Shown here: piece after piece, positions 1 through 64,000 of the stretch
Numbering within the stretch: the first letter of the stretch is position 1
Layout of the letters: the number at the start of each line of letters is the position of its first letter
Assembly: GCF_004799665.1 (NCBI RefSeq)
Contig: NZ_CP031310.1
Span: forward strand, 364,887-428,886
DNA length: 64,000 bases
DNA from: Halapricum salinum
Lineage (GTDB): Archaea; Halobacteriota; Halobacteria; Halobacteriales; Haloarculaceae
Direction: 5' to 3'
Program-made: the position numbers and the translations under genes
The notes under the pieces: model-generated
The model's database searches: none
What the model saw: only the letters and a program-made list of their open reading frames with translations
Told to the model about the DNA's origin: nothing

Positions 1-62
1 CCGGGACCCACACCGAGCCGAGACCGGAAAACTTCTATCGTCCCGCCCTGGCATTGGTGACG

Positions 63-1958
63 ATGGCTGACTCCCCGTCGGATCAGCGTCCTGACCCCCG
101 CGAGGCGTTCGCCGACGCGCTCCCGTTCTGGCTTCAGGGGCCGAACGGTGTCGTCGCCGCGGTGGTCTGTGTCGCCGTCCTCGCACTGGTCGCCCGGCTG
201 ACCCTGCTGGGAGCGCGTCCGGCCCACTTCGACGAGGCTCGCGTCGCCTACTGGGCGCTGTACGCGCTCGAAGACGGTCACTTCGCCTATCGATCGATCA
301 TCCACGGGCCGTTCATCCAGCACGTCGACCGCTGGCTGTTCGGACTCGTCGGAGCCAGCGACTTCACGATGCGGCTGCCGGTCGCGCTCGTCGGCGGCCT
401 CTTTCCGTTGTCGGCGCTACTCTTTCGTGATCGCCTCCGCAGCGAGGAGACTGTCGCACTGGCACTGTTTCTGGCGTTCAATCCCGTCCTGCTGTACTAC
501 TCGCGGTTCATGCGCAGCGACGTGCTGGTGGCGGCGTTCATGTTCACGGCACTGGGGATGCTCGTCCGATTGGTCGACCGTCGCAAACCCAGGTATCTCT
601 ACGGCGCGGCGTTGTTCCTGATGCTGGGGGTCGCCTCCAAGGAGAACTCGGTGCTGTACCCCCTCACGTGGGCCGGCGCGCTCACACTCGTCGCCGGACT
701 CAGGTGGCTCGGCATCGGGACGCTCGTCCACGATCGACTGTTGAATCGCCCCGAATTCGAGTGGACGGGGATCGACTGGCCGTTCGGGTGGGTATCGACG
801 CTCCGGACACGAGTTCGGACCCTCCGAAACGATCCCGACGAGAGACGACACGCGCTCCGCTTCGTCGGCCACGGAGTCGCGGCGGTCGCGCTGTTCGGGT
901 TTCTCTGGCTGTTCATGTTCGCACCCCGCGGCGACGGCCTCGATGGAATGCGGACGAACCCCCTGGGGTCGCCCTCGGTGGGGCTGTGGGAGGCAGTCGG
1001 TGATCCCGGGAAGTGGCCGGCGCTGTTCGACGCCACGTACTCGCAGTTCGCCAGCGAGTATCCGGCGTGGGGCGACAGGGCGGACGGACTCGCGTTCGAG
1101 GCGTATCGAGATCGCCTCGAATCGGCCGTGTTCGACGGCCTGATCGAGACGTCTGCGGCGCTGATCTTGCTGGCGGTTGCGGGCGTCGTCCGTGAGTGGT
1201 ACAGTGCCGAGGGGAGACGGCCACTCGTGTTCTTCCTCTGCTTCGCGGGGGCCGCGTCAGTGGTCGGATACCCAGCGGCACTGTCGATCGGCGGCGGCTG
1301 GAAGTGGAACAACATCCACATCCTCGTCCCGCTTGCAATCCCGGCCGCGGTCGGCCTGGGCGTGTTCTATCGCTGGGGGCGCGACGCCCTCGCCGAGAAC
1401 GACCCGATCGACGTGGGACTGACCTCGCTGATCCTGCTGTTGATCGTCGCGTCGGTGGCCTGGAGCGGGGCCACCCACGTCTACACTAACCCCCAGCACG
1501 AGAGTAACGAACTCGTGCAGTTCGCCCAGCCACACGACGACCTCGATCCGATGCTGGAGACGCTCGAGGAGGCGTCCGACTCCGAGGGCTTGGACGCGAT
1601 CGTCTACAGCGAATCCGGCGAGTGGGAGGAGATCGGCCACGCCTCTCTGCTCAACAACCAGGGGATCGACAACTACTGGAACGTCAGGCCGACGTGCACG
1701 GACCTCGGCGTGTTCCTACCCGCACACTGGCACTTCCAGCAAGCGGGCGTCAACGCGACGTGTGACTATCAGCCCGAGGCCTTCAAACAGCGAGTGACCG
1801 AGAAGAACGTCCCGGTCGTCGTGACGAAAGTCCGTGACGACACGGTCCCGCGGGAGTGGCTCCGCGAGCGATTCACCCACGTCGGCAACTTCAGTATGCG
1901 CTACACCGACCGGGCGGACCCGACCCTGGAAGTGTGGTCGCGCGTCGACGAAAACTGA
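63..1958 (+). CDS. Agl23-type GT-C membrane protein (copy A)
   Basis: About 631 residues, of the family annotated as flippase activity-associated Agl23 (TIGR03663), linked to lipid-linked glycan assembly in haloarchaea. A cytoplasmic N-tail of about 25 residues is followed by about ten hydrophobic segments. The first outer loop carries HFDEARVAYW, whose acidic pair matches the catalytic-acid position of GT-C glycosyltransferases. Further conserved blocks are IIHGPF, LLYYSRFMRSDV and ASKENS, and a soluble domain of about 150 residues ends the protein. ATG 63 is preferred; in-frame TTG 54 and GTG 57 also exist. It lies 88 bp before a paralogue with the same motifs, so the pair looks like a tandem duplication. 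The enzymatic role is inferred from the fold family; no substrate can be read from the sequence. Confidence 0.85.
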   Translation: MADSPSDQRPDPREAFADALPFWLQGPNGVVAAVVCVAVLALVARLTLLGARPAHFDEARVAYWALYALEDGHFAYRSIIHGPFIQHVDRWLFGLVGASDFTMRLPVALVGGLFPLSALLFRDRLRSEETVALALFLAFNPVLLYYSRFMRSDVLVAAFMFTALGMLVRLVDRRKPRYLYGAALFLMLGVASKENSVLYPLTWAGALTLVAGLRWLGIGTLVHDRLLNRPEFEWTGIDWPFGWVSTLRTRVRTLRNDPDERRHALRFVGHGVAAVALFGFLWLFMFAPRGDGLDGMRTNPLGSPSVGLWEAVGDPGKWPALFDATYSQFASEYPAWGDRADGLAFEAYRDRLESAVFDGLIETSAALILLAVAGVVREWYSAEGRRPLVFFLCFAGAASVVGYPAALSIGGGWKWNNIHILVPLAIPAAVGLGVFYRWGRDALAENDPIDVGLTSLILLLIVASVAWSGATHVYTNPQHESNELVQFAQPHDDLDPMLETLEEASDSEGLDAIVYSESGEWEEIGHASLLNNQGIDNYWNVRPTCTDLGVFLPAHWHFQQAGVNATCDYQPEAFKQRVTEKNVPVVVTKVRDDTVPREWLRERFTHVGNFSMRYTDRADPTLEVWSRVDEN

Positions 1959-2012
1959 CTGGGCGTCGCGAGTTGGGACCACGGGCGGCCTCTCGTCGCC
2001 GTTCGGGACCAC

Positions 2013-2022
2013 AAGTATTCTA
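2013..2022 (+). promoter_or_regulatory. TATA box of Agl23-type copy B
   Basis: AAGTATTCTA lies 25-34 bp before ATG 2047, the spacing expected for a leaderless haloarchaeal transcript. It suggests copy B has its own promoter despite following copy A closely. Confidence 0.45.
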
Positions 2023-2046
2023 TCTGTGGCCCCATCCAGTTGAGAT

Positions 2047-3909
2047 ATGGAATCGGCCCCCGACGAATCGTCGCCCCTCCAGCGGCGCCTCAGTCGCCTC
2101 GCAGCGCGGATTCCAGCGCCGCTCCGCCAGCGCGATCCCGTCGTCGGCGCGGTCGTCGCGATCGTCTTGTTCGCGCTGGCGGTACGGCTGGTCTGGCTCG
2201 GCCACCGGGCCGCCCACTGGGACGAGGCGCGGGTCGCCTACTGGATCCTCCGGTATCAGGAGACCGGCGCACTGGCCTATCGCCCGATCATCCACGGGCC
2301 GTTCGTCCACCACGTCACACAGCCGCTGTTCGCGCTGTTCGGGCCGAGTGACTTCCTCGCGAGACTTCCGGTCGCGATCGTCGGAGGTCTCTTCCCCCTC
2401 TCGGCGCTGCTCTTTCGCGAGCACCTGCGCGATCACGAGACGGTTATCTTCGCGTTCCTCCTCGGGACGAACTCGATCCTGCTGTATTACTCGCGATTCC
2501 TCCGTAGCGACGTCCTCGTCGCGGCCTTCATGATCACTGCGCTCGGCTTTTTCGTCCGGACCTACGACACCCGGAATCCACGATATCTCTACCCGGCGGC
2601 GCTCTTTCTGGGATTCGGGATCGCCTCGAAGGAGAACGCGCTGATCTACATCGTGACGTGGCTCGGTGCGACGGGCCTCCTGCTGGTGACGGCACTCCTC
2701 AGGCCGCGACAGTCCACGAGCCGACGGGCGCTCGTTCGGAACACCCTCTCGGCAGGTGTCGGGCGGCTCCGCGCTCGCGACCGCGGTGTCAAACGCTTCG
2801 TGGGCCACACCATCGGCGCTGGTATCTTTTTGTACGCAGTCTGGCTGTTCCTGTTCGCACCTCGAGGTGCGGCCATGGTGTATTACCCACTCTCTCCGGC
2901 CCAGGAGGAGATGATCGGCACGATATCGCTGGGTGACGCACTGGCTCGGCCCTGGAAGCTTCCCGAACTGGCGTGGAACACGGGGAATTACTGGATCAAT
3001 CAGTATCCAATGTGGACGGACAAGGCGATCTCGACCGGCGAAGACACCACCATCCTCGAACGCTACGAGAAGTTCGCACCCGACTACTTCGAGGTCCTCG
3101 GCGAGTACGCGCTCCCGACACTCCTGTTCGCAGGACTCGGAACGGCACGCGCGATGTTGGGCGGCCTGGCTGCCGTATTCGGCCCGCTCCGGGAGCGATT
3201 CCCCCTCGATCCGCCCCGGAATCTCGTGCTATTTGGCGGCTACGCCGGGTTCGCTTCGGTGATCGGCTACCCGGCTGGGCTGGACATCTTCGGGCCCTGG
3301 AACGCCAGCCATCCCGTCGTGATCCTGGCGATTCCGGCCGCCGCGGGGCTAGGAACGGTCTATCGCTGGGGTCGCGAGAGCGTCCGCGAGCACGACGACC
3401 TCCAGGCGATCGCGGCTGGGCTGGTTCTGGTCGTCGTGTTGGGCCACGTCCTCGCGACGGCCGCCGGCGCGGCCTACGTCGCCGACACCGACTGGAACGA
3501 CAACGGCCTCATCCAGTACGGCCAGCCCGCCGACGACTTCCGCGAAGAGGTCGACCGACTCGACCGGGTCGCTGCCCAAAACGAGGGCGTCGACGTGCTC
3601 GTCTACGGTTCGTATTTCTCCGGAAGTAGCAGTTCGGACTTCCTCCCCTCGTGTATCGGGTGGTTCGATAGCCTGCCGATGTCGTGGTATCTCCACAAAT
3701 CGGGCGCGAACGTGACTTGCATCGAATCGAGCGCTGAACTGGGCACCATCGAGGACGACATGCCGCCGGTCGTGCTCACCCGGGCGGACGACGTGGCGGG
3801 GCTTCAGGAATCCGTCTCGGGCTCGGAGTACACGGTCTTCAGGATCCGGACGTACAACAGCGAGACGGTACTACTGTTCGACGAGAGCGCGATCGACCGC
3901 GGCGGCTGA
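2047..3909 (+). CDS. Agl23-type GT-C membrane protein (copy B)
   Basis: 620 residues, paralogous to the gene just upstream. It keeps HWDEARVAYW in the first outer loop, IIHGPFVHH, SILLYYSRFLRSDV and ASKENALIY, then alternating hydrophobic helices and a soluble C-terminal domain of about 150 residues with CIGWFDSLPMSWYLHKSG. The same segment in copy A reads CTDLGVFLPAHWHFQQAG. The membrane half is much better conserved than the tail, which suggests a shared reaction with different acceptor or partner contacts. Family knowledge (TIGR03663) places it in surface glycan or lipid-linked sugar handling. It has its own candidate TATA box. The exact reaction is not assignable. Confidence 0.85.
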   Translation: MESAPDESSPLQRRLSRLAARIPAPLRQRDPVVGAVVAIVLFALAVRLVWLGHRAAHWDEARVAYWILRYQETGALAYRPIIHGPFVHHVTQPLFALFGPSDFLARLPVAIVGGLFPLSALLFREHLRDHETVIFAFLLGTNSILLYYSRFLRSDVLVAAFMITALGFFVRTYDTRNPRYLYPAALFLGFGIASKENALIYIVTWLGATGLLLVTALLRPRQSTSRRALVRNTLSAGVGRLRARDRGVKRFVGHTIGAGIFLYAVWLFLFAPRGAAMVYYPLSPAQEEMIGTISLGDALARPWKLPELAWNTGNYWINQYPMWTDKAISTGEDTTILERYEKFAPDYFEVLGEYALPTLLFAGLGTARAMLGGLAAVFGPLRERFPLDPPRNLVLFGGYAGFASVIGYPAGLDIFGPWNASHPVVILAIPAAAGLGTVYRWGRESVREHDDLQAIAAGLVLVVVLGHVLATAAGAAYVADTDWNDNGLIQYGQPADDFREEVDRLDRVAAQNEGVDVLVYGSYFSGSSSSDFLPSCIGWFDSLPMSWYLHKSGANVTCIESSAELGTIEDDMPPVVLTRADDVAGLQESVSGSEYTVFRIRTYNSETVLLFDESAIDRGG

Positions 3910-3960
3910 GCCAGCACGCAAAGCAACGCTTTTCCTGCCCCGCTTGAAATCCGCGGGTAC

Positions 3961-5118
3961 ATGATCACCGCACCAGGCCCGACGCTGGGCGTCGTCGGCG
4001 CCGGCCAGCTCGGACGGATGCTCGCCGAAGCTGCCGCACCGCTCGGCGTCGACGTCGTCGTCTCCGACCCGACCGAGGACGCACCGGCCGCCCCCGTCGC
4101 CCGTGACCAGTTGGTCGGCGGCTTCGAGGACCCCGAGACCTTCCGCGAACTCGCCGAGCGCGTCGACTACCTCACCTTCGAGATCGAACTGGTCGATCCC
4201 GACGTCCTCTGGGAGATCAGCGAGGAGACGGACACGCCGGTTCACCCCCATCCCGACACGCTCGCGCTCATCGAGGACAAACTCGTCCAGAAACGGCGGA
4301 TGGCCGAGGCCGGCATTCCCGTGCCTGCGTTCTTCGAAGTCAACGGGATTCAGGACGTCCTCGACGCCGCCGAGGAGTTCGGCTATCCGCTCATGCTCAA
4401 AGCCCGCAAGGGTGGGTACGACGGTCGCGGGAACGCGGCGATCTACGACCGCCACGGTGTCGAGGCGGCGCTGGAAGTGATCGACGGCCCCGCGATGGTC
4501 GAGGCCTACGTCGAGTACGAACGCGAACTCGCGATCATGGGCGTCACAGGCGAGGACGAAATCGACACCTTCCCCATCACCGAGACGATCCACGAGGAGG
4601 AGATCCTCCGGGAGACGGTCTCGCCCGCCCGGAGCGACGACGAGACGCTGGAGCGTGCCCGCGAGGTCGCTCGGGATGTCCTCGAACAGATGGAAGGCCG
4701 CGGCGTCTACGGGATCGAACTCTTCGAGACGCCCGACGGAGAGATCCTGCTCAACGAGATCGCGCCCCGACCGCACAACTCCGGCCACTGGACGATCGAG
4801 GGCTGTGTGACCTCCCAGTTCGAACAGCACGTCCGCGCCGTGCTGGGCTGGCCGCTTGGCTCGACCGAGCGCCGCAGTCCGACCGTGAGCGCGAACATTC
4901 TCGGCGACGTCGAGGAGCGCCAGGAAGCCACGCTGTACAATCTCGACCGCGTGCTCGAAACCGACGGCTGCAATCTCCACTACTACGGCAAAGACGAGGT
5001 CTATCCGCTGCGCAAGATGGGTCATATCACGCAGCTCGGCGACGACAGCGGCGACCCGACCCAACTGCTCGAAGCGACCCGCGAGGTCCGGGATGAACTG
5101 ACGTTCCGGGACGGGTAG
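3961..5118 (+). CDS. purK: N5-carboxyaminoimidazole ribonucleotide synthase
   Basis: 385 residues, normal length for PurK, the ATP-grasp enzyme that carboxylates AIR to N5-CAIR with ATP and bicarbonate in purine synthesis. The N-terminal preATP-grasp motif GVVGAGQLGRMLAEAA is intact. The ATP-grasp core follows (MLKARKGGYDGRGN, then FETPDGEILLNEIAPRPHNSG with the metal and ATP ligands). The partner mutase purE is about 4 kb downstream, separated by the TrmB/RND module, whereas the two genes are often adjacent elsewhere. The start ATG is unambiguous. Long reading frames on the opposite strand are GC-rich shadows. Confidence 0.97.
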   Translation: MITAPGPTLGVVGAGQLGRMLAEAAAPLGVDVVVSDPTEDAPAAPVARDQLVGGFEDPETFRELAERVDYLTFEIELVDPDVLWEISEETDTPVHPHPDTLALIEDKLVQKRRMAEAGIPVPAFFEVNGIQDVLDAAEEFGYPLMLKARKGGYDGRGNAAIYDRHGVEAALEVIDGPAMVEAYVEYERELAIMGVTGEDEIDTFPITETIHEEEILRETVSPARSDDETLERAREVARDVLEQMEGRGVYGIELFETPDGEILLNEIAPRPHNSGHWTIEGCVTSQFEQHVRAVLGWPLGSTERRSPTVSANILGDVEERQEATLYNLDRVLETDGCNLHYYGKDEVYPLRKMGHITQLGDDSGDPTQLLEATREVRDELTFRDG

Positions 5119-5168
5119 CCACGGGGCGAAGCGATACGGTTTTTTGACAGGACAGCACAGAAACGCAC

Positions 5169-5786
5169 ATGCGACGATTGCGCGCGACCGTCCGGGAGTT
5201 CACGCGGGCGTCGGCGTTGCTCGTCATCGGCTGGTATCTGCTGGCGGTGAGTGTCCTCCTCGGCGCGCCCGCGGCGGAACTATCAGCGAGTCTCCCGTTC
5301 GCGGTCGGTGGCGCCGCGCTCGGGACGTATCTCGGCGGGACGATCCGGCCGTCGCGACTCCGACTCTGGGCGCAGCTGCTCGGTGGGGTCGGAAGCGTCG
5401 GCGTTGGCGTGTGGGTCGCCTGGACATACCCCCTCTCGGCACTCTGGGTCGGTGTCGGAACGGTGCTGGTCGGTGGCTGGCTGGCGCTGGACGCGGTGGC
5501 AGTCTTCCGTCTCGATCCGTTCTTCGACGGGGCAGTCGCCGTCGAGTACGGCGATCTCCACGAAACGATCGGTGCCGCCGACGCACCGCGGTCCCTTCAG
5601 GAGATCGGCGACCGTCTCGGCGCCACGGACACCTACGTCCGATCTGTCGTGGCGGTGCTGCAGAGTCGCGGCGACCTCGAACGGCAGGCCAAGGGCTACG
5701 TCGCGAACAACCTCTATCTCGGGCCTGGATTCAGTATCCACGGGCTGTGTCGACGGCTGATCAGACCCCTCCGCGTGCTGACGTGA
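5169..5786 (+). CDS. Four-helix membrane protein with C-terminal winged-helix-like domain
   Basis: 205 residues, not recognised by name. Residues about 13-120 form four hydrophobic segments. The rest is soluble and looks like a winged helix: SLQEIGDRLGATDTYVRSVV resembles a helix-turn-helix and SRGDLERQAKGYVANN a wing. It may be a membrane-tethered DNA-binding or sensing protein, but the fold call is by eye. It follows purK by 50 bp. Its TGA stop (5784-5786) abuts the stop codon of the convergent TrmB gene with no intergenic base, so the two mRNAs must overlap if their 3' ends extend at all. Confidence 0.7.
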   Translation: MRRLRATVREFTRASALLVIGWYLLAVSVLLGAPAAELSASLPFAVGGAALGTYLGGTIRPSRLRLWAQLLGGVGSVGVGVWVAWTYPLSALWVGVGTVLVGGWLALDAVAVFRLDPFFDGAVAVEYGDLHETIGAADAPRSLQEIGDRLGATDTYVRSVVAVLQSRGDLERQAKGYVANNLYLGPGFSIHGLCRRLIRPLRVLT

Positions 5787-6557
5787 CTACGGCCGCCCCT
5801 CAGACTCGCGCTCGCGGCCGGACTCCATCCCCGAGCGCATGAACGCCGCCAAAATTCGCCCGATACTGGAGTCGCCGGTCCAGAGCGCCTCTTCCTCGAT
5901 CGGCCCGTCTTCGGTCTCGGCGGCCAGCAACACCGTTCGATCGTCCACCATCAGTGCCCGTCCAGCGAAGTCGGCGGGGTTGTCTTCTGACATCACGAAC
6001 ACCGTCACGCCGGTGTCGCCGAATCTCGATTTCAGGGCCGACTCGGCGGTGACGACGGTCACGTCGGCCCCTGAGTTGGCAGCACCGCACAGCGCGTCGG
6101 CGATCTCGTCGGTCAGTGACTCGCCAGCGGGAGCGACGAAGACGACGGTCCGGGCTGCCGACTCGACCAGCGTCGCGATCCGGTCGTCGATCGGTCGCCG
6201 ACCCCGCAGCGTCGAGACGTCCTGGTCGCCGGTTGGGTCGGCGTCGGTTGTTCGAATCGACTCCAGGTTCTCGAAGGCGCGCGACTTCTCGCGTTCGAGT
6301 CGCTCCGCGAGTAGCTCGCGGGCGGTCGAGAGCGCGACCGGCCGGTAGGTCTTGGGCGAGGACTCCACGACCTCCACGAGGCCGCGCTCGGCCAGGTCGT
6401 CGGCCGCGCCGTAGACCTGCGACCGCGGGACCTCGGAGCGCTCACTGACCGCCTGGGCCGTTGCGCTGCCGAGCCCCTGTAGCGCGACGAACACCTGAGC
6501 CTCGTAGTTCGACAGCCCCAGCGTCCGCAGCGACTCGACCGCTTCGCGCTCGCTCAT
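5787..6557 (-). CDS. TrmB-family transcriptional regulator
   Basis: 256 residues. The N-terminal winged helix (TrmB/Sugar_trans_bind type, residues about 5-75) reads LGLSNYEAQVFVALQGLGSA, with recognition helix region SEVPRSQVYGAADDLAERGL. A short coiled region (about 80-100) links to a C-terminal ligand-binding half of PLD-like TrmB type. The gene is divergent from the RND exporter, with 158 bp between the starts. A perfect 16-bp palindrome and an extra TTGTAG half-site near its own start lie in that gap, so autoregulation plus control of the exporter is a reasonable inference. The ligand is unknown; hydrophobic drugs or membrane stress would fit an RND exporter. Confidence 0.88.
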   Translation of the reverse strand: MSEREAVESLRTLGLSNYEAQVFVALQGLGSATAQAVSERSEVPRSQVYGAADDLAERGLVEVVESSPKTYRPVALSTARELLAERLEREKSRAFENLESIRTTDADPTGDQDVSTLRGRRPIDDRIATLVESAARTVVFVAPAGESLTDEIADALCGAANSGADVTVVTAESALKSRFGDTGVTVFVMSEDNPADFAGRALMVDDRTVLLAAETEDGPIEEEALWTGDSSIGRILAAFMRSGMESGRERESEGRP

Positions 6558-6624
6558 GGTGTTGTAGGTGACGCCTCCGTATTATGTGGGTTTCTGTCTC
6601 CCTCGGACACGCCCTGCATAGATA

Positions 6625-6640
6625 TTGTAGTAATCTACAA
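6625..6640. promoter_or_regulatory. Perfect palindrome, candidate TrmB operator
   Basis: TTGTAGTAATCTACAA is a perfect inverted repeat (6-bp arms, 4-bp centre) in the divergent gap between the TrmB gene and the RND exporter. A further half-site TTGTAG occurs at 6562-6567, just before the regulator start. The palindrome lies directly upstream of a TATA-like GTTAAGTA (6644-6651), a position from which a bound regulator could block or help transcription factor B binding. Confidence 0.6.
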
Positions 6641-6677
6641 ACAGTTAAGTACTTCGTAGCTAGAGGTAGGCACAACG

Positions 6678-6719
6678 ATGACTCGAACGAGCGCTTCGGG
6701 AGGCGGTCCCGAACGATGA
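6678..6719 (+). CDS. Short upstream ORF coupled to the RND exporter
   Basis: Thirteen codons, MTRTSASGGGPER then TGA. Its ATG lies about 27-34 bp after the TATA-like GTTAAGTA at 6644-6651, where a leaderless haloarchaeal mRNA would begin. Its TGA (6717-6719) overlaps the exporter ATG (6716-6718) as ATGA, an arrangement typical of translational coupling. GGAGG at 6699-6703 lies inside it, 12 nt before the exporter start. This looks like a leader peptide or uORF, but no expression evidence can be read from the sequence. Confidence 0.35.
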   Translation: MTRTSASGGGPER

Positions 6720-9277
6720 CCGGCCGCATCTCCGAACGGTACGCGGAGTGGATCGCGGCGCACAGCAAGCTCACGCTCCTGGCAGTCGTGGTACTGACGG
6801 TACTCGTCGGGGCTGGGACGACGATGGGCGGTGCAGGGAGCGAAGATATCGGCCAGTTCTCTGTCGATTCCGAAGAGACCGACGCGCTCGACTTCGTCCA
6901 GCAGAACTACGGCGAAGACGAGGGGGTTGCGGCCCAGCTGGTCGTCCGCGACGAGAACGGGAACGTGCTCTCGCGGGAGGCGCTGCTGGCGGGCTTGCGA
7001 TACCAGCAGACAATCAGTGAGGACGAGACGCTCTCGGCGACGCTGAGCGAGCGTGGATTCGTCGGCATCGAGAACGTCGTCGCGACGGCCGCGGTGGCCC
7101 AGGAGTCCGGCGAGAGCGCGCCCACGGAAGCGCCGTCGCTGGACGCACAGATCGAAGCGCTCGAGTCGATGGACGACGCCGAGTTCGAGTCACTGCTCGC
7201 GGAGGTCCTCGACCCGGATCGTGAGGTTGCGAGTGGGGTCGACCCCTACGCGTTCCTCCCGCGGGACTACACGCCCGGAGAAACGCAAGCCGATTCGCGA
7301 CTGACGCTCATCTCGCAGGTCGACGACAGCGGTGAGGACGGCGATCCACAGGCTGCCTACGACGCACAGGTGCGCATGGACGAACTGGCCGAGCAGCGGT
7401 TCGGGGACGCGTTCGTCTTCGGCCAGGGCGTCAGCGACGACGCCTCCTCACGGGCGACCGGTGACAGTTTCGCGATCATCACGCCGTTCGCGCTCGTGTT
7501 GATCGTCCTCGTCCTGGGGATCACCTACCGCGACCTGCTGGACATCATCCTGGCGTTCGTCGGGATCGCCGTCGTGATGATCTGGCTCGCGGGGCTGATG
7601 GGCTGGCTCGCGATCCCGATGAACGTCATCCTGATCGCCGTCCCGTTCCTGCTGATCGGGCTGAGCATCGACTACGCGCTGCACGTCGTGATGCGCTACC
7701 GCGAAGCTCGATCGGGCCAACTCGAAGCCCAGTCCGACGACTCCCGTCCGTCGATCCGGGCTGGGATGGCACTGGGGCTCGGGAGTGTCGCGCTCGCGCT
7801 CGCTGCCGCGACTGTCTCGACGGGCGTGGGCTTTCTCTCGAACGTCGTCAGTCCGCTCCCGGCGATCCAGGACTTCGCGATCCTCAGCGGCGGCGGCATC
7901 CTCGCGACGTTCGTCGCCTTCGGTATCTTGCTGCCCGCGCTGAAGATCGAGGTCGACGGGGTCGTCGAGAACCGACTCGGGCGGAGTCGCGCCAAACCGG
8001 CCTTCGGCGTCGAGAGCGGGCTCGCCAACGCGGCGCTCGAATCGGTCGGGCGACTCACCACGAAAGCACCGATCGCCGTCGTCGTGGTCGCGATCTTGCT
8101 CGCGACGGTCGGCGGCTACGGCGCGACCGGCATCGACACGGAGTTCAATCAGGCCGACTTCCTCCCCCAGGACGCGCCCGACTGGGCGAAGTCTCTCCCG
8201 GGAGGTCTCGCACCAGGAACGTACACCATCGCCGAGGACTTCGAGTACCTCAGCGACAACTTCCAGCTCAGGGGTGACAGCGGGCAGTCCCAGATCCTGT
8301 TACGCGGGTCAGTCACCGACGCGTCGGTACTGTCGGCGATCGACAACGCGAGCCAGAACGTGCCGGCCGAGAGTTCGATCCAGTTGCGACCCGACGGACG
8401 GGCCGCGGTCGAGGGGCCCAACACCGTCGTCCGTGATATCGCCAGCGGAAACGATACCGTCCGAACCCTCGTCGACGCCAACGACGCGGACGGCGACGGT
8501 CTCCCCGAGACGAACGTCAGCGCGGTATACGCGGCGGTGTTCGCGGCCGATCCCGCGGCGGCGTCGGAGGTCATGAGTCGCAACGACGACGGCGAGATCA
8601 CGTCCGCGAGACTGCTACTTTCGGTCCGAAGCGCCGAGTCGGCCCAGACGATCGCCGAGGACACTCGGTCTTTTGCCAGCGGTATCGAAGGAAGTGCGAC
8701 GGGTGTGAGCGCAGTGGCGACCGGCCAGGCGGTCTCGACAGCAGTCATTCAGGACGCCCTGCTCTCGACGCTCGTCGAGGCGTTCGCCGTGACGCTGGTC
8801 GTGATCCTGGTGTTCCTGATGGCCCTGTTCAGAGCCCGATACGGTTCGTGGTCGCTCGGGGTGATCACCCTCGTCCCGGTCGTGACCTCGCTGGCGTGGC
8901 TGCTCGGGGCGATGTCGGCACTCGGAATCGCCTTCAACAGCGAGACTGCGGTGATCACGAGTCTCGCGATCGGGCTCGGCGTCGACTACAGCATCCACGC
9001 CGCCGAGCGCTACATGAACGAACGCGAGAAGCGCGACACCCTCCGCGAGGCGCTCCGGCGGACGATCACCGGCACCGGCGGGACGCTGCTGGCCAGTGCT
9101 GCGACGACCGCCGCGGCGTTCGGGGTCCTGGCGTTTTCGCTCTCGCCACCGCTGCAGCGCTTTGGCATCGTGACCGGGCTGGCGATCGTCTTCGCGTTCG
9201 TCGCCGTCGTCACGATGTTGCCCGGCTTGCTGGTCGTCCGCGAGCGCCTGTTCAGCGAGGAATCGTTCGGGTCCTAG
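6716..9277 (+). CDS. RND-superfamily exporter, MMPL type
   Basis: 853 residues from ATG 6716. It has the two-fold RND layout: TM1, a large outer domain, a block of five TM helices with GLSIDYALHVVMRYRE, then TM7, a second outer domain and a second helix block with GLGVDYSIHAAERYMNERE. The acidic residue in each G-x-x-x-D-Y motif is the proton-relay position of this family. Family knowledge makes it an exporter of lipids or hydrophobic compounds, or a sterol-sensing-like protein. An upstream ATG at 6584 lies before the promoter and palindrome, so it was rejected. It is divergent from a TrmB regulator that probably controls it. A second, regulator-less paralogue occurs at 32.5 kb. Confidence 0.9.
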   Translation: MTGRISERYAEWIAAHSKLTLLAVVVLTVLVGAGTTMGGAGSEDIGQFSVDSEETDALDFVQQNYGEDEGVAAQLVVRDENGNVLSREALLAGLRYQQTISEDETLSATLSERGFVGIENVVATAAVAQESGESAPTEAPSLDAQIEALESMDDAEFESLLAEVLDPDREVASGVDPYAFLPRDYTPGETQADSRLTLISQVDDSGEDGDPQAAYDAQVRMDELAEQRFGDAFVFGQGVSDDASSRATGDSFAIITPFALVLIVLVLGITYRDLLDIILAFVGIAVVMIWLAGLMGWLAIPMNVILIAVPFLLIGLSIDYALHVVMRYREARSGQLEAQSDDSRPSIRAGMALGLGSVALALAAATVSTGVGFLSNVVSPLPAIQDFAILSGGGILATFVAFGILLPALKIEVDGVVENRLGRSRAKPAFGVESGLANAALESVGRLTTKAPIAVVVVAILLATVGGYGATGIDTEFNQADFLPQDAPDWAKSLPGGLAPGTYTIAEDFEYLSDNFQLRGDSGQSQILLRGSVTDASVLSAIDNASQNVPAESSIQLRPDGRAAVEGPNTVVRDIASGNDTVRTLVDANDADGDGLPETNVSAVYAAVFAADPAAASEVMSRNDDGEITSARLLLSVRSAESAQTIAEDTRSFASGIEGSATGVSAVATGQAVSTAVIQDALLSTLVEAFAVTLVVILVFLMALFRARYGSWSLGVITLVPVVTSLAWLLGAMSALGIAFNSETAVITSLAIGLGVDYSIHAAERYMNEREKRDTLREALRRTITGTGGTLLASAATTAAAFGVLAFSLSPPLQRFGIVTGLAIVFAFVAVVTMLPGLLVVRERLFSEESFGS

Positions 9278-9329
9278 CCCGCCGCTCGATCCCGTCACGC
9301 TTAGGACCGTCCCGCGAGCACACTCGCCT

Positions 9330-9983
9330 ATGACTACTGCAGACAGCGTCCAGTCGCTGATCGACCAGTTACACGAACAGGCCGAGATGGACGTCCCCGA
9401 CGAAGCGACCCCCGACGTGGGCATCGTCATGGGATCGGATTCTGACCTGGCGACGATGGCCGGCGGGAAGGGCAAGCGCCCGGGGGCATACGCCGCGCTC
9501 GCCGACGAACTCGGCTTCGAAGAACAGACCGACTACACCGACGCGCCCGAGGCTCGGTTCACCTTCGAGACGTTCGTCGTCTCCGCGCATCGGACGCCCG
9601 AACTCATGTACGCCTACGCCGAGACTGCCGAGGATCGCGGGCTGGACGTCATCATCGCCGGAGCGGGTGGGAAGTCAGCCGATCTGCCGAACATGACCGC
9701 CTCGATCGCCTACCCCCTTCCTGTGATCGGCGTGCCCGTCCAGGAGAAGTCCGTCGATTCGGTGATCGGGATGCCCCAGGGCGCGCCCATCACCGCCGTC
9801 GACGCCGGCAAGTCGTTCAACGCGGCCCTCACCGCAGCACAGATCCTCTCGCGACAACACGAGGAGATCCGCGAGCGACTGGTCGACTATCACGACGGAC
9901 TGCAGGAAGGGGTCGGCGATGTCTCGCGAGACCTCCACGAACTCGGGACACCCGGATTCAAAGCCGAGTACTGGGATCGATGA
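9330..9983 (+). CDS. purE: N5-CAIR mutase / AIR carboxylase catalytic subunit
   Basis: 217 residues. PurE converts N5-CAIR to CAIR, the step after PurK. The phosphate loop VGIVMGSDSDLATM and the catalytic stretch VVSAHRTPELMYAYAETAEDRGLDVIIAGAGG are present, followed by PNMTASIAYPLPVIGVPVQ. The protein is longer than the usual 160-170 residues. It has about 30 extra N-terminal residues, an insert of about 25 residues between the phosphate loop and the AHR motif (around GGKGKRPGAYAALADELG), and a C-terminal extension. The gene overlaps the next by ATGA, suggesting an operon with the DUF429 gene. Confidence 0.96.
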   Translation: MTTADSVQSLIDQLHEQAEMDVPDEATPDVGIVMGSDSDLATMAGGKGKRPGAYAALADELGFEEQTDYTDAPEARFTFETFVVSAHRTPELMYAYAETAEDRGLDVIIAGAGGKSADLPNMTASIAYPLPVIGVPVQEKSVDSVIGMPQGAPITAVDAGKSFNAALTAAQILSRQHEEIRERLVDYHDGLQEGVGDVSRDLHELGTPGFKAEYWDR

Positions 9984-10729
9984 CTTACGTCGGCGTCGAC
10001 TGGGCCGGTGGGCTGTGGGTCGTCGTCGAACTCGGCGACGAAGTCAGGGTTTCGACCGAACCGTCGATCCTGAACGTCTGGGCCGCATACGGCGAACGGG
10101 CGGACGCCACCCTGGTCGACATTCCGATCGGGCTGCCCGAGACGGACGGTCGGGCCTGTGATCGAGCCGCCCAGGAATTGCTCAGCGAGCGGTCGAGTAC
10201 CGTCTTCTCCGTACCGTCGCGCGAGGTCGTCCACGCCGAGGACTACGAGAGCGCAGTCGGGGCCAGCGAGGGATCGCTCGGCAGTCAGAGCTGGTGGCTC
10301 TTCCCCCGAATCAAAGAGGTCGACGTCTTCCTGCGGGAGATCGACGACGCCGTCGACATCGTCTACGAGAGTCACCCGGAGGTCTGTTTTGCCACACTCG
10401 ACGACGGACCACTGTCGTCGAAGAACACGGACGAAGGCCTCCAGAAGCGGGTCGAACTACTCGGGAATCTGGATAGCCGTCTGCGGGACGCGGTCGCGAC
10501 GATCGCTTCGGAGCGAGCGGACGGGGCGGCCTGGCACGACCGACTCTCGAAGGGGCGGCGCGACGACGTCGTCGACGCGGCCGTGCTGGCCGGAACGGCT
10601 GCCCAGATTGGGGTGGGACGGCGAGATGAGGCAGATGGCTATCCCGCGCTGCCGGGGTCGATGGACGAATACGACGCCACAGAGCGTGACCCCGAGTTGG
10701 ATATTCCGATGGAGATCGTCCATCCGTAG
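9980..10729 (+). CDS. DUF429 protein, predicted RNase H-fold nuclease
   Basis: 249 residues. The N-terminus MTYVGVDWAGG carries the acidic residue that opens RNase H-like folds. The DIPIGLPETDGRACDRAAQE segment and the later acidic stretch GRRDDVVDAAVLA match the DUF429 pattern (predicted nuclease, function undetermined). It starts inside the purE stop codon (ATGA), so it is probably translated with purE, although no purine-related role is known. Its 3' end faces the convergent secreted-protein operon 53 bp away. Confidence 0.8.
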   Translation: MTYVGVDWAGGLWVVVELGDEVRVSTEPSILNVWAAYGERADATLVDIPIGLPETDGRACDRAAQELLSERSSTVFSVPSREVVHAEDYESAVGASEGSLGSQSWWLFPRIKEVDVFLREIDDAVDIVYESHPEVCFATLDDGPLSSKNTDEGLQKRVELLGNLDSRLRDAVATIASERADGAAWHDRLSKGRRDDVVDAAVLAGTAAQIGVGRRDEADGYPALPGSMDEYDATERDPELDIPMEIVHP

Positions 10730-10782
10730 GAGGATCGGATTCATCCAGGCCGTGGCTATACGACGAACCGAACGGCGTCACG

Positions 10783-11607
10783 TCACCAGACACGGAGCGC
10801 CAATACGAGGAGGCCGGCAGCTCCAACGACGAGTGCGAGAGTCGGCAGCCCGTTATCTTCGGTCCCGTCGTTCGAATCCGGAGGGCCACTCGTTTCTGTG
10901 GCAGAGTGCACAGTGATCGACACCGTTGCGTTTCTCGTTCCGTCGTCCTCATCGACTGCTTCGTACACAAAGCTGTCTTGACCGCTGAAACCGGGATCGG
11001 GAACGTACACGAACGAGCCGTCTGCCTGGAACTGGAGGCGGCCGTTATCGGGCGTTCGAACGACTTCGGCTGATAGCAGTTCTCCATCTGGATCGGCATC
11101 GTTGTCCAACACTCCCGGTGCCGGGACCTTCAGTACCGAGCCCTCCTCAGTCGTGTACGTCTCGTCTCGGGTGATTGGCAACGTATTGATTACGACCGTG
11201 CTACTGCTCATCGATCTTTGCCCCTCCGCGTCCTTCGCGAGGGCCTCGAGAGTGTATGAGTCAGTAGCATTCTCCGGAACGGCCACCGTCATCGACGCGG
11301 TGACGACCGAGTCGGGCTGGACAGTCATCCATGCCCACTTTTGATCTTCCTCGTTCCAGAATGCACCGTCGCTGCTCTGGTTCACGACGACCCACGAGTC
11401 GGGGACTGAGGCGTTCAGCACGTATCCGCGGGGAGTGTCGTCGGTATTCTCGAGGCGAAACTCGATCACGATCTCCTCACCGGGCGCTGCCTGTCCAGAA
11501 ACGGACACGTTCGTTTCGGGACCGTCTGCGATCGCTCCACCAGAGAAAACGACTCCGACAGTGGCACAGATCACGAGCGTCAGGAAGACAGCATAGAAAC
11601 GAAGCAT
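10783..11607 (-). CDS. Surface-anchored Ig-like protein, last gene of a secreted operon
   Basis: 274 residues. A Sec-type signal (about residues 5-28) is followed by a beta-rich region (30-150) resembling CARDB-like or NEW3-type Ig domains, with SWVVVNQSSDGAFW. A second Ig/cadherin-like module (about 153-240) has the tell-tale LDNDADPDGELLSAEVVRTP and DPGFSGQDSFVYEAVDEDDG. A C-terminal hydrophobic helix (about 252-273, LALVVGAAGLLVLALRVW) anchors it. No PGF motif precedes the helix, so archaeosortase processing is not supported. It overlaps the preceding gene by one base. Base composition looks less GC-rich than in neighbouring housekeeping genes, which may reflect transfer. Confidence 0.8.
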   Translation of the reverse strand: MLRFYAVFLTLVICATVGVVFSGGAIADGPETNVSVSGQAAPGEEIVIEFRLENTDDTPRGYVLNASVPDSWVVVNQSSDGAFWNEEDQKWAWMTVQPDSVVTASMTVAVPENATDSYTLEALAKDAEGQRSMSSSTVVINTLPITRDETYTTEEGSVLKVPAPGVLDNDADPDGELLSAEVVRTPDNGRLQFQADGSFVYVPDPGFSGQDSFVYEAVDEDDGTRNATVSITVHSATETSGPPDSNDGTEDNGLPTLALVVGAAGLLVLALRVW

Positions 11608-12614
11608 TACGACTCACTCCCCTCAGCGACACGCCATTCTTCGATGAGAGAGAGAAGCGTTCGGTCGTCAATTGTTTCCCCACCAGTTTCGGGAACCTGG
11701 CGGTTCTGGGACCAATATTCCAGTGCCGCTCGAACGTCGAGTACACTCGGAGTCGCGTCTTGACCGCCTGCGATAACCTCCCGAACCGAACGATCAGTCT
11801 CCAAAACGGTGAACGTCGCGACAGTCGACTCGACGGTCTCGCCGTCGGCGGTGATTTCAACCGTGGTAGCGTGTTCTCCGGGTGATCGCCCAGTGATTCC
11901 GATCTCGATCGACAGTTGCTCCCTGGCAGCAAGTCGACCCAGCCCGACACCCTCACGGTCGGCAACGAGTCCGCTGTCCGTGGAGATATGGAGATCCAGC
12001 GGCAGAGTCGCTTCGTCGCCGATGTTTTCGACCGTGGCCGTGATGGTGACCGTCTCTGATTGGGCGAGCGACTCCGGGGAATCGACCGTCACGATCGACG
12101 GTGTCGATGGGACGGTCGCGTCCGAAACGACCGACGCTGTCGACTGTCTCGTGCTGTCGAGAGATCCCTCTATCTCTCGCGTCTCGGTCGCTCTATCTGC
12201 GAGACGGCCGGTATCGATCGGGCCATCGGACTCGAACGCGGAGACAGCTTCGAGAAGGAACCCTGTTCGCTGTGCGTTGGCCTGCGACATCGTCCTGGAA
12301 AACTCGAGTAACGATTCCCGGTCATCAGCCTCGTACGCGTTCGCGTCGAGTCCTGTCACGACGCGCCGGAGGAATGCTTGTTCGGCTCCTTCAACCTCTT
12401 CGTACCTATTTGCCAACGTATCAAGTAGCGCCCGCGCAAGCGCCAGGTCGTCCGCCTCGAGCGCCGTCACGAAGTCAACATACAACCCTTCGATCGGCGC
12501 CTCGCTGTCTCCGACCGTGACAGCTGCCTCGGTGGCTGCTTGCACGCGCCCAGACTCGAGCGATCGCCTGTACCGGACAAATGCCGAAGCCGTGTCAGTC
12601 CTGTAGTCCGTCAC
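11607..12614 (-). CDS. CARDB-domain protein with dockerin-like C-terminus, no signal peptide
   Basis: 335 residues. Residues about 1-165 are mostly helical (repeated acidic helices such as LALARALLDTLANRYEEVEG). A CARDB-like Ig domain follows (about 168-270: VDSPESLAQSETVTITATVE, VENIGDEATLPLDLHIS). The last 60 residues (VREVIAGGQDATPSVLDVRA and GGETIDDRTLLSLIEEW) resemble the paired-helix dockerin-like tail often found on haloarchaeal secreted proteins. Notably no Sec or Tat signal is visible, although CARDB and dockerin-like modules are usually extracellular. It sits between two exported proteins with 4-bp and 1-bp overlaps, so it is probably co-translated and may be carried out with a partner, or be cytoplasmic. 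Confidence 0.78.
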   Translation of the reverse strand: MTDYRTDTASAFVRYRRSLESGRVQAATEAAVTVGDSEAPIEGLYVDFVTALEADDLALARALLDTLANRYEEVEGAEQAFLRRVVTGLDANAYEADDRESLLEFSRTMSQANAQRTGFLLEAVSAFESDGPIDTGRLADRATETREIEGSLDSTRQSTASVVSDATVPSTPSIVTVDSPESLAQSETVTITATVENIGDEATLPLDLHISTDSGLVADREGVGLGRLAAREQLSIEIGITGRSPGEHATTVEITADGETVESTVATFTVLETDRSVREVIAGGQDATPSVLDVRAALEYWSQNRQVPETGGETIDDRTLLSLIEEWRVAEGSES

Positions 12615-15394
12615 AACGGGTCACCTGCCTGTATCCCCCAGAGACCAAGATGATGTGTGACGCTGATCTTCACCAGAGCCCCGTATCCACCACCAGTCGA
12701 AAATGCATCGACGACACCACCAGCGAGAAACAGGACTGCCGAAACTAACGTCTGGACAATGTCATCGCTATCGGGAGTTTCAAACAGATCGTAGATGGCA
12801 GTAGAGAGGCTGTATTCTTCGTTAAACTCTTTCGCGTCCGCGATCAGCGCCTGTGTATCTTCGGCCTCGCTCTGGATGCTCGCGGAGGCGTCCGACGCCG
12901 CGGTCGACGCCCCGGCCATCGTCCCGTCGAGTCCGGCATTGGCGACTGGATCGGCCGATAGCCTGGCGTAGAACACTGCCAGTCCGTCTGTCAGGGAAAC
13001 ACCGGTCCCGTCTGGATACACTTCCGACACCACTGGAGAGAATAGCAACGATTGTTCCATGGCGTACTGGAGGCTCGCTGAGACAGACTCGACAAGTTCG
13101 TCCAGGAGTTGTTCTTTGAACTCGAGCATCTGATCGACAGTCTCGTACACCCCCTCTTGGAGCTTCGAGACGATCGTGTCGCCCTTCGTCTTGACCTCTG
13201 AGGCCACGTCGACGGTATTTCCGAAAGCAGCCGACAGAAGCGAGGTCATCGCGTCAAATGCCTTCGACTTAGCGACCTTCAGGACGTTTTTTGTCCCCAA
13301 CCCGGCTCCTTTCGCCAATTTCTTTCCGATCGATATCGCCGTCATGGCAAGCTCCAGCGTCGTGTCGAGCACCGGCCTTGCCATCTCTCCGATGAGGTCG
13401 AACTCGTTGGTGGATAGTTCCGGAGCGTCGGTAGTATACTCGAAGACGTCTTCCGTGATTCCAAGCCCCCTGTCGAGACGCTGGACTGCCTCGGTTGCGT
13501 CGGTACGACTGAGTCGTCCGTCGTCGACAGCGGTTGTGTAAGCTTCGTTAGCTGCACTGGCTCGCTCGGCGGCTCCGAAGTTAGACACGGCCAGCTCGTC
13601 GAGACGGGTCGCCGTCTCGAGATGGGCCTCTTTCCACCTCCCGAAGGGTGTCTGTTCGACGGTGACGGTTTTCGTGACTGACGCCGTCGCCCCCTCGCCG
13701 TCCGTGACGGTCAGGGTCACTGCGTAGTCCCCGGGACTGTCGAACGTCCGAGTCGTGGTGACACCGTCCGCATCGGCGGAGCCGTCGTCGAACTCCCAAC
13801 TGTACTGCACGATAGTCCCGTCCGGGTCCGAGGCCGCCGCCGCGTCGAAGGTCACTTCTTCTCCGACCACCGGTTCGGACGGCTCGTACGAGAACGCCGC
13901 CTCTGGAGTCTCGTTTGCCGGCTCGACGGTGACCGTGCAACGCGCAGTCGCGCTCGATCCAGATTCGCTCTCGACAGTCCCGTCGAACGTGTACTCCCCA
14001 CGGGCGTCTGTCGGCACGGCAAGCGTGACACTGGCCGTCGCCGTCTCGCCCGCCCCGAGCGTCGTGAACGCTCCCGCCTCCTCGATCGTCCAATCGCTCG
14101 AAGGACGGTAAACGTATCCTTGCAGGCCAGTCGCCTCGGCACTGCCTCGATTCGTCAGGATGTAGTCGATCGTCGCCTCCCCGCCCGCCTCGGCCGTGTC
14201 ACCTGTCATCTCCAGAACGAGGTTCGCTTCTCCGCCTCCCGTTCCAGTCACCCGATGGATGTGTCGCTGTCCGGTGTAGAGCGCGTCGTCGCCCACAGCG
14301 ATCGTCTCCCCCGAGGACATCTCAAAACGAGTGAGGACCGTGCCGTCTCGGGCATCGAGTGCGACGATCCCAGGGTCTCGGGGGACGTAGACAACGTCGT
14401 CGACTACCACCGGTGTTGGATACGACGAATACTGTCCTTCGACGTTCGTCTCCCAGCGGACCGAGCCGTCGCTCGCGTCGAGTGCGATCACCGTATCGTA
14501 CGACGCGAACACCGTGTCGTCTTTGACGGCCACAGACGCGAGGAACTCGTATCCCAACTCTTTCGACGTCCACAATTCTGTCCCGTCTGCGGGATCGTAG
14601 GCGGCGACGCGTCGACCGTCTTTCGGGGCGTATACGGCGTCTGCCGTTGCAGTGGGAGACCCCCACCAGCTTGCTTCATACTGCCACAACAGCTCGCCGT
14701 CGGCCGACGAGATTGCTGTCAAATATTGTTGGTTACTGTCGGGTTTACTTTCCTCGTAGTAGATGGCACCACTTCCCGCCGCGAACGCAGCACTGCGTAC
14801 GGGAAAATGGTCAGTGTGCCAGCGTGTCTCTCCCGTCTTCGCGTCTAAACCGTATCCGGAACAGAAGATCACGTCGTTCAGTGGTTCGTGAACGATGGAT
14901 CGACGTCCGACTTCGGCTGCCCACGCGTGCTCTCCCGTGTCCTGATCGAGGGCTCTGAGGTGACCGATGCCTTCTTCGATCATATACACGAGTCCGTCGT
15001 GGGCCAATATCGGCGAAACCGGGAGTGAGTAAGTTTCCTCCAACGCCCCTTCATACGTCCAGACGACAGACCCGTCGGCGAGATCGAACGCGTAGAATTT
15101 TGGGGGAACGTTGGATTCACTGCGCTCGCTCGTAGTAACGAACAGTTTCCCGTCGGCGATGACCGGCGATCCTTGCGACTGGTTGGCTACTTCGTAGGTT
15201 CGCTCCACGGAGAGCCCACTCGTCGGCGTCGGTCCGTTCGCGACGTAGCCCGTATTAGCCGAATCGTACTGGAACCCGGGCCAGGTTGCGTCACTAGCCG
15301 CTGTCGCCCCAGACGACGTACTCGCCGCCCCGGCAAACCCGCCGGTCGCAAGTGCACTTAACTTGAGAACTGAACGGCGGTTTAAGCTGACCAT
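12611..15394 (-). CDS. Tat-exported PQQ-propeller/PKD protein, first gene of the operon
   Basis: 927 residues. The Tat signal is NRRSVLKLSALATGGFAGAA. Residues about 35-385 form a PQQ-like beta-propeller with repeats such as AFDLADGSVVWTYEG, ALDQDTGEHAWAAEVG and ALDASDGSVRWETNVEG. A CARDB-like Ig domain (about 388-487) and a PKD domain (about 490-573: FSYEPSEPVVGEEVTFDAAA, QYSWEFDDGSAD) follow. The last 350 residues are helical and unlike anything I can name, with a weak hydrophobic stretch near residue 895. Family knowledge ties such propellers to surface protein assembly or ligand binding rather than to true quinoprotein activity. The gene leads a three-gene overlapped operon reading away from the tRNA-Pro locus. 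Confidence 0.85.
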   Translation of the reverse strand: MVSLNRRSVLKLSALATGGFAGAASTSSGATAASDATWPGFQYDSANTGYVANGPTPTSGLSVERTYEVANQSQGSPVIADGKLFVTTSERSESNVPPKFYAFDLADGSVVWTYEGALEETYSLPVSPILAHDGLVYMIEEGIGHLRALDQDTGEHAWAAEVGRRSIVHEPLNDVIFCSGYGLDAKTGETRWHTDHFPVRSAAFAAGSGAIYYEESKPDSNQQYLTAISSADGELLWQYEASWWGSPTATADAVYAPKDGRRVAAYDPADGTELWTSKELGYEFLASVAVKDDTVFASYDTVIALDASDGSVRWETNVEGQYSSYPTPVVVDDVVYVPRDPGIVALDARDGTVLTRFEMSSGETIAVGDDALYTGQRHIHRVTGTGGGEANLVLEMTGDTAEAGGEATIDYILTNRGSAEATGLQGYVYRPSSDWTIEEAGAFTTLGAGETATASVTLAVPTDARGEYTFDGTVESESGSSATARCTVTVEPANETPEAAFSYEPSEPVVGEEVTFDAAAASDPDGTIVQYSWEFDDGSADADGVTTTRTFDSPGDYAVTLTVTDGEGATASVTKTVTVEQTPFGRWKEAHLETATRLDELAVSNFGAAERASAANEAYTTAVDDGRLSRTDATEAVQRLDRGLGITEDVFEYTTDAPELSTNEFDLIGEMARPVLDTTLELAMTAISIGKKLAKGAGLGTKNVLKVAKSKAFDAMTSLLSAAFGNTVDVASEVKTKGDTIVSKLQEGVYETVDQMLEFKEQLLDELVESVSASLQYAMEQSLLFSPVVSEVYPDGTGVSLTDGLAVFYARLSADPVANAGLDGTMAGASTAASDASASIQSEAEDTQALIADAKEFNEEYSLSTAIYDLFETPDSDDIVQTLVSAVLFLAGGVVDAFSTGGGYGALVKISVTHHLGLWGIQAGDPL

Positions 15395-15616
15395 GGCTTG
15401 GCTTTGGAGAATATGTCAATAAATGTTACGTGTAAGATCACAGAGGAAGTGGGTTGTGATTCCGGAGTGGTTAATGCAACGGCACTATCGGTTTTCCGGC
15501 ACGTGCCCAGAGCCGTATTCTATTATGACGAGATCAATTTCGAAATGGGTGGACGCCCTAACACAATCCTATGAGGAATAATCAACCACGCACCGCTCTT
15601 CGTGTTGCGTCAAAAG
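15395..15616. other. Gene-free stretch before the secreted operon
   Basis: About 220 bp between the PQQ gene start and the first tRNA-tail repeat. It is visibly AT-richer than its surroundings (for example the run around 15405-15440 and 15510-15575) and should hold the operon promoter on the minus strand. I see no convincing gene or RNA. The low GC is consistent with foreign or degenerate DNA next to a tRNA gene. Confidence 0.4.
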
Positions 15617-15923
15617 TGGGCCGGCGCAGATCGGTCGAACCAGCGCAAGACGGTCGCTCACTGTGCGGGCTGCCTCTGGTCGACTTCGAATTCGCTCGGG
15701 TGAACGACTTCCCGCATTCAGGGATCCTTGCACACGCTACGCGGTGCTCGAAGAAGTGGAATGCGGGAAAGGTAGTGGGCCGGCGCGAATGTCGAACACG
15801 GGAAGACGGTCGCTCACTCCGTTCGCGCTGCGACTTCCCTGCTCGAATTCCCGCGGGTGAACGACTTCCCGCACTCGTCACACCTCGCTGTCGCTCGGTG
15901 TTCGTTGAGTGCGGGAAAGGTAG
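15617..15923. repeat. Tandem repeats carrying copies of the tRNA-Pro 3' end
   Basis: Two degenerate units (15617-15775 and 15776-15923) precede the real tRNA. Each begins with the complement of the tRNA acceptor 3' strand, TGGGCCGGCGC; unit 2 keeps TGGGCCGGCGCGAAT exactly as in the tRNA. Both units share AAGACGGTCGCTCACT and the GGGTGAACGACTTCCCGCA block. Each ends with an 11-bp inverted repeat: TTCCCGCATTC/GAATGCGGGAA at 15709-15719/15759-15769, and TTCCCGCACTC/GAGTGCGGGAA at 15866-15876/15907-15917. One pair has changed T:A to C:G. Repeated tRNA tails are the usual trace of site-specific integration at a tRNA gene. Confidence 0.75.
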
Positions 15924-15996
15924 TGGGCCGGCGCGAATTCGAATCGCGGTTACGGCCACCCGAAGGCCGAAGGATACCAAGCTACCCCACCGGCCC
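15924..15996 (-). tRNA. tRNA-Pro (anticodon CGG)
   Basis: Folds as a full cloverleaf on the minus strand. The acceptor GGGCCGG pairs with CCGGCCC, followed by discriminator A (complement of 15924). The D-arm contains AGCTTGGTA. The anticodon stem CGGCC/GGCCG encloses loop TTCGGGT with anticodon CGG (reads CCG, proline). The T-stem CGCGA/TCGCG encloses TTCGAAT. The variable loop is short (4 nt). No intron is present and CCA is not encoded. Upstream, CGTTAAAGG on the minus strand near 16020-16030 could be its promoter. Its 3' end is repeated downstream. Confidence 0.95.
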
Positions 15997-16069
15997 GCAC
16001 GTGAACGAAGGCGGGTCGACCCTTTAACGATTGCGAAAGCCCCACCACTGTGGCGCGATTGCACACGAT

Positions 16070-16849
16070 ATGGCACTCGATCTCGGTTTCGTCACACAGA
16101 CCACGATGCACTATAGCGACGCCCTCCCGGCCGCGGCGGCCATGGAACTGGACTACGTCGAACTCATGCTCGACGGCCACCACGAACGCTCGGATCTCGA
16201 TACCGACGCTGTCCGCGCGGCCGCGGACGACACAGATCTCGATCTCGCGGTCCACCTCCCTTTTTGCCTCGACATCGGCTCGCCCTCCGAGCACGTCCGC
16301 GAGGGGGCGATTCGCGAACTCTCGGCGGCCATCGAAACCGCAGCCGACCTCGACGCCGAGAAGGCGGTCGTCCACGCCAGCAGCGACGCCTGGCGACCGG
16401 CCTGGGACGAGGAGACGATCAAGTCCCACATTCTCGATTCACTGTCGGAACTCCAGGTCGTCGCCGCGGAGTTCGGCGTCGAACTCTGCGTCGAAAACGT
16501 CCCCGGGGAGTGGTTCGGCCTCGACGATTTCGAGCGCCTGTTCGAAGAAACCGACTGCTCGATGACCTTCGACACCGGCCACGCCTACATCGAGGGTTTC
16601 GACTCAGCAGCCCAGGCCGAATTCGTCGCGTCGAACGCCGACCGGATCTCACACATCCACGTCAACGACACCCGGAAACAGGCCGACGAACACGTCCCGG
16701 TCGGCTCGGGCTTTCTGGACTTCGGGCGGATTCTGGACCCACTCGAGGACGCCACGCTCTCCATCGAGGTGTTCACCCCGAGCTACGAGTACGTCGGGCT
16801 GAGCGCAAACACCCTCCGCCGGGAAGTCGACGGGCTCGAATCGCCCTGA
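16070..16849 (+). CDS. TIM-barrel protein of the xylose isomerase / endonuclease IV family
   Basis: 259 residues from ATG 16070 (an upstream in-frame ATG at 16031 is less likely because it lies in the tRNA promoter region). The order of segments fits an AP endonuclease 2 family (PF01261) barrel: LGFVTQTTMHYSDALPAAAA, LDYVELML, AVHLPFCLDIGS, AVVHASSD, ELCVENVPGEWFG, TFDTGHAYI, ISHIHVNDTR and LSIEVFTPSYE. The H, E, D and H residues in these blocks sit at the expected metal-binding positions. It could be a sugar-phosphate epimerase/isomerase or an endonuclease IV relative. Length and motifs do not decide, and the context gives no substrate. Confidence 0.8.
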   Translation: MALDLGFVTQTTMHYSDALPAAAAMELDYVELMLDGHHERSDLDTDAVRAAADDTDLDLAVHLPFCLDIGSPSEHVREGAIRELSAAIETAADLDAEKAVVHASSDAWRPAWDEETIKSHILDSLSELQVVAAEFGVELCVENVPGEWFGLDDFERLFEETDCSMTFDTGHAYIEGFDSAAQAEFVASNADRISHIHVNDTRKQADEHVPVGSGFLDFGRILDPLEDATLSIEVFTPSYEYVGLSANTLRREVDGLESP

Positions 16850-16907
16850 AACGACGGCCTGCGGTTCGAAAACGCCAGTCTGACACCTGATGACACTGCT
16901 CTAACAA

Positions 16908-16916
16908 TACCTATAT
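16908..16916 (+). promoter_or_regulatory. TATA box of the small zinc-finger gene
   Basis: ACCTATATC lies about 25-32 bp upstream of GTG 16940, consistent with a leaderless transcript starting at or close to the start codon. Confidence 0.45.
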
Positions 16917-16939
16917 CGGCGTGACGAATAGTTACGTGT

Positions 16940-17092
16940 GTGACAAGATGTGTGCACTGTGGGAAAACCTCTACAGGGCAGTATTCGCTCGCGTTTGAAC
17001 GCGAACAGGAGATTCGAGAGTTAGAATTAGCGCTTTGTGAGTCCTGCCTCGACAGGCTTCGATCGGCGTCGGACGTCTGGCGACTGGACTGA
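16940..17092 (+). CDS. Small zinc-finger protein (CxxC...CxxC)
   Basis: Fifty codons from GTG 16940 to TGA 17090-17092. The peptide begins MTRCVHCGKTSTGQYSLAFE and later has LALCESCLDRLRSA. Two CxxC pairs about 26 residues apart form a likely zinc-binding knuckle, as in the many zinc-finger micro-proteins known from haloarchaea. Codon use is normal coding for the region and a TATA box sits at the correct distance. Its stop codon abuts a perfect-armed hairpin element. Function is unknown; regulatory or stress roles have been reported for similar micro-proteins. Confidence 0.72.
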   Translation: MTRCVHCGKTSTGQYSLAFEREQEIRELELALCESCLDRLRSASDVWRLD

Positions 17093-17172
17093 TAGTGGTT
17101 GCTGTAGCGATTTACCGGTCCGATCGCACCGCTCCAACCGATCGATCCGGAACAGACCTACAGCAACCACTA
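17093..17172. repeat. Stop-abutting hairpin element, copy 1
   Basis: Perfect 15-bp terminal arms TAGTGGTTGCTGTAG (17093-17107) and CTACAGCAACCACTA (17158-17172) enclose about 50 bp with CGATTTACCG and CCGGAACAGAC. The element starts on the base after the zinc-finger stop codon and ends 5 bp before the stop of the convergent trmY. A second copy at 59878-59952 has the same inner blocks but different arm bases that still pair perfectly, so the pairing itself appears conserved. It may be a bidirectional terminator-like RNA structure or a small mobile element. Confidence 0.8.
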
Positions 17173-17177
17173 TGAGT

Positions 17178-17771
17178 TCAGTAACTCGCGTAGCCGTCGG
17201 TATCGAGCCAGTTGTGCGTGACGGAGATCGCGTGGTCGGCGTGCAAGGCCCGTGGCCCGAGCCGAAGGCGATACTCGGTGCGGTCTTCGAGCGACGCGGC
17301 CTCCGAGTCCGTGAAGTCCCGGTGATCCGAGAGCACGAAGATCGGGTTCTCGGGCGGTTCGATCTCGGCAACTGGATCGCCGTCCTCGTGGAGTTGGACG
17401 ATCGACCCCTCCGCAGCCAGCCTCTCGAGGGACGCCTCGAAGCCCATGCGGTAGAGTTCGACCCCGGGAGCGGGTTCGGCCGGCATGTGCCCGATAGCGT
17501 CCGCTCGGGCCTCCAGGGCGGTGCGGATCAGGGCAGCGATCGATCGTTCGTCAGGGTGGAGGTTTCGCACTGTCGCGCCGTCGATGCTGACGGTGACGTC
17601 GTCGAGGACGAGATGGATCCGGGCGTCCTCGCGGATGCCGTGGCTTTCGAGCAGCGCGGCGTTGACCGTGCGGGCGAGGAGGTCTAGCCGCCCGGCCTCG
17701 CTGGCGAGGGCGTCCAGCGGGACCTCGGGCGTCGAGGGGGCCTCGTGACCGATGACGAGGAACTGGCGCAT
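17178..17771 (-). CDS. trmY: tRNA (pseudouridine54-N1)-methyltransferase
   Basis: 197 residues from ATG 17771. TrmY is the archaeal SPOUT enzyme that makes N1-methylpseudouridine at tRNA position 54 using S-adenosylmethionine. The start MRQFLVIGHEAPSTPEVPLD, the AGRLDLLARTVNAALLESHG segment, and the C-terminal knot residues IFVLSDHRDFTDSEAASLE and LRLGPRALHADHAISVTHNW match the family. A longer frame reaching 17963 overlaps the neighbouring gene and was rejected. It is convergent with the zinc-finger gene across hairpin copy 1. Confidence 0.93.
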   Translation of the reverse strand: MRQFLVIGHEAPSTPEVPLDALASEAGRLDLLARTVNAALLESHGIREDARIHLVLDDVTVSIDGATVRNLHPDERSIAALIRTALEARADAIGHMPAEPAPGVELYRMGFEASLERLAAEGSIVQLHEDGDPVAEIEPPENPIFVLSDHRDFTDSEAASLEDRTEYRLRLGPRALHADHAISVTHNWLDTDGYASY

Positions 17772-17846
17772 ATCTGCTTCTATCGCCAGGCGGATTTCCC
17801 GGTGTCGATTCGCAATCGAAAAGAGCGAGCCGGGAGAGCGAGCGGT

Positions 17847-18323
17847 ATGGACCTGTGGGTACGCCTCGGAGTCGGCGCGCTGTTGGCCGTCAGCCTGTTC
17901 GGGGTAGGCGTCCACTACGAGGCAGTCGAGGACGATCACGACCCCTACCCGGACGAAGAGCAACTCCGCGAGGCGTACGAAGAGTACGTCGGTGAACGGG
18001 CGCTACTGTTCGGGACCGTCGAATCCATCGGCGACAGCCAGTTCGTGATGACCGTCCAGTCCGACGCTGGCTCGTTCGAGATGACGGTTCCCGAGAACGA
18101 CATCGCGGTCGATCCCGGCGGTGTCGTACAGGTCTACGGGATCCTCGACCCCGACCGAACGGTCGACCCCGTCCGAATCGTCGTCGTCACCGAAAGTGGC
18201 GACGCGGGCCTGTACAAGTACGGCGTCTCCGCGGTCGGCGCACTGGTGGTCGCGCTCCTCTTCGTCCGACACTGGCGGCTCGATACCGACGCCTGGACCC
18301 TGGAGGTGAGAGGGGATGGCTGA
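17847..18323 (+). CDS. Two-helix membrane protein with outer beta domain
   Basis: 158 residues from ATG 17847. TM1 is residues about 5-22 and TM2 about 118-136. Between them is a soluble beta-rich segment (RALLFGTVESIGDSQFVMTV through GVVQVYGILDPDRTVDPVRI) that looks OB-fold-like, probably on the outer face. No named family is recognised. It overlaps the next gene by 8 bp (ATGGCTGA), so the two membrane proteins are probably co-translated. An earlier in-frame ATG at 17745 would overlap trmY's start and is rejected. Confidence 0.7.
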   Translation: MDLWVRLGVGALLAVSLFGVGVHYEAVEDDHDPYPDEEQLREAYEEYVGERALLFGTVESIGDSQFVMTVQSDAGSFEMTVPENDIAVDPGGVVQVYGILDPDRTVDPVRIVVVTESGDAGLYKYGVSAVGALVVALLFVRHWRLDTDAWTLEVRGDG

Positions 18324-18825
18324 TCTCCTGAGCACAATCCTCGTCACCTACAGTCTGCTGACGGTGATACGCTGGTGGATCGACTGGCTCGACGAGCGCT
18401 GGATCGTCCTCGCACTCGCGGGGACCGTGATCCCGGACTTGACGAGGATCGATCTCTTGCTCGACGCCCGGACGGTCGAGCAGGCCGTTGGCGTGCCATT
18501 CACGTACGCCCCACTGGGCTCTCTTGGTGGGGTTGTCCTCGTCTCGGCGATCGTCACGCTAGCGTTTGCGCGACGGCACTGGCGACGCGTGTACCCACTC
18601 GTGCTCACTGGTGGATTCGTCGGCCTGTTCGTCGACGGGCTGCGCATCTTCGCCGATGGTCGGGCGGGGTTCTATCTCTATCCCGTCTGGTGGCGACCAC
18701 CGACGCCAGGATTGTTCGTCTCAGCCGATCCGCGCGTACTGGTCGTGACGGCGGCGCTCGCAGCGGGTATCTTCGCCGTCGATCGATTCGTCATCGAGGA
18801 ATCGCCCGGATCGTCGTCGCCTTGA
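18316..18825 (+). CDS. YdjM-like membrane protein (weak metal-dependent hydrolase homology)
   Basis: 169 residues with about four hydrophobic segments. The block LALAGTVIPDLTRID and the later GGFVGLFVDGLRIFADGRAG followed by YLYPVWWRPP have the shape of the YdjM / membrane-bound metal-dependent hydrolase family (PD near the start, then D before a proline-aromatic turn). The histidines that bind metal in that family are not visible here, so any catalytic role is doubtful. The last 35 bp overlap the convergent ModE-like gene. Confidence 0.55.
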   Translation: MADLLSTILVTYSLLTVIRWWIDWLDERWIVLALAGTVIPDLTRIDLLLDARTVEQAVGVPFTYAPLGSLGGVVLVSAIVTLAFARRHWRRVYPLVLTGGFVGLFVDGLRIFADGRAGFYLYPVWWRPPTPGLFVSADPRVLVVTAALAAGIFAVDRFVIEESPGSSSP

Positions 18826-19498
18826 GGGAGGCAACGACCTCGACGCCCGGTGCAAGCCCGAGCAGATCGACGCTCCGCCGCGTCACCAGACACGTCAGGC
18901 CAGTCTCGGCGCCGACGTCGATATCGACCGTGGCGACCGACTCGCCCATCTCGACCGTGCTGACGACCCCGACGAGTCGATTCCGGGCGCTGGTCGCGTC
19001 TGCGAGCGGCGTCGAGTCCGGGGCCTGCAGCGTCACGGCGTCCGCTCGGATCGACACCTGGACGTCGTCCACACCTGCAGGAACGAGTGCCCGGAGTTCG
19101 CCAGCTGCCGTCTCGACGACGCCGAGTTCACCGTCCCGCTCCAGCACTGTGCCATCGAGGACCGTCGTCTCCGTCTCGGCGACGCCCGAGAACTCTGCGC
19201 GCAATCGCTCGAACTGCCCGAGCAACGACTCGGCCAGCGGTGTGAGTCGGCTTCCACCACCGCCGCTGCCGCCGCGCTGGCGCTCGACCAGCGAGCCGAA
19301 GGCGCCTTCGAGCGCGCTCAGACGCTTGTGTGCGCGAGAATACGATCGATCCAGTGACGCCGCGGCGGCGTTGAGCGATCCTGCATCCGCGATCGCTTCC
19401 AGCAACGCCGCGTCATCGGCGTCGAACGCGACGCCCTCGGCGTACAGTCGCGCCTCGAAATCAGCGTCAGCCTCGCCCGCGCTCCCGTGACTGCCCAT
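18791..19498 (-). CDS. ModE-like molybdate/tungstate regulator with TOBE domain
   Basis: 235 residues from ATG 19498. The N-terminal winged helix (about 25-95) reads LLEAIADAGSLNAAAASLDR with RAHKRLSALEGAFGSLVERQ, the ModE/LysR-like HTH. A glycine-rich turn (RGGSGGGGSRLT) is typical of ModE N-domains. The C-terminal 135 residues are TOBE/MopI-like (VSIRADAVTLQAPDS, NRLVGVVSTVEMGESVATVD) and would bind oxyanion. It is divergent from the ABC binding protein with 58 bp between starts and an inverted ATAACG/CGTTAT in the gap. Expected action: repress uptake genes when molybdate or tungstate is bound. Confidence 0.85.
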   Translation of the reverse strand: MGSHGSAGEADADFEARLYAEGVAFDADDAALLEAIADAGSLNAAAASLDRSYSRAHKRLSALEGAFGSLVERQRGGSGGGGSRLTPLAESLLGQFERLRAEFSGVAETETTVLDGTVLERDGELGVVETAAGELRALVPAGVDDVQVSIRADAVTLQAPDSTPLADATSARNRLVGVVSTVEMGESVATVDIDVGAETGLTCLVTRRSVDLLGLAPGVEVVASLKATTIRAIPR

Positions 19499-19522
19499 AC
19501 GTCTCACTCGGTGGGATTCGGG

Positions 19523-19558
19523 ATAACGGTTATGTCTGTACCGACACAACGTCGTTAT
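19523..19558. promoter_or_regulatory. Candidate ModE-type operator overlapping a start codon
   Basis: ATAACG (19523-19528) and CGTTAT (19553-19558) form an inverted pair 24 bp apart in the 58-bp divergent gap; the right half overlaps the ATG of the binding-protein gene. Known bacterial ModE sites are also built on inverted CGTTAT-type halves, but with closer spacing. The assignment therefore rests on position and half-site sequence. Confidence 0.4.
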
Positions 19559-20519
19559 GTCTATGTCGAAACAACGGTCGCGACGAGCGTTCCTGGCCGC
19601 CGGCGGGGCTGTGGCGCTGGGCGGCTGTGTCGTCGCCGGGACGGCTCCTGGTCTCTTCGGTGGCCGGCCGGCCGTCGACGTACTCGCAGCCGGCAGTCTG
19701 GTGGGGGCGTTCGACGGGAAAATCGGGCCGGCCTTCGCCGAGGCTTCGGCGTACGACTATCGCGGAGAGTACCGCGGATCGAACGCGATCGTCCGCTTGG
19801 TCGAAGCCGACCAGAAGACTCCTGACGTGCTCGTCGTGGCCGATCCGGGCCTGCTCAGAGAGCCGTCGATCTCGGAGCGCGTCTCGTGGGACGTCACGTT
19901 CGCGGCCAACGAACTCGGGATCGCCTACGCGCCCGAGACGAGCGTCGGACGGCGACTGGAGGCCGGCCAGCCGTGGTATCGTGTCCTGTCCGACAGCGAA
20001 GTCGAAATCGGCCGAACCGACCCGGACCTCGATCCGCTGGGCTACCGCACGATCATGCTGTTCGACCTCGCGTCACGGTACTACGACCAGCCCGAACTTG
20101 CGGCAGTCCTCCGGGACAACAGCGTCGTCGCCGCCAGGGAGTCACACCTGCTCGCGGGAATCGAGAGCGGGAGTCGACCGGCAGCGTTCTGCTACCGCAA
20201 TATGGCCATCGACCACGGGCTGCCGTTCGTCGACCTCCCCCCGGAACTGAACTTCGCCGATCCCGGTTACGCGGACCACTACGCGAGCGCGACGTACACG
20301 ACCGACCAGGGGAAGACAATCGAGGGCCGGTCGATCAACTACGCCGCGGCCGTCCCAGGGACCGCGGACCGACCCGAAGCCGGCCGAGCGTTCGTCGAGT
20401 TTCTGCTGTCCAATCCCGACTTGCTTCGAGAGATGGGGCTGGTCGTCCCCGAGACGCTGCCCCGACAGCACGGACGGCCGCCGACGGAGATTCGACGCGT
20501 CCTCGACGGAGGAGAGTGA
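19557..20519 (+). CDS. Molybdate/tungstate ABC transporter substrate-binding lipoprotein
   Basis: 320 residues. A Tat lipoprotein signal (SRRAFLAAGGAVALGGC) puts the cysteine of GGC as the lipid anchor. The mature protein has the order of WtpA/ModA binding proteins: VLAAGSLVGAFDGKIGPAFA, GSNAIVRLVEADQKTPDVLV, ANELGIAYAP, and GRTDPDLDPLGYRT, the signature loop of the WtpA class. It is followed 3 bp later by the permease and is divergent from a ModE-like regulator. ATG 19557 is used; ATG 19563 is possible. Tungstate versus molybdate cannot be told from sequence. Confidence 0.9.
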   Translation: MSMSKQRSRRAFLAAGGAVALGGCVVAGTAPGLFGGRPAVDVLAAGSLVGAFDGKIGPAFAEASAYDYRGEYRGSNAIVRLVEADQKTPDVLVVADPGLLREPSISERVSWDVTFAANELGIAYAPETSVGRRLEAGQPWYRVLSDSEVEIGRTDPDLDPLGYRTIMLFDLASRYYDQPELAAVLRDNSVVAARESHLLAGIESGSRPAAFCYRNMAIDHGLPFVDLPPELNFADPGYADHYASATYTTDQGKTIEGRSINYAAAVPGTADRPEAGRAFVEFLLSNPDLLREMGLVVPETLPRQHGRPPTEIRRVLDGGE

Positions 20520-20522
20520 CCC

Positions 20523-21344
20523 GTGTCGACATCCGAGTCGCGGAACCGAGTCGTCGCCAACCGTGGTGGCTGGCTGTCCGGTCGGACGCCGTTCGTGATC
20601 CTCGGTGCCGTGCTGTTCGTCTACGTCTGCTATCCGTTCGTGGCGTTCCTCTGGCGACTCGACGGCTTCGATTCGGCGGCGGCGACCGACCCTGCGACGC
20701 TGTCTGCGGTGCGGTACTCGCTGACGACCGCGCCCGTCGCGACGGTACTCGCGACCGTGTTCGGCGTCCCGCTGGCGTACGTTCTCGCTCGCTCGTCGTT
20801 CCGCGGCAAGTCAGTCGTCGAGGCGCTGGTGATCGTCCCGCTGGTACTCCCACCGGTCGTCGCCGGCTTGCTGTTGCTGACTGGCTTCGGATCGCTCACG
20901 CCCGTTGGGTCGTTCGCCCGCTCGGTCGGGATCAGACTCACCGACAGTTACGTCGGGATCGTCCTCGCCCAGACGTTCGTCGCCTCGCCGTTCGTCGTGA
21001 TCACGTCCCGCGCCGGCTTTGCGGGCATCGACGACCAGCTCGAAGAGGCCGCCCGGAGTCTCGGCAGTAGCCCGGTCGGGACCTTCTGGAACGTCTCGGT
21101 GCCGCTGGCGCGGAACAGTATCCTCGCCGGGATCGTCCTGACGTTTGCCCGCGCCGTGGGCGAGTTCGGAGCGACGATGCTGGTCGCCTACCACCCCCAC
21201 ACCATGCCGGTCCAGATCTGGGTCGCGTTCGGCTCGCAGGGACTCGACGCGACCGTTCCGCTGGTCGTCCTCCTGGCGCTAATCGGGTTTTCGGTCGTGT
21301 TCGCGCTGCAGGCGCTCGGCCGGACGCCGACGCTGACCCGATGA
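20523..21344 (+). CDS. Molybdate/tungstate ABC transporter permease
   Basis: 273 residues from GTG 20523. Six hydrophobic helices with the ABC permease EAA loop GIDDQLEEAARSLGSSPVGT that contacts the ATPase. Early segments LSAVRYSLTTAPVATVLATV and VPLVLPPVVAGLLLLTGFG match WtpB/ModB permeases. The gene starts 3 bp after the binding-protein stop. The expected ATP-binding subunit does not follow: the DNA switches to a convergent glycosyltransferase after a 15-codon ORF, so a partner ATPase must be encoded elsewhere. Confidence 0.9.
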   Translation: MSTSESRNRVVANRGGWLSGRTPFVILGAVLFVYVCYPFVAFLWRLDGFDSAAATDPATLSAVRYSLTTAPVATVLATVFGVPLAYVLARSSFRGKSVVEALVIVPLVLPPVVAGLLLLTGFGSLTPVGSFARSVGIRLTDSYVGIVLAQTFVASPFVVITSRAGFAGIDDQLEEAARSLGSSPVGTFWNVSVPLARNSILAGIVLTFARAVGEFGATMLVAYHPHTMPVQIWVAFGSQGLDATVPLVVLLALIGFSVVFALQALGRTPTLTR

Positions 21345-21388
21345 GCGAATCTCGAATCACCGTGACCGCTGGAGGGCGTGGAGAATGA
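21341..21388 (+). pseudogene. Fifteen-codon ORF where the ABC ATPase gene should start
   Basis: ATG 21341 overlaps the permease stop (ATGA) exactly as a third operon gene would, and reads MSESRITVTAGGRGE then TGA. It runs into the 3' end of the convergent glycosyltransferase. It could be a remnant of a truncated ATPase gene or chance. No ATPase motif survives. Confidence 0.25.
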
Positions 21389-22685
21389 TCGCTGTGAAAC
21401 ACGAGAGAATCCCGGCCAGGAAAATCGCCATCGCGACGAACGCGTACAGAATCGTGCCACCCGGCGCGGTCGCCTGGAGCGCCCACAGTCCGACGCCGAT
21501 GCCCAGCGCGACGCTCACCACGCCCGGGACACCGAGCGACAGGACCGGATGGCGTTGCTCGACCGTCGTGAGAACGCTGTGGACGAGCGTCAGCCCGTGT
21601 CTGAGCGGGTGTCGGCTGTTGGCGTCGTCGACGTCGTAGGTGACGGTGGTGTCGACTTCCTCGACGGTGTAGCCGCGATCGCTGGCGTGATAGAGGATGT
21701 CGGTGCTCGCGTCCATCCCGTCGCTCAGATCGGCCGCCGCGAGTGATGCGATCGCACAGCGGTCGTAGGCTCGAAATCCGCTCTGCGTGTCCGAAAGTCG
21801 TTCGCGAGCCGTGATCGCCCCCAGACTCAGGTTCGTCATGGCGTTGATCGTCGCGATTCCGACCCTGCGATACAGCGGGATCTCCCCGCGTGCGCCGTCG
21901 TGAAATCGGTTGCCGACGACAACCTCGGCGTCCGTCTCGCGCTGGGTCTCGACCAGCGACGGAATCTCCGCGGCCGCGTGCTGGCCGTCCCCGTCGAGGA
22001 CGACGAGGTGGTCCGCACCGCGATCGGCAGCGGCCGCGAACAGCGTCTGCAACGCCGCCCCGTAGCCGCGGTTGCGGTCGTGTTCGAGTACCGTTGCGCC
22101 GGCCTGTCGGGCTCGTCTGGCCGTCCCGTCGCTGCTCCCGTCGGAGACGACGAGCACCCCGTCGGCGTACTCACAGGCCGACTCGACGACCGACCCGATC
22201 GTCGCCGCCTCGTCGTAGGCAGGGATCCCGACAAGAACGGCTGGTTCCGCCGCCGATTCGGGGACTGCCTCGACGACGCCTTCGGCACGCCTGTCGACCA
22301 TCGCTTCGTAATCGATTCGCGGACACGCGGGCGTCTGGAGAACGACCGTCGTGTATCCCAACGCTCGGGCCGCCGCCGAGAGCTCGCGATGGAGGGCATC
22401 GACATCGTGACCACGAGTGTCCGAGTCCACGATCCGGACGTCCAGCTGCCGGGCGAACGCGACGCTCTCCAACTCCCCGGCGCCGGCGTGAGTGACCAGG
22501 ACGTCGAAGCCGTGTCGACGGGCCCGGAGGATCGATCTGACGAGTGCCTCCGCGTTGTCCGCCGTCGCGACGAGTCCGACCACGCCGTCACTGGCCTGGG
22601 CCCCCATGCCAACCGTCGCACCACCGTGGCCGAGTCTCCGACCCCGGTCCCGACCGTCACCGCGCTCGGTTCCCTGCCAACCCAT
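21357..22685 (-). CDS. GT2 glycosyltransferase, AglJ/dolichyl-phosphate sugar transferase type
   Basis: 442 residues from ATG 22685 (ATG 22607 is an alternative that trims 26 residues). Residues about 27-140 are an extra alpha/beta domain (VVGLVATADNAEALVRSILR, AGELESVAFARQLDVRIVDS) not found in standard GT2 enzymes. The GT2 core follows: VLVGIPAYDEAATIGSVVES, VLVVSDGSSDGTARRARQAG, YGAALQTLFAAA and VVLDGDGQHAA (the DxD metal site). Two C-terminal TM helices end it. Family knowledge suggests transfer of a nucleotide sugar to a dolichyl-phosphate carrier for N-glycosylation. It is divergent from the AglB-like gene. Confidence 0.87.
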   Translation of the reverse strand: MGWQGTERGDGRDRGRRLGHGGATVGMGAQASDGVVGLVATADNAEALVRSILRARRHGFDVLVTHAGAGELESVAFARQLDVRIVDSDTRGHDVDALHRELSAAARALGYTTVVLQTPACPRIDYEAMVDRRAEGVVEAVPESAAEPAVLVGIPAYDEAATIGSVVESACEYADGVLVVSDGSSDGTARRARQAGATVLEHDRNRGYGAALQTLFAAAADRGADHLVVLDGDGQHAAAEIPSLVETQRETDAEVVVGNRFHDGARGEIPLYRRVGIATINAMTNLSLGAITARERLSDTQSGFRAYDRCAIASLAAADLSDGMDASTDILYHASDRGYTVEEVDTTVTYDVDDANSRHPLRHGLTLVHSVLTTVEQRHPVLSLGVPGVVSVALGIGVGLWALQATAPGGTILYAFVAMAIFLAGILSCFTAIILHALQRSR

Positions 22686-22760
22686 GACACCCCCTTCGAC
22701 GGGCCCCGGTAGAAAAGTTTCGGATCGAAAACCATTCTCGGCGAACATGGAATCCCGATG

Positions 22761-22767
22761 GTTTAAT
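22761..22767 (+). promoter_or_regulatory. TATA-like box of the AglB-like gene
   Basis: GTTTAAT is centred about 28 bp before ATG 22792, supporting that start over ATG 22747. Confidence 0.4.
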
Positions 22768-22791
22768 GACAACATCCGCGAAAGGTGGCGT

Positions 22792-25110
22792 ATGGACGAT
22801 CTGCGGGGGGTTACGGAGTCCCTACTCGCCGAGCGACCGGAACTGGAGCCAGAATTCCGGGCATTGCTCGCCGTGGACGCAGACGGTCCCTGGACGTTCG
22901 ACGACGTCCCGCTGGACTCCGGCACCTTCGGCGAAGTCGTCTCTCGCGGTCTCGTCGAGGAGGCGGCCGAGGGCTATCGGCTCGCAGATCGCGCGGCGAT
23001 CCAGGCAGCCATCGAGGACGAGGCAGCCGACGCAGATCCAGACCGTTCGGCCGACCCCGAGAATCGGGTCGCGAAGGTCACCGATCGCCTCCGAGCGGTT
23101 CGCCCCTCGATCGATCGGCGTGCCGGCCTGGCGCTGGTCGTTGCGCTCGCGTGTCTGGTGGCAATCAGGGCCGGATTCGGCTTCGGGTCGGTCTTTCGAA
23201 ACGGCGACGTCGTTCTCACGAGTAACGACCCCTACGCCTACTGGCGCCACGTCGAGGTGTTGCGGCTGGAGTCGGTGGGGTTGTTCGACCTCGGATCGTT
23301 ACCACCCGCGATCGCCGAGAGCGACGTCCTCTTCGTGGTCGTGCTCTGGTGGAGCGCGAGCCTGCTCGGAGTCGAAACCGCGACGGTGCTGGCGTGGTAC
23401 CCGGTCGTCGCCGCCGTCGTCGGCGGCATCCTCCTCTATCTCCTCGCTGTCGAACTCACGGCCGACCGACGAGTCGGTATCGCGTCCGTCCTCTTTCTCG
23501 CGATCACGCCGACACACGCCGTCCGTACGTCGCTAGGTTTCGGCGATCACGACGGCTTCGACCTGCTCTGGCTGCTATCGATCACGCTCGCGCTGGTCGT
23601 CCTCGCGCAACAGCGACGCGACGGCCGGACGAACTGGGGGGCTGCGACCGCACTTGGCGTCTCTATCGCGGCCCAGACGATGGCCTGGCGAGGCGCACCG
23701 ATCTTACTCGCCCCGCTCGGCCTGTCCGCCGCCGCCATCGTCGTCGACGACGTTCGCGCCGGTCGGTCCCCACTGCGAGCCAGCACCGGGCTGCTCGCGG
23801 GATTCGGTCTGGGTGGCCTCCTGACCGTCGCCGCCCACGTCCTGCTGGGATGGCTCCCGCTGTTTCGAGCGGTCGCGCCAGCGCTGCTCTGTCTGGGTGC
23901 CGCCATGCTCGTCGGCCTCGCAGACGTCGCGAGTCGATTCGGCTGGTCGACGCGCCGGTTCGTCCTCGCCGAAGGAGTCCTCGGCGGTGTCGGTCTCGCC
24001 GCCGTGCTCGTCGTGCCACCGCTGGCCGGCCCGCTCTCGGGATTCGTCAGGTACTTCGAGACGACAGGAACTCGAAACATCGCCGAGACCGCCTCGATGT
24101 TCAGCGCCGAACACGGATCGATCGCCGCGCCGATCTTCCTGTTCGGACTGCTGTTTTTCCTCGCGATTCCGGTACTGGGCTGGCTCACGTTCCGCACGTA
24201 CCGCGACAGCGAGCCGGGCTGGCTCGTGATCGTCGTGTACGGCTGGTACTTCCTGGGGTTCGCTGTGGTTCAGCTCCGGTTTACCGTCGTTCTGGCCCCG
24301 TTCGTCGCACTGCTTTCGGGGCTGTCGTTCGTCCACGCGACCGCCTGGCTCGATCTCGCTCGACCGATCCCGCTGTTCGAACCGCCGGGCACGCACCCAC
24401 GCCGAGGGATCGAAATTCCCGAGCCCCGGACGGCCGCCCTGGTCGTCGTCCTGTTCGTGCTCGTCGGCGGTCTCTGTTTCGTGCAAGCTCCCCTCAGCGT
24501 TCAGGAACTCCGGATCGAGGATTCGACCTACGAGACGGGCACGTGGCTCGAGGAGTACACCGCGGCAGAGAACCTGACCTATCCCGAGGACACCGTCCTC
24601 GCAGTGTGGGATCGGGTCCGGGTCTACAACTACTTCTCGACGTCGCGGTGGGAACCGGGGCGGTACTCCCGGGACTACAGCCGGATGCTTGCCAGCCAGG
24701 ATCCGACGGGCTGGTATCAACGGTTGCACACCAACACTGGCTTGATCGTCCTGTCCGCACCCAACGTGAACGCGCCGTCCGGAACGGTCGAAGCCGCGCT
24801 GGCCCGACCACTCGACGCGACGCCCTCGCTGACGACATCTCACTACCGGCTCGTCACCCTCCGGCCCGGCGACCGGATCGCTATCTATCGACTCGTCGAG
24901 GGCTACCGGATCACGGGCACGGGGCCGGCGGAGTCGACGCTGCCGATCCGGGCGTCCGTCACCGTCGGGGATCGATCGTTCCCGTATCGACACACGGCGA
25001 CGACGAACGAGAGCGGCCACTACGCGCTCACCGTCCCCTACGAGGGCCAGTACCGCGTCGGCAATCGGACGATTCGCTGCAGTGAGTCCGGTTGCGTCGC
25101 GGCCGGGTGA
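22792..25110 (+). CDS. AglB/STT3-like membrane protein with degenerate catalytic signature
   Basis: 772 residues from ATG 22792. A cytoplasmic N-domain of about 105 residues precedes TM1 and looks winged-helix-like (WTFDDVPLDSGTFGEVVSRG, EGYRLADRAAIQAA). The STT3 core has about 12 hydrophobic segments, with outer-loop acidic motifs SNDPYAYWRHVE and GFGDHDGFDLLW in the expected places. The soluble C-domain keeps the architecture, but the usual WWDYG acceptor-binding motif is replaced by VLAVWDRVRVYNYF. The last 65 residues resemble a small beta domain. It is therefore an oligosaccharyltransferase paralogue that may be inactive or of altered acceptor specificity. It is convergent with the sulfatase. 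Confidence 0.82.
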   Translation: MDDLRGVTESLLAERPELEPEFRALLAVDADGPWTFDDVPLDSGTFGEVVSRGLVEEAAEGYRLADRAAIQAAIEDEAADADPDRSADPENRVAKVTDRLRAVRPSIDRRAGLALVVALACLVAIRAGFGFGSVFRNGDVVLTSNDPYAYWRHVEVLRLESVGLFDLGSLPPAIAESDVLFVVVLWWSASLLGVETATVLAWYPVVAAVVGGILLYLLAVELTADRRVGIASVLFLAITPTHAVRTSLGFGDHDGFDLLWLLSITLALVVLAQQRRDGRTNWGAATALGVSIAAQTMAWRGAPILLAPLGLSAAAIVVDDVRAGRSPLRASTGLLAGFGLGGLLTVAAHVLLGWLPLFRAVAPALLCLGAAMLVGLADVASRFGWSTRRFVLAEGVLGGVGLAAVLVVPPLAGPLSGFVRYFETTGTRNIAETASMFSAEHGSIAAPIFLFGLLFFLAIPVLGWLTFRTYRDSEPGWLVIVVYGWYFLGFAVVQLRFTVVLAPFVALLSGLSFVHATAWLDLARPIPLFEPPGTHPRRGIEIPEPRTAALVVVLFVLVGGLCFVQAPLSVQELRIEDSTYETGTWLEEYTAAENLTYPEDTVLAVWDRVRVYNYFSTSRWEPGRYSRDYSRMLASQDPTGWYQRLHTNTGLIVLSAPNVNAPSGTVEAALARPLDATPSLTTSHYRLVTLRPGDRIAIYRLVEGYRITGTGPAESTLPIRASVTVGDRSFPYRHTATTNESGHYALTVPYEGQYRVGNRTIRCSESGCVAAG

Positions 25111-25144
25111 GACGACTGCACTCTCGGTGATCTGTTCTCGCCGG

Positions 25145-26422
25145 CTATCGATAGCCGAGCGACTCCAGCCGGGACTTGATCTCGGACCCGACTTCCACCC
25201 GAGGCGTCTCCCCGTCGAGTTGGCCCAATCGGTCGGCGACGAACTCGTCGAGCACCGTCCTGAGCGAATCGTAATCGTCGTCAGATCCGTCCTGCGTCTC
25301 GGCCAGCAGTTCGCCCGTCTCGGTCGCACGCTCTTGACGGAGTGAAGACTCGGCCGTGCGCACGGCGAATCGACGGACGCCCTGATCGCGTTCGACCGCG
25401 ACGCTCGCGAACACGCACCGGTCCGGATCGACGCGCCTGGGTACGCCGTCGTCCAGCAGCGACGTTCCGGCCATCGCGTTCCGCGACAGGCCGACGCTCT
25501 CGGCCAGCGTCGGCGCGACGTCGAGCGTGCTCACTGGCGACTCGAAGGTCGCGGTCGCACCCTCGGGCGTCGAGACGAACAGCGGGACGTGCAGCAGTTC
25601 CTCGCGGAGACGCCGCGGATGCGAGAAGAGCCCGTCTTCGCCGAGGAGTTCACCGTGGTCGGCCGTGAGGACGACCAGTGACTCCGAGAGCAGATCCCTG
25701 TCGTCGAGGGCGTCCAGAAACACCCCGATTTCGGCGTCGAGACATCTGAGTTCGTCGTCGTAGGCGTCCGCCAGAAGCGTCCGCTGCTCGTCGGTGAGCG
25801 TCTCGGGGGCGTTCCAGCTCCGCCTGAACAGCGATTCGGATTCGCTGGCCGACAGCGATCGATCCGCAAACCGCTCTGCCGGCGGGTGGTAGGGACCGTG
25901 GACGTCCATGTAGTGATTCCAGCAGAAGAACGGTTCGTCGTCTCCCGAGTCGATCCAGGAGAGGGCGCGCTCGTTGACCTCCGGGGCGCGGGCGTAGTAC
26001 TCCCCGCGATCGAAGACGTACTTTTCGAGCGCCTTCTGGGCGAGCGCCAGCAGGCGGTTGCTACCGAGATACAGGTCGTCGAAGAACGCTTCGAACCCCT
26101 GGTCGTACCCGTACGCCCGGGAGAGAAACGGATTCGAGTGGAACGCGCCCGTTCGATAGCCCGCCTCCCGGAGGCGAGACGGAAGGGGATCGTCGAGTTG
26201 GCGATAGCCGTTGGCCGCGAACGCTTCCGGCCAGCGCCCGGTGACGATCGGCGGTGCAGCCTCCCGCGTCTGCGTGCTCACGGCGTAGGCCTGTGTGTAG
26301 TCGAGGTTCGCCTCGGCGAATCGATCGATTTCGGGTGTTGTCGGTCGGTCGTATCCTCTCGCGGAGAGGTGATCCGCCCGGAGGGCGTCGACGGTCAGGA
26401 GGACGAGGTTCGGCCGGGTCAC
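25145..26422 (-). CDS. Sulfatase-family hydrolase
   Basis: 425 residues, alkaline-phosphatase superfamily. LLTVDALRADHLSARGYDRP supplies the first metal Asp and VVLTADHGELLGEDGLFSHP the DH pair. The nucleophile region reads AVSTQTREAAPPIVTGRWPE: a Ser lies at the position of the modified residue, but the usual Pro of C/S-x-P-x-R is Gln, so formylglycine formation is uncertain and phosphoester or phosphosugar hydrolysis or transfer is possible. No signal peptide or TM helix is visible, implying a cytoplasmic enzyme. It overlaps the upstream GT2 (ATGA), so it belongs to the glycan operon. Confidence 0.85.
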   Translation of the reverse strand: MTRPNLVLLTVDALRADHLSARGYDRPTTPEIDRFAEANLDYTQAYAVSTQTREAAPPIVTGRWPEAFAANGYRQLDDPLPSRLREAGYRTGAFHSNPFLSRAYGYDQGFEAFFDDLYLGSNRLLALAQKALEKYVFDRGEYYARAPEVNERALSWIDSGDDEPFFCWNHYMDVHGPYHPPAERFADRSLSASESESLFRRSWNAPETLTDEQRTLLADAYDDELRCLDAEIGVFLDALDDRDLLSESLVVLTADHGELLGEDGLFSHPRRLREELLHVPLFVSTPEGATATFESPVSTLDVAPTLAESVGLSRNAMAGTSLLDDGVPRRVDPDRCVFASVAVERDQGVRRFAVRTAESSLRQERATETGELLAETQDGSDDDYDSLRTVLDEFVADRLGQLDGETPRVEVGSEIKSRLESLGYR

Positions 26423-27507
26423 GCTCGCTCACCCCGGTCGCGCTGTGGGATCGGCCGCTGTCCTTGTCCGACATCGTTCGTGCCGGGGACGTTGGCCGAG
26501 GACGGCCGTGCGCGGTCGTCCGCCAGGAGGGCGCGCTCACCCCAGCGTTTCAGCGCGACTACCACGCCGAACGCACCCGGGACGAACGTGCTGGCGTAGA
26601 CGAGCAAGCGGCCAGCGGTCGGCTCGCGCTCGAAGGACTGGCGAACGTGGCGCCGCCCGGTACGCCGTGATCCCTCGAATAGAGCGGCGAGGCCGACCGT
26701 CCAGTGGTGGCTGGCCATCGAGGCGTTCCAGCAGCCGCGATCCCGAATCGTCGACTCGTGTTTCTCTCTGACGGCCGTGAGGTCGCGCGCCGCAGTCGCG
26801 GGATCGCGAGAGAGGGCGTCGTCGTGGATCGTCCGGTAACAGAGTACCTCCTGGAGCGTCTCGAAGCGCCAATTCTCGGCAATTCGAAGGTACAGATCCC
26901 AGTCCTGTTTGGCCGCCAGGGACTCGTCGAACCCGCCGACATCCTCCAGGCAGGCCCGCCGGACGACGATCCGCGACGGTGAGCCGACGACGTTTCGCCG
27001 ACACAGCGCCTCGCGGAGGTCGCCCGTCGGCTTCGAACGCTCGGCCCGGAGGAGGTCACCCGTCGGCGAGACCGACGAGAGCAAGGAACTGACGACGCCG
27101 ACGTCGTCGTCACAGCGGTCGAACGCCGCCAGTTGGTGGTGGAGTTTCCGCTCGTGCCAGCGGTCGTCGTCGTCCAGGAACGCGACGAAATCGCCGGATG
27201 AGGCTTCGATTCCGGTGTTCCGGGCCGCAGACAGACCCCGGTTTTCCTCGTGACGCTGGAGTGAGACTCGCGTCGACCGATCGGCGTACTTGTCGACGAT
27301 GTCCGCGGCCGCGTCGGTCTCCGAGCCGTCGTCGACGACGACGACTTCGACGGGATCGTACGTCTGCCCGAGGGCCGTCTCGATCGCGCCCGGCAAGTAC
27401 GAGGGCCGGTCGTAGGTCGGGATCACGACACTCACCAGCGGTTGCTCCGAGTCCTCGTTCACCCCAGTCGGGCTTTCCACAGCATTCTCACCCCGTCGTC
27501 CATCCAT
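26419..27507 (-). CDS. GT2 family glycosyltransferase
   Basis: 362 residues from ATG 27507. The GT-A fold is clear: PLVSVVIPTYDRPSYLPGAI, VEVVVVDDGSETDAAADIVD, NRGLSAARNTGIEASSGDFV and AFLDDDDRWHERKL, where DDDD holds the metal-binding acids. The acceptor half has DVGGFDESLAAKQDWDLYLR. Near the C-terminus, LLVYASTFVPGAFGVVVALK may be a membrane-associated helix. It is the third gene of a four-gene minus-strand operon (GT4, GT4, GT2, sulfatase). Sugar specificity cannot be inferred. Confidence 0.88.
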   Translation of the reverse strand: MDGRRGENAVESPTGVNEDSEQPLVSVVIPTYDRPSYLPGAIETALGQTYDPVEVVVVDDGSETDAAADIVDKYADRSTRVSLQRHEENRGLSAARNTGIEASSGDFVAFLDDDDRWHERKLHHQLAAFDRCDDDVGVVSSLLSSVSPTGDLLRAERSKPTGDLREALCRRNVVGSPSRIVVRRACLEDVGGFDESLAAKQDWDLYLRIAENWRFETLQEVLCYRTIHDDALSRDPATAARDLTAVREKHESTIRDRGCWNASMASHHWTVGLAALFEGSRRTGRRHVRQSFEREPTAGRLLVYASTFVPGAFGVVVALKRWGERALLADDRARPSSANVPGTNDVGQGQRPIPQRDRGERA

Positions 27508-27514
27508 TGGATTG

Positions 27515-28651
27515 TCACTCGTCGGCGACGGTCTTGTAAATGTCGAGTATCGAACGGGCCACGTCGTCCCAGTGGAACCGCTGTTCGATCCGCTCGCGGT
27601 TCCGCCGGGCGACGGCCGCGCGCTCGTCCGGACGGTCCAGGTAGTGTTCGATCGACTCGGCAACGCGCCGTGGCTCGGGCGATTCGGGCAGGAGTCGTCC
27701 GTTCGTCCCCTGTTCGACTGCGTCGGGAATCGCCCCGACCTCGGTCGCCACGACGGGGGTACCGGCGGCCATCGCCTCCAGAACGACGGTCGGAAGCCCT
27801 TCCCACGTCCCGAGGAACGCGAAGACCGTGGCGGCCTGGTAGGCCGCTTGCAACTCCTCGAACGGGAGGTTCGACAGGAACTGGGTCCGATCGTCGGCCC
27901 GATTTCGGAGGTCGTCGAGGACCGACTGTTTGCCCGTTCCAACCACCAGCGCCTGCAGCTCTCGATCCGGCAGGTGATCGACGATTGCGTCGACGAAGCG
28001 CCGAGGGTTCTTCTCGGGAGTCAGGCGACTCACGTACAGGAGCGTCGGGACATCCGGGTCGAGTCGGTATCGCTCGCGAAACTGCGCCAGTGTCGCGTCC
28101 GAGACGGCGAACGTCTCGGGATAGATTCCGTTCGGAACGACGGAGACGGCCGACGGCTGGAGGTCGAAGCGGTCGAGGAGGTATTGTCGCTCGGGCACGC
28201 CCAGTGCGATCGTGTGATCAACGCGTTCGAAGACGTACCCGGCAAGCGGCCGATATGCGAGGTCGAGCCCACGGACGAGCGGTCCCGTGGCCTTGATGTT
28301 CGCCCCGTGGACGGTCATCACGACCGGGGCGTCTTCTGGGATGGCGTGTGCGGCCGACAGTGTCGACAGAAACCACGGGCTGTGGAGGTGATAGAGATCG
28401 TGGTCGCTGGATCGCACTCGCCTGTGTAGTTCGAGCGACAGTGGATTCCGCAGTAGCGACGCCGTCGTCTCGCAGTAGTAGACGTCCGACGCTGTCGTCA
28501 GCGGGCTGTCGTCGTTTCTCGTGCTCAGGTCGGTCGTGTACGTCGTCACAGTGTGACCGTTCGCTCGCGCGGACTCGGTTAGTCGGTGAACGTAGTTCTC
28601 GATACCGCCGATCGACGGCCGATAGCAGTGGGTCACCTGGGCTACGTCCAC
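27515..28651 (-). CDS. GT4 family glycosyltransferase
   Basis: 378 residues from GTG 28651, which overlaps the upstream gene by 10 bp. GT-B fold: VAQVTHCYRPSIGGIENYVH (N-domain glycine loop), VVMTVHGANIKATGP, VVPNGIYPETFAVSD, and in the C-domain LLYVSRLTPEKNPRRFVDAI and FLGTWEGLPTVVLEAMAAGT with the E-x7-E donor-binding pattern. It transfers a sugar from a nucleotide donor to a glycan or lipid acceptor on the cytoplasmic face. An upstream start at 28705 would overlap the preceding gene further and is less likely. Confidence 0.88.
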   Translation of the reverse strand: MDVAQVTHCYRPSIGGIENYVHRLTESARANGHTVTTYTTDLSTRNDDSPLTTASDVYYCETTASLLRNPLSLELHRRVRSSDHDLYHLHSPWFLSTLSAAHAIPEDAPVVMTVHGANIKATGPLVRGLDLAYRPLAGYVFERVDHTIALGVPERQYLLDRFDLQPSAVSVVPNGIYPETFAVSDATLAQFRERYRLDPDVPTLLYVSRLTPEKNPRRFVDAIVDHLPDRELQALVVGTGKQSVLDDLRNRADDRTQFLSNLPFEELQAAYQAATVFAFLGTWEGLPTVVLEAMAAGTPVVATEVGAIPDAVEQGTNGRLLPESPEPRRVAESIEHYLDRPDERAAVARRNRERIEQRFHWDDVARSILDIYKTVADE

Positions 28652-29730
28652 GACTCGTCCCTCCCTGCGTGGACGTCGAGATACTGTCCAGCGACGGTCT
28701 CCCACGACGGAATCGCCGGCGACACCGTTCGATCTGCCTGCCGGCGGATTGCACTCGCGAGGTCGGCCGTATCGCTCAAGAGTTCGCCACAGCCGTCGTA
28801 CGCCGCCAGGACGTGCCGGTGGGCGGAGATATCCGAGAGAATTACCGGCGTCCCGCTCGCGAGTGCCTCCAGTGTCGCCATGGGCAGCCCCTCGTAGACC
28901 GAGAGACTGAGGAAGGCGTCAGCCGCGGAGTACCACGCCCACTTCTCGCGCTCGTCGACGTGTCCGCGAACGTGGACCCGGGGGTGGGTCGCTGCCCGTC
29001 GAACCTCGCCGTGCAGCGGCCCGTCACCGGCGATCACCGCATGCAGGTCCGGAATCGCCGCACAGGCGTCGCTCAGTCGCTCCGCACACACGACCGGTCG
29101 TTTCTGTGGCGTCTGACTGCCGAGTGCGAACACGAGGGTCGCGTCCGCCGGGGCGCCAACGTCCGCGCGGATCGAGTCGGCCGCACTTTCCAGATCCTCG
29201 TCGATGCTGGGTTCGGGACGGCCGTTGGTCACGTGGGCCGCCCTCCCCACGCCGAGGGTATCCAGTTCCTCCCGCAGGTGCGGCGCGACGACCGTGTAGG
29301 TCGGCCCGGCGTGATTTATCGAGTCGAGCCGTCGGTGAAACCAGCGTTCGAGACGGCTCGTCGCCCAGAGATACGGGAGTCTCCTGCGAGGGTAGACGCC
29401 CGCTCGCGCCAGTCGGTACTCCGCCGTCTCCGTGGTGTGAACGGTCACGAGCGTCCGTTTCCAGAAGGAGGCGTCGGGAACAGACGGCGAGAGTGGCTGG
29501 TGCATCCAGACGAGATCGTAGTCCTCACCGCCGCGCGCGAGGTCGCGAAGCTGTGTGTACCACCATCGAGCGATCCCCGGTACACCCACGGTCACTCCGG
29601 CGATCTGGGCCGGCTCCCCGTCACCGAGACGATACTCGACGTCGTGACCACTGGCTTCCCACTGACTGGCGACGGCGGTCGCCACCGCCCTGATGCCGTA
29701 TCGATGCGGAGTGAGTACCAGACAGTTCAT
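28642..29730 (-). CDS. GT4-like glycosyltransferase, first gene of the operon
   Basis: 362 residues from ATG 29730. The N-domain starts MNCLVLTPHRYGIRAVATAV. TLVTVHTTETAEYRLARAGV and HVTNGRPEPSIDEDLESAAD follow. The C-domain keeps TLVFALGSQTPQKRPVVCAE, HAVIAGDGPLHGEV and FLSLSVYEGLPMATLEALAS, the donor-binding block of GT4. Upstream in-frame codons to 29763 exist but the chosen ATG fits the usual GT4 N-terminus. The next gene starts inside it, so translation is coupled. The donor and acceptor are unknown. Confidence 0.84.
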   Translation of the reverse strand: MNCLVLTPHRYGIRAVATAVASQWEASGHDVEYRLGDGEPAQIAGVTVGVPGIARWWYTQLRDLARGGEDYDLVWMHQPLSPSVPDASFWKRTLVTVHTTETAEYRLARAGVYPRRRLPYLWATSRLERWFHRRLDSINHAGPTYTVVAPHLREELDTLGVGRAAHVTNGRPEPSIDEDLESAADSIRADVGAPADATLVFALGSQTPQKRPVVCAERLSDACAAIPDLHAVIAGDGPLHGEVRRAATHPRVHVRGHVDEREKWAWYSAADAFLSLSVYEGLPMATLEALASGTPVILSDISAHRHVLAAYDGCGELLSDTADLASAIRRQADRTVSPAIPSWETVAGQYLDVHAGRDESWT

Positions 29731-29893
29731 CGTCAGTTTCGATAGCGTCCACCGCAGGGCCACGTGTATCGACCGCGGAGACGGGGCCGGGTTTCGACGC
29801 GGTCCTGTTGGAATAGTTCACAGTCTGAGCGGACGGACATAGCAGTGACGTTTCCGAAGAGTGAGAACACGAAGCGTCACACTGCCGGCAGCC

Positions 29894-30418
29894 TCAAGCG
29901 TGTTCCTCGCCGTCCCACACGAAGATCACGTTCGACTGCTCGGGCCCTTTCGTCCAGACGACTCTGACGATCGCATTCGAGAGATCGAGCTCTTCGTTGG
30001 GTCCGAATGTTCCGCTTGTCTTCGTGAACTTGGATTTGCTCAGCAGGATCTCGTCGCCCGCAGAGAGGTCAGTCCCGACTGCCGCGAGCGAATTTCCAGT
30101 GTATTCGACATCCGTGCTGGTCCCGTCAGGGGCGACAGCTTGCGCACCGGTGACTTCGAGTGAGAGTTTCGAGGCCTCGATAGTATCGCCGGAGGCGTGA
30201 GAGATCGTAACCGAGGTGATGTGACCGCGCTCAGAGAGTTCGTAGTCAGTGTCGGACCCGAACGACGGCGCGTTCTGCACGTCCTCGTCGGCGAATCCGG
30301 TGAGAAAGACGGCAGCGACCGCTGCCAGTATCACGACGATCGCGACCATCAGAATCACCCCGATGACCGGGCTGACACCCCGTTCGTCCCCGTTCCGTAG
30401 CTGCTGCATGTACTCCAT
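29894..30418 (-). CDS. Type IV pilin-like protein
   Basis: 174 residues (171 from the internal ATG at 30409). The N-terminus MQQLRNGDERGVSPVIGVIL is the hallmark of haloarchaeal pilins (archaeal Type IV pilin N-terminal domain). Prepilin peptidase PibD would cut after the Gly of DERG, leaving the hydrophobic VSPVIG helix (about residues 15-42) as the assembly core. The rest is a beta-rich head. It may build adhesion pili or a related surface filament. No pilus-assembly ATPase lies nearby, so it relies on genes elsewhere. Base composition looks AT-richer than its neighbours. Confidence 0.9.
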   Translation of the reverse strand: MEYMQQLRNGDERGVSPVIGVILMVAIVVILAAVAAVFLTGFADEDVQNAPSFGSDTDYELSERGHITSVTISHASGDTIEASKLSLEVTGAQAVAPDGTSTDVEYTGNSLAAVGTDLSAGDEILLSKSKFTKTSGTFGPNEELDLSNAIVRVVWTKGPEQSNVIFVWDGEEHA

Positions 30419-30503
30419 TCGTTCCTCTGTCTGCGGTCCACCAACAAATACCCACCCGAGTTTTTTCGCAGCCTGTAAACTGTGTCAGCAGGTGAAAATA
30501 GGA

Positions 30504-30516
30504 ACAGCAGTCACTA
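30504..30516 (-). repeat. Half copy of the stop-abutting hairpin motif
   Basis: Directly after the glutathione-transferase-like stop codon the minus strand reads TAGTGACTGCTGT, the left arm of the hairpin elements at 17093 and 59878. No convincing matching right arm follows within 80 bp, so this is a half or decayed copy, or chance. Confidence 0.35.
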
Positions 30517-31515
30517 TCACGCCAGCGCCAGGAGCGCTTCGGGCGGCCCGCCAGGCAGTTCCGCCCGATCGTGCTCGGCTTCGAAGTCCGGATCGGGGCC
30601 TTTCGGGACGATCCGTTTGGGGCTGACGTCGGGATGAGTCGTGTAGTAGTGCTCCTTGATGTGGTCCATGTCGACCGTCTCGGCGACGCCGGGAGTTTGG
30701 TAGAGATCGCGCAGATACGGCCAGAGGTTGTCGTACTCTCGAACGAGGTTGTGATTGCACATGAAGTGCGTGTGATAGACCTCGTCGAAGCGCACGAGCG
30801 TCGTGAACATGCAGATGTCCGCCTCAGTCAGCCGATCGCCCGCGAGATACCGCTGGTCTTCGAGGACGGAGTCCCAGTGATCTAGCGCGTCGAACAACTC
30901 CTCGACGGCCTCGTCGTAGGCCTCCTGCGTGTCGGCAAAGCCCGCGCGGTAGACACCGTTGTTGATCGGCTCGTAGATCGCCTCGATGATCGCGTCGACG
31001 TCATCCTGGTAGCCCTCGGGATAGAGGTCGACGTCGCGCTCTGCGACGTCACCGAACTCGGTCGAAAGCATCCGCAGGATCTCTTTCGATTCGTTGTTGA
31101 CGATCGTCTCTTCTTTGGTGTCCCACAGGACTGGAACGGTCACGCGACAGGTCGCGTCGGGATCGGCCTCGACGTACAGTTCCCGGAGATAGTCGCTGCC
31201 GTACAGCGAGTCCTCGGTGCAGCCCTCCTTCTCGGAGCTGAACTGCCAGCCATCCTCGTCGCGGAAGGGGTCGACCACGTCGACGCTGATCGCGTCTTCC
31301 AGTCCCAGCAGCGACCGGGCCAGCAGCGTCCGGTGGGCCCACGGACACGCGTAGGAGACGTACAGATGATAGCGCCCAGCTTCGGGCTGGAATCGCGCGT
31401 CGGGATCGTCCTCGATTTGGTCGCGGAAGGTGGTCTCCTGGCGCTGGAACGCCCCTCCCTCGTCGGTCGTCTCGAAGGCGTCTGTTCGCCACTCGCCGTC
31501 GACGAGCATGTTCAT
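30517..31515 (-). CDS. Glutathione S-transferase-like protein (glutathionyl-hydroquinone reductase family)
   Basis: 332 residues from ATG 31515. The thioredoxin-like N-domain holds YHLYVSYACPWAHRTLLARS; the Cys of CPWAHR is the catalytic residue of the YqjG/ECM4 xenobiotic-reductase class. VPVLWDTKEETIVNNESKEI binds the thiol, and a helical GST C-domain follows (LTEADICMFTTLVRFDEVYH, then DLYQTPGVAETVDMDHIKEH). The family reduces thiol-conjugated hydroquinones. Haloarchaea carry gamma-glutamylcysteine rather than glutathione, so the natural thiol is probably that. A start at 31542 or 31509 is also possible. Confidence 0.9.
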   Translation of the reverse strand: MNMLVDGEWRTDAFETTDEGGAFQRQETTFRDQIEDDPDARFQPEAGRYHLYVSYACPWAHRTLLARSLLGLEDAISVDVVDPFRDEDGWQFSSEKEGCTEDSLYGSDYLRELYVEADPDATCRVTVPVLWDTKEETIVNNESKEILRMLSTEFGDVAERDVDLYPEGYQDDVDAIIEAIYEPINNGVYRAGFADTQEAYDEAVEELFDALDHWDSVLEDQRYLAGDRLTEADICMFTTLVRFDEVYHTHFMCNHNLVREYDNLWPYLRDLYQTPGVAETVDMDHIKEHYYTTHPDVSPKRIVPKGPDPDFEAEHDRAELPGGPPEALLALA

Positions 31516-31649
31516 ATCCCTCTCTTGGGCTGCCACCCCCAAAAGGACGCCAGTGACCCGGATGTAACCGTGTGAATCCGACCCACTCGACCGCCCGGGT
31601 TCGAAGCCCTTATTGGGGCGCTCGGCTACGTATCCGCCAAGAGTAACCT

Positions 31650-32180
31650 ATGTCGGACAAACCAGCCTCGATGTACCGGGACATCGACAAGCCGTCGTAC
31701 ACCCGGCGCGAGTACATCACCGGAATCCCCGGTTCGAAGATCGCACAGCACCAGATGGGCGACAAGAACAAAGATCCGGACGACTACCCCGTCCAGATCA
31801 GCCTCATCGTCGAAGAAGAGGTCCAGTTGCGCCACGGCTCGATGGAAGCCTCGCGCCTGTCGGCCAACCGTCACCTGATCAAGGAACTCGGCGAGGGCAA
31901 CTACAAGATGGTCCTCCGGAAGTTCCCTCACCAGGTCATCCGCGAGAACAAGCAGGCGACCGGTGCCGGGGCCGACCGTGTATCCGACGGGATGCGACAG
32001 GCCTTCGGGAAGATCGTCGGTACCGCCGCCCGCATCCAGAAGGGCGAGCGCGTCTTTACCGCCTACTGTGACGTCGACCAGGCTGACGCCGTCAAGGAAG
32101 CCTTCCGCCGTGCCTACAACAAGATCACTCCCTCGTGCCGGATCAAGGTCGAGCGGGGAGAGCAGCTTCTGATTGCGTAG
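31650..32180 (+). CDS. rpl10e: 50S ribosomal protein uL16 (archaeal L10e)
   Basis: 176 residues, the usual archaeal length. The start [20 protein letters not shown] and the blocks [20 protein letters not shown] and [20 protein letters not shown], with [20 protein letters not shown], are typical of L10e, which sits at the peptidyl-transferase/tRNA corridor of the large subunit. CTTATT near 31609 could be its TATA box. The stop codon lies in the loop of a strong hairpin. Twenty-four bases later, in the same frame, the C-terminal codons occur a second time in a diverged form. Confidence 0.97.
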
Positions 32181-32197
32181 GCAATCAGAAATCTGCT
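32162..32197 (+). terminator. Strong hairpin with the uL16 stop codon in its loop
   Basis: TTCTGATTGC (32167-32176) pairs with GCAATCAGAA (32181-32190) around loop GTAG, which holds the TAG stop (32178-32180). The outer GCAG/CTGC (32162-32165 and 32193-32196) extends it. No long T-run follows, so it may act on RNA processing or termination rather than as a classic terminator. Confidence 0.55.
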
Positions 32198-32204
32198 GTC
32201 ACCG

Positions 32205-32240
32205 GTCGAAGAGCGCGGCGAAGAGCTACTGATCGCCTAA
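32205..32240 (+). pseudogene. Ghost copy of the uL16 C-terminal codons
   Basis: These 36 bases read VEERGEELLIA then TAA, against the real tail [10 protein letters not shown] then TAG at 32148-32180. The copy is in the same reading frame, is diverged at synonymous sites (CTACTGATCGCC versus CTTCTGATTGCG) and has one extra Glu. It looks like the old 3' end left behind when an incoming uL16 gene recombined. Confidence 0.6.
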
Positions 32241-32490
32241 GCCCTCCTGGCGCGCTGGCGCGCGCCACTCGCCCTTAGTATTCCACCAGGTCCGCCAGCG
32301 CACGCGCCACGGCTGTGGCGCGGCGCATCTGGGCAACGCCTGCGCTTTTCGTAGCCGCTCGCGAGTTCGCGAGCGGCAGGCCTGCCCTTCCCCGGTTCGT
32401 GCGGTCGCGGCGATACCGCGACACGCACTTACGGCCACCGTAATCGTGGGAGGCCTGAGAAACGGCAACGTTGTCGTCTGTGGAGGACGA
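32241..32490. other. Gene-free, hairpin-rich stretch
   Basis: No supported gene. It holds GCGCCAC/GTGGCGC (32304-32321) and an 11-bp perfect inverted repeat GCCGCTCGCGA/TCGCGAGCGGC with a 2-base loop (32354-32377), plus other GC-rich inverted tracts. Minus-strand reading frames here are arginine/proline-rich and look non-coding. It separates uL16 from a convergent RND gene, so termination structures are a simple explanation. Confidence 0.5.
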
Positions 32491-34998
32491 TCAGTCCTGT
32501 GGCATCGCCTCGCCCGTCGGCGCTTCCGTCACTGCCTCAGGACTGTAGCGATCCCACAGCACCAGCAGACTCGGGAGGACGAGCAGACTCACCAGGAACG
32601 ACGAGAGCAGCGCGATCACGACGATCGAGCTGAAACTCACGATCTGAGCCTGTGGGACGAGCGCCAGCGTCGCGAACGCGCCCGCGGAGGTCAGCGTGCT
32701 CCCCAGTAGCGCGCCGCCGGTCCCGGTGACCGCGGCGTCCAGGGCCTCGAAGGTCGTCTTGCCCTCGCGGAGTTCGTCGGCGAAGCGATCGCCGATGTGG
32801 ATGTTGTAGTCGACGCCCAGCCCGATGACGAGACTCATCAGCAAGGCCGTCAGCAGCGTCAGCGGGATCCCCAGGAGGTACATCCCTCCGATGACTGTCC
32901 CCAGCACGAGTGCGATGGGGACCGCGACGACGAGTCCGAGCGTGGCACTACCGTGCATGACTCGGAAGACCACGGCCATCGTGAACGCGATCGCCGCCAG
33001 CGCGAGCGCCATCGTGAGGAGGATGCCACCGACGATCTCGTCCAGAACGGCCGCGTTGATCGCGAGACTCCCGGCCGGCGTCGCAGTCCGGTCACTGGAG
33101 CCTTCCATCTGTGCCGCCCCGTCCTCGAAGTTCGCGACAACGCTGTCAGGGTCGGTAAAGTCCGCGTCGACCGCGAACCGCACCAGCAGCGAGCGATAGT
33201 CGCCGTCCGTGCGCTCGATCACTCGACTGGCGAGATCGCTGTCGGCGGCGTAGAAGGCGTCGTAGACCTCTCGGAGGTTCCTGTCAGGGACGCCATCGCC
33301 GTCGGTGTCGGCGTCGTCGAACACCGTCTCGAACTCCGAGTTGCGCTGGGCGAGCGCGGCCATCGCCGTCACGGGTGACTCGACGGCCCGGACGCCCGGC
33401 TGGTCGACGAGGACGCCCCGATCTCGTATCGTCTCGACACCTGCCTGGAGATCGGTGAGTGTCCCGTCACTGGTGACGTCCCCTTCGATCAGGATTCGTT
33501 CCTGGATCGCGGCGTCGGCGGTCGCCGGTTGATAGGTTTCCTGGACGTGGTTCAGCTGCTCGGCGACGGGGTGTTTCTCCCAGCCGACCGGATCGGGCAA
33601 CTGCTGTTTCCACTCGGCGACTTCGCCGTCGGGCTGTTGATAGCTCTCCTGGGCCAGACCGGTCCAGGCGAAGCCACCGATCGCACCGGCGACGAGCGCG
33701 ACGACAAGCACCGCGGGTGCGCCGCGCCGAGCGAGCGTGACCGTCTTCGAGAGTGCAGGTCGCAGGAACCGACCGTGGCCGAGTGCCTGCTTGCGTCGAC
33801 TCCAGCCGAGCCGTTCGAACAGCCCGTCGATACTGATCTTCAGCGCCGGAACGATCGTGACGAAGATCAACAGTGCTGCGGCCACACCGAGCGTGATCGC
33901 GATCCCGAGGTCGCGAATCTGATTCAGCGGGTTGACGACGTTCGACATGAATCCGATCGCCGCAGTTGCCGTGACGAGAATCAGCGCCGTCGCGACGAGT
34001 TTCACGCTTCGGTTCATCGGCTCGCGGATGTCCTCGTCCTCGCCGCGCTGTTCACGGTATCTGTTGAACACGTGGAAGCCGAAGTCGATACTCAGCCCCG
34101 TCACGAGGACGACCGGGACGATGCTGATCACGCCCGCAGCGACGCCGAGCCACCCGAGCAGGCCGAACATCCACATGATCGAGAGCAAGACACCGACCAT
34201 CCCGACGACGATGTCGACCAGATCACGATAGGTGAACGCCAGCACTCCCAGGATCAACACGAGCGCGAACGGCAGGACGAGAAACGCCATCTCGGTGAAG
34301 AAGTGGCTGTTGTACGCGTTGTAGGCTGGCTGATTTAACACGAAGAACCCGGCCCCAGAGCGATCCTGTGCGGCCTCGTACAGCGCAGTCTCGACGCTCT
34401 CGTCGACGGCAGTCCCGTCGAGTGACACCAGCATGCGGCGGTCGGTCGCAGTCGTACTCGAGGAGTCGTGACCGGACGGCAACAGTCGGAGCGCCTGTGG
34501 ATTCTCCAGCGTCTCCCCCACTACCTGTTCGACGTCGGCCGCGCTCGCGGTTTCGAGCGCCTCGATTTGCTCGTCGAGCGTCGGGTTCTGTTCGTCGGCC
34601 GCGCGAACGGCGACCATGTTCGCGATGTCGACGATTCCCTCGGGTCGGAGTGCCGCGGCGACCGACTCGTTGGCCAGGATGTCCTGCTGATAGCGGAGGC
34701 TCTCCAGCAGTGAGGCCTTCGAGAGGACGTTGCCGTCCGAATCTCGGACGTAGACTGTCGCGAGCGTCTGGTTCGTCTCGTTCTCGGAGCGCTCGTAGTT
34801 GTCCGCGATGTAGTTCGCCTTATCGATCGGTTCGAGATCCTGGAACGCCTCGGCGTCGGCACCGGCCTGGCTCTCGGTGTCCAACTGGGGAAGCCCACCG
34901 ATCACGACGATCCCCGTGAGCACCAGCATCAACGCCAGCGTCAGGCGGTTGTGCTCCGTGACGAAGTCGACTGTTCTGGATAACGACTCGCGTATCAT
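32491..34998 (-). CDS. RND-superfamily exporter, MMPL type (second paralogue)
   Basis: 835 residues from ATG 34998. Same two-fold layout as the exporter at 6716: TM1, outer domain, helix block with GLSIDFGFHVFNRYREQRGE, then a second outer domain containing DADTDGDGVPDRNLREVYDA and a final block with GLGVDYNIHIGDRFADELRE. The helix blocks carry the expected Asp of the proton relay. Unlike its paralogue it has no adjacent regulator. TTTATAC on the minus strand near 35034-35040 is a likely TATA box. It probably exports lipids, isoprenoids or hydrophobic compounds; the substrate is not known. Confidence 0.9.
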   Translation of the reverse strand: MIRESLSRTVDFVTEHNRLTLALMLVLTGIVVIGGLPQLDTESQAGADAEAFQDLEPIDKANYIADNYERSENETNQTLATVYVRDSDGNVLSKASLLESLRYQQDILANESVAAALRPEGIVDIANMVAVRAADEQNPTLDEQIEALETASAADVEQVVGETLENPQALRLLPSGHDSSSTTATDRRMLVSLDGTAVDESVETALYEAAQDRSGAGFFVLNQPAYNAYNSHFFTEMAFLVLPFALVLILGVLAFTYRDLVDIVVGMVGVLLSIMWMFGLLGWLGVAAGVISIVPVVLVTGLSIDFGFHVFNRYREQRGEDEDIREPMNRSVKLVATALILVTATAAIGFMSNVVNPLNQIRDLGIAITLGVAAALLIFVTIVPALKISIDGLFERLGWSRRKQALGHGRFLRPALSKTVTLARRGAPAVLVVALVAGAIGGFAWTGLAQESYQQPDGEVAEWKQQLPDPVGWEKHPVAEQLNHVQETYQPATADAAIQERILIEGDVTSDGTLTDLQAGVETIRDRGVLVDQPGVRAVESPVTAMAALAQRNSEFETVFDDADTDGDGVPDRNLREVYDAFYAADSDLASRVIERTDGDYRSLLVRFAVDADFTDPDSVVANFEDGAAQMEGSSDRTATPAGSLAINAAVLDEIVGGILLTMALALAAIAFTMAVVFRVMHGSATLGLVVAVPIALVLGTVIGGMYLLGIPLTLLTALLMSLVIGLGVDYNIHIGDRFADELREGKTTFEALDAAVTGTGGALLGSTLTSAGAFATLALVPQAQIVSFSSIVVIALLSSFLVSLLVLPSLLVLWDRYSPEAVTEAPTGEAMPQD

Positions 34999-35033
34999 TG
35001 GTTGGTCTAGCAGCCACTTCACACACGAACCCC

Positions 35034-35040
35034 GTATAAA
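35034..35040 (-). promoter_or_regulatory. TATA box of the second RND exporter
   Basis: On the minus strand TTTATAC lies about 36-42 bp before ATG 34998. A second AT-rich run (around 35078-35090) reads TATATATA on both strands and is another candidate. Confidence 0.35.
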
Positions 35041-35120
35041 CCCCCACCGAGTTACCACCCCAGAATTCGGGGAAAAGGTATATATAGGCTCGTCGGTCGA
35101 GAACGCGCTTCCGCGGCGTT

Positions 35121-37109
35121 TCAGGCCAGAAAGACGTGCCGCGGCGTGTCCGCCAGCACTTCCCGGCCCCACTGGACAGTGTCGCGAAAGTCTTCGGAGC
35201 GGAAGAAGGCCATCGCGTCCTCCTTTCCGTCCCAGCGCGAGGCGATGAACATGTCGTTGTCGTCTTCCTCGTTGACCAGCAGCGCGGTCTCGCGGTGGCC
35301 GTCCATCTCCGCGAGTTTTCCGCCCACGACGTCGAAGGTCTCGACGAACTCCTCGCGATAGTCTGGCTTGACGGTGTAGAACATGCCCATCGTGCCGAAG
35401 CCATCGCCCTCGCCGGCTTTGCGGACGATTTGGGGCAGGTCTTCGAGGAAGTCACTGGCCGTCTCGGCGGCGTCGCGGGTATCCCAGATGCTGACGACGG
35501 CGGCCGTCTCGCTGTTGGGGTCGTCGTAGACGGCGGTCTTGACGTGGGTATCGTAGTGTTCGAAGTTCGAGCGCAGGCCGTCGACCTCGCTGAACAGTTT
35601 CCGGACGTCCTCGGTCGAGTACAGCACGAGCGCGTAGACGTCCTCGCCGTGGGGCTGACCGGCGTAGATCCCTCGATCTGCGAGTTCCGCGCGAATGCTC
35701 TCTGCACCCGCATCTGTGACGTCGCCCTCCCCCTCGGGAGCCGCACCGAGCCACCCGCGCGCACCGGTGTCGATCCCGTCGAGGTCGGTCAGGAATCCGG
35801 AAGCAGTCTGGGCGGCGTCGTCGTTCGCCCAGACGCTGATCAGGACGGTCTGGCCCTGGCTGGCCCGGACGGTCGTCGTGACGTGGGTGTCGTAGTGATC
35901 GAAGTTCGAACGCAGACCGTCGACTTCGTCGACGAGGTCGGCGGCGTCGCGCTGTGTCTCGAAGATAAGGCCGTAGGACTCTGGCTCGTACTCCTCGCCC
36001 TCGTGGAGTCCCGCCCGACCCAGCCGAGTTTCGATGTCGTCGACTTCGGCGATGGCTTCACTCCAAGAGTCGGTCGTCGGCGGGCGACCGCCGCCGCTGC
36101 CCGGGTGGTCGCTGTCGTCATCGCCGTCTCCCTGTGAATCGTCAGCTTCGCCGTCTCCGTGCGGATGGTCGGCTTTCGACTCACCGTGTGGGTGGCCACC
36201 TTCGCCGTGCGAGTGCCCGTCCTCGGCAGTGTCGTGATCCCCTTCGACGGCGTCTTCGGGCGTCGCTGGCGGGTGATCCTCTGTTCCGTGGGCAGCGCTC
36301 TCCTCGCCCCAGGGCGTCGACAGTCGCTCACCTTCGAGGAACGAATCGAGGTCGGCGGGGTCGAAGCGGCGGCCGACCCAGAAGGGGCCGAACTCGGCGA
36401 ACTTCGAAGAGGAGGGATCGAAGCGCATCTCGTACAGCAGGTCCTTCACATCGGTCATGTCGTCAGCGTAGAGGGTCACGCCCCACTCCCAGTCGTCCAG
36501 GCCGATCGATCCTGTGATCATCTGGGTGACCTTGCCCGCATATTCGCGGCCCACCTCGCCGTGGGCGTCCATGTGTTCCGCGCGCTCCTCGAAGGGGAGG
36601 TCGTACCAGTTGTACTCGGGGTCCCGGCGCTTGTCCATCGGATAGAAGCAGACGTGCTCCATCTCCGGGATCTCGGGATAGAGGCGCGAGCGCATGTACT
36701 TCGCCAGTCCCGAGTCGTCGTCCAGGTCGCCCTCGATGAACTCCCGGCCGCGGTCGGAGTAGCCCGACGCCTCCGTCACCGAGACGAACGAGCGGTCCTG
36801 TTCGGTGAACTGCGCCAGCGCGGTCTGTTCGAAGCGCCGTTCGAGCGCGTCGAGATCGGCCATCGTCGGGCGCAGATGGAGGATCATGAGGTCGCCCTTG
36901 TGGCCGAGCATCGAGAAGACGGCCGAGCGGCCCTCACTGGCGTCCTCGACGGTCGTCGCAGCCTGCAGGAACTCGATTCCCTCGTCGATGGCGCGGTCAC
37001 GGGTGCGCTGGGGGGCCTCGGCCCAGGCGTCCCAGTCGATCGTTCGAACGTCGTGGAGTGCGTACCAGCCTTCTTCGGTTGGGGGTGCTTCGCGTCGCTC
37101 TCCGGTCAT
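35121..37109 (-). CDS. PitA/HemQ-like chlorite-dismutase-family fusion protein
   Basis: 662 residues. Residues about 10-255 are a chlorite-dismutase/HemQ domain (EGWYALHDVRTIDWDAWAEA, EHVCFYPMDKRRDPEYNWYD, WEWGVTLYADDMTDVKDLLY, FGPFWVGRRFDP), the class that makes haem by coprohaem decarboxylation. A His/Asp/Gly-rich linker (about 275-345, repeated HPHG) may bind metal. Two near-identical modules follow (FETQRDAADLVDEVDGLRSN and YSTEDVRKLFSEVDGLRSNF), then a C-terminal antibiotic-biosynthesis-monooxygenase domain (about 585-662). Haloferax PitA has one such fusion of about 480 residues; this one is longer by the duplicated module. A role in haem synthesis is likely by homology. Confidence 0.88.
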   Translation of the reverse strand: MTGERREAPPTEEGWYALHDVRTIDWDAWAEAPQRTRDRAIDEGIEFLQAATTVEDASEGRSAVFSMLGHKGDLMILHLRPTMADLDALERRFEQTALAQFTEQDRSFVSVTEASGYSDRGREFIEGDLDDDSGLAKYMRSRLYPEIPEMEHVCFYPMDKRRDPEYNWYDLPFEERAEHMDAHGEVGREYAGKVTQMITGSIGLDDWEWGVTLYADDMTDVKDLLYEMRFDPSSSKFAEFGPFWVGRRFDPADLDSFLEGERLSTPWGEESAAHGTEDHPPATPEDAVEGDHDTAEDGHSHGEGGHPHGESKADHPHGDGEADDSQGDGDDDSDHPGSGGGRPPTTDSWSEAIAEVDDIETRLGRAGLHEGEEYEPESYGLIFETQRDAADLVDEVDGLRSNFDHYDTHVTTTVRASQGQTVLISVWANDDAAQTASGFLTDLDGIDTGARGWLGAAPEGEGDVTDAGAESIRAELADRGIYAGQPHGEDVYALVLYSTEDVRKLFSEVDGLRSNFEHYDTHVKTAVYDDPNSETAAVVSIWDTRDAAETASDFLEDLPQIVRKAGEGDGFGTMGMFYTVKPDYREEFVETFDVVGGKLAEMDGHRETALLVNEEDDNDMFIASRWDGKEDAMAFFRSEDFRDTVQWGREVLADTPRHVFLA

Positions 37110-37235
37110 GGGCGTCGCTTGGGGCGAGACGGTAAGGAACCTTGCCTTTCGTGGCTCTCGGCCTCTCGCCTTTCGTCACTCCTCTGCGACCGGAATCGCC
37201 GTCGCTCGCTGATAGCCATCTGCGTCCTCGACACG

Positions 37236-37424
37236 CTAGCCGCCGTCGGGAAGGACCTTCTTGGCTGGACACCCCGGGAGAAACGAGCCGGCGACGTATC
37301 CTGTCGCACCGCCGAATCCCGCGCCGATCCCGGCCCCGAGCGGGCCGGCTTTGCTGCCGAGTTTCGCGCCGATCGCTGCGCCCGTCTGGGCTGCCTCTTC
37401 GCGCTTCGAGGAAGGCCACACCAT
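37236..37424 (-). CDS. Small glycine-zipper-like protein
   Basis: Sixty-two residues from ATG 37424, just downstream of the M50 protease stop. GAAIGAKLGSKAGPLGAGIG then AGFGGATGYVAGSF is a glycine-zipper-like helix pair that could insert in membranes. It ends CPAKKVLPDGG. It starts 39 bp after the protease stop on the same strand, so co-transcription is possible. ATG 37451 would extend it by nine residues. No named family is assigned. Confidence 0.5.
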   Translation of the reverse strand: MVWPSSKREEAAQTGAAIGAKLGSKAGPLGAGIGAGFGGATGYVAGSFLPGCPAKKVLPDGG

Positions 37425-37463
37425 ACGGCTGGGTTGTGCCCGATCCGACAAGATGATTGGCGC

Positions 37464-39236
37464 TCAGGCCAGCAACTGCGGCCCGAACAGCATCAGGATC
37501 AGGCTGATCCCCATGATCAGTCCGATCGAAATAGTCACGGTCTGAACGTGCTCGCGGCGGTTCAGCGGCGTCCGCGAGAGGATCGCCTCGGTGCTCGCCC
37601 GCAGGAGGTGGCCCCCGTCCAGCGGGAACGCCGGAATGCAGTTGAACAGCCCGAGGTTGAAGTTGACCCAGCCCGTCCAGAACAGCAGGTTCGCGGCCAG
37701 GAAGACGCCACCCCCGAGCGGTTCGAGCGGCCCCTGGATCGTGTAGAACTCCGTGACGGGGCCGATGAAGCCGGCGAAGTTGAATCCGAGCGTCGGATCG
37801 GCCACCGCCGCGAACGGCAAGACGAGAATCGTGAACATAACGATCGCGAGCGAGCCGTCCGCGAGGCCACCCAGCAGGCCCTCACCCGAGACGACACCGA
37901 GGAACGGCTCCGCCGGGTAGACCCGGATTCCGAAATCGTTGACGACGACGCCGCTATAGCCCGGCTGTAGGAGCGAGACGCCGAGCAGCGCACCGTCGGT
38001 CCGGGAGTTCTCACCCAGTTCGACCTCTCGGGTCTGGCGCTCGTCGTCGACGAATAACTCGACGTCGACGACTGTTCCGGGTTCGATGTCTTCCAGCACG
38101 TCCTGCATCGACTCGTCGTCGACGATCCGTTCGCCGTCGATCCGCGTCACGACGACCGACTCGCCTGCCGGCGCGCCGGCGTCGGCGAGTGGCCCGCCGT
38201 CACTGATCGAACTCGCGTATGCTCCCACTGGTCCGGTGACCGTCGAGTTATCGGCCAGTTCCAGCGTCGCGACCGAACGATTCGCGAGTGCGTTTCCGAA
38301 TGCGTTTTCAGTCCCGACCTCGGTGCCGTTGACGGCGACGATCGTGTCTCCGGCCGCGACGTCGAGGGGGCCGTCCGCGAGCGCCTGCGTGACAAGTACC
38401 GCGCGGTCGACCTGTCTCGTCTCGCCGTCGCTGGTCGTCACCGCGACCCGTTCGTCACTCGTGTTCGCGAGCAGCGCATCGAGGTCCTCGGCGTCCTCGA
38501 CGGTCGTCCCCTCCACCGCGGTGACGACGTCGCCGTTACCCAGCCCGGCCTCGCGAGCCGGGGAGTCGGGCAGCGTCCCACCGACGGGGACGCCACTGGC
38601 GACGGCGATCGAGCCCGTCACCGGCCCGAACAGGAGCGCGAACGCGATCACAGTGATCGCGAAATTGTTGGTGACTCCGGCGGCGAACATCCGCGCCTGC
38701 GCCCCGCGGCCCGACGCTTTACGGTCCTCCTCGTCGGGTTCGACGAACGCGCCGATCGGAATCAGTGCAAAGAGCGCGATGCCCATCGAATCGATCTCGA
38801 TATCTTCGACCCGGCAGAGCAGGCCGTGGCCGCCCTCGTGGACGACCAGCCCGACGAGCAACCCGAAGATGATGTCGGGCGCGGCCGACAGCGGCAGGAA
38901 GTCGTTGACGCCCGGGATGACCAGCGCGTTCTTCGGCTCCTGGATCGGGTTGGCCGTCGGCTGGAGGACGTTCTGGTAGGCCGAGAGCAGGACGATCAGG
39001 AACAGGCCGATCAGGAACACGAGGGCGATCCCGAGCCCGAGATTACCCCACGCCCGCCAGAACCGCTCGCGTTTGGCGAGCCGATCGAGAAACTTCTTTC
39101 CCCGCTGGGTGTGGATCGTCGTCAGCGGTCCCGAGACGTGGATAAACTCCGGCAACACGCCGCGCTGTCGCAGCGTCATCGCGACGACTGTGTACAGAAG
39201 CACGCCGGCCAGCACCAGCGTCAGCGTCGACACCAT
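37464..39236 (-). CDS. M50-family intramembrane metalloprotease with PDZ repeats
   Basis: 590 residues. The zinc site VVHEGGHGLL sits in a TM helix (around residue 132), and the second zinc ligand is in FNCIPAFPLDGGHLLRASTE near residue 550. Two PDZ-like modules (about 210-290 and 300-405, for example LPDSPAREAGLGNGDVVTAV) lie between the helices on the outer face. This is the site-2-protease/RseP plan: cutting membrane-bound substrates to release a signal or clear signal peptides. It probably heads a pair with the glycine-rich small protein. No anti-sigma-like partner is adjacent. Confidence 0.9.
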   Translation of the reverse strand: MVSTLTLVLAGVLLYTVVAMTLRQRGVLPEFIHVSGPLTTIHTQRGKKFLDRLAKRERFWRAWGNLGLGIALVFLIGLFLIVLLSAYQNVLQPTANPIQEPKNALVIPGVNDFLPLSAAPDIIFGLLVGLVVHEGGHGLLCRVEDIEIDSMGIALFALIPIGAFVEPDEEDRKASGRGAQARMFAAGVTNNFAITVIAFALLFGPVTGSIAVASGVPVGGTLPDSPAREAGLGNGDVVTAVEGTTVEDAEDLDALLANTSDERVAVTTSDGETRQVDRAVLVTQALADGPLDVAAGDTIVAVNGTEVGTENAFGNALANRSVATLELADNSTVTGPVGAYASSISDGGPLADAGAPAGESVVVTRIDGERIVDDESMQDVLEDIEPGTVVDVELFVDDERQTREVELGENSRTDGALLGVSLLQPGYSGVVVNDFGIRVYPAEPFLGVVSGEGLLGGLADGSLAIVMFTILVLPFAAVADPTLGFNFAGFIGPVTEFYTIQGPLEPLGGGVFLAANLLFWTGWVNFNLGLFNCIPAFPLDGGHLLRASTEAILSRTPLNRREHVQTVTISIGLIMGISLILMLFGPQLLA

Positions 39237-39323
39237 TACCGGGAACCTCGGGACACGTCGTCAAGAGGGTTGTGTTGGCCGGACGCGGGCAGCCCCACAC
39301 CCCGCCGCCGGCGTCGAGACTCG

Positions 39324-39587
39324 TCAGACTCGCTCGTCGGGATCGTGACGCGCGGCCATCCGCTCGGCTTCGGCAGCATAGCGTTCGCGCTCCTCGGAAT
39401 CAGCGACGGGTTCGAGTCGGTCGACGTCGACGTCTTTCGCGGCAGTGGGCGGTTTCTTGGCCAGCAGGGCCGAAGAGAGCTGCTGGGTGACGTGGCGTTG
39501 TCCGTCGGGCGTCGCGTAGACCAGCGTGATCAGATCCTCGTCGAAGTAATCTCGGGCGACGAGCCAGCACTGGACGGTGTCGGTCAT
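39324..39587 (-). CDS. Small conserved-looking hypothetical protein
   Basis: Eighty-seven residues from ATG 39587. It begins MTDTVQCWLVARDYFDEDLI and has YATPDGQRHVTQQLSSALLA, then an acidic, charged tail. It looks like a small alpha/beta protein with no TM. No family is recognised. It is divergent from the next gene (107 bp between starts) and lies 87 bp before the M50 protease start on the same strand. Haloarchaeal genomes commonly carry such small acidic proteins. Confidence 0.6.
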   Translation of the reverse strand: MTDTVQCWLVARDYFDEDLITLVYATPDGQRHVTQQLSSALLAKKPPTAAKDVDVDRLEPVADSEERERYAAEAERMAARHDPDERV

Positions 39588-39694
39588 GCCCAGTCGTTGC
39601 AGGCCGGGGAGATTGTATCCTCCGACTCCTGTCGGGTGGGTTGATCGCAGCGAGGCCCCCACCGTTTTGAACCAGTACGTCCTACTGGCACGCG

Positions 39695-40312
39695 ATGAGT
39701 CGCTGGAGCGAGCGCGTCGACGACCTGCTGTACGACGGTGAAACGGTCGACGAGCAGGTCGAGATCGGCACGTCGAGTGTGGTCGTCACCAGCCACCGCG
39801 TGCTCGCGTTCACGCCCGAGGGCGACGGCGCGAACTTCCAGCAGGTCGACCGGCCGAACGTCACCGGCGTCAGCCTGCAATCGGGCGGCGAATCGAAGTT
39901 CCTCAGACAGGCTGCTCGCGCGGCGATGTACGGCCTCGTGCTCATCGTCGCCGGCCTACTGCTGCCGATCGACGACGTCCTCTCGGGCGTCGGGCTGCCC
40001 TCATCGACCGGGCAACTCGGGATCGGCGGGGTCATGGGCATGTTCCAGCAGATGCTCTCGCTACTGCGCAATCTCGACGACTTCATGCGCCTGGTCGGCG
40101 CGCTGCTGTTGCTCTTCGCGATCGTTCCGATGGGCGTCTACCTCTGGACGCGCGGGCAGACTCTCGAAATCGGCGTCGCCGGCGACGAGCCGATCCGAAT
40201 CCAGGCCCCCGAAACCGAGGGCGAAGCGATCGCCGAGCGGCTGGAGTCGGTGATTCTCCCGGCGGGCGTCTCGGGCGAACCCGACAGCCGGCTCGGGTCG
40301 CTGCTGGGGTGA
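39695..40312 (+). CDS. Membrane protein with bacterial-PH-like N-domain
   Basis: 205 residues. The N-terminal 60 residues (VEIGTSSVVVTSHRVLAFTP) have the look of a bacterial PH-like domain, in which a short beta sheet carries an SHRVL turn. Two hydrophobic helices follow (about residues 75-93 and 130-150), then a soluble tail of about 50 residues (ETEGEAIAERLESVILPAGV). No function is known. It is followed 72 bp later by uvrC on the same strand. Confidence 0.65.
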   Translation: MSRWSERVDDLLYDGETVDEQVEIGTSSVVVTSHRVLAFTPEGDGANFQQVDRPNVTGVSLQSGGESKFLRQAARAAMYGLVLIVAGLLLPIDDVLSGVGLPSSTGQLGIGGVMGMFQQMLSLLRNLDDFMRLVGALLLLFAIVPMGVYLWTRGQTLEIGVAGDEPIRIQAPETEGEAIAERLESVILPAGVSGEPDSRLGSLLG

Positions 40313-40383
40313 GTAACGGGGGACGCGACCACGGTCCCGCACGACCGTGTCGTTGAAGCCGTCGCTCGCGCTAGAGCCTGGCG

Positions 40384-42129
40384 ATGAATGCGGACGCGGT
40401 CCGCGACCTCGCCACCGACCTCCCACGAGAGCCCGGCGTCTACCAGTTTCTCGACGGTGCGGGCGACGACGCCACAGTGCTCTACGTCGGCAAGGCCGTC
40501 GACATCCGCGACCGCGTCCGGTCCTACGCCGACCCGCGCGGCGAGCGTATCCGCCAGATGGTCGCCCGGGCCGCGACGATCGACACCGTCGTCACCGACA
40601 CCGAGACCCAGGCCCTGCTGCTGGAAGCAAACCTCATCAAGCGCCACCAGCCCCGCTACAACGTCCGGCTGAAAGACGACAAATCCTATCCACTCGTCCA
40701 GCTCACTGACCACGCCGTCCCGCGGATCGAGATCACCCGCGATCCCGGCGAGGGCGCGACGGTCTACGGACCATTCACGAACAAGGGTCGGCTCGAAACC
40801 GTCGTCAAAGCCGTTCGGGAAACCTACGGCCTCCGGGGCTGTTCGGATCACAAATACGCGAATCGGGATCGGCCCTGCCTGGATTACGACATCGGACTCT
40901 GTACTGCCCCCTGCACCGGCGAGATCAGCGAGAGTGACTACCAGGCCGACTGCGAGGCGGTCCGGCGCTTCTTCGAGGGCGAGACCGGTGTGGTCGCCGA
41001 CCCGCTCCGGCGGGAGATGCAGGAGGCCGCCCAGAACGAGGAGTTCGAACGCGCCGCGAACCTCCGCGATCGGCTGGAGGCCGTCGAATCACTCCACGGC
41101 GGTGGTGGCGACGCCGTCACGGACGAACGCGAGCGCGAACGCGCGGTCGACGTCCTCGGCGTCGCCGTCGAGGGCGAGTCCGCGACGGTCGCCCGCCTCC
41201 ACAGCGCCGACGGCTCGCTCGTCGATCGCGAGCGCCACCGACTCGACGCTCCTGAAGGCGAGCACGCCGGCGCAGTCGTGGGCGCGTTCGTCGCTCAGTA
41301 CTACGCCGAGCGTGAACTCCCGGATGTGCTGCTGCTGTCGGATCGGCCCGACGACACGGACCTCCTGAACTGGCTCGACAGCGAGGGCGTCGAGGTCCGC
41401 GTTCCGGGTGCGGGCCGGGAGGCAACGCTCGTGGATCTGGCCCTGAAGAACGCCCGTCGGCAGGGCGGCGAGCGCGACGAGAGCGCCGCACTCGCGGACG
41501 CGCTCGGCCTCGACCGCGCGCGTCGAATCGAGGGCTTCGACGTGAGTCACGCCCAGGGCAAAGCCGTCGTGGGAAGCGACGTCACGTTCGTCGACGGCAG
41601 CCCCGAGAAGGCCGACTACCGGCGGAAGAAACTCGACGAGCGCAACGACGACTACGCCAACATGCGCGCGCTGGTCCGCTGGCGCGCCGAGCGCGCGGTG
41701 GAGGACCGTGACGACCGCCCGGACCCCGACCTGCTGCTGATCGACGGCGGCGAAGGGCAACTCGGAGCCGCACAGGACGCGCTCGCGGAGACGGGCTGGA
41801 ACGTCCCCCTGATCGCACTCGCCAAAGCCGAAGAACTCGTGGTGACCCCCGATGGCGTCGAACGCTGGCCCGATGACGCACCCCACCTGCACCTCCTCCA
41901 GCGCGTCCGCGACGAGGCCCATCGCTTCGCCGTCCAGTACCACCAGACCCTGCGAGACGAAGTGTCGACGGCGCTGGACGAAGTTCCGGGCGTCGGGCCC
42001 GAGACCCGCAAGCAATTGCTCGGCCACTTCGGGAGCGTCGCGGCGATCAGGGAGGCTTCGGCGGAAGAGCTGCAGGCAGTCGACGGTGTCGGAGCGGCGA
42101 CCGCAGAGACGATCGAGCGTCATCTGTAA
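40384..42129 (+). CDS. uvrC: UvrABC system protein C (excinuclease)
   Basis: 581 residues. UvrC makes the 3' and 5' incisions of nucleotide excision repair with UvrA and UvrB. Domains in order: GIY-YIG nuclease ([20 protein letters not shown]), a UVR coiled region ([20 protein letters not shown]) that binds UvrB, the RNase H-like second nuclease ([20 protein letters not shown], then [20 protein letters not shown]), and C-terminal helix-hairpin-helix motifs ([20 protein letters not shown]). Cysteines at [20 protein letters not shown] match the metal-like Cys motif of UvrC. uvrA and uvrB are not in this window. Confidence 0.97.
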
Positions 42130-42142
42130 GTGAATCAGTAGC

Positions 42143-42150
42143 TATATATT
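42143..42150 (+). promoter_or_regulatory. TATA box of the lipoprotein gene
   Basis: TATATATT lies 27-34 bp upstream of ATG 42177, in the short gap after uvrC, so the lipoprotein has its own promoter. Confidence 0.6.
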
Positions 42151-42176
42151 CCTCGCCAGGTCGTGTTGAAACAGCT

Positions 42177-43010
42177 ATGATACGGTCGAAATTGGTTCCT
42201 CTGACGCTTGCGCTCGTCCTCGTTGCGGCGAGTGGGTGTCTCGGGGCAGGAACGGACGATCCGACGAACAGTAATTCCGCGATCTCCAGCGGGATGGACG
42301 ATTCCGAGGTCAGGTCGACGCTCGTCGCCGCGACAGAGGACGTCGACAGCTACACGGCGACGTTGGAGACGACGAGTTCCACCGGCGGTGACGAGTACGA
42401 GTCGACCTATCGGATTGCGATCGACCGCGAGACAGAGCGGGCGCGATGGAACTCGACCACGGAGGCGAACGGCGAGACGTACAACACGACGGCCCTCATC
42501 GACGGGTCGACAATCTATAGCACCAACGAGACGAGCGAGATCTGGACGAGACTCGACCACGTCGGCAGCGCCGAGTGGGAGGATGTCGACCGACTATCGA
42601 CGTTCGTCACGCTGGCCGACCAGGCCAACGCGACCGTCGTCGGATCGACGACCGTCGACGGGGTGGGGGCGACCGTCCTCGAAGCCGACGTCGATCCAGA
42701 GACGTACGCGAGCGTCGTCGCCGACGAGAACGTATCGACGAACGCTATCGATCGATCGAACGTGACGGCGTCCATCCGCCTGGTTGTCGACAACCAGACG
42801 GGCCTTCCTCGGACGATAGAGATGCAACGGACAGAGACCTCGGAGTATTTCACCCACGAGTTGCATTCGACGATGACGATCGACGACTACGGCCCCGCCA
42901 CGCAGATCGGGACGCCCCAGGAGACGGTCACCGCCACCGTCAGAACGGGCTCGGATAGCGGAACTGTGACCGTCGTCACCGCGAGCGCATCCCCGACCAA
43001 GGAAGAGTGA
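42177..43010 (+). CDS. LolA-like secreted lipoprotein
   Basis: 277 residues. The Sec lipoprotein signal MIRSKLVPLTLALVLVAASG ends at C (lipobox ASGC), giving a lipid anchor to the outer leaflet. The mature beta-rich part is like the LolA/LppX-type scaffolds found in haloarchaeal lipoproteins (repeated IAIDRETERARWNSTTEANG and DQANATVVGSTTVDGVGATV blocks). It is rich in N-x-S/T sites, fitting a surface N-glycoprotein. The last 30 residues are a Thr/Ser/Val-rich tail. It has its own TATA box. Function unknown; lipid carriage is possible by fold. Confidence 0.75.
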   Translation: MIRSKLVPLTLALVLVAASGCLGAGTDDPTNSNSAISSGMDDSEVRSTLVAATEDVDSYTATLETTSSTGGDEYESTYRIAIDRETERARWNSTTEANGETYNTTALIDGSTIYSTNETSEIWTRLDHVGSAEWEDVDRLSTFVTLADQANATVVGSTTVDGVGATVLEADVDPETYASVVADENVSTNAIDRSNVTASIRLVVDNQTGLPRTIEMQRTETSEYFTHELHSTMTIDDYGPATQIGTPQETVTATVRTGSDSGTVTVVTASASPTKEE

Positions 43011-43147
43011 GGGAATCCCAGCAGCGTGAACCGCTCGATCAGAGTCGAGTGACCGTCGACATCCCGCCTGAAGCAACCGGTGCAACTGCGTCCTGACAGA
43101 AACACCGGAAACTCGCTTCGCCCGGTTTCGAGCCGCAGACACTCCAG

Positions 43148-44728
43148 TTAGTCGTGTCTGAAACACCGCGTCCCGGTCATGACCATCGCCATATCGTGTT
43201 CGTCGGCGGCCTCGATGACGCTGTCGTCGTTCTTCGAGCCTCCGGGCTGGATGACGGCCTCGATGCCGGCCTCGGCGGCGACCTCGATGTTGTCCGGGAA
43301 CGGGAAGAAGGCGTCTGAGGCCATCACCGCGCCCTCGGGACCTTTCCCCTCGGCGTCCTTCTCGGCTTTCATCTCGGCGATCCTGACCGCGTCGACGCGG
43401 GAGACCTGCCCGGCTCCGACGCCCACGGTCTCGGTGCCCTTCGCGAAGAGGATGGCGTTCGATTTGACGTGCTTGATTGTCTGCCAGGCGAAGAGCATCG
43501 ACTCGATCTGCTCGTCGGTGGGCTCGCGCTCGGTGACGACTTCGAGGTCCTCGGCCGTGAGGGCCTGTTGGTCCCGCTCCTGGACGAGTCGCCCGCCGAC
43601 GAGGTCCTTCTCGGTCAGCGTCTCCGTCACGTCGAACTGGTCGCTCACGTCCAGCACGCGGAGCGAGTCTTTCTCGGCGAGGACGTCCAGGGCCGCGTCG
43701 GTGTAGCCCGGCGCGACGACGACCTCCTTGTAGGACTCGATGATCTGCTCGGCGGTCGCGGCGTCGCACTCGCGATTCAGGGCGACGATCCCTCCGAACG
43801 CGCTCTTTGGGTCCGTCGAGAGCGCGTCGGCGTACGCCTGCGAGATGGAGTCGGCTGTCGCGGCCCCGGCGGGGTTGGTGTGCTTGATGACCGCGCAGGC
43901 GGGCTCGTCGAACTCCTTGACGATGTTGAGGGCGGCGTCGGCGTCGTTGTAGTTGTTGTAGCCCATGCCCTTCGCGGCGTCGTTGAGTTCGGGCGCGTGG
44001 ACGACGCTGGCCTCTTCACAGGTCGAGTCAGCGTAGAGCGCGGCGTCCTGATGTGGATTCTCCCCGTAGCGCAGGTCCGCGGCGCGGTCCTCGGACGTGA
44101 CGCGGCGAGCCGGGAAGTCGCCGCCCTCGTCGCCTTCGACCGAGACGGTGCCGGCCTCGCGGTCGACAGTGACGCGGTCTTCGGCGAACCACTCGACTGC
44201 GCGCGGATAGGCCTTGAACTCGCCCTCGTAGAGGACGCGCTCTTTCAGGTCGTCGGCGTCGTCGCCCTCGAAGACCGGGATCGGTTCCTGGGTGACGATC
44301 GGTCCATCGTCGACGGTCTCGTCGACGACGTGGACGGTACAGCCGGTCTGTTTGACGCCCGCCTCCAGCACCTGCTCGTGGGCGTCCATGCCCGGGAACG
44401 CCGGCAGGAGCGAAGGGTGGACGTTCAGAATGGTCGGCTGGTTCGCGACGAAGTCCTCGGTGAGGATGCGCATGTAGCCGTCCATCGCGACGAGGTCGAA
44501 GTCGTACTCGGCGAGAGCGGCTTCGACGCGCTGTTCGTGCTCCCGGCGCGATTCGTCCTCAGCTTTCGGGACGACTTCCGTAGGAATGCCGCGCTCGGCA
44601 GCGGCGTCGAGAATCGGTGCGTCTTCGTCGTTCGAGAGAACGACGGCGAACTCCGCGCCACCGGGTGCTCGGTCGGCGATGTTTCGAAGGTTGCGGCCAC
44701 GGTTGGAGGCCATACCGGCGAGTTTCAT
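43148..44728 (-). CDS. purH: PurN-AICAR formyltransferase fusion
   Basis: 526 residues from ATG 44728. The N-terminal half is GAR formyltransferase: MKLAGMASNRGRNLRNIADR, ILNVHPSLLPAFPGMDAHEQ (catalytic Asn-His pair) and DDGPIVTQE (catalytic Asp). The C-terminal half is the AICAR formyltransferase domain, with RYGENPHQDAALYADSTCEE, the lysine-histidine motif VIKHTNPAGAATADSISQAY and ASDAFFPFPDN. The IMP cyclohydrolase domain normally joined to the AICARFT is missing. Both halves use 10-formyl-tetrahydrofolate (or formate-linked analogues), so two formylation steps of purine synthesis are joined. This is the usual haloarchaeal form. Confidence 0.93.
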   Translation of the reverse strand: MKLAGMASNRGRNLRNIADRAPGGAEFAVVLSNDEDAPILDAAAERGIPTEVVPKAEDESRREHEQRVEAALAEYDFDLVAMDGYMRILTEDFVANQPTILNVHPSLLPAFPGMDAHEQVLEAGVKQTGCTVHVVDETVDDGPIVTQEPIPVFEGDDADDLKERVLYEGEFKAYPRAVEWFAEDRVTVDREAGTVSVEGDEGGDFPARRVTSEDRAADLRYGENPHQDAALYADSTCEEASVVHAPELNDAAKGMGYNNYNDADAALNIVKEFDEPACAVIKHTNPAGAATADSISQAYADALSTDPKSAFGGIVALNRECDAATAEQIIESYKEVVVAPGYTDAALDVLAEKDSLRVLDVSDQFDVTETLTEKDLVGGRLVQERDQQALTAEDLEVVTEREPTDEQIESMLFAWQTIKHVKSNAILFAKGTETVGVGAGQVSRVDAVRIAEMKAEKDAEGKGPEGAVMASDAFFPFPDNIEVAAEAGIEAVIQPGGSKNDDSVIEAADEHDMAMVMTGTRCFRHD

Positions 44729-44802
44729 GTCTGATGGGGGGCGGGGGGCGCGCAAAGTAGTTGCGAAATCGGTGGGGTGAGACTGGTCGCCGAACAGTCG
44801 TC

Positions 44803-45486
44803 TCAATCGCGGACCGTGATATCACCGAACACCGGAACACCCGAGACGACCAGATCTGGGACATCCTTGTCGGGCTGGCTGGATCGCCTGTCCGTGACAT
44901 CGCCGAGCACCGCCGTCGTATCGAAGCGAACGTCCCACGACTCGGGCACGAGAATCTCGACGTCGCCGAAGACGACGACGGCGTCGACGTCGGCGGTCCC
45001 GTGGACGGTCGCGTCCCGGAGGTCGAGTCGGCCATCGCCGAAGATGACCGTGAGGTCGGCGTGGGTGAATCGATCGCTGGAGACGCGGCGCTCGCCGTCC
45101 CCGAAGATCGCCAGGATCTCGACGTCGCTGTCGTCGCCGCTGGTCTGGACGTGGGATCGCCGCGTTGCGTCGCGACGCCGCTGGACCAGCAGCGACAGCC
45201 CGAAGAGGATGATCAACACGGGCCAGTACGTGCCGAAAAGCTCTCCGAAGGAGTAGTAGTCCAGCGCGACCAGCTGCCAGGCGATCCCGAACAGCAGGAC
45301 GACGCCCGGGCCGAACAGATGCCGGAACCGATGGCGGATCAGCATGTAGAGCCCGAGAGCGATCACGACCGACGGGACGAACAGGAACACCTGGCTCGTC
45401 TCGAGGACGTCGGTGGTATCCAGCAGGAAGAACACCCCGATCAGGACGATGACACTCCCGGTGAGCCAGCGGCCACGGTCTGCCAT
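44803..45486 (-). CDS. LiaF-like membrane protein
   Basis: 227 residues from ATG 45486. Residues about 5-112 form four TM helices of the LiaI/LiaF-like TM region (DUF5668 type). The cytoplasmic half is a right-handed beta-strand repeat of the LiaF C-domain type: DVEILAIFGDGERRV, ADLTVIFGDGRLDLRDATVH and VDAVVVFGDVEILVPESWDV each begin a similar turn with a GD pair. In bacteria LiaF controls cell-envelope stress signalling; the archaeal role is unknown. A start at 45507 adds seven residues. Confidence 0.78.
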   Translation of the reverse strand: MADRGRWLTGSVIVLIGVFFLLDTTDVLETSQVFLFVPSVVIALGLYMLIRHRFRHLFGPGVVLLFGIAWQLVALDYYSFGELFGTYWPVLIILFGLSLLVQRRRDATRRSHVQTSGDDSDVEILAIFGDGERRVSSDRFTHADLTVIFGDGRLDLRDATVHGTADVDAVVVFGDVEILVPESWDVRFDTTAVLGDVTDRRSSQPDKDVPDLVVSGVPVFGDITVRD

Positions 45487-45590
45487 GGCCGGGTGTGCGC
45501 CCGCCACCTACCTAATATTTCGGTCGCATGGCCGCTCGGTGTCGAATCTGCTTCGGCAGTCTTTTGCGGACTTGCCGCGGAGCCACAGCC

Positions 45591-46976
45591 ATGACCGACC
45601 GCTCCGCACTGCAGGCCGTCTCGCCGCTCGACGGCCGCTACGCCCGCTACACGGAATCGCTCGTCCCCTACGCCAGCGAGCAGGCGCTCATGCGTGCTCG
45701 CGTGGAGGTCGAAGTCGAGTACCTGATCGCGCTGAGTGACCTCGACGTGACGCCCTTCGAGATCGACGCCGGCCAGCGTGCCGAGCTTCGCACACTCTAC
45801 GAAGACTTCGACGAATCGGACGCCGAGATCGTCAAGCAACTCGAAACGTCGGGGTACAAGGACTATTCGGCCACGAATCACGACGTCAAGGCAGTCGAGT
45901 ACTTCATCCGCGAGGGTCTGCCGGAGGGGCTCGACATCGCGAACTGGATACACTTCGGGCTTACCAGCGAGGACGCCAACAACCTCGCCCACCGACTACT
46001 GGTCAAGCCCGCCGTCGAGAACGTCCTCGTCCCCGAACTGCGTGCTGTCCGGGACGATCTGGTCGCGTTGGCCCAGGAAAATAAGGAGGTGCCGATGCTC
46101 GCCCGGACCCACGGCCAGCCCGCCACGCCGACGACGTTCGGCAAGGAGATGGCCGTCTACGCCGCCCGTCTCGGCAAAGCCATCGCCCGAGTCGAACGCG
46201 CCGCCGACGCCCTCTCCGGAAAGCTCGCCGGGGCCTCCGGGACCTACGCCGCCCATCACGCCGCCTACCCCGAGGTCGACTGGCCCGCCTTCGCCGCGGA
46301 GTTCGTCGGCTCGCTCGGCCTGGAGCACGAACCCCTGACGACGCAGGTCAACCCCTGTGACGACCTCCAGACTGTGTTCGACGCCCTGCGTGGGGCGAAC
46401 AACGTCCTGCTCGATCTGGATCTGGACATGTGGCTCTACATCTCCGATCGCTACCTCGGCCAGGAGGCCGTCGAAGGCGAGACTGGATCGTCGACGATGC
46501 CCCACAAAGTCAATCCGATCGACTTCGAGAACAGCGAAGGTAATCTCACGAAGGCTAACTCCGATCTCGTCTTTCTGGGCGACTACGTCACCAAGTCCCG
46601 GCTGCAGCGCGACCTCTCAGATTCGACTGTCAAGCGCAACATCGGCGCGAGCTTCGCCCACTGTCTGATCGGCTACGACAAACTTCAGACCGGTCTCGGG
46701 AAGGTCTCGCCCAACGAGACGGTCATGCGTGAGGAGCTCGACGCCAATCCCGAGATCATCGGCGAGGCCGTCCAGACCATCCTCCGCCGAGAGGGCCACG
46801 GCGACGCCTACGAGCGTGTGAAGGCGCTGACGCGGGGCCAGCGTGCGTCGCTCGACGATTTCAGAGCGATGTTCGACGAACTCGACGTGCCCGAGAGTGT
46901 GCGCGAAGAGCTGCGAGCAGTGACGCCTGCGACGTACACTGGCGTGGCGGACGAGCTGGTCGAGAAACTGGAGTGA
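45591..46976 (+). CDS. purB: Adenylosuccinate lyase
   Basis: 461 residues from ATG 45591. PurB splits SAICAR to AICAR and adenylosuccinate to AMP. It is of the longer form: SPLDGRYARYTESLVPYASE, ANWIHFGLTSEDANNLAHRL, ARTHGQPATPTTFGKEMAVY (the His general acid region), and the flexible signature loop GSSTMPHKVNPIDFENSEGN with the catalytic Ser. It has its own start after the divergent LiaF-like gene. Together with purK, purE and the purN-purH fusion it completes four of the window's purine genes. Confidence 0.96.
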   Translation: MTDRSALQAVSPLDGRYARYTESLVPYASEQALMRARVEVEVEYLIALSDLDVTPFEIDAGQRAELRTLYEDFDESDAEIVKQLETSGYKDYSATNHDVKAVEYFIREGLPEGLDIANWIHFGLTSEDANNLAHRLLVKPAVENVLVPELRAVRDDLVALAQENKEVPMLARTHGQPATPTTFGKEMAVYAARLGKAIARVERAADALSGKLAGASGTYAAHHAAYPEVDWPAFAAEFVGSLGLEHEPLTTQVNPCDDLQTVFDALRGANNVLLDLDLDMWLYISDRYLGQEAVEGETGSSTMPHKVNPIDFENSEGNLTKANSDLVFLGDYVTKSRLQRDLSDSTVKRNIGASFAHCLIGYDKLQTGLGKVSPNETVMREELDANPEIIGEAVQTILRREGHGDAYERVKALTRGQRASLDDFRAMFDELDVPESVREELRAVTPATYTGVADELVEKLE

Positions 46977-46991
46977 CACCGATCGAGGGAT

Positions 46992-47345
46992 TCAAACGGC
47001 CCACGTCGCCGGGTCTTCGAGCAGTCCGGTGTCGGGATCACCCTCACACCGTTCTTTCAACATTGTTGCGAGCGTTCGCGAGAGGCGTCGTCGGACCTCC
47101 GCTTCCGAGAGATCGAACTCCTCGCCAAGTTCCCGGACACTCACTCGGGGTGGCGTCTCGAAGTAGCCACGATCGAGTGCCGAGTCGAGAAGTTCGCGGT
47201 CGACGCTGTCGGTACCCATCTGTACTACCTGCTCTAGCGAGGCGTCCAGAGACGGGTAATTGTATGCTGCGAACGCTGACAGAACCCGAAAAGTGGGTTC
47301 TTCCCAGGAGAGAGCGCTCCAGACCGCGATACGGTCGAGAAACAC
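46992..47345 (-). CDS. Short HTH_10 (Bat-type) DNA-binding protein, possibly truncated
   Basis: 117 residues from ATG 47345 (the HTH alone would be 76 residues from ATG 47219). The C-terminal half is the HTH_10 (PF04967) domain of bacterio-opsin activator-type regulators: LLDSALDRGYFETPPRVSVR, then ELGEEFDLSEAEVRRRLSRT. Bat-type regulators usually have PAS/GAF sensor domains before it; here only about 60 residues are left. It may be a small independent regulator or a remnant. It is divergent from the FilR1-type regulator, 70 bp between starts, and lies 15 bp after purB on the opposite strand. Confidence 0.7.
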   Translation of the reverse strand: MFLDRIAVWSALSWEEPTFRVLSAFAAYNYPSLDASLEQVVQMGTDSVDRELLDSALDRGYFETPPRVSVRELGEEFDLSEAEVRRRLSRTLATMLKERCEGDPDTGLLEDPATWAV

Positions 47346-47387
47346 ACGTGCACGGTTCGCACATCGTGATTTTGGCCGAACACTTTA

Positions 47388-47394
47388 AACGGCC
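47388..47394 (+). promoter_or_regulatory. TATA box of the FilR1-type regulator
   Basis: The AT-rich run containing CTTTAAA (about 47388-47394) is centred near 26 bp before ATG 47416, as in other leaderless promoters here. Confidence 0.45.
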
Positions 47395-47415
47395 CGAGGT
47401 ATTTCGACAACATCG

Positions 47416-48210
47416 ATGGACACGCAGAGAGAGCTGGCGGCAGATCTGGTTCGCTCGCCGGCTCGAATCGGAATTCTACGGCACTTGCGGGACGGTCCAG
47501 CGACGAGATACGACCTTCGTGATGCGCTTGACTGCTCGCGGACGACCGTCGATCGAAATATCGAGACCCTCCGTGAGAAGGGCTGGATCGCCGACTCGGT
47601 CGACGGCTACGAGCTGACGACGAGTGGTGAGATCGTGTTGGAGGAGATGTCGGGCTATCTGGAGACGGTCGGGGCCGCCGCCCGCCTGCAGCCCATCCTG
47701 CGGTGGATGCCACCAGAGGCGTTCGATCTGGACGTCCGTCACCTCAGAGAGGCCGAGGTTGTCGTCGCGACCGAGAGCCGGCCGATGGCGATGGTCGACA
47801 GACACGCCCAGGCGGTCGAGTCTTCCCCGGAAATCCGGATGGTGACACCGGTCTTCAGCCCGCAGCCACTGGAGGCACAGTACCGGAACTTCGACCTCCC
47901 GGAACTCGACATCGAGGTCGTCGTCCCGCCGACGGTGGCGTCGACGTTCGTCTCGGATTCGCCAGCCGCGGACCGCCTCGCGGAGATGCGCGAGGCCGGC
48001 GCGGCCGAGATCTTCGTGACCGACGAGCCGATCCCGTACTTCGTCGGCCTGCTCGGCGACCTCGTCCAGATCGGTGTCGACGAGGACGGCCAGCCCCGCG
48101 GCCTGCTCGAATCGGAAGCCGACCCGGTCTGTGAGTGGGCTGTCGAGAAGTTCGAATCCTACAAGCGAACGGCCGAACCACTCGAGCGCTGGGCCGATAC
48201 CGAGATGTGA
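47416..48210 (+). CDS. FilR1-type helix-turn-helix regulator
   Basis: 264 residues. The N-terminal winged helix (about 10-80) reads SPARIGILRHLRDGPATRYD, with the recognition segment DALDCSRTTVDRNIETLREK. The rest resembles the FilR1/DUF1724 ligand domain found after ArsR-like HTHs in archaea (VVATESRPMAMVDRHAQAVE, and FVTDEPIPYFVGLLGDLVQI). FilR1-type proteins control metabolic or lifestyle changes in archaea. It starts 70 bp from the divergent HTH_10 protein and ends 51 bp before the receptor-like pseudokinase gene, so a regulatory link with it is possible. Confidence 0.82.
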   Translation: MDTQRELAADLVRSPARIGILRHLRDGPATRYDLRDALDCSRTTVDRNIETLREKGWIADSVDGYELTTSGEIVLEEMSGYLETVGAAARLQPILRWMPPEAFDLDVRHLREAEVVVATESRPMAMVDRHAQAVESSPEIRMVTPVFSPQPLEAQYRNFDLPELDIEVVVPPTVASTFVSDSPAADRLAEMREAGAAEIFVTDEPIPYFVGLLGDLVQIGVDEDGQPRGLLESEADPVCEWAVEKFESYKRTAEPLERWADTEM

Positions 48211-48224
48211 TATTTCGGTGTCAA

Positions 48225-48231
48225 CATTTAT
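48225..48231 (+). promoter_or_regulatory. TATA box of the receptor-like pseudokinase
   Basis: TTTATATG in the 51-bp gap (about 48225-48232) lies 30-37 bp before GTG 48262, so the gene has its own promoter after the regulator. Confidence 0.5.
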
Positions 48232-48261
48232 ATGAAGCGGCTTACCAGTGATAGCTGAAAC

Positions 48262-51159
48262 GTGGACCGCCAGTGGAGGAGACGCGACGTACTCGGGAGC
48301 ATCGGGAGTGCAACGGTCGGTGTTGCGGTCGCAGGGACGCCGGCCAGTGCCGATTCGTTGTCGAACCACAGGAACGTAGAGGTGTACGACGAAAACGGGA
48401 CGAAACTCCCAGTCGCCGGGGATACCGGAAACCCGATCCTGGCGAACGACGTCACCCAGACGATCAGGATCGAGGCGTTCCCGCCGGATCCGGACGACGA
48501 GCCACTGAGCCAACAGGAGTTCCAGATCAACGCCGACGAGGATCCAGTCAGCGAAACGACCATCGACACCTACAGCGTACTCCAGGAGGCGAGCAGATTG
48601 GTGACGGACAACGAGAACTACTTGAATATCCCGTATAGAGAAGGCCAGATCGGCTATCTCACTGTAACTCCGATCGGAACGGGAGAAGAAGTGATCGTCC
48701 TCCGGGACAGCGGCGGGAATCGCGTGCAGAATCACGCCGGAGAGGACATCGTCTTCGACGTCCTGCGCTCGAATCTGGAGGTGGCTCTCGACCTCGGCCG
48801 CGACTCGGTCACGCCCGGCGAGTCGCTGACAGCAACGGTGACCGTGGTGGCGACCGGCGAACCGCTCCTCCGCGCCGACATCGCTCTGATTGATTCAAAC
48901 GGTAACTGGATCGACAGCGCCCTCACCGACGAGTCCGGGCGGGCGACGATCGAGATACCGGAGAGCGCGCGACTTGGCGAGTACAGTCTGGAGACGCGAC
49001 CGGCTGGCTACCAGCCGACCGCGGTGAGTTTTCAGGTCCGCTCACCGCCCGAATTCGACGAGAATCTAACTCTCTATCCACAGAGCGACCAGGCGATCTC
49101 CGGGACATCCTCGGCTGAGCAAGGGACGACATATACAATCGAAGTGGCTGGCCCCGGGTTCATAGAAGACGCAGAGACCGAAGTACAGGCCGACGGCACC
49201 TTCTCGGCTGCGTTCGACCTGCGTTCGCTGAGTGCTGGTGACGAAGTGACTGCGAGAATCGATGGCCTCGACGAAGTCATCTATACGCTGGAGTCACCGC
49301 CGGCGGCGACGGTCACGATGAATCCGCAGATCAGCCAGAACGGGGACATCGTCACCGTCAGCGAGGCCTTCCTGCCCGAGGGCGGTTACGTGGTCATGCA
49401 CGACGCGAACTCCGGCGACGTCATCGGCCACACGGCCTACTTCGAACCCGGAACCTACGGAGACGTCGACGTCCTCCTCGACGAGCGCCTCCCTGGCGGT
49501 GAAAACGACGTCATGGCGATGCCACACCTGGACAGCGACGGTGACGAGGTCTACGACTTCCCGGATTCCGACGGCCCGTACGTGGCCGATGGTGAACCAG
49601 TGACCGATACTGCGGTCGTGTCCGTCAGTCGGACGCCGGCTAGCTTCGAGGTCACGAGCTTCGACGCGCCGGACACTGTCACATGGGGTGACTACGTAAC
49701 CGTCACGGCGAGAATCGAGAACACTGGCAACGTGGAAGCGACCCAGCCGGTCGAATGCCGGATCGACAGTGGAGTGGTCACCACGCGGACCGTCACGCTC
49801 GGCGGTGGCGCGAGCCAGGCGGTCGAGTTTACTTTCCAGGCCGTCGACGCTGGCAGGTTCACGCTCGGCGTGTACACCGACGACGACAGCCAGACCGGCC
49901 AGCTGACCGTCGAAACCCCGCAGACCACGACGACTACGACGACCGATACACCGGTCAGGGACCCACCGACGACCCCAGCGGCCCCTTCTGGTTCCCAATT
50001 CAGCGACAACGGGAGTCCCGAAGACGAGTCCGGACTTCCGTGGCTACCACTCGGGGCCGGCGTGGCCGTCAGTGTTGCTGGCTTGGTCGGCTGGCTCAGT
50101 TTCACCAACACGGACGACAGACCCACCGGCAACGCAGGTGAGGCCCCCCCGCAAAACGGTGGGGGATCTTCCCCATCGGACGGAGGTGATGCTTCTCCGT
50201 CGGACCCGGAGAGTGCTCCGCAGTCGACTGCAGACAGACCGGGACCGGACGCGGGTCAATCGCCGACGAACACCTCGGATCGAGGGCCGACCGAACAGGC
50301 CTCGAACGACACCCGGCAACGAGGGGCCGCAGTCGACTCGGAGGGTACCAGATCGGCCGAACCAGAGTCACCACTCGCGACCGGTGTTCGAGACCTCTCG
50401 AACGTGAATCGATTGGGTCGGCGCGGCCCGCTCGACGTGTACACGGCAGTCCACGCGGACGTGGCTGACCCCGTTCGGGTGCTGACGGTTGCAGACGGAG
50501 TGGACGTCGACGACGATCTCGAAGCAGGATTCCGTGACGCAGTCCACGGCTGGCGCAACCTGAGTTCGCACCCGAACGTCGTAACGCTGCAGGACTGGGG
50601 GACCGACCCGGTCCCGTGGGTGGCGACGGAGATGGTAGCAGACGCGACCCCCTTCGGTGCGTACGAGGCCGACCCCGACGTTCTCCTAGACGTGCTCTCG
50701 GACGTCGTCGAGCCAGTCAACACCGCAAGTCTCTACAGTGCGACCCACGGCAACCTCACCGACGAAACCGTCCTGATCGCCGACACCGAACAGGGTCCGA
50801 CGGGGCTGGTCGACGACTGGGGTGTGAACCGAGTAGTCGAACGTGCGCAGGACGAGACGTGGCTGACGCCGTACACCGCGCCGGAGCAACTCGAAGCCGG
50901 CACTGGCGGTCGGTCGACGGAGGTGTTCGCGCTCGGTGCGCTGGCATACGAGGCCCTGGCTGGTGAGCCACCGTTCCCGGAAACCGACGACGAGACGCGG
51001 TATCTCGACGCGGTGCGGCGAGGGCCGACTCCACCGAGCGAACGGGACGGGAGCGATCCGGCCCTCGACGGGCCGATCCTGCGGGCGCTGGCCGCCGACC
51101 CCGAGCAGCGCCACTCGTCGGTCACCGCGTTCGACGCCGCGCTTCGGAACGAACGGTAG
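48262..51159 (+). CDS. Tat-exported receptor-like protein with cytoplasmic pseudokinase domain
   Basis: 965 residues from GTG 48262. A Tat signal (residues 1-31, WRRRDVLGSIGSATVGVAVA) opens an outer part: beta-rich Ig-like regions (about 32-345), a DUF7282-type domain (about 350-456, VTMNPQISQNGDIVTVSEAF), a CARDB domain (about 457-553), then a Thr-rich stalk (554-590). One TM helix (about 591-613) leads to a charged linker and a kinase-fold C-domain (about 712-965). Kinase landmarks survive in order: SHPNVVTLQDWG, the hinge WVATEMV, HGNLTDETVLI (catalytic loop), VDDWG (DFG site), TAPEQL (APE) and LRALAADPEQRHSS. The VAIK lysine, the HRD Asp (now Asn) and the loop Asn are gone, so catalysis is unlikely. 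The call is by architecture. Confidence 0.82.
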   Translation: MDRQWRRRDVLGSIGSATVGVAVAGTPASADSLSNHRNVEVYDENGTKLPVAGDTGNPILANDVTQTIRIEAFPPDPDDEPLSQQEFQINADEDPVSETTIDTYSVLQEASRLVTDNENYLNIPYREGQIGYLTVTPIGTGEEVIVLRDSGGNRVQNHAGEDIVFDVLRSNLEVALDLGRDSVTPGESLTATVTVVATGEPLLRADIALIDSNGNWIDSALTDESGRATIEIPESARLGEYSLETRPAGYQPTAVSFQVRSPPEFDENLTLYPQSDQAISGTSSAEQGTTYTIEVAGPGFIEDAETEVQADGTFSAAFDLRSLSAGDEVTARIDGLDEVIYTLESPPAATVTMNPQISQNGDIVTVSEAFLPEGGYVVMHDANSGDVIGHTAYFEPGTYGDVDVLLDERLPGGENDVMAMPHLDSDGDEVYDFPDSDGPYVADGEPVTDTAVVSVSRTPASFEVTSFDAPDTVTWGDYVTVTARIENTGNVEATQPVECRIDSGVVTTRTVTLGGGASQAVEFTFQAVDAGRFTLGVYTDDDSQTGQLTVETPQTTTTTTTDTPVRDPPTTPAAPSGSQFSDNGSPEDESGLPWLPLGAGVAVSVAGLVGWLSFTNTDDRPTGNAGEAPPQNGGGSSPSDGGDASPSDPESAPQSTADRPGPDAGQSPTNTSDRGPTEQASNDTRQRGAAVDSEGTRSAEPESPLATGVRDLSNVNRLGRRGPLDVYTAVHADVADPVRVLTVADGVDVDDDLEAGFRDAVHGWRNLSSHPNVVTLQDWGTDPVPWVATEMVADATPFGAYEADPDVLLDVLSDVVEPVNTASLYSATHGNLTDETVLIADTEQGPTGLVDDWGVNRVVERAQDETWLTPYTAPEQLEAGTGGRSTEVFALGALAYEALAGEPPFPETDDETRYLDAVRRGPTPPSERDGSDPALDGPILRALAADPEQRHSSVTAFDAALRNER

Positions 51160-51229
51160 GTGGTCGGGGTACTGCGAGAGTGGCTCGGAGACCGAAGGCT
51201 CACAATCCCCTCGTCCATAGAGCAGTCAG

Positions 51230-52555
51230 ATGGGATCCGAGACGGACACGCGCGTCCTGACGCTGGCGTTCGCGCGGATGGCCGACGCCATCGGCAACTC
51301 CTTTCTGATCATCGTCCTCCCGCTGTACATCGCAAGCGGCGAGATCTCGCTGGCGGGTATCGCCGGCACCGAGATCTCGGTGCCAGCCATTGCCGGCACC
51401 GATCCTCCCGGATTCGTCTTGCAAGAGGAGACGCTGATCGGGATCGTCCTCTCGCTCTTTGGGCTGCTCAACAGCTTCGGCCAGCCGTTCACGGGTCGGT
51501 GGTCCGATCGGACCGGCCGACGACGGGCGTTCGTCCTCGGTGGGCTCGTGTTGTTCGGGATCGGCAGCGCGGCCTATCCGCTCACGTCGACGTACTGGTC
51601 AGTCCTCGGCGCGCGGGCGCTCCAGGGCGTCGGCGCTGCCTTCACCGTGCCGGCGACGGTCGCACTCATCAACGATTACGCCGCGAGCGACGCCGAACGC
51701 GGGGGTAACTTCGGCGTCTACAACACCTTCCGGCTGATCGGCTTCGGCTTCGGGCCGATCATCGCGGGGATCGTCGTCACCGGCGGACTCGCAGCCGAGG
51801 GCGTGGTCTCCTACGATCTGCTCGGCCAGGCAGTCTCGGGGTTCGACGCCGCCTTCGGGGTCGCCGTTCTCGGCGCGATCATCAGTTTCGCGCTCGTGCT
51901 GCTGTTCATCGAGGATCCGCCCGCCGCCGGAGAGGCCGCGAGCAAGGACCTCTCGATCGCGATTCGCGGCCCGGACGGCCGCGGACTCGACTCGGTGTTC
52001 GTCCTCGGGATCGGGACCTTTCTCATGGCGACGACGATCGCGCTCTTTGCGACGCTTGAGGGACCTATCCGCGCCCGACTCGACGAGACGACGTTCATGT
52101 TCAGCGTCCAGTTCGCCGCGGTCACGCTCGCGAACGTCGCTCTCCAGGTGCCGGTCGGCCGCGCCAGCGATCGCTACGGCCGCCGCCCGTTCGTCGTCGC
52201 CGGCTTCGCGCTGTTGATCCCCTCGGTGTTCGTCCAGGGCGTCGTCGTCGATCCCTGGTCGATGCTCGCGGCTCGATTTGTGCAGGGCATCGCGGTCGCG
52301 CTCGTGTTCGCGCCGTCGCTGGCGCTCGCCGGCGACATGGCGAGCGAACGCGGGTCGGGCACGACCCTGTCGGTGCTGACGATGGCGTTCGGGCTCGGCG
52401 TCGCCGCGGGACCACTGGCCTCGGGCATCCTCTACAATCTCGGGAGTTTCGAGACCCCGTTCTTCTTCGGGGCCGCGCTGAGCGCGCTCGCGTTCGTGCT
52501 CGTCTACTCCCAGGTCGAGGAGACGCTCGGTCAAGGAGCGACGACAGTCGAGTGA
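51230..52555 (+). CDS. Major facilitator superfamily transporter
   Basis: 441 residues with about 12 TM helices. The A-motif between TM2 and TM3 reads GQPFTGRWSDRTGRRRAFVL, and the equivalent in the second half is LQVPVGRASDRYGRRPFVVA. The loop after TM1 contains a near-perfect 10-residue duplication, EISLAGIAGT then EISVPAIAGT, coded by similar DNA. Sequence places it among drug/sugar-type MFS exporters but not to a substrate. It stands alone between the pseudokinase and a small membrane protein on the opposite strand. Confidence 0.9.
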   Translation: MGSETDTRVLTLAFARMADAIGNSFLIIVLPLYIASGEISLAGIAGTEISVPAIAGTDPPGFVLQEETLIGIVLSLFGLLNSFGQPFTGRWSDRTGRRRAFVLGGLVLFGIGSAAYPLTSTYWSVLGARALQGVGAAFTVPATVALINDYAASDAERGGNFGVYNTFRLIGFGFGPIIAGIVVTGGLAAEGVVSYDLLGQAVSGFDAAFGVAVLGAIISFALVLLFIEDPPAAGEAASKDLSIAIRGPDGRGLDSVFVLGIGTFLMATTIALFATLEGPIRARLDETTFMFSVQFAAVTLANVALQVPVGRASDRYGRRPFVVAGFALLIPSVFVQGVVVDPWSMLAARFVQGIAVALVFAPSLALAGDMASERGSGTTLSVLTMAFGLGVAAGPLASGILYNLGSFETPFFFGAALSALAFVLVYSQVEETLGQGATTVE

Positions 52556-52559
52556 GTGT

Positions 52560-52817
52560 TCAGACGCCCGAGAGCTGGATTCCCCTGGCGACGACGTAGA
52601 TCAGGACGACGCCAGTGCCGACTGCGAGGATCAATTGCCCGATGACGACGAACAGCAGTCCAAAGACGGTGCTTGAGGCGACGCCGAGCACGATCGGAAC
52701 CAGTCCCACGACCGCGAACAGGAGGATCAGTCCCAGCAGTGGGTACGCTTCCGTCCAGATCTGCTCGAAGTCGAACGTGCGCGTCTCGAGATCGACGAAC
52801 GGTGGGGAGGGCGACAT
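52560..52817 (-). CDS. Small two-helix membrane protein
   Basis: Eighty-five residues from ATG 52817. A 25-residue soluble N-tail (SPPFVDLETRTFDFEQIWTE) precedes two TM helices (AYPLLGLILLFAVVGLVPIV and FGLLFVVIGQLILAVGTGVV). No family is recognised. It follows dapE by 37 bp on the same strand, so it may be the last gene of the lysine operon, and ends 4 bp from the convergent MFS stop. Confidence 0.65.
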   Translation of the reverse strand: MSPSPPFVDLETRTFDFEQIWTEAYPLLGLILLFAVVGLVPIVLGVASSTVFGLLFVVIGQLILAVGTGVVLIYVVARGIQLSGV

Positions 52818-52854
52818 CGAGACACGTCTTCGAACACTCGCGACAAGTGTCTTT

Positions 52855-53940
52855 TCACTGGTGTCCGAGCAGCACTCGCAGCGTCTCTCTGAGGGCGTCG
52901 GCCGCCGCGTGCACGTCGGGCAAGCGGACGTACTCCCGGTCGCTGTGGGCGACTGCACCCTCCTCGTCGGCGAGTACCCCGGGGCCGAAGACGACGGTCG
53001 GCGCGTCCTGGGCGAAATATGAGGCTTCAGTCGCTGCTCCGAACGGGCGAACCTCGCCGCCGCTGGCGTCGGCGAGCGTGCGTACGAGCTCGGCGTCCGG
53101 GTCCGTATCGAAGGCCTCGAAGAAGGGCGTCTCGCGCTCGCTGAACGCGACCCGGAGATTCATCCCCTTCGGGAGCCACTGGTAGCAGTGCTCTTCCAGC
53201 CCCGCCCGGAATCCGTCGGCCGTCTCCGGCGGGACGCTTCGACGGTCGAAGGTGATCGTACACTCCGCGGGGACCTGATTCTTGACTTCGCCACCCTCGA
53301 TCATGGTGGGGGTGAGCGTCGGCCATCCTAACTGTGAGTGCTCGCCCGGCCCCGCCTTCTCGTCGTAGGTCTCCATGGCCTGCATGATCGGGCCGGCGGC
53401 GCGGACGGCGTTCTGCCCACTCGACGGCTCGGCGGCGTGAGCGCTCGTTCCAGTGACCGTCACAGTCCCGTCGAAACGGCCTTTGGCCGCGGTGCAAACA
53501 TCCAAGCCAGTGGGCTCGCCCACGATGTACCCGTCCGCGGAAAGCGTCTTGCGGAGGTGAGCCGCGCCAGTGGAGTCGGTCTCTTCGTCGGGCGTGATCG
53601 CGAGCGTGAGCGTTCCACGCTCGGGTTCGACCTCGAAGAAGGCCGCCAGGAGCGCCGCCAGCGGGCCCTTCGCGTCACACGACCCCCTCCCGCTGACGAC
53701 CTCGCCGTCGCGGTCGTAGGGGACGTGCGGCGGGACGGTATCGATGTGCGTATTGAGGACGAGATGCGGTCCCTCCCGCCCACTCTCGCGGATCGCGAGA
53801 ACGTTGCCCGCCCCGTCCACAGTCGGCTCGAAATGCTCTCCTTCGAGGGTCTCGACCAGCAGCGACCGCATCTCCGCGACAGAGTCGTGCGAGGGGGTGC
53901 TGACGGCTCGCTCGTGGAAGGATTCGATGTCGAAGGGCAT
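52855..53940 (-). CDS. dapE: Succinyl-diaminopimelate desuccinylase-type M20 peptidase
   Basis: 361 residues from ATG 53940 (GTG 53946 overlaps the dapF stop as GTGA and is possible). M20-family di-zinc amidohydrolase: VLNTHIDTVPPHVPYDRDGE, SGRGSCDAKGPLAALLAAFF and ITPDEETDSTGAAHLRKTLS carry the zinc ligands and the catalytic Glu-Glu pair. Position at the end of dapA-dapB-dapD/lysA-dapF supports DapE, hydrolysing N-succinyl-LL-DAP. M20 enzymes are similar to each other, so context decides the name. Confidence 0.88.
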   Translation of the reverse strand: MPFDIESFHERAVSTPSHDSVAEMRSLLVETLEGEHFEPTVDGAGNVLAIRESGREGPHLVLNTHIDTVPPHVPYDRDGEVVSGRGSCDAKGPLAALLAAFFEVEPERGTLTLAITPDEETDSTGAAHLRKTLSADGYIVGEPTGLDVCTAAKGRFDGTVTVTGTSAHAAEPSSGQNAVRAAGPIMQAMETYDEKAGPGEHSQLGWPTLTPTMIEGGEVKNQVPAECTITFDRRSVPPETADGFRAGLEEHCYQWLPKGMNLRVAFSERETPFFEAFDTDPDAELVRTLADASGGEVRPFGAATEASYFAQDAPTVVFGPGVLADEEGAVAHSDREYVRLPDVHAAADALRETLRVLLGHQ

Positions 53941-53942
53941 GG

Positions 53943-54803
53943 TCACTCAGCGAGGATTCCGTCTGCGGGGACAGTTGTCTCGAACTCGCGTTCGACCGGA
54001 CCTTGCAGTGTCGCACCGTCGGCAGTGCGAGTGACGACGAGGCGGCCGCCCGGCGGATGGACGGCGACGGCCTGGTCGGTCCTGACACGGTCGAGTTCGT
54101 GGGCGGCGGCGACGATAGCGACAGCGCCAGTCCCGCAGGAGCGGGTCTCGCCCTCGACCCCGCGCTCGAAGGTGCGCTGGTCGTATCCCGTGACGGGGCC
54201 GGCCTCGCGTTCGGAAGCTAGGGTGACGTTGGCACCCTCGGGGAAGACGTCGGCGTGGCGAACCGCGGGGGCGACGGCGTCGAGGTCGAGGGCGGCGACG
54301 TTCTCGACGAACGCGACGGCGTGGGGGACGCCAGTGTTCACGGCCGTCACAGTGAGGCCCTCGATCTCGGTCTCGATCAGCGGTTCGTCTAGCGTCGTCG
54401 GCACCTGTTCAGGATCGAGCGTGGGTTTGCTCATCTCGACGGTGACGCCTTCCTGGCCGACGTGAGCCGGGTACTCCCCAGCAGGCGTCTCGATCACGAA
54501 CTCGCGAGAGCCGGTCCGGGCGGCCGCCCAGGTCGCGACGACCCGGGCGCCGTTGCCACACATGTCCGCGATCGAGCCGTCGGGCTGGACGAGCGTCATC
54601 TCGACTCGCGGTGGGGTGGCCTCGGTGTCGAGAGAGAGAAAGAGCACGCCGTCGGCACCGACACGCTCGCCGCCTGGGTGATCGAGCCCGGTCTCACGAT
54701 CGCAGAGCCGGCTCGCAAACGCCACCCGGTCTTCGACGGATGCGTCGGCCTCGACCACGACGAAGTCGTTCCCGGTGCCGTGGTACTTCTCGATGGAGAT
54801 CAT
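53943..54803 (-). CDS. dapF: Diaminopimelate epimerase
   Basis: 286 residues. DapF inverts LL-DAP to meso-DAP with two cysteines: the first lies in the DMCGNGARVVATWAAARTGS motif, and the second in GETRSCGTGAVAIVAAAHEL. EKYHGTGNDFVVVEADASVE begins the protein and the two mirrored halves are complete. The gene overlaps lysA by ATGA and is followed by dapE, so the last three lysine steps are co-translated. Confidence 0.96.
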   Translation of the reverse strand: MISIEKYHGTGNDFVVVEADASVEDRVAFASRLCDRETGLDHPGGERVGADGVLFLSLDTEATPPRVEMTLVQPDGSIADMCGNGARVVATWAAARTGSREFVIETPAGEYPAHVGQEGVTVEMSKPTLDPEQVPTTLDEPLIETEIEGLTVTAVNTGVPHAVAFVENVAALDLDAVAPAVRHADVFPEGANVTLASEREAGPVTGYDQRTFERGVEGETRSCGTGAVAIVAAAHELDRVRTDQAVAVHPPGGRLVVTRTADGATLQGPVEREFETTVPADGILAE

Positions 54804-56050
54804 TGCTGTCCCTCTAGTCGGGTCAGGTCCGAAAGGGTTTCGCGTTCGACCGCGACGCTCGTCTCACCTGTGCCATCGAGGGAAACGACTGCCGGACGGG
54901 GTCGGGAGTTGTACGTGCTCGCCATCTCGTAGCCGTACGCGCCGGCGTTTCCGATCGCGAACACGTCCCTGCATTCGGGGCGGGGAAGCCGGCGGTCCCG
55001 GCCGAGGACGTCTGCCGTCTCACAGATCGGGCCGGCGACCATCGCCGTGACCTCGTCGCGGTCGTCCGCGTCGTCGGCGAGCGAGCGAATCTCGTGGTAG
55101 GCGTCGTACATCGCCGGGCGCAACAGGGTCGTCATCCCGGCGTCGACGCCGACGACAGTGGTCTCGGGCGTGGGCTTGACCGTATTGACCGTCGTCAGGA
55201 GGACGCCCGCGTCAGCGACGACGTAGCGGCCGGGTTCGATTCCCAACTGAGCGTCGAGATCGCCCGCCGCGTCGCGTGTCGCTTCGGCGACCGCGTCGAG
55301 GTCGAGCGGGTCTTGTTCGGGGTGGTAGGGCACACCGAGACCACCGCCGACGTTCAGAAAGTCCAGGTCGTGATCGAGGTCCCGGGCGAGGTCGCCCATC
55401 CGCGCGACGAGTTCGCGGTGAGCCGCGAGGTCGTCCTCGCCGTGGATACCGCTGCCGGCGTGGGCATGCAACCCCACGAGGTCGTAGCCGCGCTCGACGA
55501 TCTCGTCGGCGAGGTCCGGGACGCGGTCGTAGGGGACGCCGAACTTCGGCGCGTCGCCGGTCGTGACCTTCGCGTGGTGGCCTGCACCGACGCCCGGGTT
55601 CACGCGGATCGCGAGCGGGCCGGCGTAGTCGCGCTCGACCAGGGCGTCGAGCGTGTCGACCGCGCCGATGGTGACCACGAGGTCGATTTCGGGATGGGCC
55701 TCGTGAAGCGCGACGACGTGATCGAGGTCCTCGCTCGGGGGATTGACGGCGGTGTAGCGCACAGTCGAGAATCCGGCGTCGACCGCTCGCTGGACCTCGC
55801 CGGCGGAAGCGCACTCGGCGTCGAGGCCCGCGTCTTCGACGGTTTCGAGGGTCCGTCGGACGGTGTTGGCCTTGACGGCGTAGCTGACGTGTTCGTCGTG
55901 GAAGGCGGTCTGGAGATTGGCGACGTTCTCCCGGACGCGCCCCTGGTCGAGGACGTACAGGGGGGTGTCGTATTCGGCGGCGAGGTCGCGTAACTGAGCT
56001 GGGTCCCAGTCTGCGAGGCGGCGGATCGGCGGCGGGTCCTCGGTTGTCAT
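54800..56050 (-). CDS. lysA: Diaminopimelate decarboxylase
   Basis: 416 residues from ATG 56050. PLP enzyme of fold type III that decarboxylates meso-DAP to lysine. The PLP lysine is in HVSYAVKANTVRRTLETVED, the glycine-rich phosphate loop in NVGGGLGVPYHPEQDP, the EPGRYVVADAG segment binds the cofactor, and the active-site Cys from the partner subunit is in VAGPICETADVLGRD, followed by NAGAYGYEMASTYNSRPRPA. The gene overlaps dapF and follows a long gene-free gap after dapD. An ATG at 56080 adds ten residues. Confidence 0.96.
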   Translation of the reverse strand: MTTEDPPPIRRLADWDPAQLRDLAAEYDTPLYVLDQGRVRENVANLQTAFHDEHVSYAVKANTVRRTLETVEDAGLDAECASAGEVQRAVDAGFSTVRYTAVNPPSEDLDHVVALHEAHPEIDLVVTIGAVDTLDALVERDYAGPLAIRVNPGVGAGHHAKVTTGDAPKFGVPYDRVPDLADEIVERGYDLVGLHAHAGSGIHGEDDLAAHRELVARMGDLARDLDHDLDFLNVGGGLGVPYHPEQDPLDLDAVAEATRDAAGDLDAQLGIEPGRYVVADAGVLLTTVNTVKPTPETTVVGVDAGMTTLLRPAMYDAYHEIRSLADDADDRDEVTAMVAGPICETADVLGRDRRLPRPECRDVFAIGNAGAYGYEMASTYNSRPRPAVVSLDGTGETSVAVERETLSDLTRLEGQQ

Positions 56051-56306
56051 TGCTACTGTGTGGGTGCTACGCTGGTTCAATGTTTTTGGTTGCTAGGAAC
56101 TGTGACTACTGGACATGATTTCTCTCTCTTCGAAGGCCCGCACCACGCTCGCTAGCAACTGAAACTGCCGGAGAAACCTCATCCTCGAAAGCCCTCACCG
56201 CGCTCGCGGTCGCTACGCGGCATATCCTCGGTCGCTACGCTCCCTCGGATAGGGGCCGACGTAGCGACTACATAAACGCGAGCGCGGTTCGCCCTTTCAG
56301 TCCACC

Positions 56307-56356
56307 AGGAGAGCAAGCTCTCCTGAGCCCTCGTTCGCTCCGCTCACGAGGACGCC
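56307..56356. repeat. Twin-hairpin element, copy 1
   Basis: Hairpin 1: AGGAGAGC/GCTCTCCT with loop AA (56307-56324). Linker GAGC. Hairpin 2: CCTCGT/ACGAGG with an 11-nt loop TCGCTCCGCTC (56329-56351), followed by ACGCC. A second copy 105 bp downstream has the same loops, linker and tail but other stem bases that still pair, which points to conservation of the fold. Confidence 0.75.
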
Positions 56357-56411
56357 AGGTACCGCAACCGCAATGTCGTAGCCCCATACCTCCCCGGTCG
56401 CGACTATCGTC

Positions 56412-56461
56412 GCGAGAGCTTGCTCTCGCGAGCCCTGCGTCGCTTCGCTCCGCAGGACGCC
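56412..56461. repeat. Twin-hairpin element, copy 2
   Basis: Hairpin 1: GCGAGAGC/GCTCTCGC with loop TT (56412-56429, plus one outer pair). Linker GAGC. Hairpin 2: CCTGCG/CGCAGG with loop TCGCTTCGCTC (56434-56456), then ACGCC. Compared with copy 1, two pairs in stem 1 and three in stem 2 have changed on both sides at once; the single-stranded parts are nearly identical. Confidence 0.75.
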
Positions 56462-56700
56462 GCGACACGCTTCCTGACCGCCCAACCGTGGCCGGGAGCG
56501 AGTGTCGCGGCGACAGCGAGACGCGACCGAAGGGAGCGTCTCGATTGCGAACGGCGAAGCCGTGAGCGAGGGGAGTCGCTCTGTCGGCTCTATCCGAACG
56601 AGCGGTGCGAGGGCGACCACCGGGAGCCCTCGCTGTGGAACGGCGAACGGAGTGAGCCGTGGAACGAAGTGAGTGAGGATATCCGACAGAGCGGCCGCCA

Positions 56701-56865
56701 GCGAGGGGAGGGCTTTCGAGAAGATGGTGCCAGCGATAGCAACAGCTCTTAGCCAGCGAGGGGAGGGCTTTCGAGAAGATGGTGCCAGCGATAGCAACAG
56801 CTCTTAGCCAGCGAGGGGAGGGCTTTCGAGAAGATGGTGCCAGCGATAGCAACAAATCATAGCCA
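56701..56865. repeat. Three tandem 55-bp direct repeats
   Basis: Units start at 56701, 56756 and 56811, each beginning GCGAGGGGAGGGCTTTCGAG and carrying ATGGTGCCAGCGATAGCAAC. The first two are identical; the third differs at its end (AAATCAT instead of GCTCTT). A decayed fourth start lies near 56866. The period is not a multiple of three and there are no unique spacers, so it is neither coding nor CRISPR. Confidence 0.9.
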
Positions 56866-56925
56866 GCGAGACAAGGGCTCTCCCTGCGTGTCCTCTCCAG
56901 CAGTCAGAAGTGCTAGCCAGTCCGA

Positions 56926-57759
56926 TTAATTATCTCGCAGAATATCCTCTTTCTCCGAGGCCTCCAGCGTCTCCTCTTCGACGTGAGTCGCCACGACGGC
57001 AGGCTTGAACGCGCCACCATCAAAGAGGTCGTGCTCGCCCACCGAGGACTCGACGAAACGAGTGAAGGCACGCCGGTCAGCAGGCAGCTCGCCGAAGATG
57101 ACTTCCTCCTCGACCAGATCGTAGACCGGAATTCGCGGCGTCAGCAGCGTGTTCTCACCCACGATCGAATTCTCTCCCACGCGGAACCCACTGGTCACGC
57201 GACAGCCGGCGCCCAGCGAGACGTTGTCCTCGACGATGACGGGGTCGTCCTCGACGGGTTCGAGGACGCCGCCGATCAGCGTGTTTGCGCCGAGTTTGAC
57301 GTTTGCGCCGATCTGGGCACACGAACCGACAGTGTCACACGAATCCACAAGCGTCCCGTCGCCGACGTGCGCACCGATGTTGACGAAGGAAGGACTCATC
57401 ATGATGGCGTCGCTGCCCACGTAGGCACCGCGACGAATGACGGTCCCATCAGGTGTATTTCGGGTCCCGCGATGGCCCAAATCCCCGGTCGCGCGCAACG
57501 GGAGCACGTCGTGGTAGGTGACGCCGCCGTACTCGCGGGCCTCGGTCTCGCGCAGGCCGAAATTGAGGAGGATTCCCTGCTTGACCCACTCGTTGACGAC
57601 CCAGTCCTCGCCGTCGGGTTCGGCCGCGCGGATCTCGCCGGCCTCCAGGGCTTCGAGGAAGCGTTCGAGGACTGCGCGGTCGTCCTGGTCGGTGTCGGCG
57701 GCGGTCAGACCGTCGTCGTAGCGCTGCCACAGGTCCGCAACGTCGGATTCGAGACTCAT
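56926..57759 (-). CDS. dapD: Tetrahydrodipicolinate N-succinyltransferase
   Basis: 277 residues. DapD succinylates tetrahydrodipicolinate with succinyl-CoA. The N-domain (about 1-90) includes NEWVKQGILLNFGLRETEAR, and the left-handed beta-helix of hexapeptide repeats follows (VIRRGAYVGSDAIMMSPSFV, VDSCDTVGSCAQIGANVKLG, VIVEDNVSLGAGCRVTSGFR). Residues of the SSVGEHDLFD region and the C-terminal helix match the family. The gene lies 60 bp after dapB and is followed by the gene-free gap. Its presence marks the succinylase branch, in line with a dapE. Confidence 0.95.
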   Translation of the reverse strand: MSLESDVADLWQRYDDGLTAADTDQDDRAVLERFLEALEAGEIRAAEPDGEDWVVNEWVKQGILLNFGLRETEAREYGGVTYHDVLPLRATGDLGHRGTRNTPDGTVIRRGAYVGSDAIMMSPSFVNIGAHVGDGTLVDSCDTVGSCAQIGANVKLGANTLIGGVLEPVEDDPVIVEDNVSLGAGCRVTSGFRVGENSIVGENTLLTPRIPVYDLVEEEVIFGELPADRRAFTRFVESSVGEHDLFDGGAFKPAVVATHVEEETLEASEKEDILRDN

Positions 57760-57819
57760 TACTGCGTGCTGGAACCTCGGACGCTATTACGCTTCGGAAA
57801 TAGCCTCGGCAGGATCGAC

Positions 57820-58584
57820 TCAGCTGTCGATCACGTCGGCGAACTCGTACCACCCAGGGTCCTGATCAGAGAGCCAGACTGCAGCGTCGATCGCTCCCGC
57901 CGCGAAGACGCCCCGGTCCTCCGCGCGGTGGGTGAGCGTCACGGCTTCGTCGTTGCCGGCGAGCATGATCTCGTGCTCGCCGCGGATATCACCCGCCCGC
58001 CGGACGTGGACGCCCACCTCGCCGGCCTCGCGGGGCTGGAGCCCCTCGCGACCGTACACTTCCTCGAAGTCCTCGCCGCGGGCGTCTTCGATCTCCTCGA
58101 GAATCGTGTTGGCGGTCCCGCTCGGGGCGTCACGCTTCCCGTTGTGATGGGTCTCGGTCACTTCGATGTCGTAGCCCGGCAACGCTTCGACGGCCGCAGA
58201 GACCGTCCGGAGGAGCGCCTGGATCCCGCGGGCGAAGTTCGTCGCCTTCAGCACGGGGATCTGCTCGCTGGCCGCGGCGACGGTCTCGAACTGGAGGTCG
58301 TCGTGACCAGTAGTCCCGGTCACCAGCGGGACGCCAGCGTCCGCACAATCGGTCGCGAACTCGATGGCTGCGTCGGGAACAGTAAAATCGATCACGGCGT
58401 CGGGTTCGTGACTATCGAGCAGGTCCGCGAACGCGGCCGGCTTGTACACCGGGACGCCCTGCACGTCCTCGACGTCCGCGGCGTCGATGCCGAACGCAAC
58501 CTCGACGTCCTCGCGCCCTGCCGCGGTCTCGATGACGGCCTCGCCCATCCGGCCGGCCGCGCCAGTCACACCGAGGCGGATCAT
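57820..58584 (-). CDS. dapB: 4-hydroxy-tetrahydrodipicolinate reductase
   Basis: 254 residues. NAD(P)H reductase of the second common step of lysine synthesis. IRLGVTGAAGRMGEAVIETA holds the nucleotide-binding loop; PLVTGTTGHDDLQFETVAAA and PVLKATNFARGIQALLRTVS follow, with ETHHNGKRDAPSGTA as the dipicolinate-binding signature. It starts inside the dapA stop (ATGA overlap) and lies 60 bp before dapD. Confidence 0.97.
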   Translation of the reverse strand: MIRLGVTGAAGRMGEAVIETAAGREDVEVAFGIDAADVEDVQGVPVYKPAAFADLLDSHEPDAVIDFTVPDAAIEFATDCADAGVPLVTGTTGHDDLQFETVAAASEQIPVLKATNFARGIQALLRTVSAAVEALPGYDIEVTETHHNGKRDAPSGTANTILEEIEDARGEDFEEVYGREGLQPREAGEVGVHVRRAGDIRGEHEIMLAGNDEAVTLTHRAEDRGVFAAGAIDAAVWLSDQDPGWYEFADVIDS

Positions 58585-59501
58585 CGCTCGACCTCCGCGT
58601 ACTCGTCTTCCAGATCTTCCTCGGCCAGGCGAGCCAGTTCGGCCTGCAGGGCGTCCCGATGCTCCTCGGAGAGTCGGGTCAGCGGCGAGCGCACGGAGGG
58701 TCGGCCGTGACCGCGGACGGCCATGGCTTCCTTGATGGGGATGGGATTGGTCTCCACGAAGAGGAGGCGGGTCAGTGGCCCGAGTTCGTGGTGAAGCCGG
58801 CGCGCGAACTGGTAATCGCCAGATAGCGCTGCCCCGACCATCGCACAGGTCCGTTCGGGTTCGACGTTGGCGACCACGGAGATACAGCCGTCCGCACCGA
58901 TCGAAAGTAAGGGGAGAGTCATCCCGTCGTCGCCCGACAGCACCGCAAAGGCCTCGTCCTGCGTTCGCTCGATGATCTCGCTGATCTGGCCGACGTCGCC
59001 GCTGGCAGCCTTGAAGCCCGCGATGTTGGGATGGCTCGCGAGTTCGACGGCGGTGTCCGGATCGATGTTCCGGCCCGTACGCGAGGGGACGTTGTAGACG
59101 ATCTGCGGGCAGTCGACCTCGTCGGCGATCGTCCGGTAGTGCTCGAGGAGGCCCTGCTGTTCGGGCTTGTTGTAGTACGGCGAGATCAGCAGGAGCGCGT
59201 CAGCGCCCGCGTCCGCGGCGCGCTGGGAGAGTTCCAGGGCTTCGCGGGTGTTGTTCGAGCCAGTCCCAGCGATCACGGGCACGTCGTCGACGGCGTCGAT
59301 GACCGCTTCGACGACCTCGACGTGTTCGTCGTGGGTGAGCGTCGCCGACTCACCGGTCGAGCCGACGGGGACGAGCCCGTCGACGCCAGCGGATTCGAGG
59401 CGCTGGGCGTCCGTTCGGAGTTGTTCGAAGTCGATGCTGCCGTCGGTCTCGAAGGGCGTCACCATCGCGGGGTAGACGCCCTCGAAGAGATGTGTCGTCA
59501 T
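58581..59501 (-). CDS. dapA: 4-hydroxy-tetrahydrodipicolinate synthase
   Basis: 306 residues. DapA condenses pyruvate with aspartate semialdehyde. The TIM barrel starts GVYPAMVTPFETDGSIDFEQ. PVGSTGESATLTHDEHVEVV has the conserved Thr pair, PYYNKPEQQGLLEHYRTIAD the catalytic Tyr, IVYNVPSRTGRNIDPDTAVE follows, and NIAGFKAASGDVGQISEIIE has the Schiff-base lysine. It is the first gene of the dapABD group; TTTTAATA on the minus strand near 59537-59545 is a likely promoter. Confidence 0.96.
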   Translation of the reverse strand: MTTHLFEGVYPAMVTPFETDGSIDFEQLRTDAQRLESAGVDGLVPVGSTGESATLTHDEHVEVVEAVIDAVDDVPVIAGTGSNNTREALELSQRAADAGADALLLISPYYNKPEQQGLLEHYRTIADEVDCPQIVYNVPSRTGRNIDPDTAVELASHPNIAGFKAASGDVGQISEIIERTQDEAFAVLSGDDGMTLPLLSIGADGCISVVANVEPERTCAMVGAALSGDYQFARRLHHELGPLTRLLFVETNPIPIKEAMAVRGHGRPSVRSPLTRLSEEHRDALQAELARLAEEDLEDEYAEVER

Positions 59502-59536
59502 GGTTGTCGTGAGTTATCGGGGTTGTTCGCACGCGA

Positions 59537-59545
59537 GCTATTAAA
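59537..59545 (-). promoter_or_regulatory. TATA box of the lysine operon (dapA)
   Basis: On the minus strand TGTTTTAATAG lies about 36-44 bp before ATG 59501, the only AT-rich patch in the gap, so a short 5' leader is expected. Confidence 0.5.
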
Positions 59546-59754
59546 ACAGAACCGACCCGGGACGGGACGCCACCCCGCCGCGAGTCACGACTCGCGTTTG
59601 CGTTTCGAGACCGCCGTCTCACCGGCCACTGGATTCCAGGTACTCGCGGCGAGACGGCTCATACCTGTGTGAGCGGCGCTGAGAAACTTAGCAATTGTGT
59701 GTCGCGCGTGGACAGGGGACATGGTTTTGTCGATCCGGCCCAGAGATACTGCGC

Positions 59755-59883
59755 ATGGGACACGAGTGGGCCTGTCACTGGGCCGGCAAACGCAGCGACG
59801 AGGAAGACACCGACACGCGATTCACGCTCAAGACCCGTGCCGAGCGCCGCGAGAGACGACGTGCGTCAGACGACTGCGAGTGA
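59755..59883 (+). CDS. Small basic/acidic protein, tentative
   Basis: Forty-two codons from ATG 59755: MGHEWACHWAGKRSDEEDTD, then a charged Arg-rich tail (TLKTRAERRERRRASDDCE). Two Cys and two His could bind metal weakly. Codon bias (C/G third positions) fits coding. Support is mainly that, like the zinc-finger gene at 16940, its stop codon abuts a perfect-armed hairpin. Longer in-frame starts at 59695/59697 exist. No family is recognised. Confidence 0.4.
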   Translation: MGHEWACHWAGKRSDEEDTDTRFTLKTRAERRERRRASDDCE

Positions 59884-59952
59884 CTGCTGTACCGAATTAC
59901 CGACCGACCGCACGAAGGCGGTCAATTCGGAACAGACGTACAGCAGTCACTC
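59878..59952. repeat. Stop-abutting hairpin element, copy 2
   Basis: Arms GAGTGACTGCTGTAC (59878-59892) and GTACAGCAGTCACTC (59938-59952) pair perfectly. Inside, CCGAATT/AATTCGG and GACCG/CGGTC make further stems, and CGGAACAGAC matches copy 1. The left arm overlaps the stop codon of the small protein at 59881-59883. Arm bases differ from copy 1 at positions that remain paired. Confidence 0.8.
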
Positions 59953-59992
59953 GACCACAACGGCTTTTTCACTGGGGACGAACCGCTTAGCC

Positions 59993-60661
59993 ATGCGTTT
60001 CGGCGTCGACGAGGCCGGCAAGGGACCCGTGCTTGGGTCGATGTTCGCAGCGGCGGTGCTAGCCGACCCCGACGACCTGCCCGAGGACGTGGGCGACTCG
60101 AAAGGAATCGCCCCCGATCGCCGCCAGCTCATGGCCGACGAGATCCGCGCGGTCGCCGAACGGGTCGCCGTCGCCGAGATCCCGGTGTGGGAGATCGACG
60201 ACGAGAAGACCGACATGAACACCCTCACCGTCGAAGCTCACGCTCGCGCGCTCTCGCGGATCTGTGTGGACGGGCGAACTGTCCGAAAAAACGGTAGCGA
60301 CGAGCTCTCTGGGTTCGTCGACGCCGGCGACACGAACGCCGTCCGCTTCGGCCAGCGCCTCCGCGATCGGATCGACGCCGACCTCGACCTCCGGGCGGAA
60401 CACGAGGCCGACGAGAACCACCGGATCGTCGGTGCGGCAAGCGTCATCGCCAAAGTGGCCCGCGACGCCCACGTCGACGCTCTCAGCGCGAAGTACGGCC
60501 CAGTCGGCAGCGGCTACCCCTCCGATCCAACGACGCGCGAATTCTTACAGGCGTACGTGGAGACGTACGACGAACTTCCGGATTGCGCCCGAGAGTCCTG
60601 GCAGACCAGCAAAGACGCACTGGCTGCGGCGGCTCAGGCCAGTCTGGACGCGTTCGAGTAG
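59993..60661 (+). CDS. rnhB: Ribonuclease HII
   Basis: 222 residues from ATG 59993. RNase HII cuts RNA in RNA-DNA hybrids, including single ribonucleotides. MRFGVDEAGKGPVLGSMFAA holds the first acidic pair (DE), GDSKGIAPDRRQLMADEIRA the conserved DSK motif, and GFVDAGDTNAVRF and VGAASVIAKVARDAHVDALS further active-site acids. A longer frame back to 59669 crosses the small gene and hairpin copy 2 and was rejected. It lies 40 bp after the hairpin. Confidence 0.95.
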   Translation: MRFGVDEAGKGPVLGSMFAAAVLADPDDLPEDVGDSKGIAPDRRQLMADEIRAVAERVAVAEIPVWEIDDEKTDMNTLTVEAHARALSRICVDGRTVRKNGSDELSGFVDAGDTNAVRFGQRLRDRIDADLDLRAEHEADENHRIVGAASVIAKVARDAHVDALSAKYGPVGSGYPSDPTTREFLQAYVETYDELPDCARESWQTSKDALAAAAQASLDAFE

Positions 60662-60696
60662 CGGGATTGTGAGTACAGTGGGTCGTGAGCGGCTCG

Positions 60697-60858
60697 CTAC
60701 TCGTCGCCGACGAACACTGTTTTCAGTCGATTCCCGCAGGTGGGACAGCAGAGCATCTGCCACGCGTGGGGATCGAGGTTCCCCATCGGTTCGGATCGGG
60801 TTGTGTCCGAACGAGCGACCCACTGCTCGCAGGTGTCACAATAGAGGTCGTCGGTCAT
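60697..60858 (-). CDS. Small zinc-finger protein (CxxC...CCxxC)
   Basis: Fifty-three residues from ATG 60858: MTDDLYCDTCEQWVARSDTT, then MLCCPTCGNRLKTVFVGDE. CxxC near the start and CPxCG near the end form a treble-clef-like zinc site of the type common in haloarchaeal micro-proteins. It follows secD by 32 bp on the same strand and is probably co-transcribed with secF-secD. Function is unknown. Confidence 0.75.
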   Translation of the reverse strand: MTDDLYCDTCEQWVARSDTTRSEPMGNLDPHAWQMLCCPTCGNRLKTVFVGDE

Positions 60859-60890
60859 ACCCAACAAAAAGGGCGCTAACTGGAAAGTCC

Positions 60891-62768
60891 TTACCGCTGG
60901 TCCTTGCTCAACACGAGGTTGCGCAGGATGTCACCGTAGGCCGGGCGGGTGATGAGCACCCCGACCAACACACCGACGATGGTGATGACGGCGAACCCGA
61001 AGAGGTCGCCGACAGAGAGGATCGTCAGCGGGCTCATCGCGATGATCGTCGTCGCGGCGGCCGCACCGATCACCCAGAACGCCTTGCGGAAGCGACTCTG
61101 GAAGACCCGGCCGGTGGCGACGTCACCCTCCTGGAGGATCTCGTCGGCCATGATGACCAGGTCGTCCACCCCCGTCCCGATCACGGCGATCAACCCGGCG
61201 ATGTGCGAGAGGTCGAGCGCCAGCCCGGAGATGGCGGCGAACCCGAGCAGGATGTAGACCTCCGCGATCGCGGTGAACAACATCGGGAGGGCGACGCGGA
61301 TCTCCCTGTACCGCCAGAAGATCATCCCGGCGACGGCGAACCACGCGAGCAGCCCCGTCGCGAGCGACAGCGGCTTGAAGTTCTGGGCGTAGCTCGGCTC
61401 GATGTACGAGAGGTCGTACTGCGCGCCTTGGCTGAGGTTCAGCGTCGTCGGCAGCGACCCGACGTCCAGGCTGAGCTTGATGTCCTGGGCTTGCTCGCTG
61501 GTCTGGGACGTCATAAAGAAGTCCCGCGTGCCCTCGGCCCACGTGCCGTCGTTCAGCGAGGTGCCGAATTCAGGGGCGAGCGAGTTCGAACTCACGATCT
61601 CCCCGTTGAGCGTCGTGAGGAGGCAGTAACTGCCTGGTCGGGACGAACCCTGGCCGCCGCTCCTGTCACAGTTCGCCGGGCCGTTTCCGGTCGTGAACCC
61701 GACCCCGTTCATTCGGTTCTGGAACTTCTCTGCGCCGCTTTCGGTGAGCGTGACGGGCGTCCGCCATTCACTCCCCTCTTGGCTGATCGGGTCCGTACCC
61801 GCAATATCTTCACCGGTAATGACCGTCGTGTTCGTCGTCGTATTGGCGCCACCCTCCCGGACCTCGGCGACGATCCGAACGACGCCGCGGTCGGTGACGA
61901 TCTCGCGGACCTGCTCGGGCCGCGTGTTCGGGACCTCGACGACGACGAGCCCGTCGCCGGCCGTCGTCACCGACCCGCCGGAGAGTCCGGTCTGGTCGAT
62001 CCGGCCCTGCAGGGTGTTCACGACTGTTTCGCGCGTCTGGCCCGTCACGCCAGCCTGGACGTCGCTGGCCTGGACGTCTACTCCGGCCGACTGGAGCGCG
62101 CTCGCAAACTCGGACTTGCCGACGTCGCCGTCGTAGACCTCGACGACGCCATCGCGGGGCCGTACCTGCACGTCGATCTCGTCGACGCCCAGATCGTCGG
62201 ACAGATTACTGGCGAGTTGGGGCTGGTCGCCGATATCGAGATCCGTGACGTGCAGCCCCGTGATGGGAGCACGGATGCGCGTCCCGCCGGAGAGATCCAG
62301 TCCGTACTGGAGGTTCGTCAGTCCGCCATCCTGCTGGCGCTCGACCGAGAGTTCGACGCTCGAATTGTCGGTGCGAAGCGTCGCCTCCCCGGAGACGGCG
62401 ATCGAGTTGTTCGTGGCGGTGATCGCCGAGGTGTTCTTCGGGCTGACGACCGAACCGCCGGTGACGTCGATCGTCCCGTTCGTGACGACCGCCGAGGTGT
62501 CGGTCACGTTCGACACGTCACCGTCGATCTCGATCTCGGCGTCACTGGCGACGATCTCGTTCGTCGACTCGTTGGTCGTCTCCAGCGTGGTGTTCTCGAG
62601 GAAGAACGTGCTCTCGCTGACGGAAACCGTGTTCTCGTCCTCGGAGAGGGTGACGAGTTCCGTCTGAACCGTCGTCCCGGTGCCGATCGGACCGAACAGC
62701 GCGAACGTACTCGCCAGGACGATGACGACCAGCGCGGCGATCCGCCAGTTCTCGCGGATGGCTCCCAT
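60891..62768 (-). CDS. secD: Protein-export membrane protein SecD
   Basis: 625 residues. SecD helps pull proteins through the Sec channel using the proton or sodium gradient. TM1 is near residue 10-30, a large outer domain (about 35-430) with the P1 base LQYGLDLSGGTRIRAPITGL follows, and five C-terminal helices end it (AGLIAVIGTGVDDLVIMADE contains the conserved Asp pair). The gene overlaps the secF stop by one base (TAATG). The pair is the archaeal SecDF; it would support export of the many Sec-dependent surface proteins in this window. Confidence 0.95.
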   Translation of the reverse strand: MGAIRENWRIAALVVIVLASTFALFGPIGTGTTVQTELVTLSEDENTVSVSESTFFLENTTLETTNESTNEIVASDAEIEIDGDVSNVTDTSAVVTNGTIDVTGGSVVSPKNTSAITATNNSIAVSGEATLRTDNSSVELSVERQQDGGLTNLQYGLDLSGGTRIRAPITGLHVTDLDIGDQPQLASNLSDDLGVDEIDVQVRPRDGVVEVYDGDVGKSEFASALQSAGVDVQASDVQAGVTGQTRETVVNTLQGRIDQTGLSGGSVTTAGDGLVVVEVPNTRPEQVREIVTDRGVVRIVAEVREGGANTTTNTTVITGEDIAGTDPISQEGSEWRTPVTLTESGAEKFQNRMNGVGFTTGNGPANCDRSGGQGSSRPGSYCLLTTLNGEIVSSNSLAPEFGTSLNDGTWAEGTRDFFMTSQTSEQAQDIKLSLDVGSLPTTLNLSQGAQYDLSYIEPSYAQNFKPLSLATGLLAWFAVAGMIFWRYREIRVALPMLFTAIAEVYILLGFAAISGLALDLSHIAGLIAVIGTGVDDLVIMADEILQEGDVATGRVFQSRFRKAFWVIGAAAATTIIAMSPLTILSVGDLFGFAVITIVGVLVGVLITRPAYGDILRNLVLSKDQR

Positions 62769-63661
62769 TATCGAGCCACCCCCTCGAACTTGTACCAGCG
62801 AAGCAGACTCAAGTTGAGCATGTAGGTGTTCATCAGGTCAGCGGCCAGCCCGAGCACCAGGATCAATCCGATGTCGGGCAGCAGGTCGATCGCGAAAAAG
62901 AGCGCGACGAGCGTCATCGTGATCATCGCGACGATCGACGTGAGCGTCATCGTCACACCGGTCTGCATCGCCCGGTAGGTCGACTCGTAGAAACTCCCTC
63001 GGCGTCGCAGGATGTGGTTGTTGAGCAGGATGTCCGAGTCGACGGAGTACCCGATCAACATCAGCAGCGCTGCGACCGTCCCGAGGGTCATCTTGATCTC
63101 GATCAGCCCAGTCAGCGCCAGGAGATTGACGACCCCGATCGGGATCATGATGTCCGAGAACGCCGAGATGACGACCGCGATCGACGGCACGAACGATCGG
63201 AAGAGCACGAAGATGAGCGCGCTCATCCCGACGAACGCGACCGCGAGGCCGAACAGCGCGTTCTGGGTGTTCGTACTGCCGAACGCGGGCGAGCGCGTCG
63301 TCTCGGACTGAATGTCGAACCCGGCCGACCCGGCGGCGTCCCGGATCGCCTGGAGCTCCCCGGAGTTCTGCGTCAGGAACGTGACGATGTAATCGCCAGT
63401 CCCGGTCTGTCGAATTGATTCGATCTCCACGTCGACTCCCTGACCGAACGCCTCCTGGACGGCTGTCCGGCTGGAGGCGTCCGCGAGTCGTATTTCGGTG
63501 CCGCCGGTGAAATCGAACCCGAGCGGCGCGGGCGTCCCGTTGAGGAATAGGTAAACACTGATCAGCAGCAACGAAACCCCCAGGACTATCAGGGGGGGTA
63601 TCGCGAGCTGACGATTTGAGTACCGGTCGTAATCGATCTCCGGTACCTCGAACTCGACCAT
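62768..63661 (-). CDS. secF: Protein-export membrane protein SecF
   Basis: 297 residues. Partner of SecD. TM1 (about 20-38) is followed by an outer domain with TPAPLGFDFTGGTEIRLADA, then five helices with LMLIGYSVDSDILLNNHILR, the loop where SecF carries its conserved Asp. It is the first gene of the secF-secD-zinc-finger group. A TATA box (AACTTATT on the minus strand) precedes it by about 28 bp. Confidence 0.95.
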   Translation of the reverse strand: MVEFEVPEIDYDRYSNRQLAIPPLIVLGVSLLLISVYLFLNGTPAPLGFDFTGGTEIRLADASSRTAVQEAFGQGVDVEIESIRQTGTGDYIVTFLTQNSGELQAIRDAAGSAGFDIQSETTRSPAFGSTNTQNALFGLAVAFVGMSALIFVLFRSFVPSIAVVISAFSDIMIPIGVVNLLALTGLIEIKMTLGTVAALLMLIGYSVDSDILLNNHILRRRGSFYESTYRAMQTGVTMTLTSIVAMITMTLVALFFAIDLLPDIGLILVLGLAADLMNTYMLNLSLLRWYKFEGVAR

Positions 63662-63685
63662 GGGCGTGGGTGTGAGACGCCCGTG

Positions 63686-63693
63686 AATAAGTT
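63686..63693 (-). promoter_or_regulatory. TATA box of secF
   Basis: Minus-strand AACTTATT is centred about 28 bp before ATG 63661, matching a leaderless start for the secF-secD group. Confidence 0.5.
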
Positions 63694-63770
63694 TTCCTAA
63701 GTCAGTCTCCCGACCGCACGCCCCGAGAGCCCGGCGTGAGCGCTTTCACCGTCGAGGACCTACGATCGGT

Positions 63771-64000
63771 ATGACCCGGCCAGCGACCCGGCTCGTCTGC
63801 TCGTATCCCGCGGATCTGAGTGACTGGGGCCGTCACCACGTCGAGTCGTCGTCGTTCCGAGCCTACCTGCGGAAGGCCCACGATACCGCGACCGAGGGCG
63901 ATATCTGGCCGGAGTTCGTCGGCGTCGGTTGCTGTGGCGACTCTCTGGACGTCCCGATCACGGTCGAGCGCGTCGAGGGTGGCGACCGGCTCGGCCCCGA
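63771..64000 (+). CDS. Partial hypothetical protein, cut by the window end
   Basis: ATG 63771 opens a frame with no stop before base 64000 (76 residues seen). It reads MTRPATRLVCSYPADLSDWG, then RHHVESSSFRAYLRKAHDTA and EFVGVGCCGDSLDVPITVER. Codon bias is normal coding. It is divergent from secF by 109 bp. No family is recognised in this part; the paired cysteines of VGCCGD are notable. Confidence 0.65.
   Translation, partial: MTRPATRLVCSYPADLSDWGRHHVESSSFRAYLRKAHDTATEGDIWPEFVGVGCCGDSLDVPITVERVEGGDRLGP

Follow-up and report, generated by a model that had tools for sequence, protein, structure and literature searches.

How might a membrane protein with the layout of a receptor kinase signal in an archaeon if its kinase domain lacks the catalytic residues, and what would it sense? 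The question is raised by a gene on the forward strand of a 64-kb stretch of the Halapricum salinum genome (the whole of which is called the window here), where an open frame with a GTG start (48262..51159) encodes a protein of 965 aa. To our knowledge, it is still to be learned how archaea sense the state of the S-layer, and what the FtsZl1 family of tubulins does has been a question since 2010. With an outer part made of S-layer sequence and a co-occurrence with FtsZl1, the receptor allows S-layer sensing and FtsZl1 function to be tested together; it belongs to an archaeal receptor family whose inputs are modular and whose inner part is a kinase fold without catalysis. Its S-layer-derived ectodomain and pseudokinase, together with the near-restriction of membrane relatives of that pseudokinase to genomes with FtsZl1, hint at an archaeal way of sensing the state of the cell coat.

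Layout of the receptor and fold of its inner domain

The protein begins with a predicted twin-arginine (Tat-type) signal (residues 1-32, 48262..48357; MDRQWRRRDVLGSIGSATVGVAVAGTPASA), recognized in the sequence by an RRRDVLGS motif and a hydrophobic stretch. Residues 39-457 (48376..49632) form the S-layer copy considered below and contain a CarboxypepD_reg-like domain, a BGTF surface domain (residues 266-338; NCBIfam) and DUF7282 (residues 349-453; Pfam, E 5e-28). A CARDB domain follows (residues 462-543, 49645..49890; Pfam, E 9e-10), its modelled fold matching the CARDB domain of PF1109 (Z 14.1). A Thr/Pro-rich stalk (~residues 551-590, 49912..50031) then leads to one transmembrane (TM) helix (~residues 591-615, 50032..50106), whose Kyte-Doolittle peak of 1.67 is the sole one of that height in the protein besides the signal. 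A low-complexity, S/P/G/D-rich juxtamembrane linker that looks disordered (residues 616-694, 50107..50343) joins the helix to the cytoplasmic pseudokinase domain (residues 695-965, 50344..51156); all these features lie on the forward strand. Pfam, hydropathy and sequence agree with the topology given in a preliminary description of this locus (RR signal, beta-rich ectodomain, Thr-rich stalk, one TM helix and inner kinase region), and we predict a type I membrane protein with the kinase fold on the inner side.

The same description had named the adjacent genes, a FilR1-type regulator and an HTH_10 protein, as a possible output of the receptor. The regulator is encoded on the same strand, 51 bp upstream, and the domains of both neighbors were confirmed with Pfam. 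However, no homologue of either was found beside the other loci compared from the receptor's own pseudokinase clade (clade A, below), and a TATA-like element, TTTATAT (48227..48233, forward strand), stands between the regulator and the receptor, ~29-35 nt before the GTG. This element is the sole match in the 64 kb, where 0.16 would be expected from shuffling, and considering the known spacing of haloarchaeal promoters it is probably the receptor's own, leaderless promoter. Since the neighbors are not shared and the receptor has a TATA-like element of its own, signaling to these two proteins is unsupported, and we consider it quite improbable.

The kinase region matched PknB among PDB sequences (E 4e-15), and the Pfam family Pkinase covers residues 726-920 (E 4e-9; 36.6 bits versus a cut-off of 31.7 for PF00069). 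An AlphaFold2 model of residues 695-965 (pLDDT 93.8, pTM 0.91) returned PknB in a Foldseek search (E 3e-14), and VIA-align matched it to PknA with Z 26.7 over 253 residues at 2.5 Å. As modelled, the inner domain is beyond doubt a kinase fold, which bears out the earlier reading from landmark motifs, all of them present. Alignment with PrkC and PKA as reference rows showed the VAIK Lys to be replaced by Leu, the alphaC Glu by Ala, the HRD Asp by Asn831, the catalytic-loop Lys by Thr and the catalytic Asn by Thr836; the DFG-type Asp (as DWG, Asp852), the APE Glu and the alphaI Arg are retained. Loss of the VAIK Lys, HRD Asp and catalytic Asn had been noticed before, and that of the alphaC Glu and the catalytic-loop Lys is now added. 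Only the DFG Asp is kept of the five residues checked for an active Hanks-type kinase, and residues 701-965 contain no lysine. With a kinase fold that lacks catalytic residues, two of which (the VAIK Lys and the alphaC Glu) are absent throughout clade A, the domain is a pseudokinase; as far as its residues tell, it is a catalytically dead kinase.

The closest solved folds are those of the PknB/StkP-type PASTA receptor kinases, which share the single-TM layout but, unlike the receptor, are active and carry PASTA domains. The bacterial pseudokinases MviN/ActPs3, EssB/YukC and GLW (PMC12599244) likewise have a degraded-motif kinase fold on a membrane protein and are presumed to be scaffolds. However, they come from another lineage, and in the part of that review considered here none has S-layer or clade-A ectodomains, no link to FtsZl1 is reported, and no pseudokinase of the receptor's kind is described. 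Searches of the open-licence literature found nothing relevant on haloarchaeal pseudokinases or on S-layer-linked kinases.

A clade of pseudokinases with diverse sensors

A tree was built from 87 kinase-domain sequences, most of them from haloarchaea. It places the receptor domain inside a 22-row clade (clade A; support 98/81), apart from which intact kinases of haloarchaea (HLDLKPENVLF...ADWG) form a large group. The receptor domain scored 290 bits with the clade profile versus 122 with the intact-kinase profile. None of 61 non-redundant clade-A members has the VAIK Lys or the alphaC Glu and only 7 have the HRD Asp; the APE Glu and the alphaI Arg are present in 59 and 60, respectively. Because the receptor domain falls in a clade with the same losses, its catalytic loss is not private decay. 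The clade also retains the C-lobe framework and a set of positions with invariant F, W, P, G or R, which point to a conserved non-catalytic surface, and this pattern of conservation is as would be expected of a binding module. The signaling scaffold suggested in the preliminary description is thus supported as a general idea.

SelO and SidJ are kinase folds with non-kinase chemistry, and the inner domain, instead of being purely a scaffold, might similarly be an unconventional enzyme (AMPylation, glutamylation or an ATP-binding switch). The DWG-type Asp, kept in the receptor and in 39 of the 61 members, would suit such a function. However, the lack of lysine in residues 701-965, the replacement of the HRD Asp and catalytic Asn, and invariant columns that hold no alternative conserved polar set make this very improbable.

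The outer domains of clade-A members comprise PBP_like_2, SBP_bac_5, Peripla_BP_6, SBP_bac_1, PQQ propellers, PKD, CARDB, CarboxypepD_reg and S-layer domains, and some members have one or two plastocyanin-like (Copper-bind) domains outside. In about half of the members the pseudokinase comes first and the sensor last, many of these having a twin-arginine motif a few residues ahead of the internal TM helix, and in both domain orders the kinase fold is predicted to lie inside. Since this inner domain is joined to other outer sensors in the relatives, the pseudokinase would be a common adaptor and the ectodomain an interchangeable input. Clade A also includes a soluble subgroup. The earlier remark that such receptors are unusual for Archaea was too broad and needs narrowing, as clade A recurs in several haloarchaeal families. 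In the phylum sample, clade-level scores were confined to genomes of the window's own order, and three more distant genomes had matches at the intact-kinase level only. A contig scan with five clade sequences yielded mostly ordinary bacterial kinases and, from haloarchaea, only two members of the clade.

Besides the receptor, its genome encodes a clade-A protein with an SBP_bac_5 ectodomain, a soluble clade-A protein and one member of a second clade. The first (L005:5394-8291; G000:C1:~2520393-2523290) has an N-terminal pseudokinase, an RR motif right before the internal TM helix and the peptide-binding SBP_bac_5 outside; an internal Tat-like signal-anchor placed after a folded domain, as here, is common to many clade members. 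The soluble one (L006:4640-6079; G000:C1:~3263639-3265078) has an unnamed N-terminal domain of ~200 aa, and its subgroup is also present in genomes without FtsZl1. The second pseudokinase clade (clade B; 14 rows, 100/99) is separate from clade A and is marked by HGGIDP and LDNVGLL motifs; its proteins are ~500 aa long, widespread in haloarchaea and usually one per genome, here at L007:3960-5507 (G000:C1:~602959-604506). One genus (G028, G041 and G053; L054-L059, L068, L069 and L074) has 11-15 kinase-fold genes, mostly intact and DWG-type, clustered in one or two regions.

Allosteric control of active kinases is a common role of eukaryotic pseudokinases, and the receptor could conceivably exert such control over an intact Hanks-type kinase, in the manner of HER3 and EGFR. 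An intact kinase does occur near a soluble clade-A gene in one genome, G018 (L276 and L064, G018:C1:344-350 kb), where the two are ~5 kb apart and form the sole possible-looking pair. However, a PF00069 search of the receptor's own genome returned pseudokinases of clades A and B plus weak matches, RIO1 among them, with no intact Hanks-type partner found; when the best loci of ten genomes with FtsZl1 were compared, an intact motif set was present in G018 only. We therefore think a partner kinase improbable.

Descent of the ectodomain from an S-layer glycoprotein

A search of the same genome with the ectodomain found a protein of 2004 aa (L328:1094-7108; G000:C1:2015093-2021107) with the TIGR04207 signal of haloarchaeal surface glycoproteins and a PGF-CTERM anchor. 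Since TIGR04207 has exactly one match in this genome, we took the protein to be the S-layer glycoprotein. It is more than twice as long as the S-layer profile NF041335 (862 positions), and congener forms measure 1608-1707 aa. Receptor residues 39-457 align with residues 1525-1943 of this S-layer protein at 69% identity over 419 aa with no gaps; the same region is 57, 55, and 39% identical to the S-layers of three congeners. A four-row quartet tree joined the receptor with its own S-layer protein (100/100), in keeping with an S-layer duplication inside the receptor's own lineage, although rooting the duplication with a fifth, distant S-layer gave a weak result. The CARDB domain of the receptor is absent from its own S-layer protein and is present at the equivalent place in that of a congener (G001), to which receptor residues 426-571 are 51% identical.

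On these alignments, most of the ectodomain is shown to descend from the membrane-proximal part of the S-layer protein. In comparison with that protein, the receptor is without the first ~1500 residues and the TIGR04207 signal, having its Tat-type RR signal instead, and PGF-CTERM is not among its matches. The PGF-CTERM anchor of the S-layer ancestor is, by all appearances, replaced in the receptor by the TM helix and the pseudokinase. A fold search with the ectodomain, ~residues 33-169 of which were modelled poorly, returned CARDB (Z 14.1) and generic Ig/macroglobulin folds, with no S-layer structure among the matches listed, an absence that carries no weight; the S-layer protein itself had no match among PDB sequences.

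Another clade-A member, L041 of G018, matches NF041335 with residues 77-520 (E 1e-32), and the fusion of S-layer with pseudokinase was found in these two genomes only, built independently in each. Such rarity could mean that the receptor is a chance fusion of an S-layer duplicate and a kinase relic, with no role. However, the 965-aa frame is intact, fold-critical residues are kept and the same inner domain occurs with many sensors in many genera, and we hold chance fusion to be extremely improbable.

Association with the FtsZl1 module

At four clade-A loci we found the same three neighbor genes, encoding a ~1050-aa Tubulin_2 protein, a ~480-aa protein with N-terminal TM helices and GTPase motifs, and an 'IYDSQG' membrane protein; the latter two matched no informative Pfam family. 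We recognize this set as the FtsZl1 module reported by Makarova and Koonin (2010; PMC2875224), who described FtsZl1 beside three 'PK' genes in Halorhabdus utahensis (Huta_2050-2056) and noted haloarchaeal serine/threonine 'kinases' near FtsZl1, possibly acting on FtsZ. One genome of our sample (G006), with three clade-A genes beside FtsZl1, fits that description and is probably the same species. Clade A shares the genomic association of those 'kinases'; in contrast to them as described, its members are without catalytic residues and have diverse sensors, one of them built from S-layer. In the open-licence literature we found neither kinase loss nor an S-layer origin reported for FtsZl1-associated kinases.

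The close form of FtsZl1 was looked for in 97 relatives and was present in all six genomes with membrane clade-A genes (the receptor's own included) and in 0 of 91 others (p 1e-9, uncorrected for shared descent). Across 391 genomes of the class, FtsZl1 occurred in 14/17 genomes with membrane clade-A genes versus 18/374 others (p 1.6e-14, likewise uncorrected for shared descent), so that 18 FtsZl1-bearing genomes are without such a gene; three other genomes (G194, G309, and G409, the last 88% complete) have a membrane clade-A gene without FtsZl1. Contrasts within four genera (g1, g2, g14, and g20) agree, one species having both and a sister species neither. A clade-A gene and FtsZl1 adjoin in 13 genomes, the only kinase folds in the ~6-kb FtsZl1 flanks examined were those of clade A, and the three-gene order is constant at almost all strong FtsZl1 loci. 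Membrane clade-A members thus occur almost only in haloarchaea with the FtsZl1 module. The module is complete in the receptor's own genome (L229:6545-14454; G000:C1:146544-154453) and does not adjoin the receptor, which lies at 413 kb, ~260 kb away. Since it is complete and yet unlinked, linkage alone does not explain the co-occurrence. Neither this genome-wide link, nor the S-layer origin of the ectodomain, nor the swappable sensors had been part of the preliminary description.

Co-occurrence and adjacency suggest a partnership between the pseudokinase and FtsZl1, and we propose that the receptor is a non-enzymatic S-layer sensor coupled to FtsZl1, a proposal that we give an even chance. From the descent, anatomy and co-occurrence described above we infer the following flow of signal. 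Because the ectodomain resembles the foot of an S-layer subunit, its ancestry suggests that it would sit beneath or among such subunits, associated with the lattice, where it could report strain, gaps or intruders. The signal would cross by the one TM helix and reach the pseudokinase by way of the flexible linker. There, the conserved surface of the C-lobe may bind or release, at the membrane, one of the components of the FtsZl1 machine and in this way switch local assembly and membrane remodelling. A counterpoint is that Tat export is predicted for the receptor, whereas the S-layer protein itself has a different signal.

The main rival to this coupled sensor shares most of its anatomy and differs in the input. 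The receptor might be an integrated decoy that displays a copy of an attacked surface protein, with the FtsZl1 machine as the defence response on engagement; the attackers would be viruses or rival cells, and the copied targets S-layer, solute-binding proteins and plastocyanins. Ectodomains of several members do copy common exposed surface proteins, the S-layer copy tracks the receptor's own S-layer rather than those of congeners, and the clade has a patchy, fast-turnover distribution. Bacterial tubulin and GTPase systems have, moreover, been proposed as conflict systems (PMC7159879). However, ectodomains of the PQQ, PKD, and CARDB types do not readily suggest receptors for viruses and no defence genes adjoin the receptor in the window, and we consider the decoy unlikely. 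As a generalization of the coupled sensor, haloarchaeal coat sensors may consist of a duplicated S-layer foot and a dead-kinase adaptor that drives the FtsZl1 machine without phosphorylation, with interchangeable receptors and possibly decoy surveillance of virus or envelope attack; this wider scheme is tentative, and we deem it possible rather than probable.

The DO-GTPase/GAP1/tubulin systems (Kaur et al., 2020; PMC7159879) resemble the FtsZl1 association in combining a membrane GTPase with a tubulin-like protein and sometimes kinase domains. Unlike it, they are bacterial, and their tubulin-theme kinases are not described as S-layer receptors; no GAP1 was identified at the haloarchaeal FtsZl1 system. 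In the receptor's own genome, the third protein of the FtsZl1 module measures 1102 aa; its TM segment is followed by a long, repeat-rich part that differs from that of other genomes.

Follow-up and report, generated by a model that had tools for sequence, protein, structure and literature searches.

The two adjacent twin hairpins in the lysine operon of Halapricum salinum are likely to belong to a dispersed haloarchaeal family of small palindromic insertion elements, which are non-autonomous and similar to the REP and RPE sequences. The family has a fixed architecture, a CRCC site at both ends and cases of presence and absence at the same site in relatives, and it has spread through intergenic repeats as well as ORFs. 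In the window (the whole stretch of 64,000 nt that was analysed, to which all coordinates refer), both copies are passengers in a larger composite repeat of about 0.8 kb between dapD and lysA, and their link to the lysine operon is incidental.

Two copies within a composite repeat

The dap operon lies on the minus strand in the order dapA, dapB, dapD, gap, lysA, dapF and an M20 peptidase gene. The features of the gap and its neighbouring genes are as follows.

54800..56080, minus strand: lysA-like PLP decarboxylase gene, downstream in the operon (Orn_Arg_deC_N and Orn_DAP_Arg_deC)
56130..56920, unstranded: composite repeat hosting both twin hairpins, approximate extent (113 own-genome matches of an 851-bp stretch; 59-bp gap in G005)
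56184..56306, plus strand: left terminal hairpin module of the composite repeat, CTCGAAAGCCCTCACC ... GTTCGCCCTTTCAGTCCACC
56303..56306, plus strand: CACC, target-like flank of copy 1, read in the sequence and fitting the CRCC flank of the family
56307..56356, plus strand: twin-hairpin copy 1, 50 nt (stem 1, 56307-56324; linker GAGC, 56325-56328; stem 2 and loop, 56329-56351; tail ACGCC, 56352-56356); cmsearch 69.7 bits, E 1.5e-14
56357..56359, plus strand: AGG after copy 1; with copy 1 removed it joins ...GTCCACC to give CCACCAGG, the end of an R motif
56397..56466, plus strand: host hairpin GTCGCGAC-TATC-GTC/GCGAC, the 3′ arm split by copy 2 at the slash (same split arm in L082, L088, L097 and L099)
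56408..56411, plus strand: CGTC, target-like flank of copy 2, read in the sequence
56412..56461, plus strand: twin-hairpin copy 2, 50 nt (stem 1, 56412-56429; linker GAGC, 56430-56433; stem 2 and loop, 56434-56456; tail ACGCC, 56457-56461); cmsearch 63.7 bits, E 4e-13
56463..56500, plus strand: conserved core motif A of the composite repeat, CGACACGCTTCCTGACCGCCC ...
56575..56866, minus strand: right terminal module of the composite, in inverted orientation, then 55-bp tandem units (three from 56697)
56926..57759, minus strand: dapD-like gene, upstream in the operon (THDPS_N_2 and hexapeptide repeats)

Read directly, copy 1 is CACC followed by AGGAGAGC-AA-GCTCTCCT-GAGC-CCTCGT-TCGCTCCGCTC-ACGAGG-ACGCC, and copy 2 is CGTC followed by GCGAGAGC-TT-GCTCTCGC-GAGC-CCTGCG-TCGCTTCGCTC-CGCAGG-ACGCC. 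Both have a stem 1 of 8 bp with a 2-nt loop and a stem 2 of 6 bp with an 11-nt loop, TCGCTnCGCTC, that is able to pair internally (GC-nnn-GC). The original prediction, of two such copies separated by five two-sided pair differences, is confirmed by this reading, its coordinates included: two pairs differ in stem 1 and three in stem 2, every one on both sides. The linker and tail are identical, and the loops nearly so, as had also been described (AA versus TT in stem 1, and one base of the 11-nt loop). A covariance model trained on 43 instances, none of them from H. salinum, recovered exactly these two copies in the window, with the E values given above; the next-best match had an E value of 0.12. 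By DNA folding, copy 2 (z -2.75/-3.39) and copy 1 (z -1.66/-1.46) are both better than most shuffles. One coding copy, folded with its flanks, does not surpass most of its shuffles (z -0.62/-0.22), so folding energy alone is insufficient to reveal the family.

The 851-bp stretch from the gap gave 113 matches in the 3.45-Mb chromosome of H. salinum, in about 35 clusters by manual count. The order of motifs in these composites is consistent: inverted terminal units of 53–55 bp, terminal hairpin modules, an inverted R motif (TTCGCCCTTTCA-TCCRCCAGG), and core motifs A and B, the last of which is not recognisable in the copy of the window. Uninterrupted R motifs occur at L085, L096, L095 and other loci. 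Some composites (L086, L101 and L103) have an extra hairpin-rich module inside the core, starting CAGTACAAGCATACGG or CAGGCATACGCG. The three tandem 55-bp units of the window span 56697-56866, and similar end arrays with other spacer sequences are found at other loci and in other genera (L110, L153). A 411-bp query from another composite copy of the same genome matched 23 of 59 genomes, its own included, and the repeat is partly present in other genera, with no Rfam match. A scan of genome contigs with one core motif of the composite was too loose, returning mostly chance bacterial matches.

In G005, of the same genus, dapD and lysA are 59 bp apart and no element lies between them; this is the one relative on which the 'empty site' of the composite rests, being the only one in the genus seen with lysA beside dapD. 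In G001, G002 and G003 (L265, L266 and L267), lysA is absent from the examined stretch beside dapD, unlike in G005 and H. salinum. The composite repeat, which may be a mobile element or a structured RNA, is mobile-looking and appears to have invaded the dapD-lysA gap.

Distribution and pairing of the family

The family architecture is CRCC/G-stem1-C-GAGC-stem2(loop TCGCTnCGCTC)-ACRCC, where the slash marks the start of the element, and most instances are 48–57 bp long (48–73 nt among those measured). The search pattern, GAGC-N6-TCGCTNCGCTC-N6-ACGCC with one mismatch allowed, fixes only the linker, loop and tail. Of the 293 genomes available for the order, 144 contain it, as do 47 of 87 genera, and the richest genome (G296) has 32 matches; the reversed pattern, used as a control, gave 14 matches in total (manual count of the table). 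The idea that a structure had been copied, or that the hairpins form a repeat family, is thus borne out. A search of the genome and other haloarchaea had been expected to tell such a family from generic palindromes lacking the linker and tail, and it gave the former result, conserved linkers, loops and tails recurring in nearly half of the genomes. H. salinum itself has eight matches to the full pattern with one mismatch, seven of them in the composite repeat at six places and one (L015) apparently in a gene.

The detailed analyses rest on 144 distinct instances, obtained by merging duplicates of a 65-nt window after 117 loci from a genome-contig scan had been excluded. The anchors of this set are fixed by the pattern, many loci come from a single genus (g37, probably Halorussus), and the 80 loci fetched by place were chosen among a subset of the genomes in the order-wide pattern count, so the set is biased. 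Motifs of the composite repeat accompany 34 of the 144 instances compared with 6 of 288 background contexts. In 16 of 144, a stem-1-like hairpin and linker directly follow the tail, and G002 carries four pattern matches at a 57-bp period.

The arms of stem 2, which the pattern leaves unconstrained, form Watson-Crick pairs at 817 of 864 positions, compared with a mean of 446 and a maximum of 476 when arms were shuffled between instances. In 100 of the 144 instances all six pairs are Watson-Crick, in 141 no more than one pair deviates, and the arms come in 72 different combinations. Stem 1, which lies outside the search pattern, is present by our own criterion at 97 of 144 instances versus 104 of 862 shifted places. 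By a strict criterion, a clear stem 1 is missing in 50 of 144, partly because stem lengths and loops vary; analyses requiring it were confined to the other 94, and the covariation alignment to the 43 of these with a 19-nt stem-1 hairpin. In the 43, all from other genomes, 94.2% of cells are paired and the covariation score is 0.622, compared with 0.151 for shuffled alignments (none of 500 reached 0.622) and at most 0.130 for slid ones. Over 672 cells, 161 arm changes are two-sided and 2 one-sided, all of these pairing and covariation counts treating related copies as independent. The scarcity of one-sided changes suggests a paired rewriting of the arms rather than slow compensation via wobble pairs. 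At one intragenic-looking site, apparently orthologous between two species (L311/L312), stem 1 differs by a single two-sided pair and its loop, while the flanks and stem 2 are nearly identical; either the copy mutated where it stands or another copy took over the site.

Mismatches in stem 2, read on the plus strand, are A.C in 22 cases and G.T in 6 (p 0.004), or 18 to 6 among the 72 distinct arm pairs (p 0.023). Read on the minus strand, the 22 A.C mismatches become G.T, which points to the minus strand as the probable folding strand. Its loop carries a GC-GNA-GC core which we take to resemble the very stable d(GCGAAGC) minihairpin, with the reservation that the core bases are fixed by the search pattern and their conservation is not independent evidence.

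Sequences similar to the element are also found in named plasmid records from Halorussus, Natrinema, Haloarcula, Halobacterium, Salinigranum and other haloarchaea, several of the matches covering only part of the query. The match in pNRC200 of Halobacterium salinarum NRC-1 covers 83% of the query, and this sequence (L472) has a TnpB-family gene on one side and an OB-fold gene on the other. These were matches of DNA queries; a tblastn search of plasmids with a 20-residue peptide query gave none, and a search of phages for the element was likewise negative.

Insertion sites and inserts within genes

The four bases preceding the insert are CRCC in 79 of the 94 instances with a clear stem 1, a figure that leans upward, as the criterion used to place the start credited a preceding CC (the C at -4, found in 91 of 94, was credited weakly). 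From position -5 outwards there is no strong preference in these instances. The tail is CRCC in 76 of 94, and is followed by G in 63 and by A in 22. The R of the left flank and the R of the tail agree beyond chance (13, 14 / 4, 31; p 0.0018, or 0.0019 with repeats dropped), although the instances are related and the p values are therefore optimistic. With CRCC at both sides and the R correlated, a target-site duplication of the MITE type and an element-borne end look alike; the repeated CRCC may reflect a target preference plus an end carried by the element rather than a duplication.

At all five loci of the copy-2 type in H. salinum, removal of 50 nt restores a perfect host hairpin. The arms of the split hairpin in the window are 56397-56404 and, on the other side, 56409-56411 plus 56462-56466, giving GTCGCGAC-TATC-GTCGCGAC once rejoined. 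The others are GTCGCGGC-TGTC-GCCGCGAC (L088), GTCGCGGCGC-GGAC-GCGCCGCGAC (L097), GTTCCGGCGC-GAGT-GCGCCGGAAC (L082) and GTTCCGGCGC-GTTG-GCGCCGGAAC (L099), so that the host stems vary and the insert is nearly constant. Copy 1 splits the R motif between CCACC and AGG, a position that is also filled in G017 (L274/L338) and G021 (L280). Most of the composites examined have no twin hairpin, and the hairpin at the site is intact. Presence and absence are also seen in a protein gene. Among 18 genomes of g37, the MetX gene has a 48-bp insert in G073, located between TACGGC and GAGGAC with GGC at both sides, a partly decayed relative of it in G205 and G143, and none in the remaining 15.

Sixteen of the 144 instances were called intragenic by a GC3 test with open flanks, which misses atypical genes. 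The gene is antisense to the element in 15 of the 16, all in one frame; the sixteenth (L313, forward) departs from this rule and looks degenerate. The encoded segments in the shared frame are of the type (G)V-x-x-S-E/D-A, then GS. Every intragenic insert with a clear stem 1 has a length of 3n (11 of 11), compared with 51 of 83 others. Alignment to solved structures places the inserts of PurA and MetX as 19-residue gaps in 4m0g and 2pl5, respectively. A Hel308-type helicase carries an insert at a place where the alignment is uncertain, and reading of the translations points to PheT-like, DNA-ligase-like, TrpE-like, XPB-like and other host proteins. Annotated CDS with an insert are HemG of Halorussus vallis, the Halobaculum and Natrinema P-type ATPases, in which the insert is a shorter-loop variant, and an FAD-dependent oxidoreductase of Salinigranum, the gene being antisense to the element in all four. 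In the P-type ATPase genes (L469, L470), the variant has a stem 2 fully paired around a GCGAAGC core, and the flanking GA bases are missing. The proteins of L415 and L470 have an apparent second insert-like segment (SASEASGGPSG...SDGG and GVPGSGTTEGSS...SDGG, respectively), which suggests repeated insertion into one gene. Two loci of H. salinum, L013 and L015, were read manually as in-frame inserts (VPASEASGGS); L015 was missed by the GC3 criterion, and L013, having two mismatches, is outside the 144.

Origin, mobility and known relatives

The position of the copies in the lysine operon had suggested a cis-acting structured RNA, such as a regulator, attenuator or processing site, with its base pairing under selection. 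Compensatory pairs would fit this, as would the position of the copies, flanked by dapD and lysA in the transcribed strand, and the better tolerance of G.U-type mismatches by the minus strand, which would be that of the mRNA. However, G.U intermediates are almost missing (the 2 one-sided versus 161 two-sided changes), the operon of G005 has only its short gap at this place, and seven of the eight matches in H. salinum belong to a dispersed repeat. Elsewhere, copies occupy unrelated intergenic and coding sites, including many unrelated genes. Rfam 15 gave no match at gathering score in 13 loci, the stretch of the window having only weak matches below gathering scores. The RNA or processing site was therefore not borne out, and we regard it as very improbable. 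Even less credible is that the twin hairpin is a mere sub-part of the composite repeat and co-evolves with it. Its frequent placement within the composite in H. salinum, and the position of copy 1 shared with G017 and G021, are in keeping with such a dependence, but it is already contradicted by copies that are intragenic or isolated: 109 of 136 instances from other genomes have no composite motif within 180 bp, and composites with an intact hairpin and no insert are the rule among those examined.

An immobile origin is somewhat less remote, though still unlikely. Replication errors of the fold-back (template-switch) kind would keep remaking stem-loops locally in GC-rich DNA, and the shared TCGCTTCGCTC would reflect a mutational bias. 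The loop motif TCGCTnCGCTC is indeed common by itself (136 matches versus 75 for the control), two-sided arm changes dominate, and the host repeats are full of other hairpins. Such errors would not be expected to conserve a non-palindromic linker, tail and CRCC flank at fixed spacing in 47 genera, nor to give an exact insertion relative to relatives, as in MetX. A fold-back process may explain the divergence of the arms, and not the element itself.

For the insertion element, the moving unit is likely to be a single strand, GGYGTC-stem2-GGCTC-stem1, which is the minus strand of the window and the coding strand in genes. This strand would be recognised by shape, as two adjacent hairpins, and inserted by a trans-acting nuclease or transposase at a CRCC/GGYG site, with that tetranucleotide left on both sides. 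The machinery would need only the linkers, the loop core and the end, leaving the stem arms free provided that both change together. Paired changes of the arms could come from templated (fold-back) copying or from selection as the element propagates, and would then give the 'compensatory' differences seen between copies. Within genes, an insert would survive only if its length is 3n and it reads in the Ser/Gly/Asp-rich frame, adding a segment of about 16–22 residues.

A mobiliser of the IS200/RAYT type (Y1) was considered and is not supported: Y1_Tnp (PF01797) has no match in the genome of H. salinum and is absent in 7 of 16 genomes searched, including four element-rich genomes of g37 (G073, G185, G160 and G088). 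The mobiliser may be a lost or a remote enzyme.

No paper describing the twin-hairpin element was found in the literature searched, which lay outside most subscription journals, and a survey of bacterial and archaeal REPs published in 2025 (PMC12306157) has no word starting with 'halo' in its main text. By behaviour, the closest kin are the CGTC-tagged REPs and the Rickettsia palindromic elements, although the twin hairpin departs from them in traits that define them (size, stem, loop or termini). In the account of PMC3733652, CGTC-tagged REPs are short palindromes of five bacterial phyla with CGTC, TGTC or CCTC at one end, stems of 8–9 bp whose first two pairs are A/T, loops of 4–5 nt and CCA-like tails; they also occur inside ORFs, and no dedicated transposase is known for them. 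Like these, the twin hairpin has a minus-strand tail of CGTC or TGTC in most of the 94 instances (its last C pairs in the stem), but it has a 6-bp stem 2 starting with C-G, an 11-nt loop holding GC-nnn-GC, a GGCTC linker, a second hairpin in fixed order, and archaeal hosts. The GTAG-type (RAYT-associated) REPs were rejected, as the foot of the twin hairpin is GACRCC (minus strand GGYGTC) and not GTAG. Rickettsia palindromic elements are described as inserts translated in frame in unrelated metabolic genes (PMC10969869, PMC3733652) and as about 150 bp long (PMC10969869). The twin hairpin is likewise found in frame in ORFs of unrelated function, and is set apart from that description by its length of 48–73 nt, two hairpins, CRCC sites, freely covarying arms and archaeal hosts.

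Two types of mini-element discussed in PMC3119063 also invite comparison. SMR-A of Haloquadratum walsbyi is about 110 bp long, ends in prominent terminal inverted repeats and shows no duplication of its target, and SMR-B HqIRS41 has 80 bp. The twin hairpin is, like SMR-A, a haloarchaeal, transposase-free mini-element that enters the palindromes of other repeats (a host hairpin arm is split at five loci, the hosts themselves being putatively mobile); compared with its description, it is shorter and without terminal inverted repeats. PATEs, which that source relates to IS605-type transposons, share with the twin hairpin near-terminal palindromes and the absence of terminal inverted repeats, but the Y1 transposase family of PATEs and other elements derived from IS200-IS605 is absent from the twin hairpin's own genome. 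The ends of the twin hairpin, G(T/G)(C/G/A)... and ...GACRCC, are not inverted copies of one another, unlike those of MITEs.

More tentatively, these order-wide elements of about 50 nt could have a mobility set by the shape, rather than the sequence, of two adjacent DNA hairpins, with arms rewritten together by a dedicated, non-Y1 enzyme. With the encoded Gly/Ser/Asp/Glu-rich peptide tolerated, they would keep supplying essential enzymes with new in-frame segments, and would be to archaea what the palindromic elements are to Rickettsia. In-frame palindromic inserts in protein genes have been reported from Rickettsia and other bacteria (PMC3733652, PMC10969869); here they appear to be order-wide in archaea, with tractable species among the hosts and core genes occupied. 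The family makes strain-level polymorphism, and the recognition of a hairpin of free sequence, accessible to testing, and raises the question of whether inserts in PurA, PheT, Hel308, DNA ligase, MetX or TrpE alter function. For annotation, segments of the GVSASEASGGSSD type should be read as insertions, and two-sided 'compensatory' changes need not imply a functional RNA.
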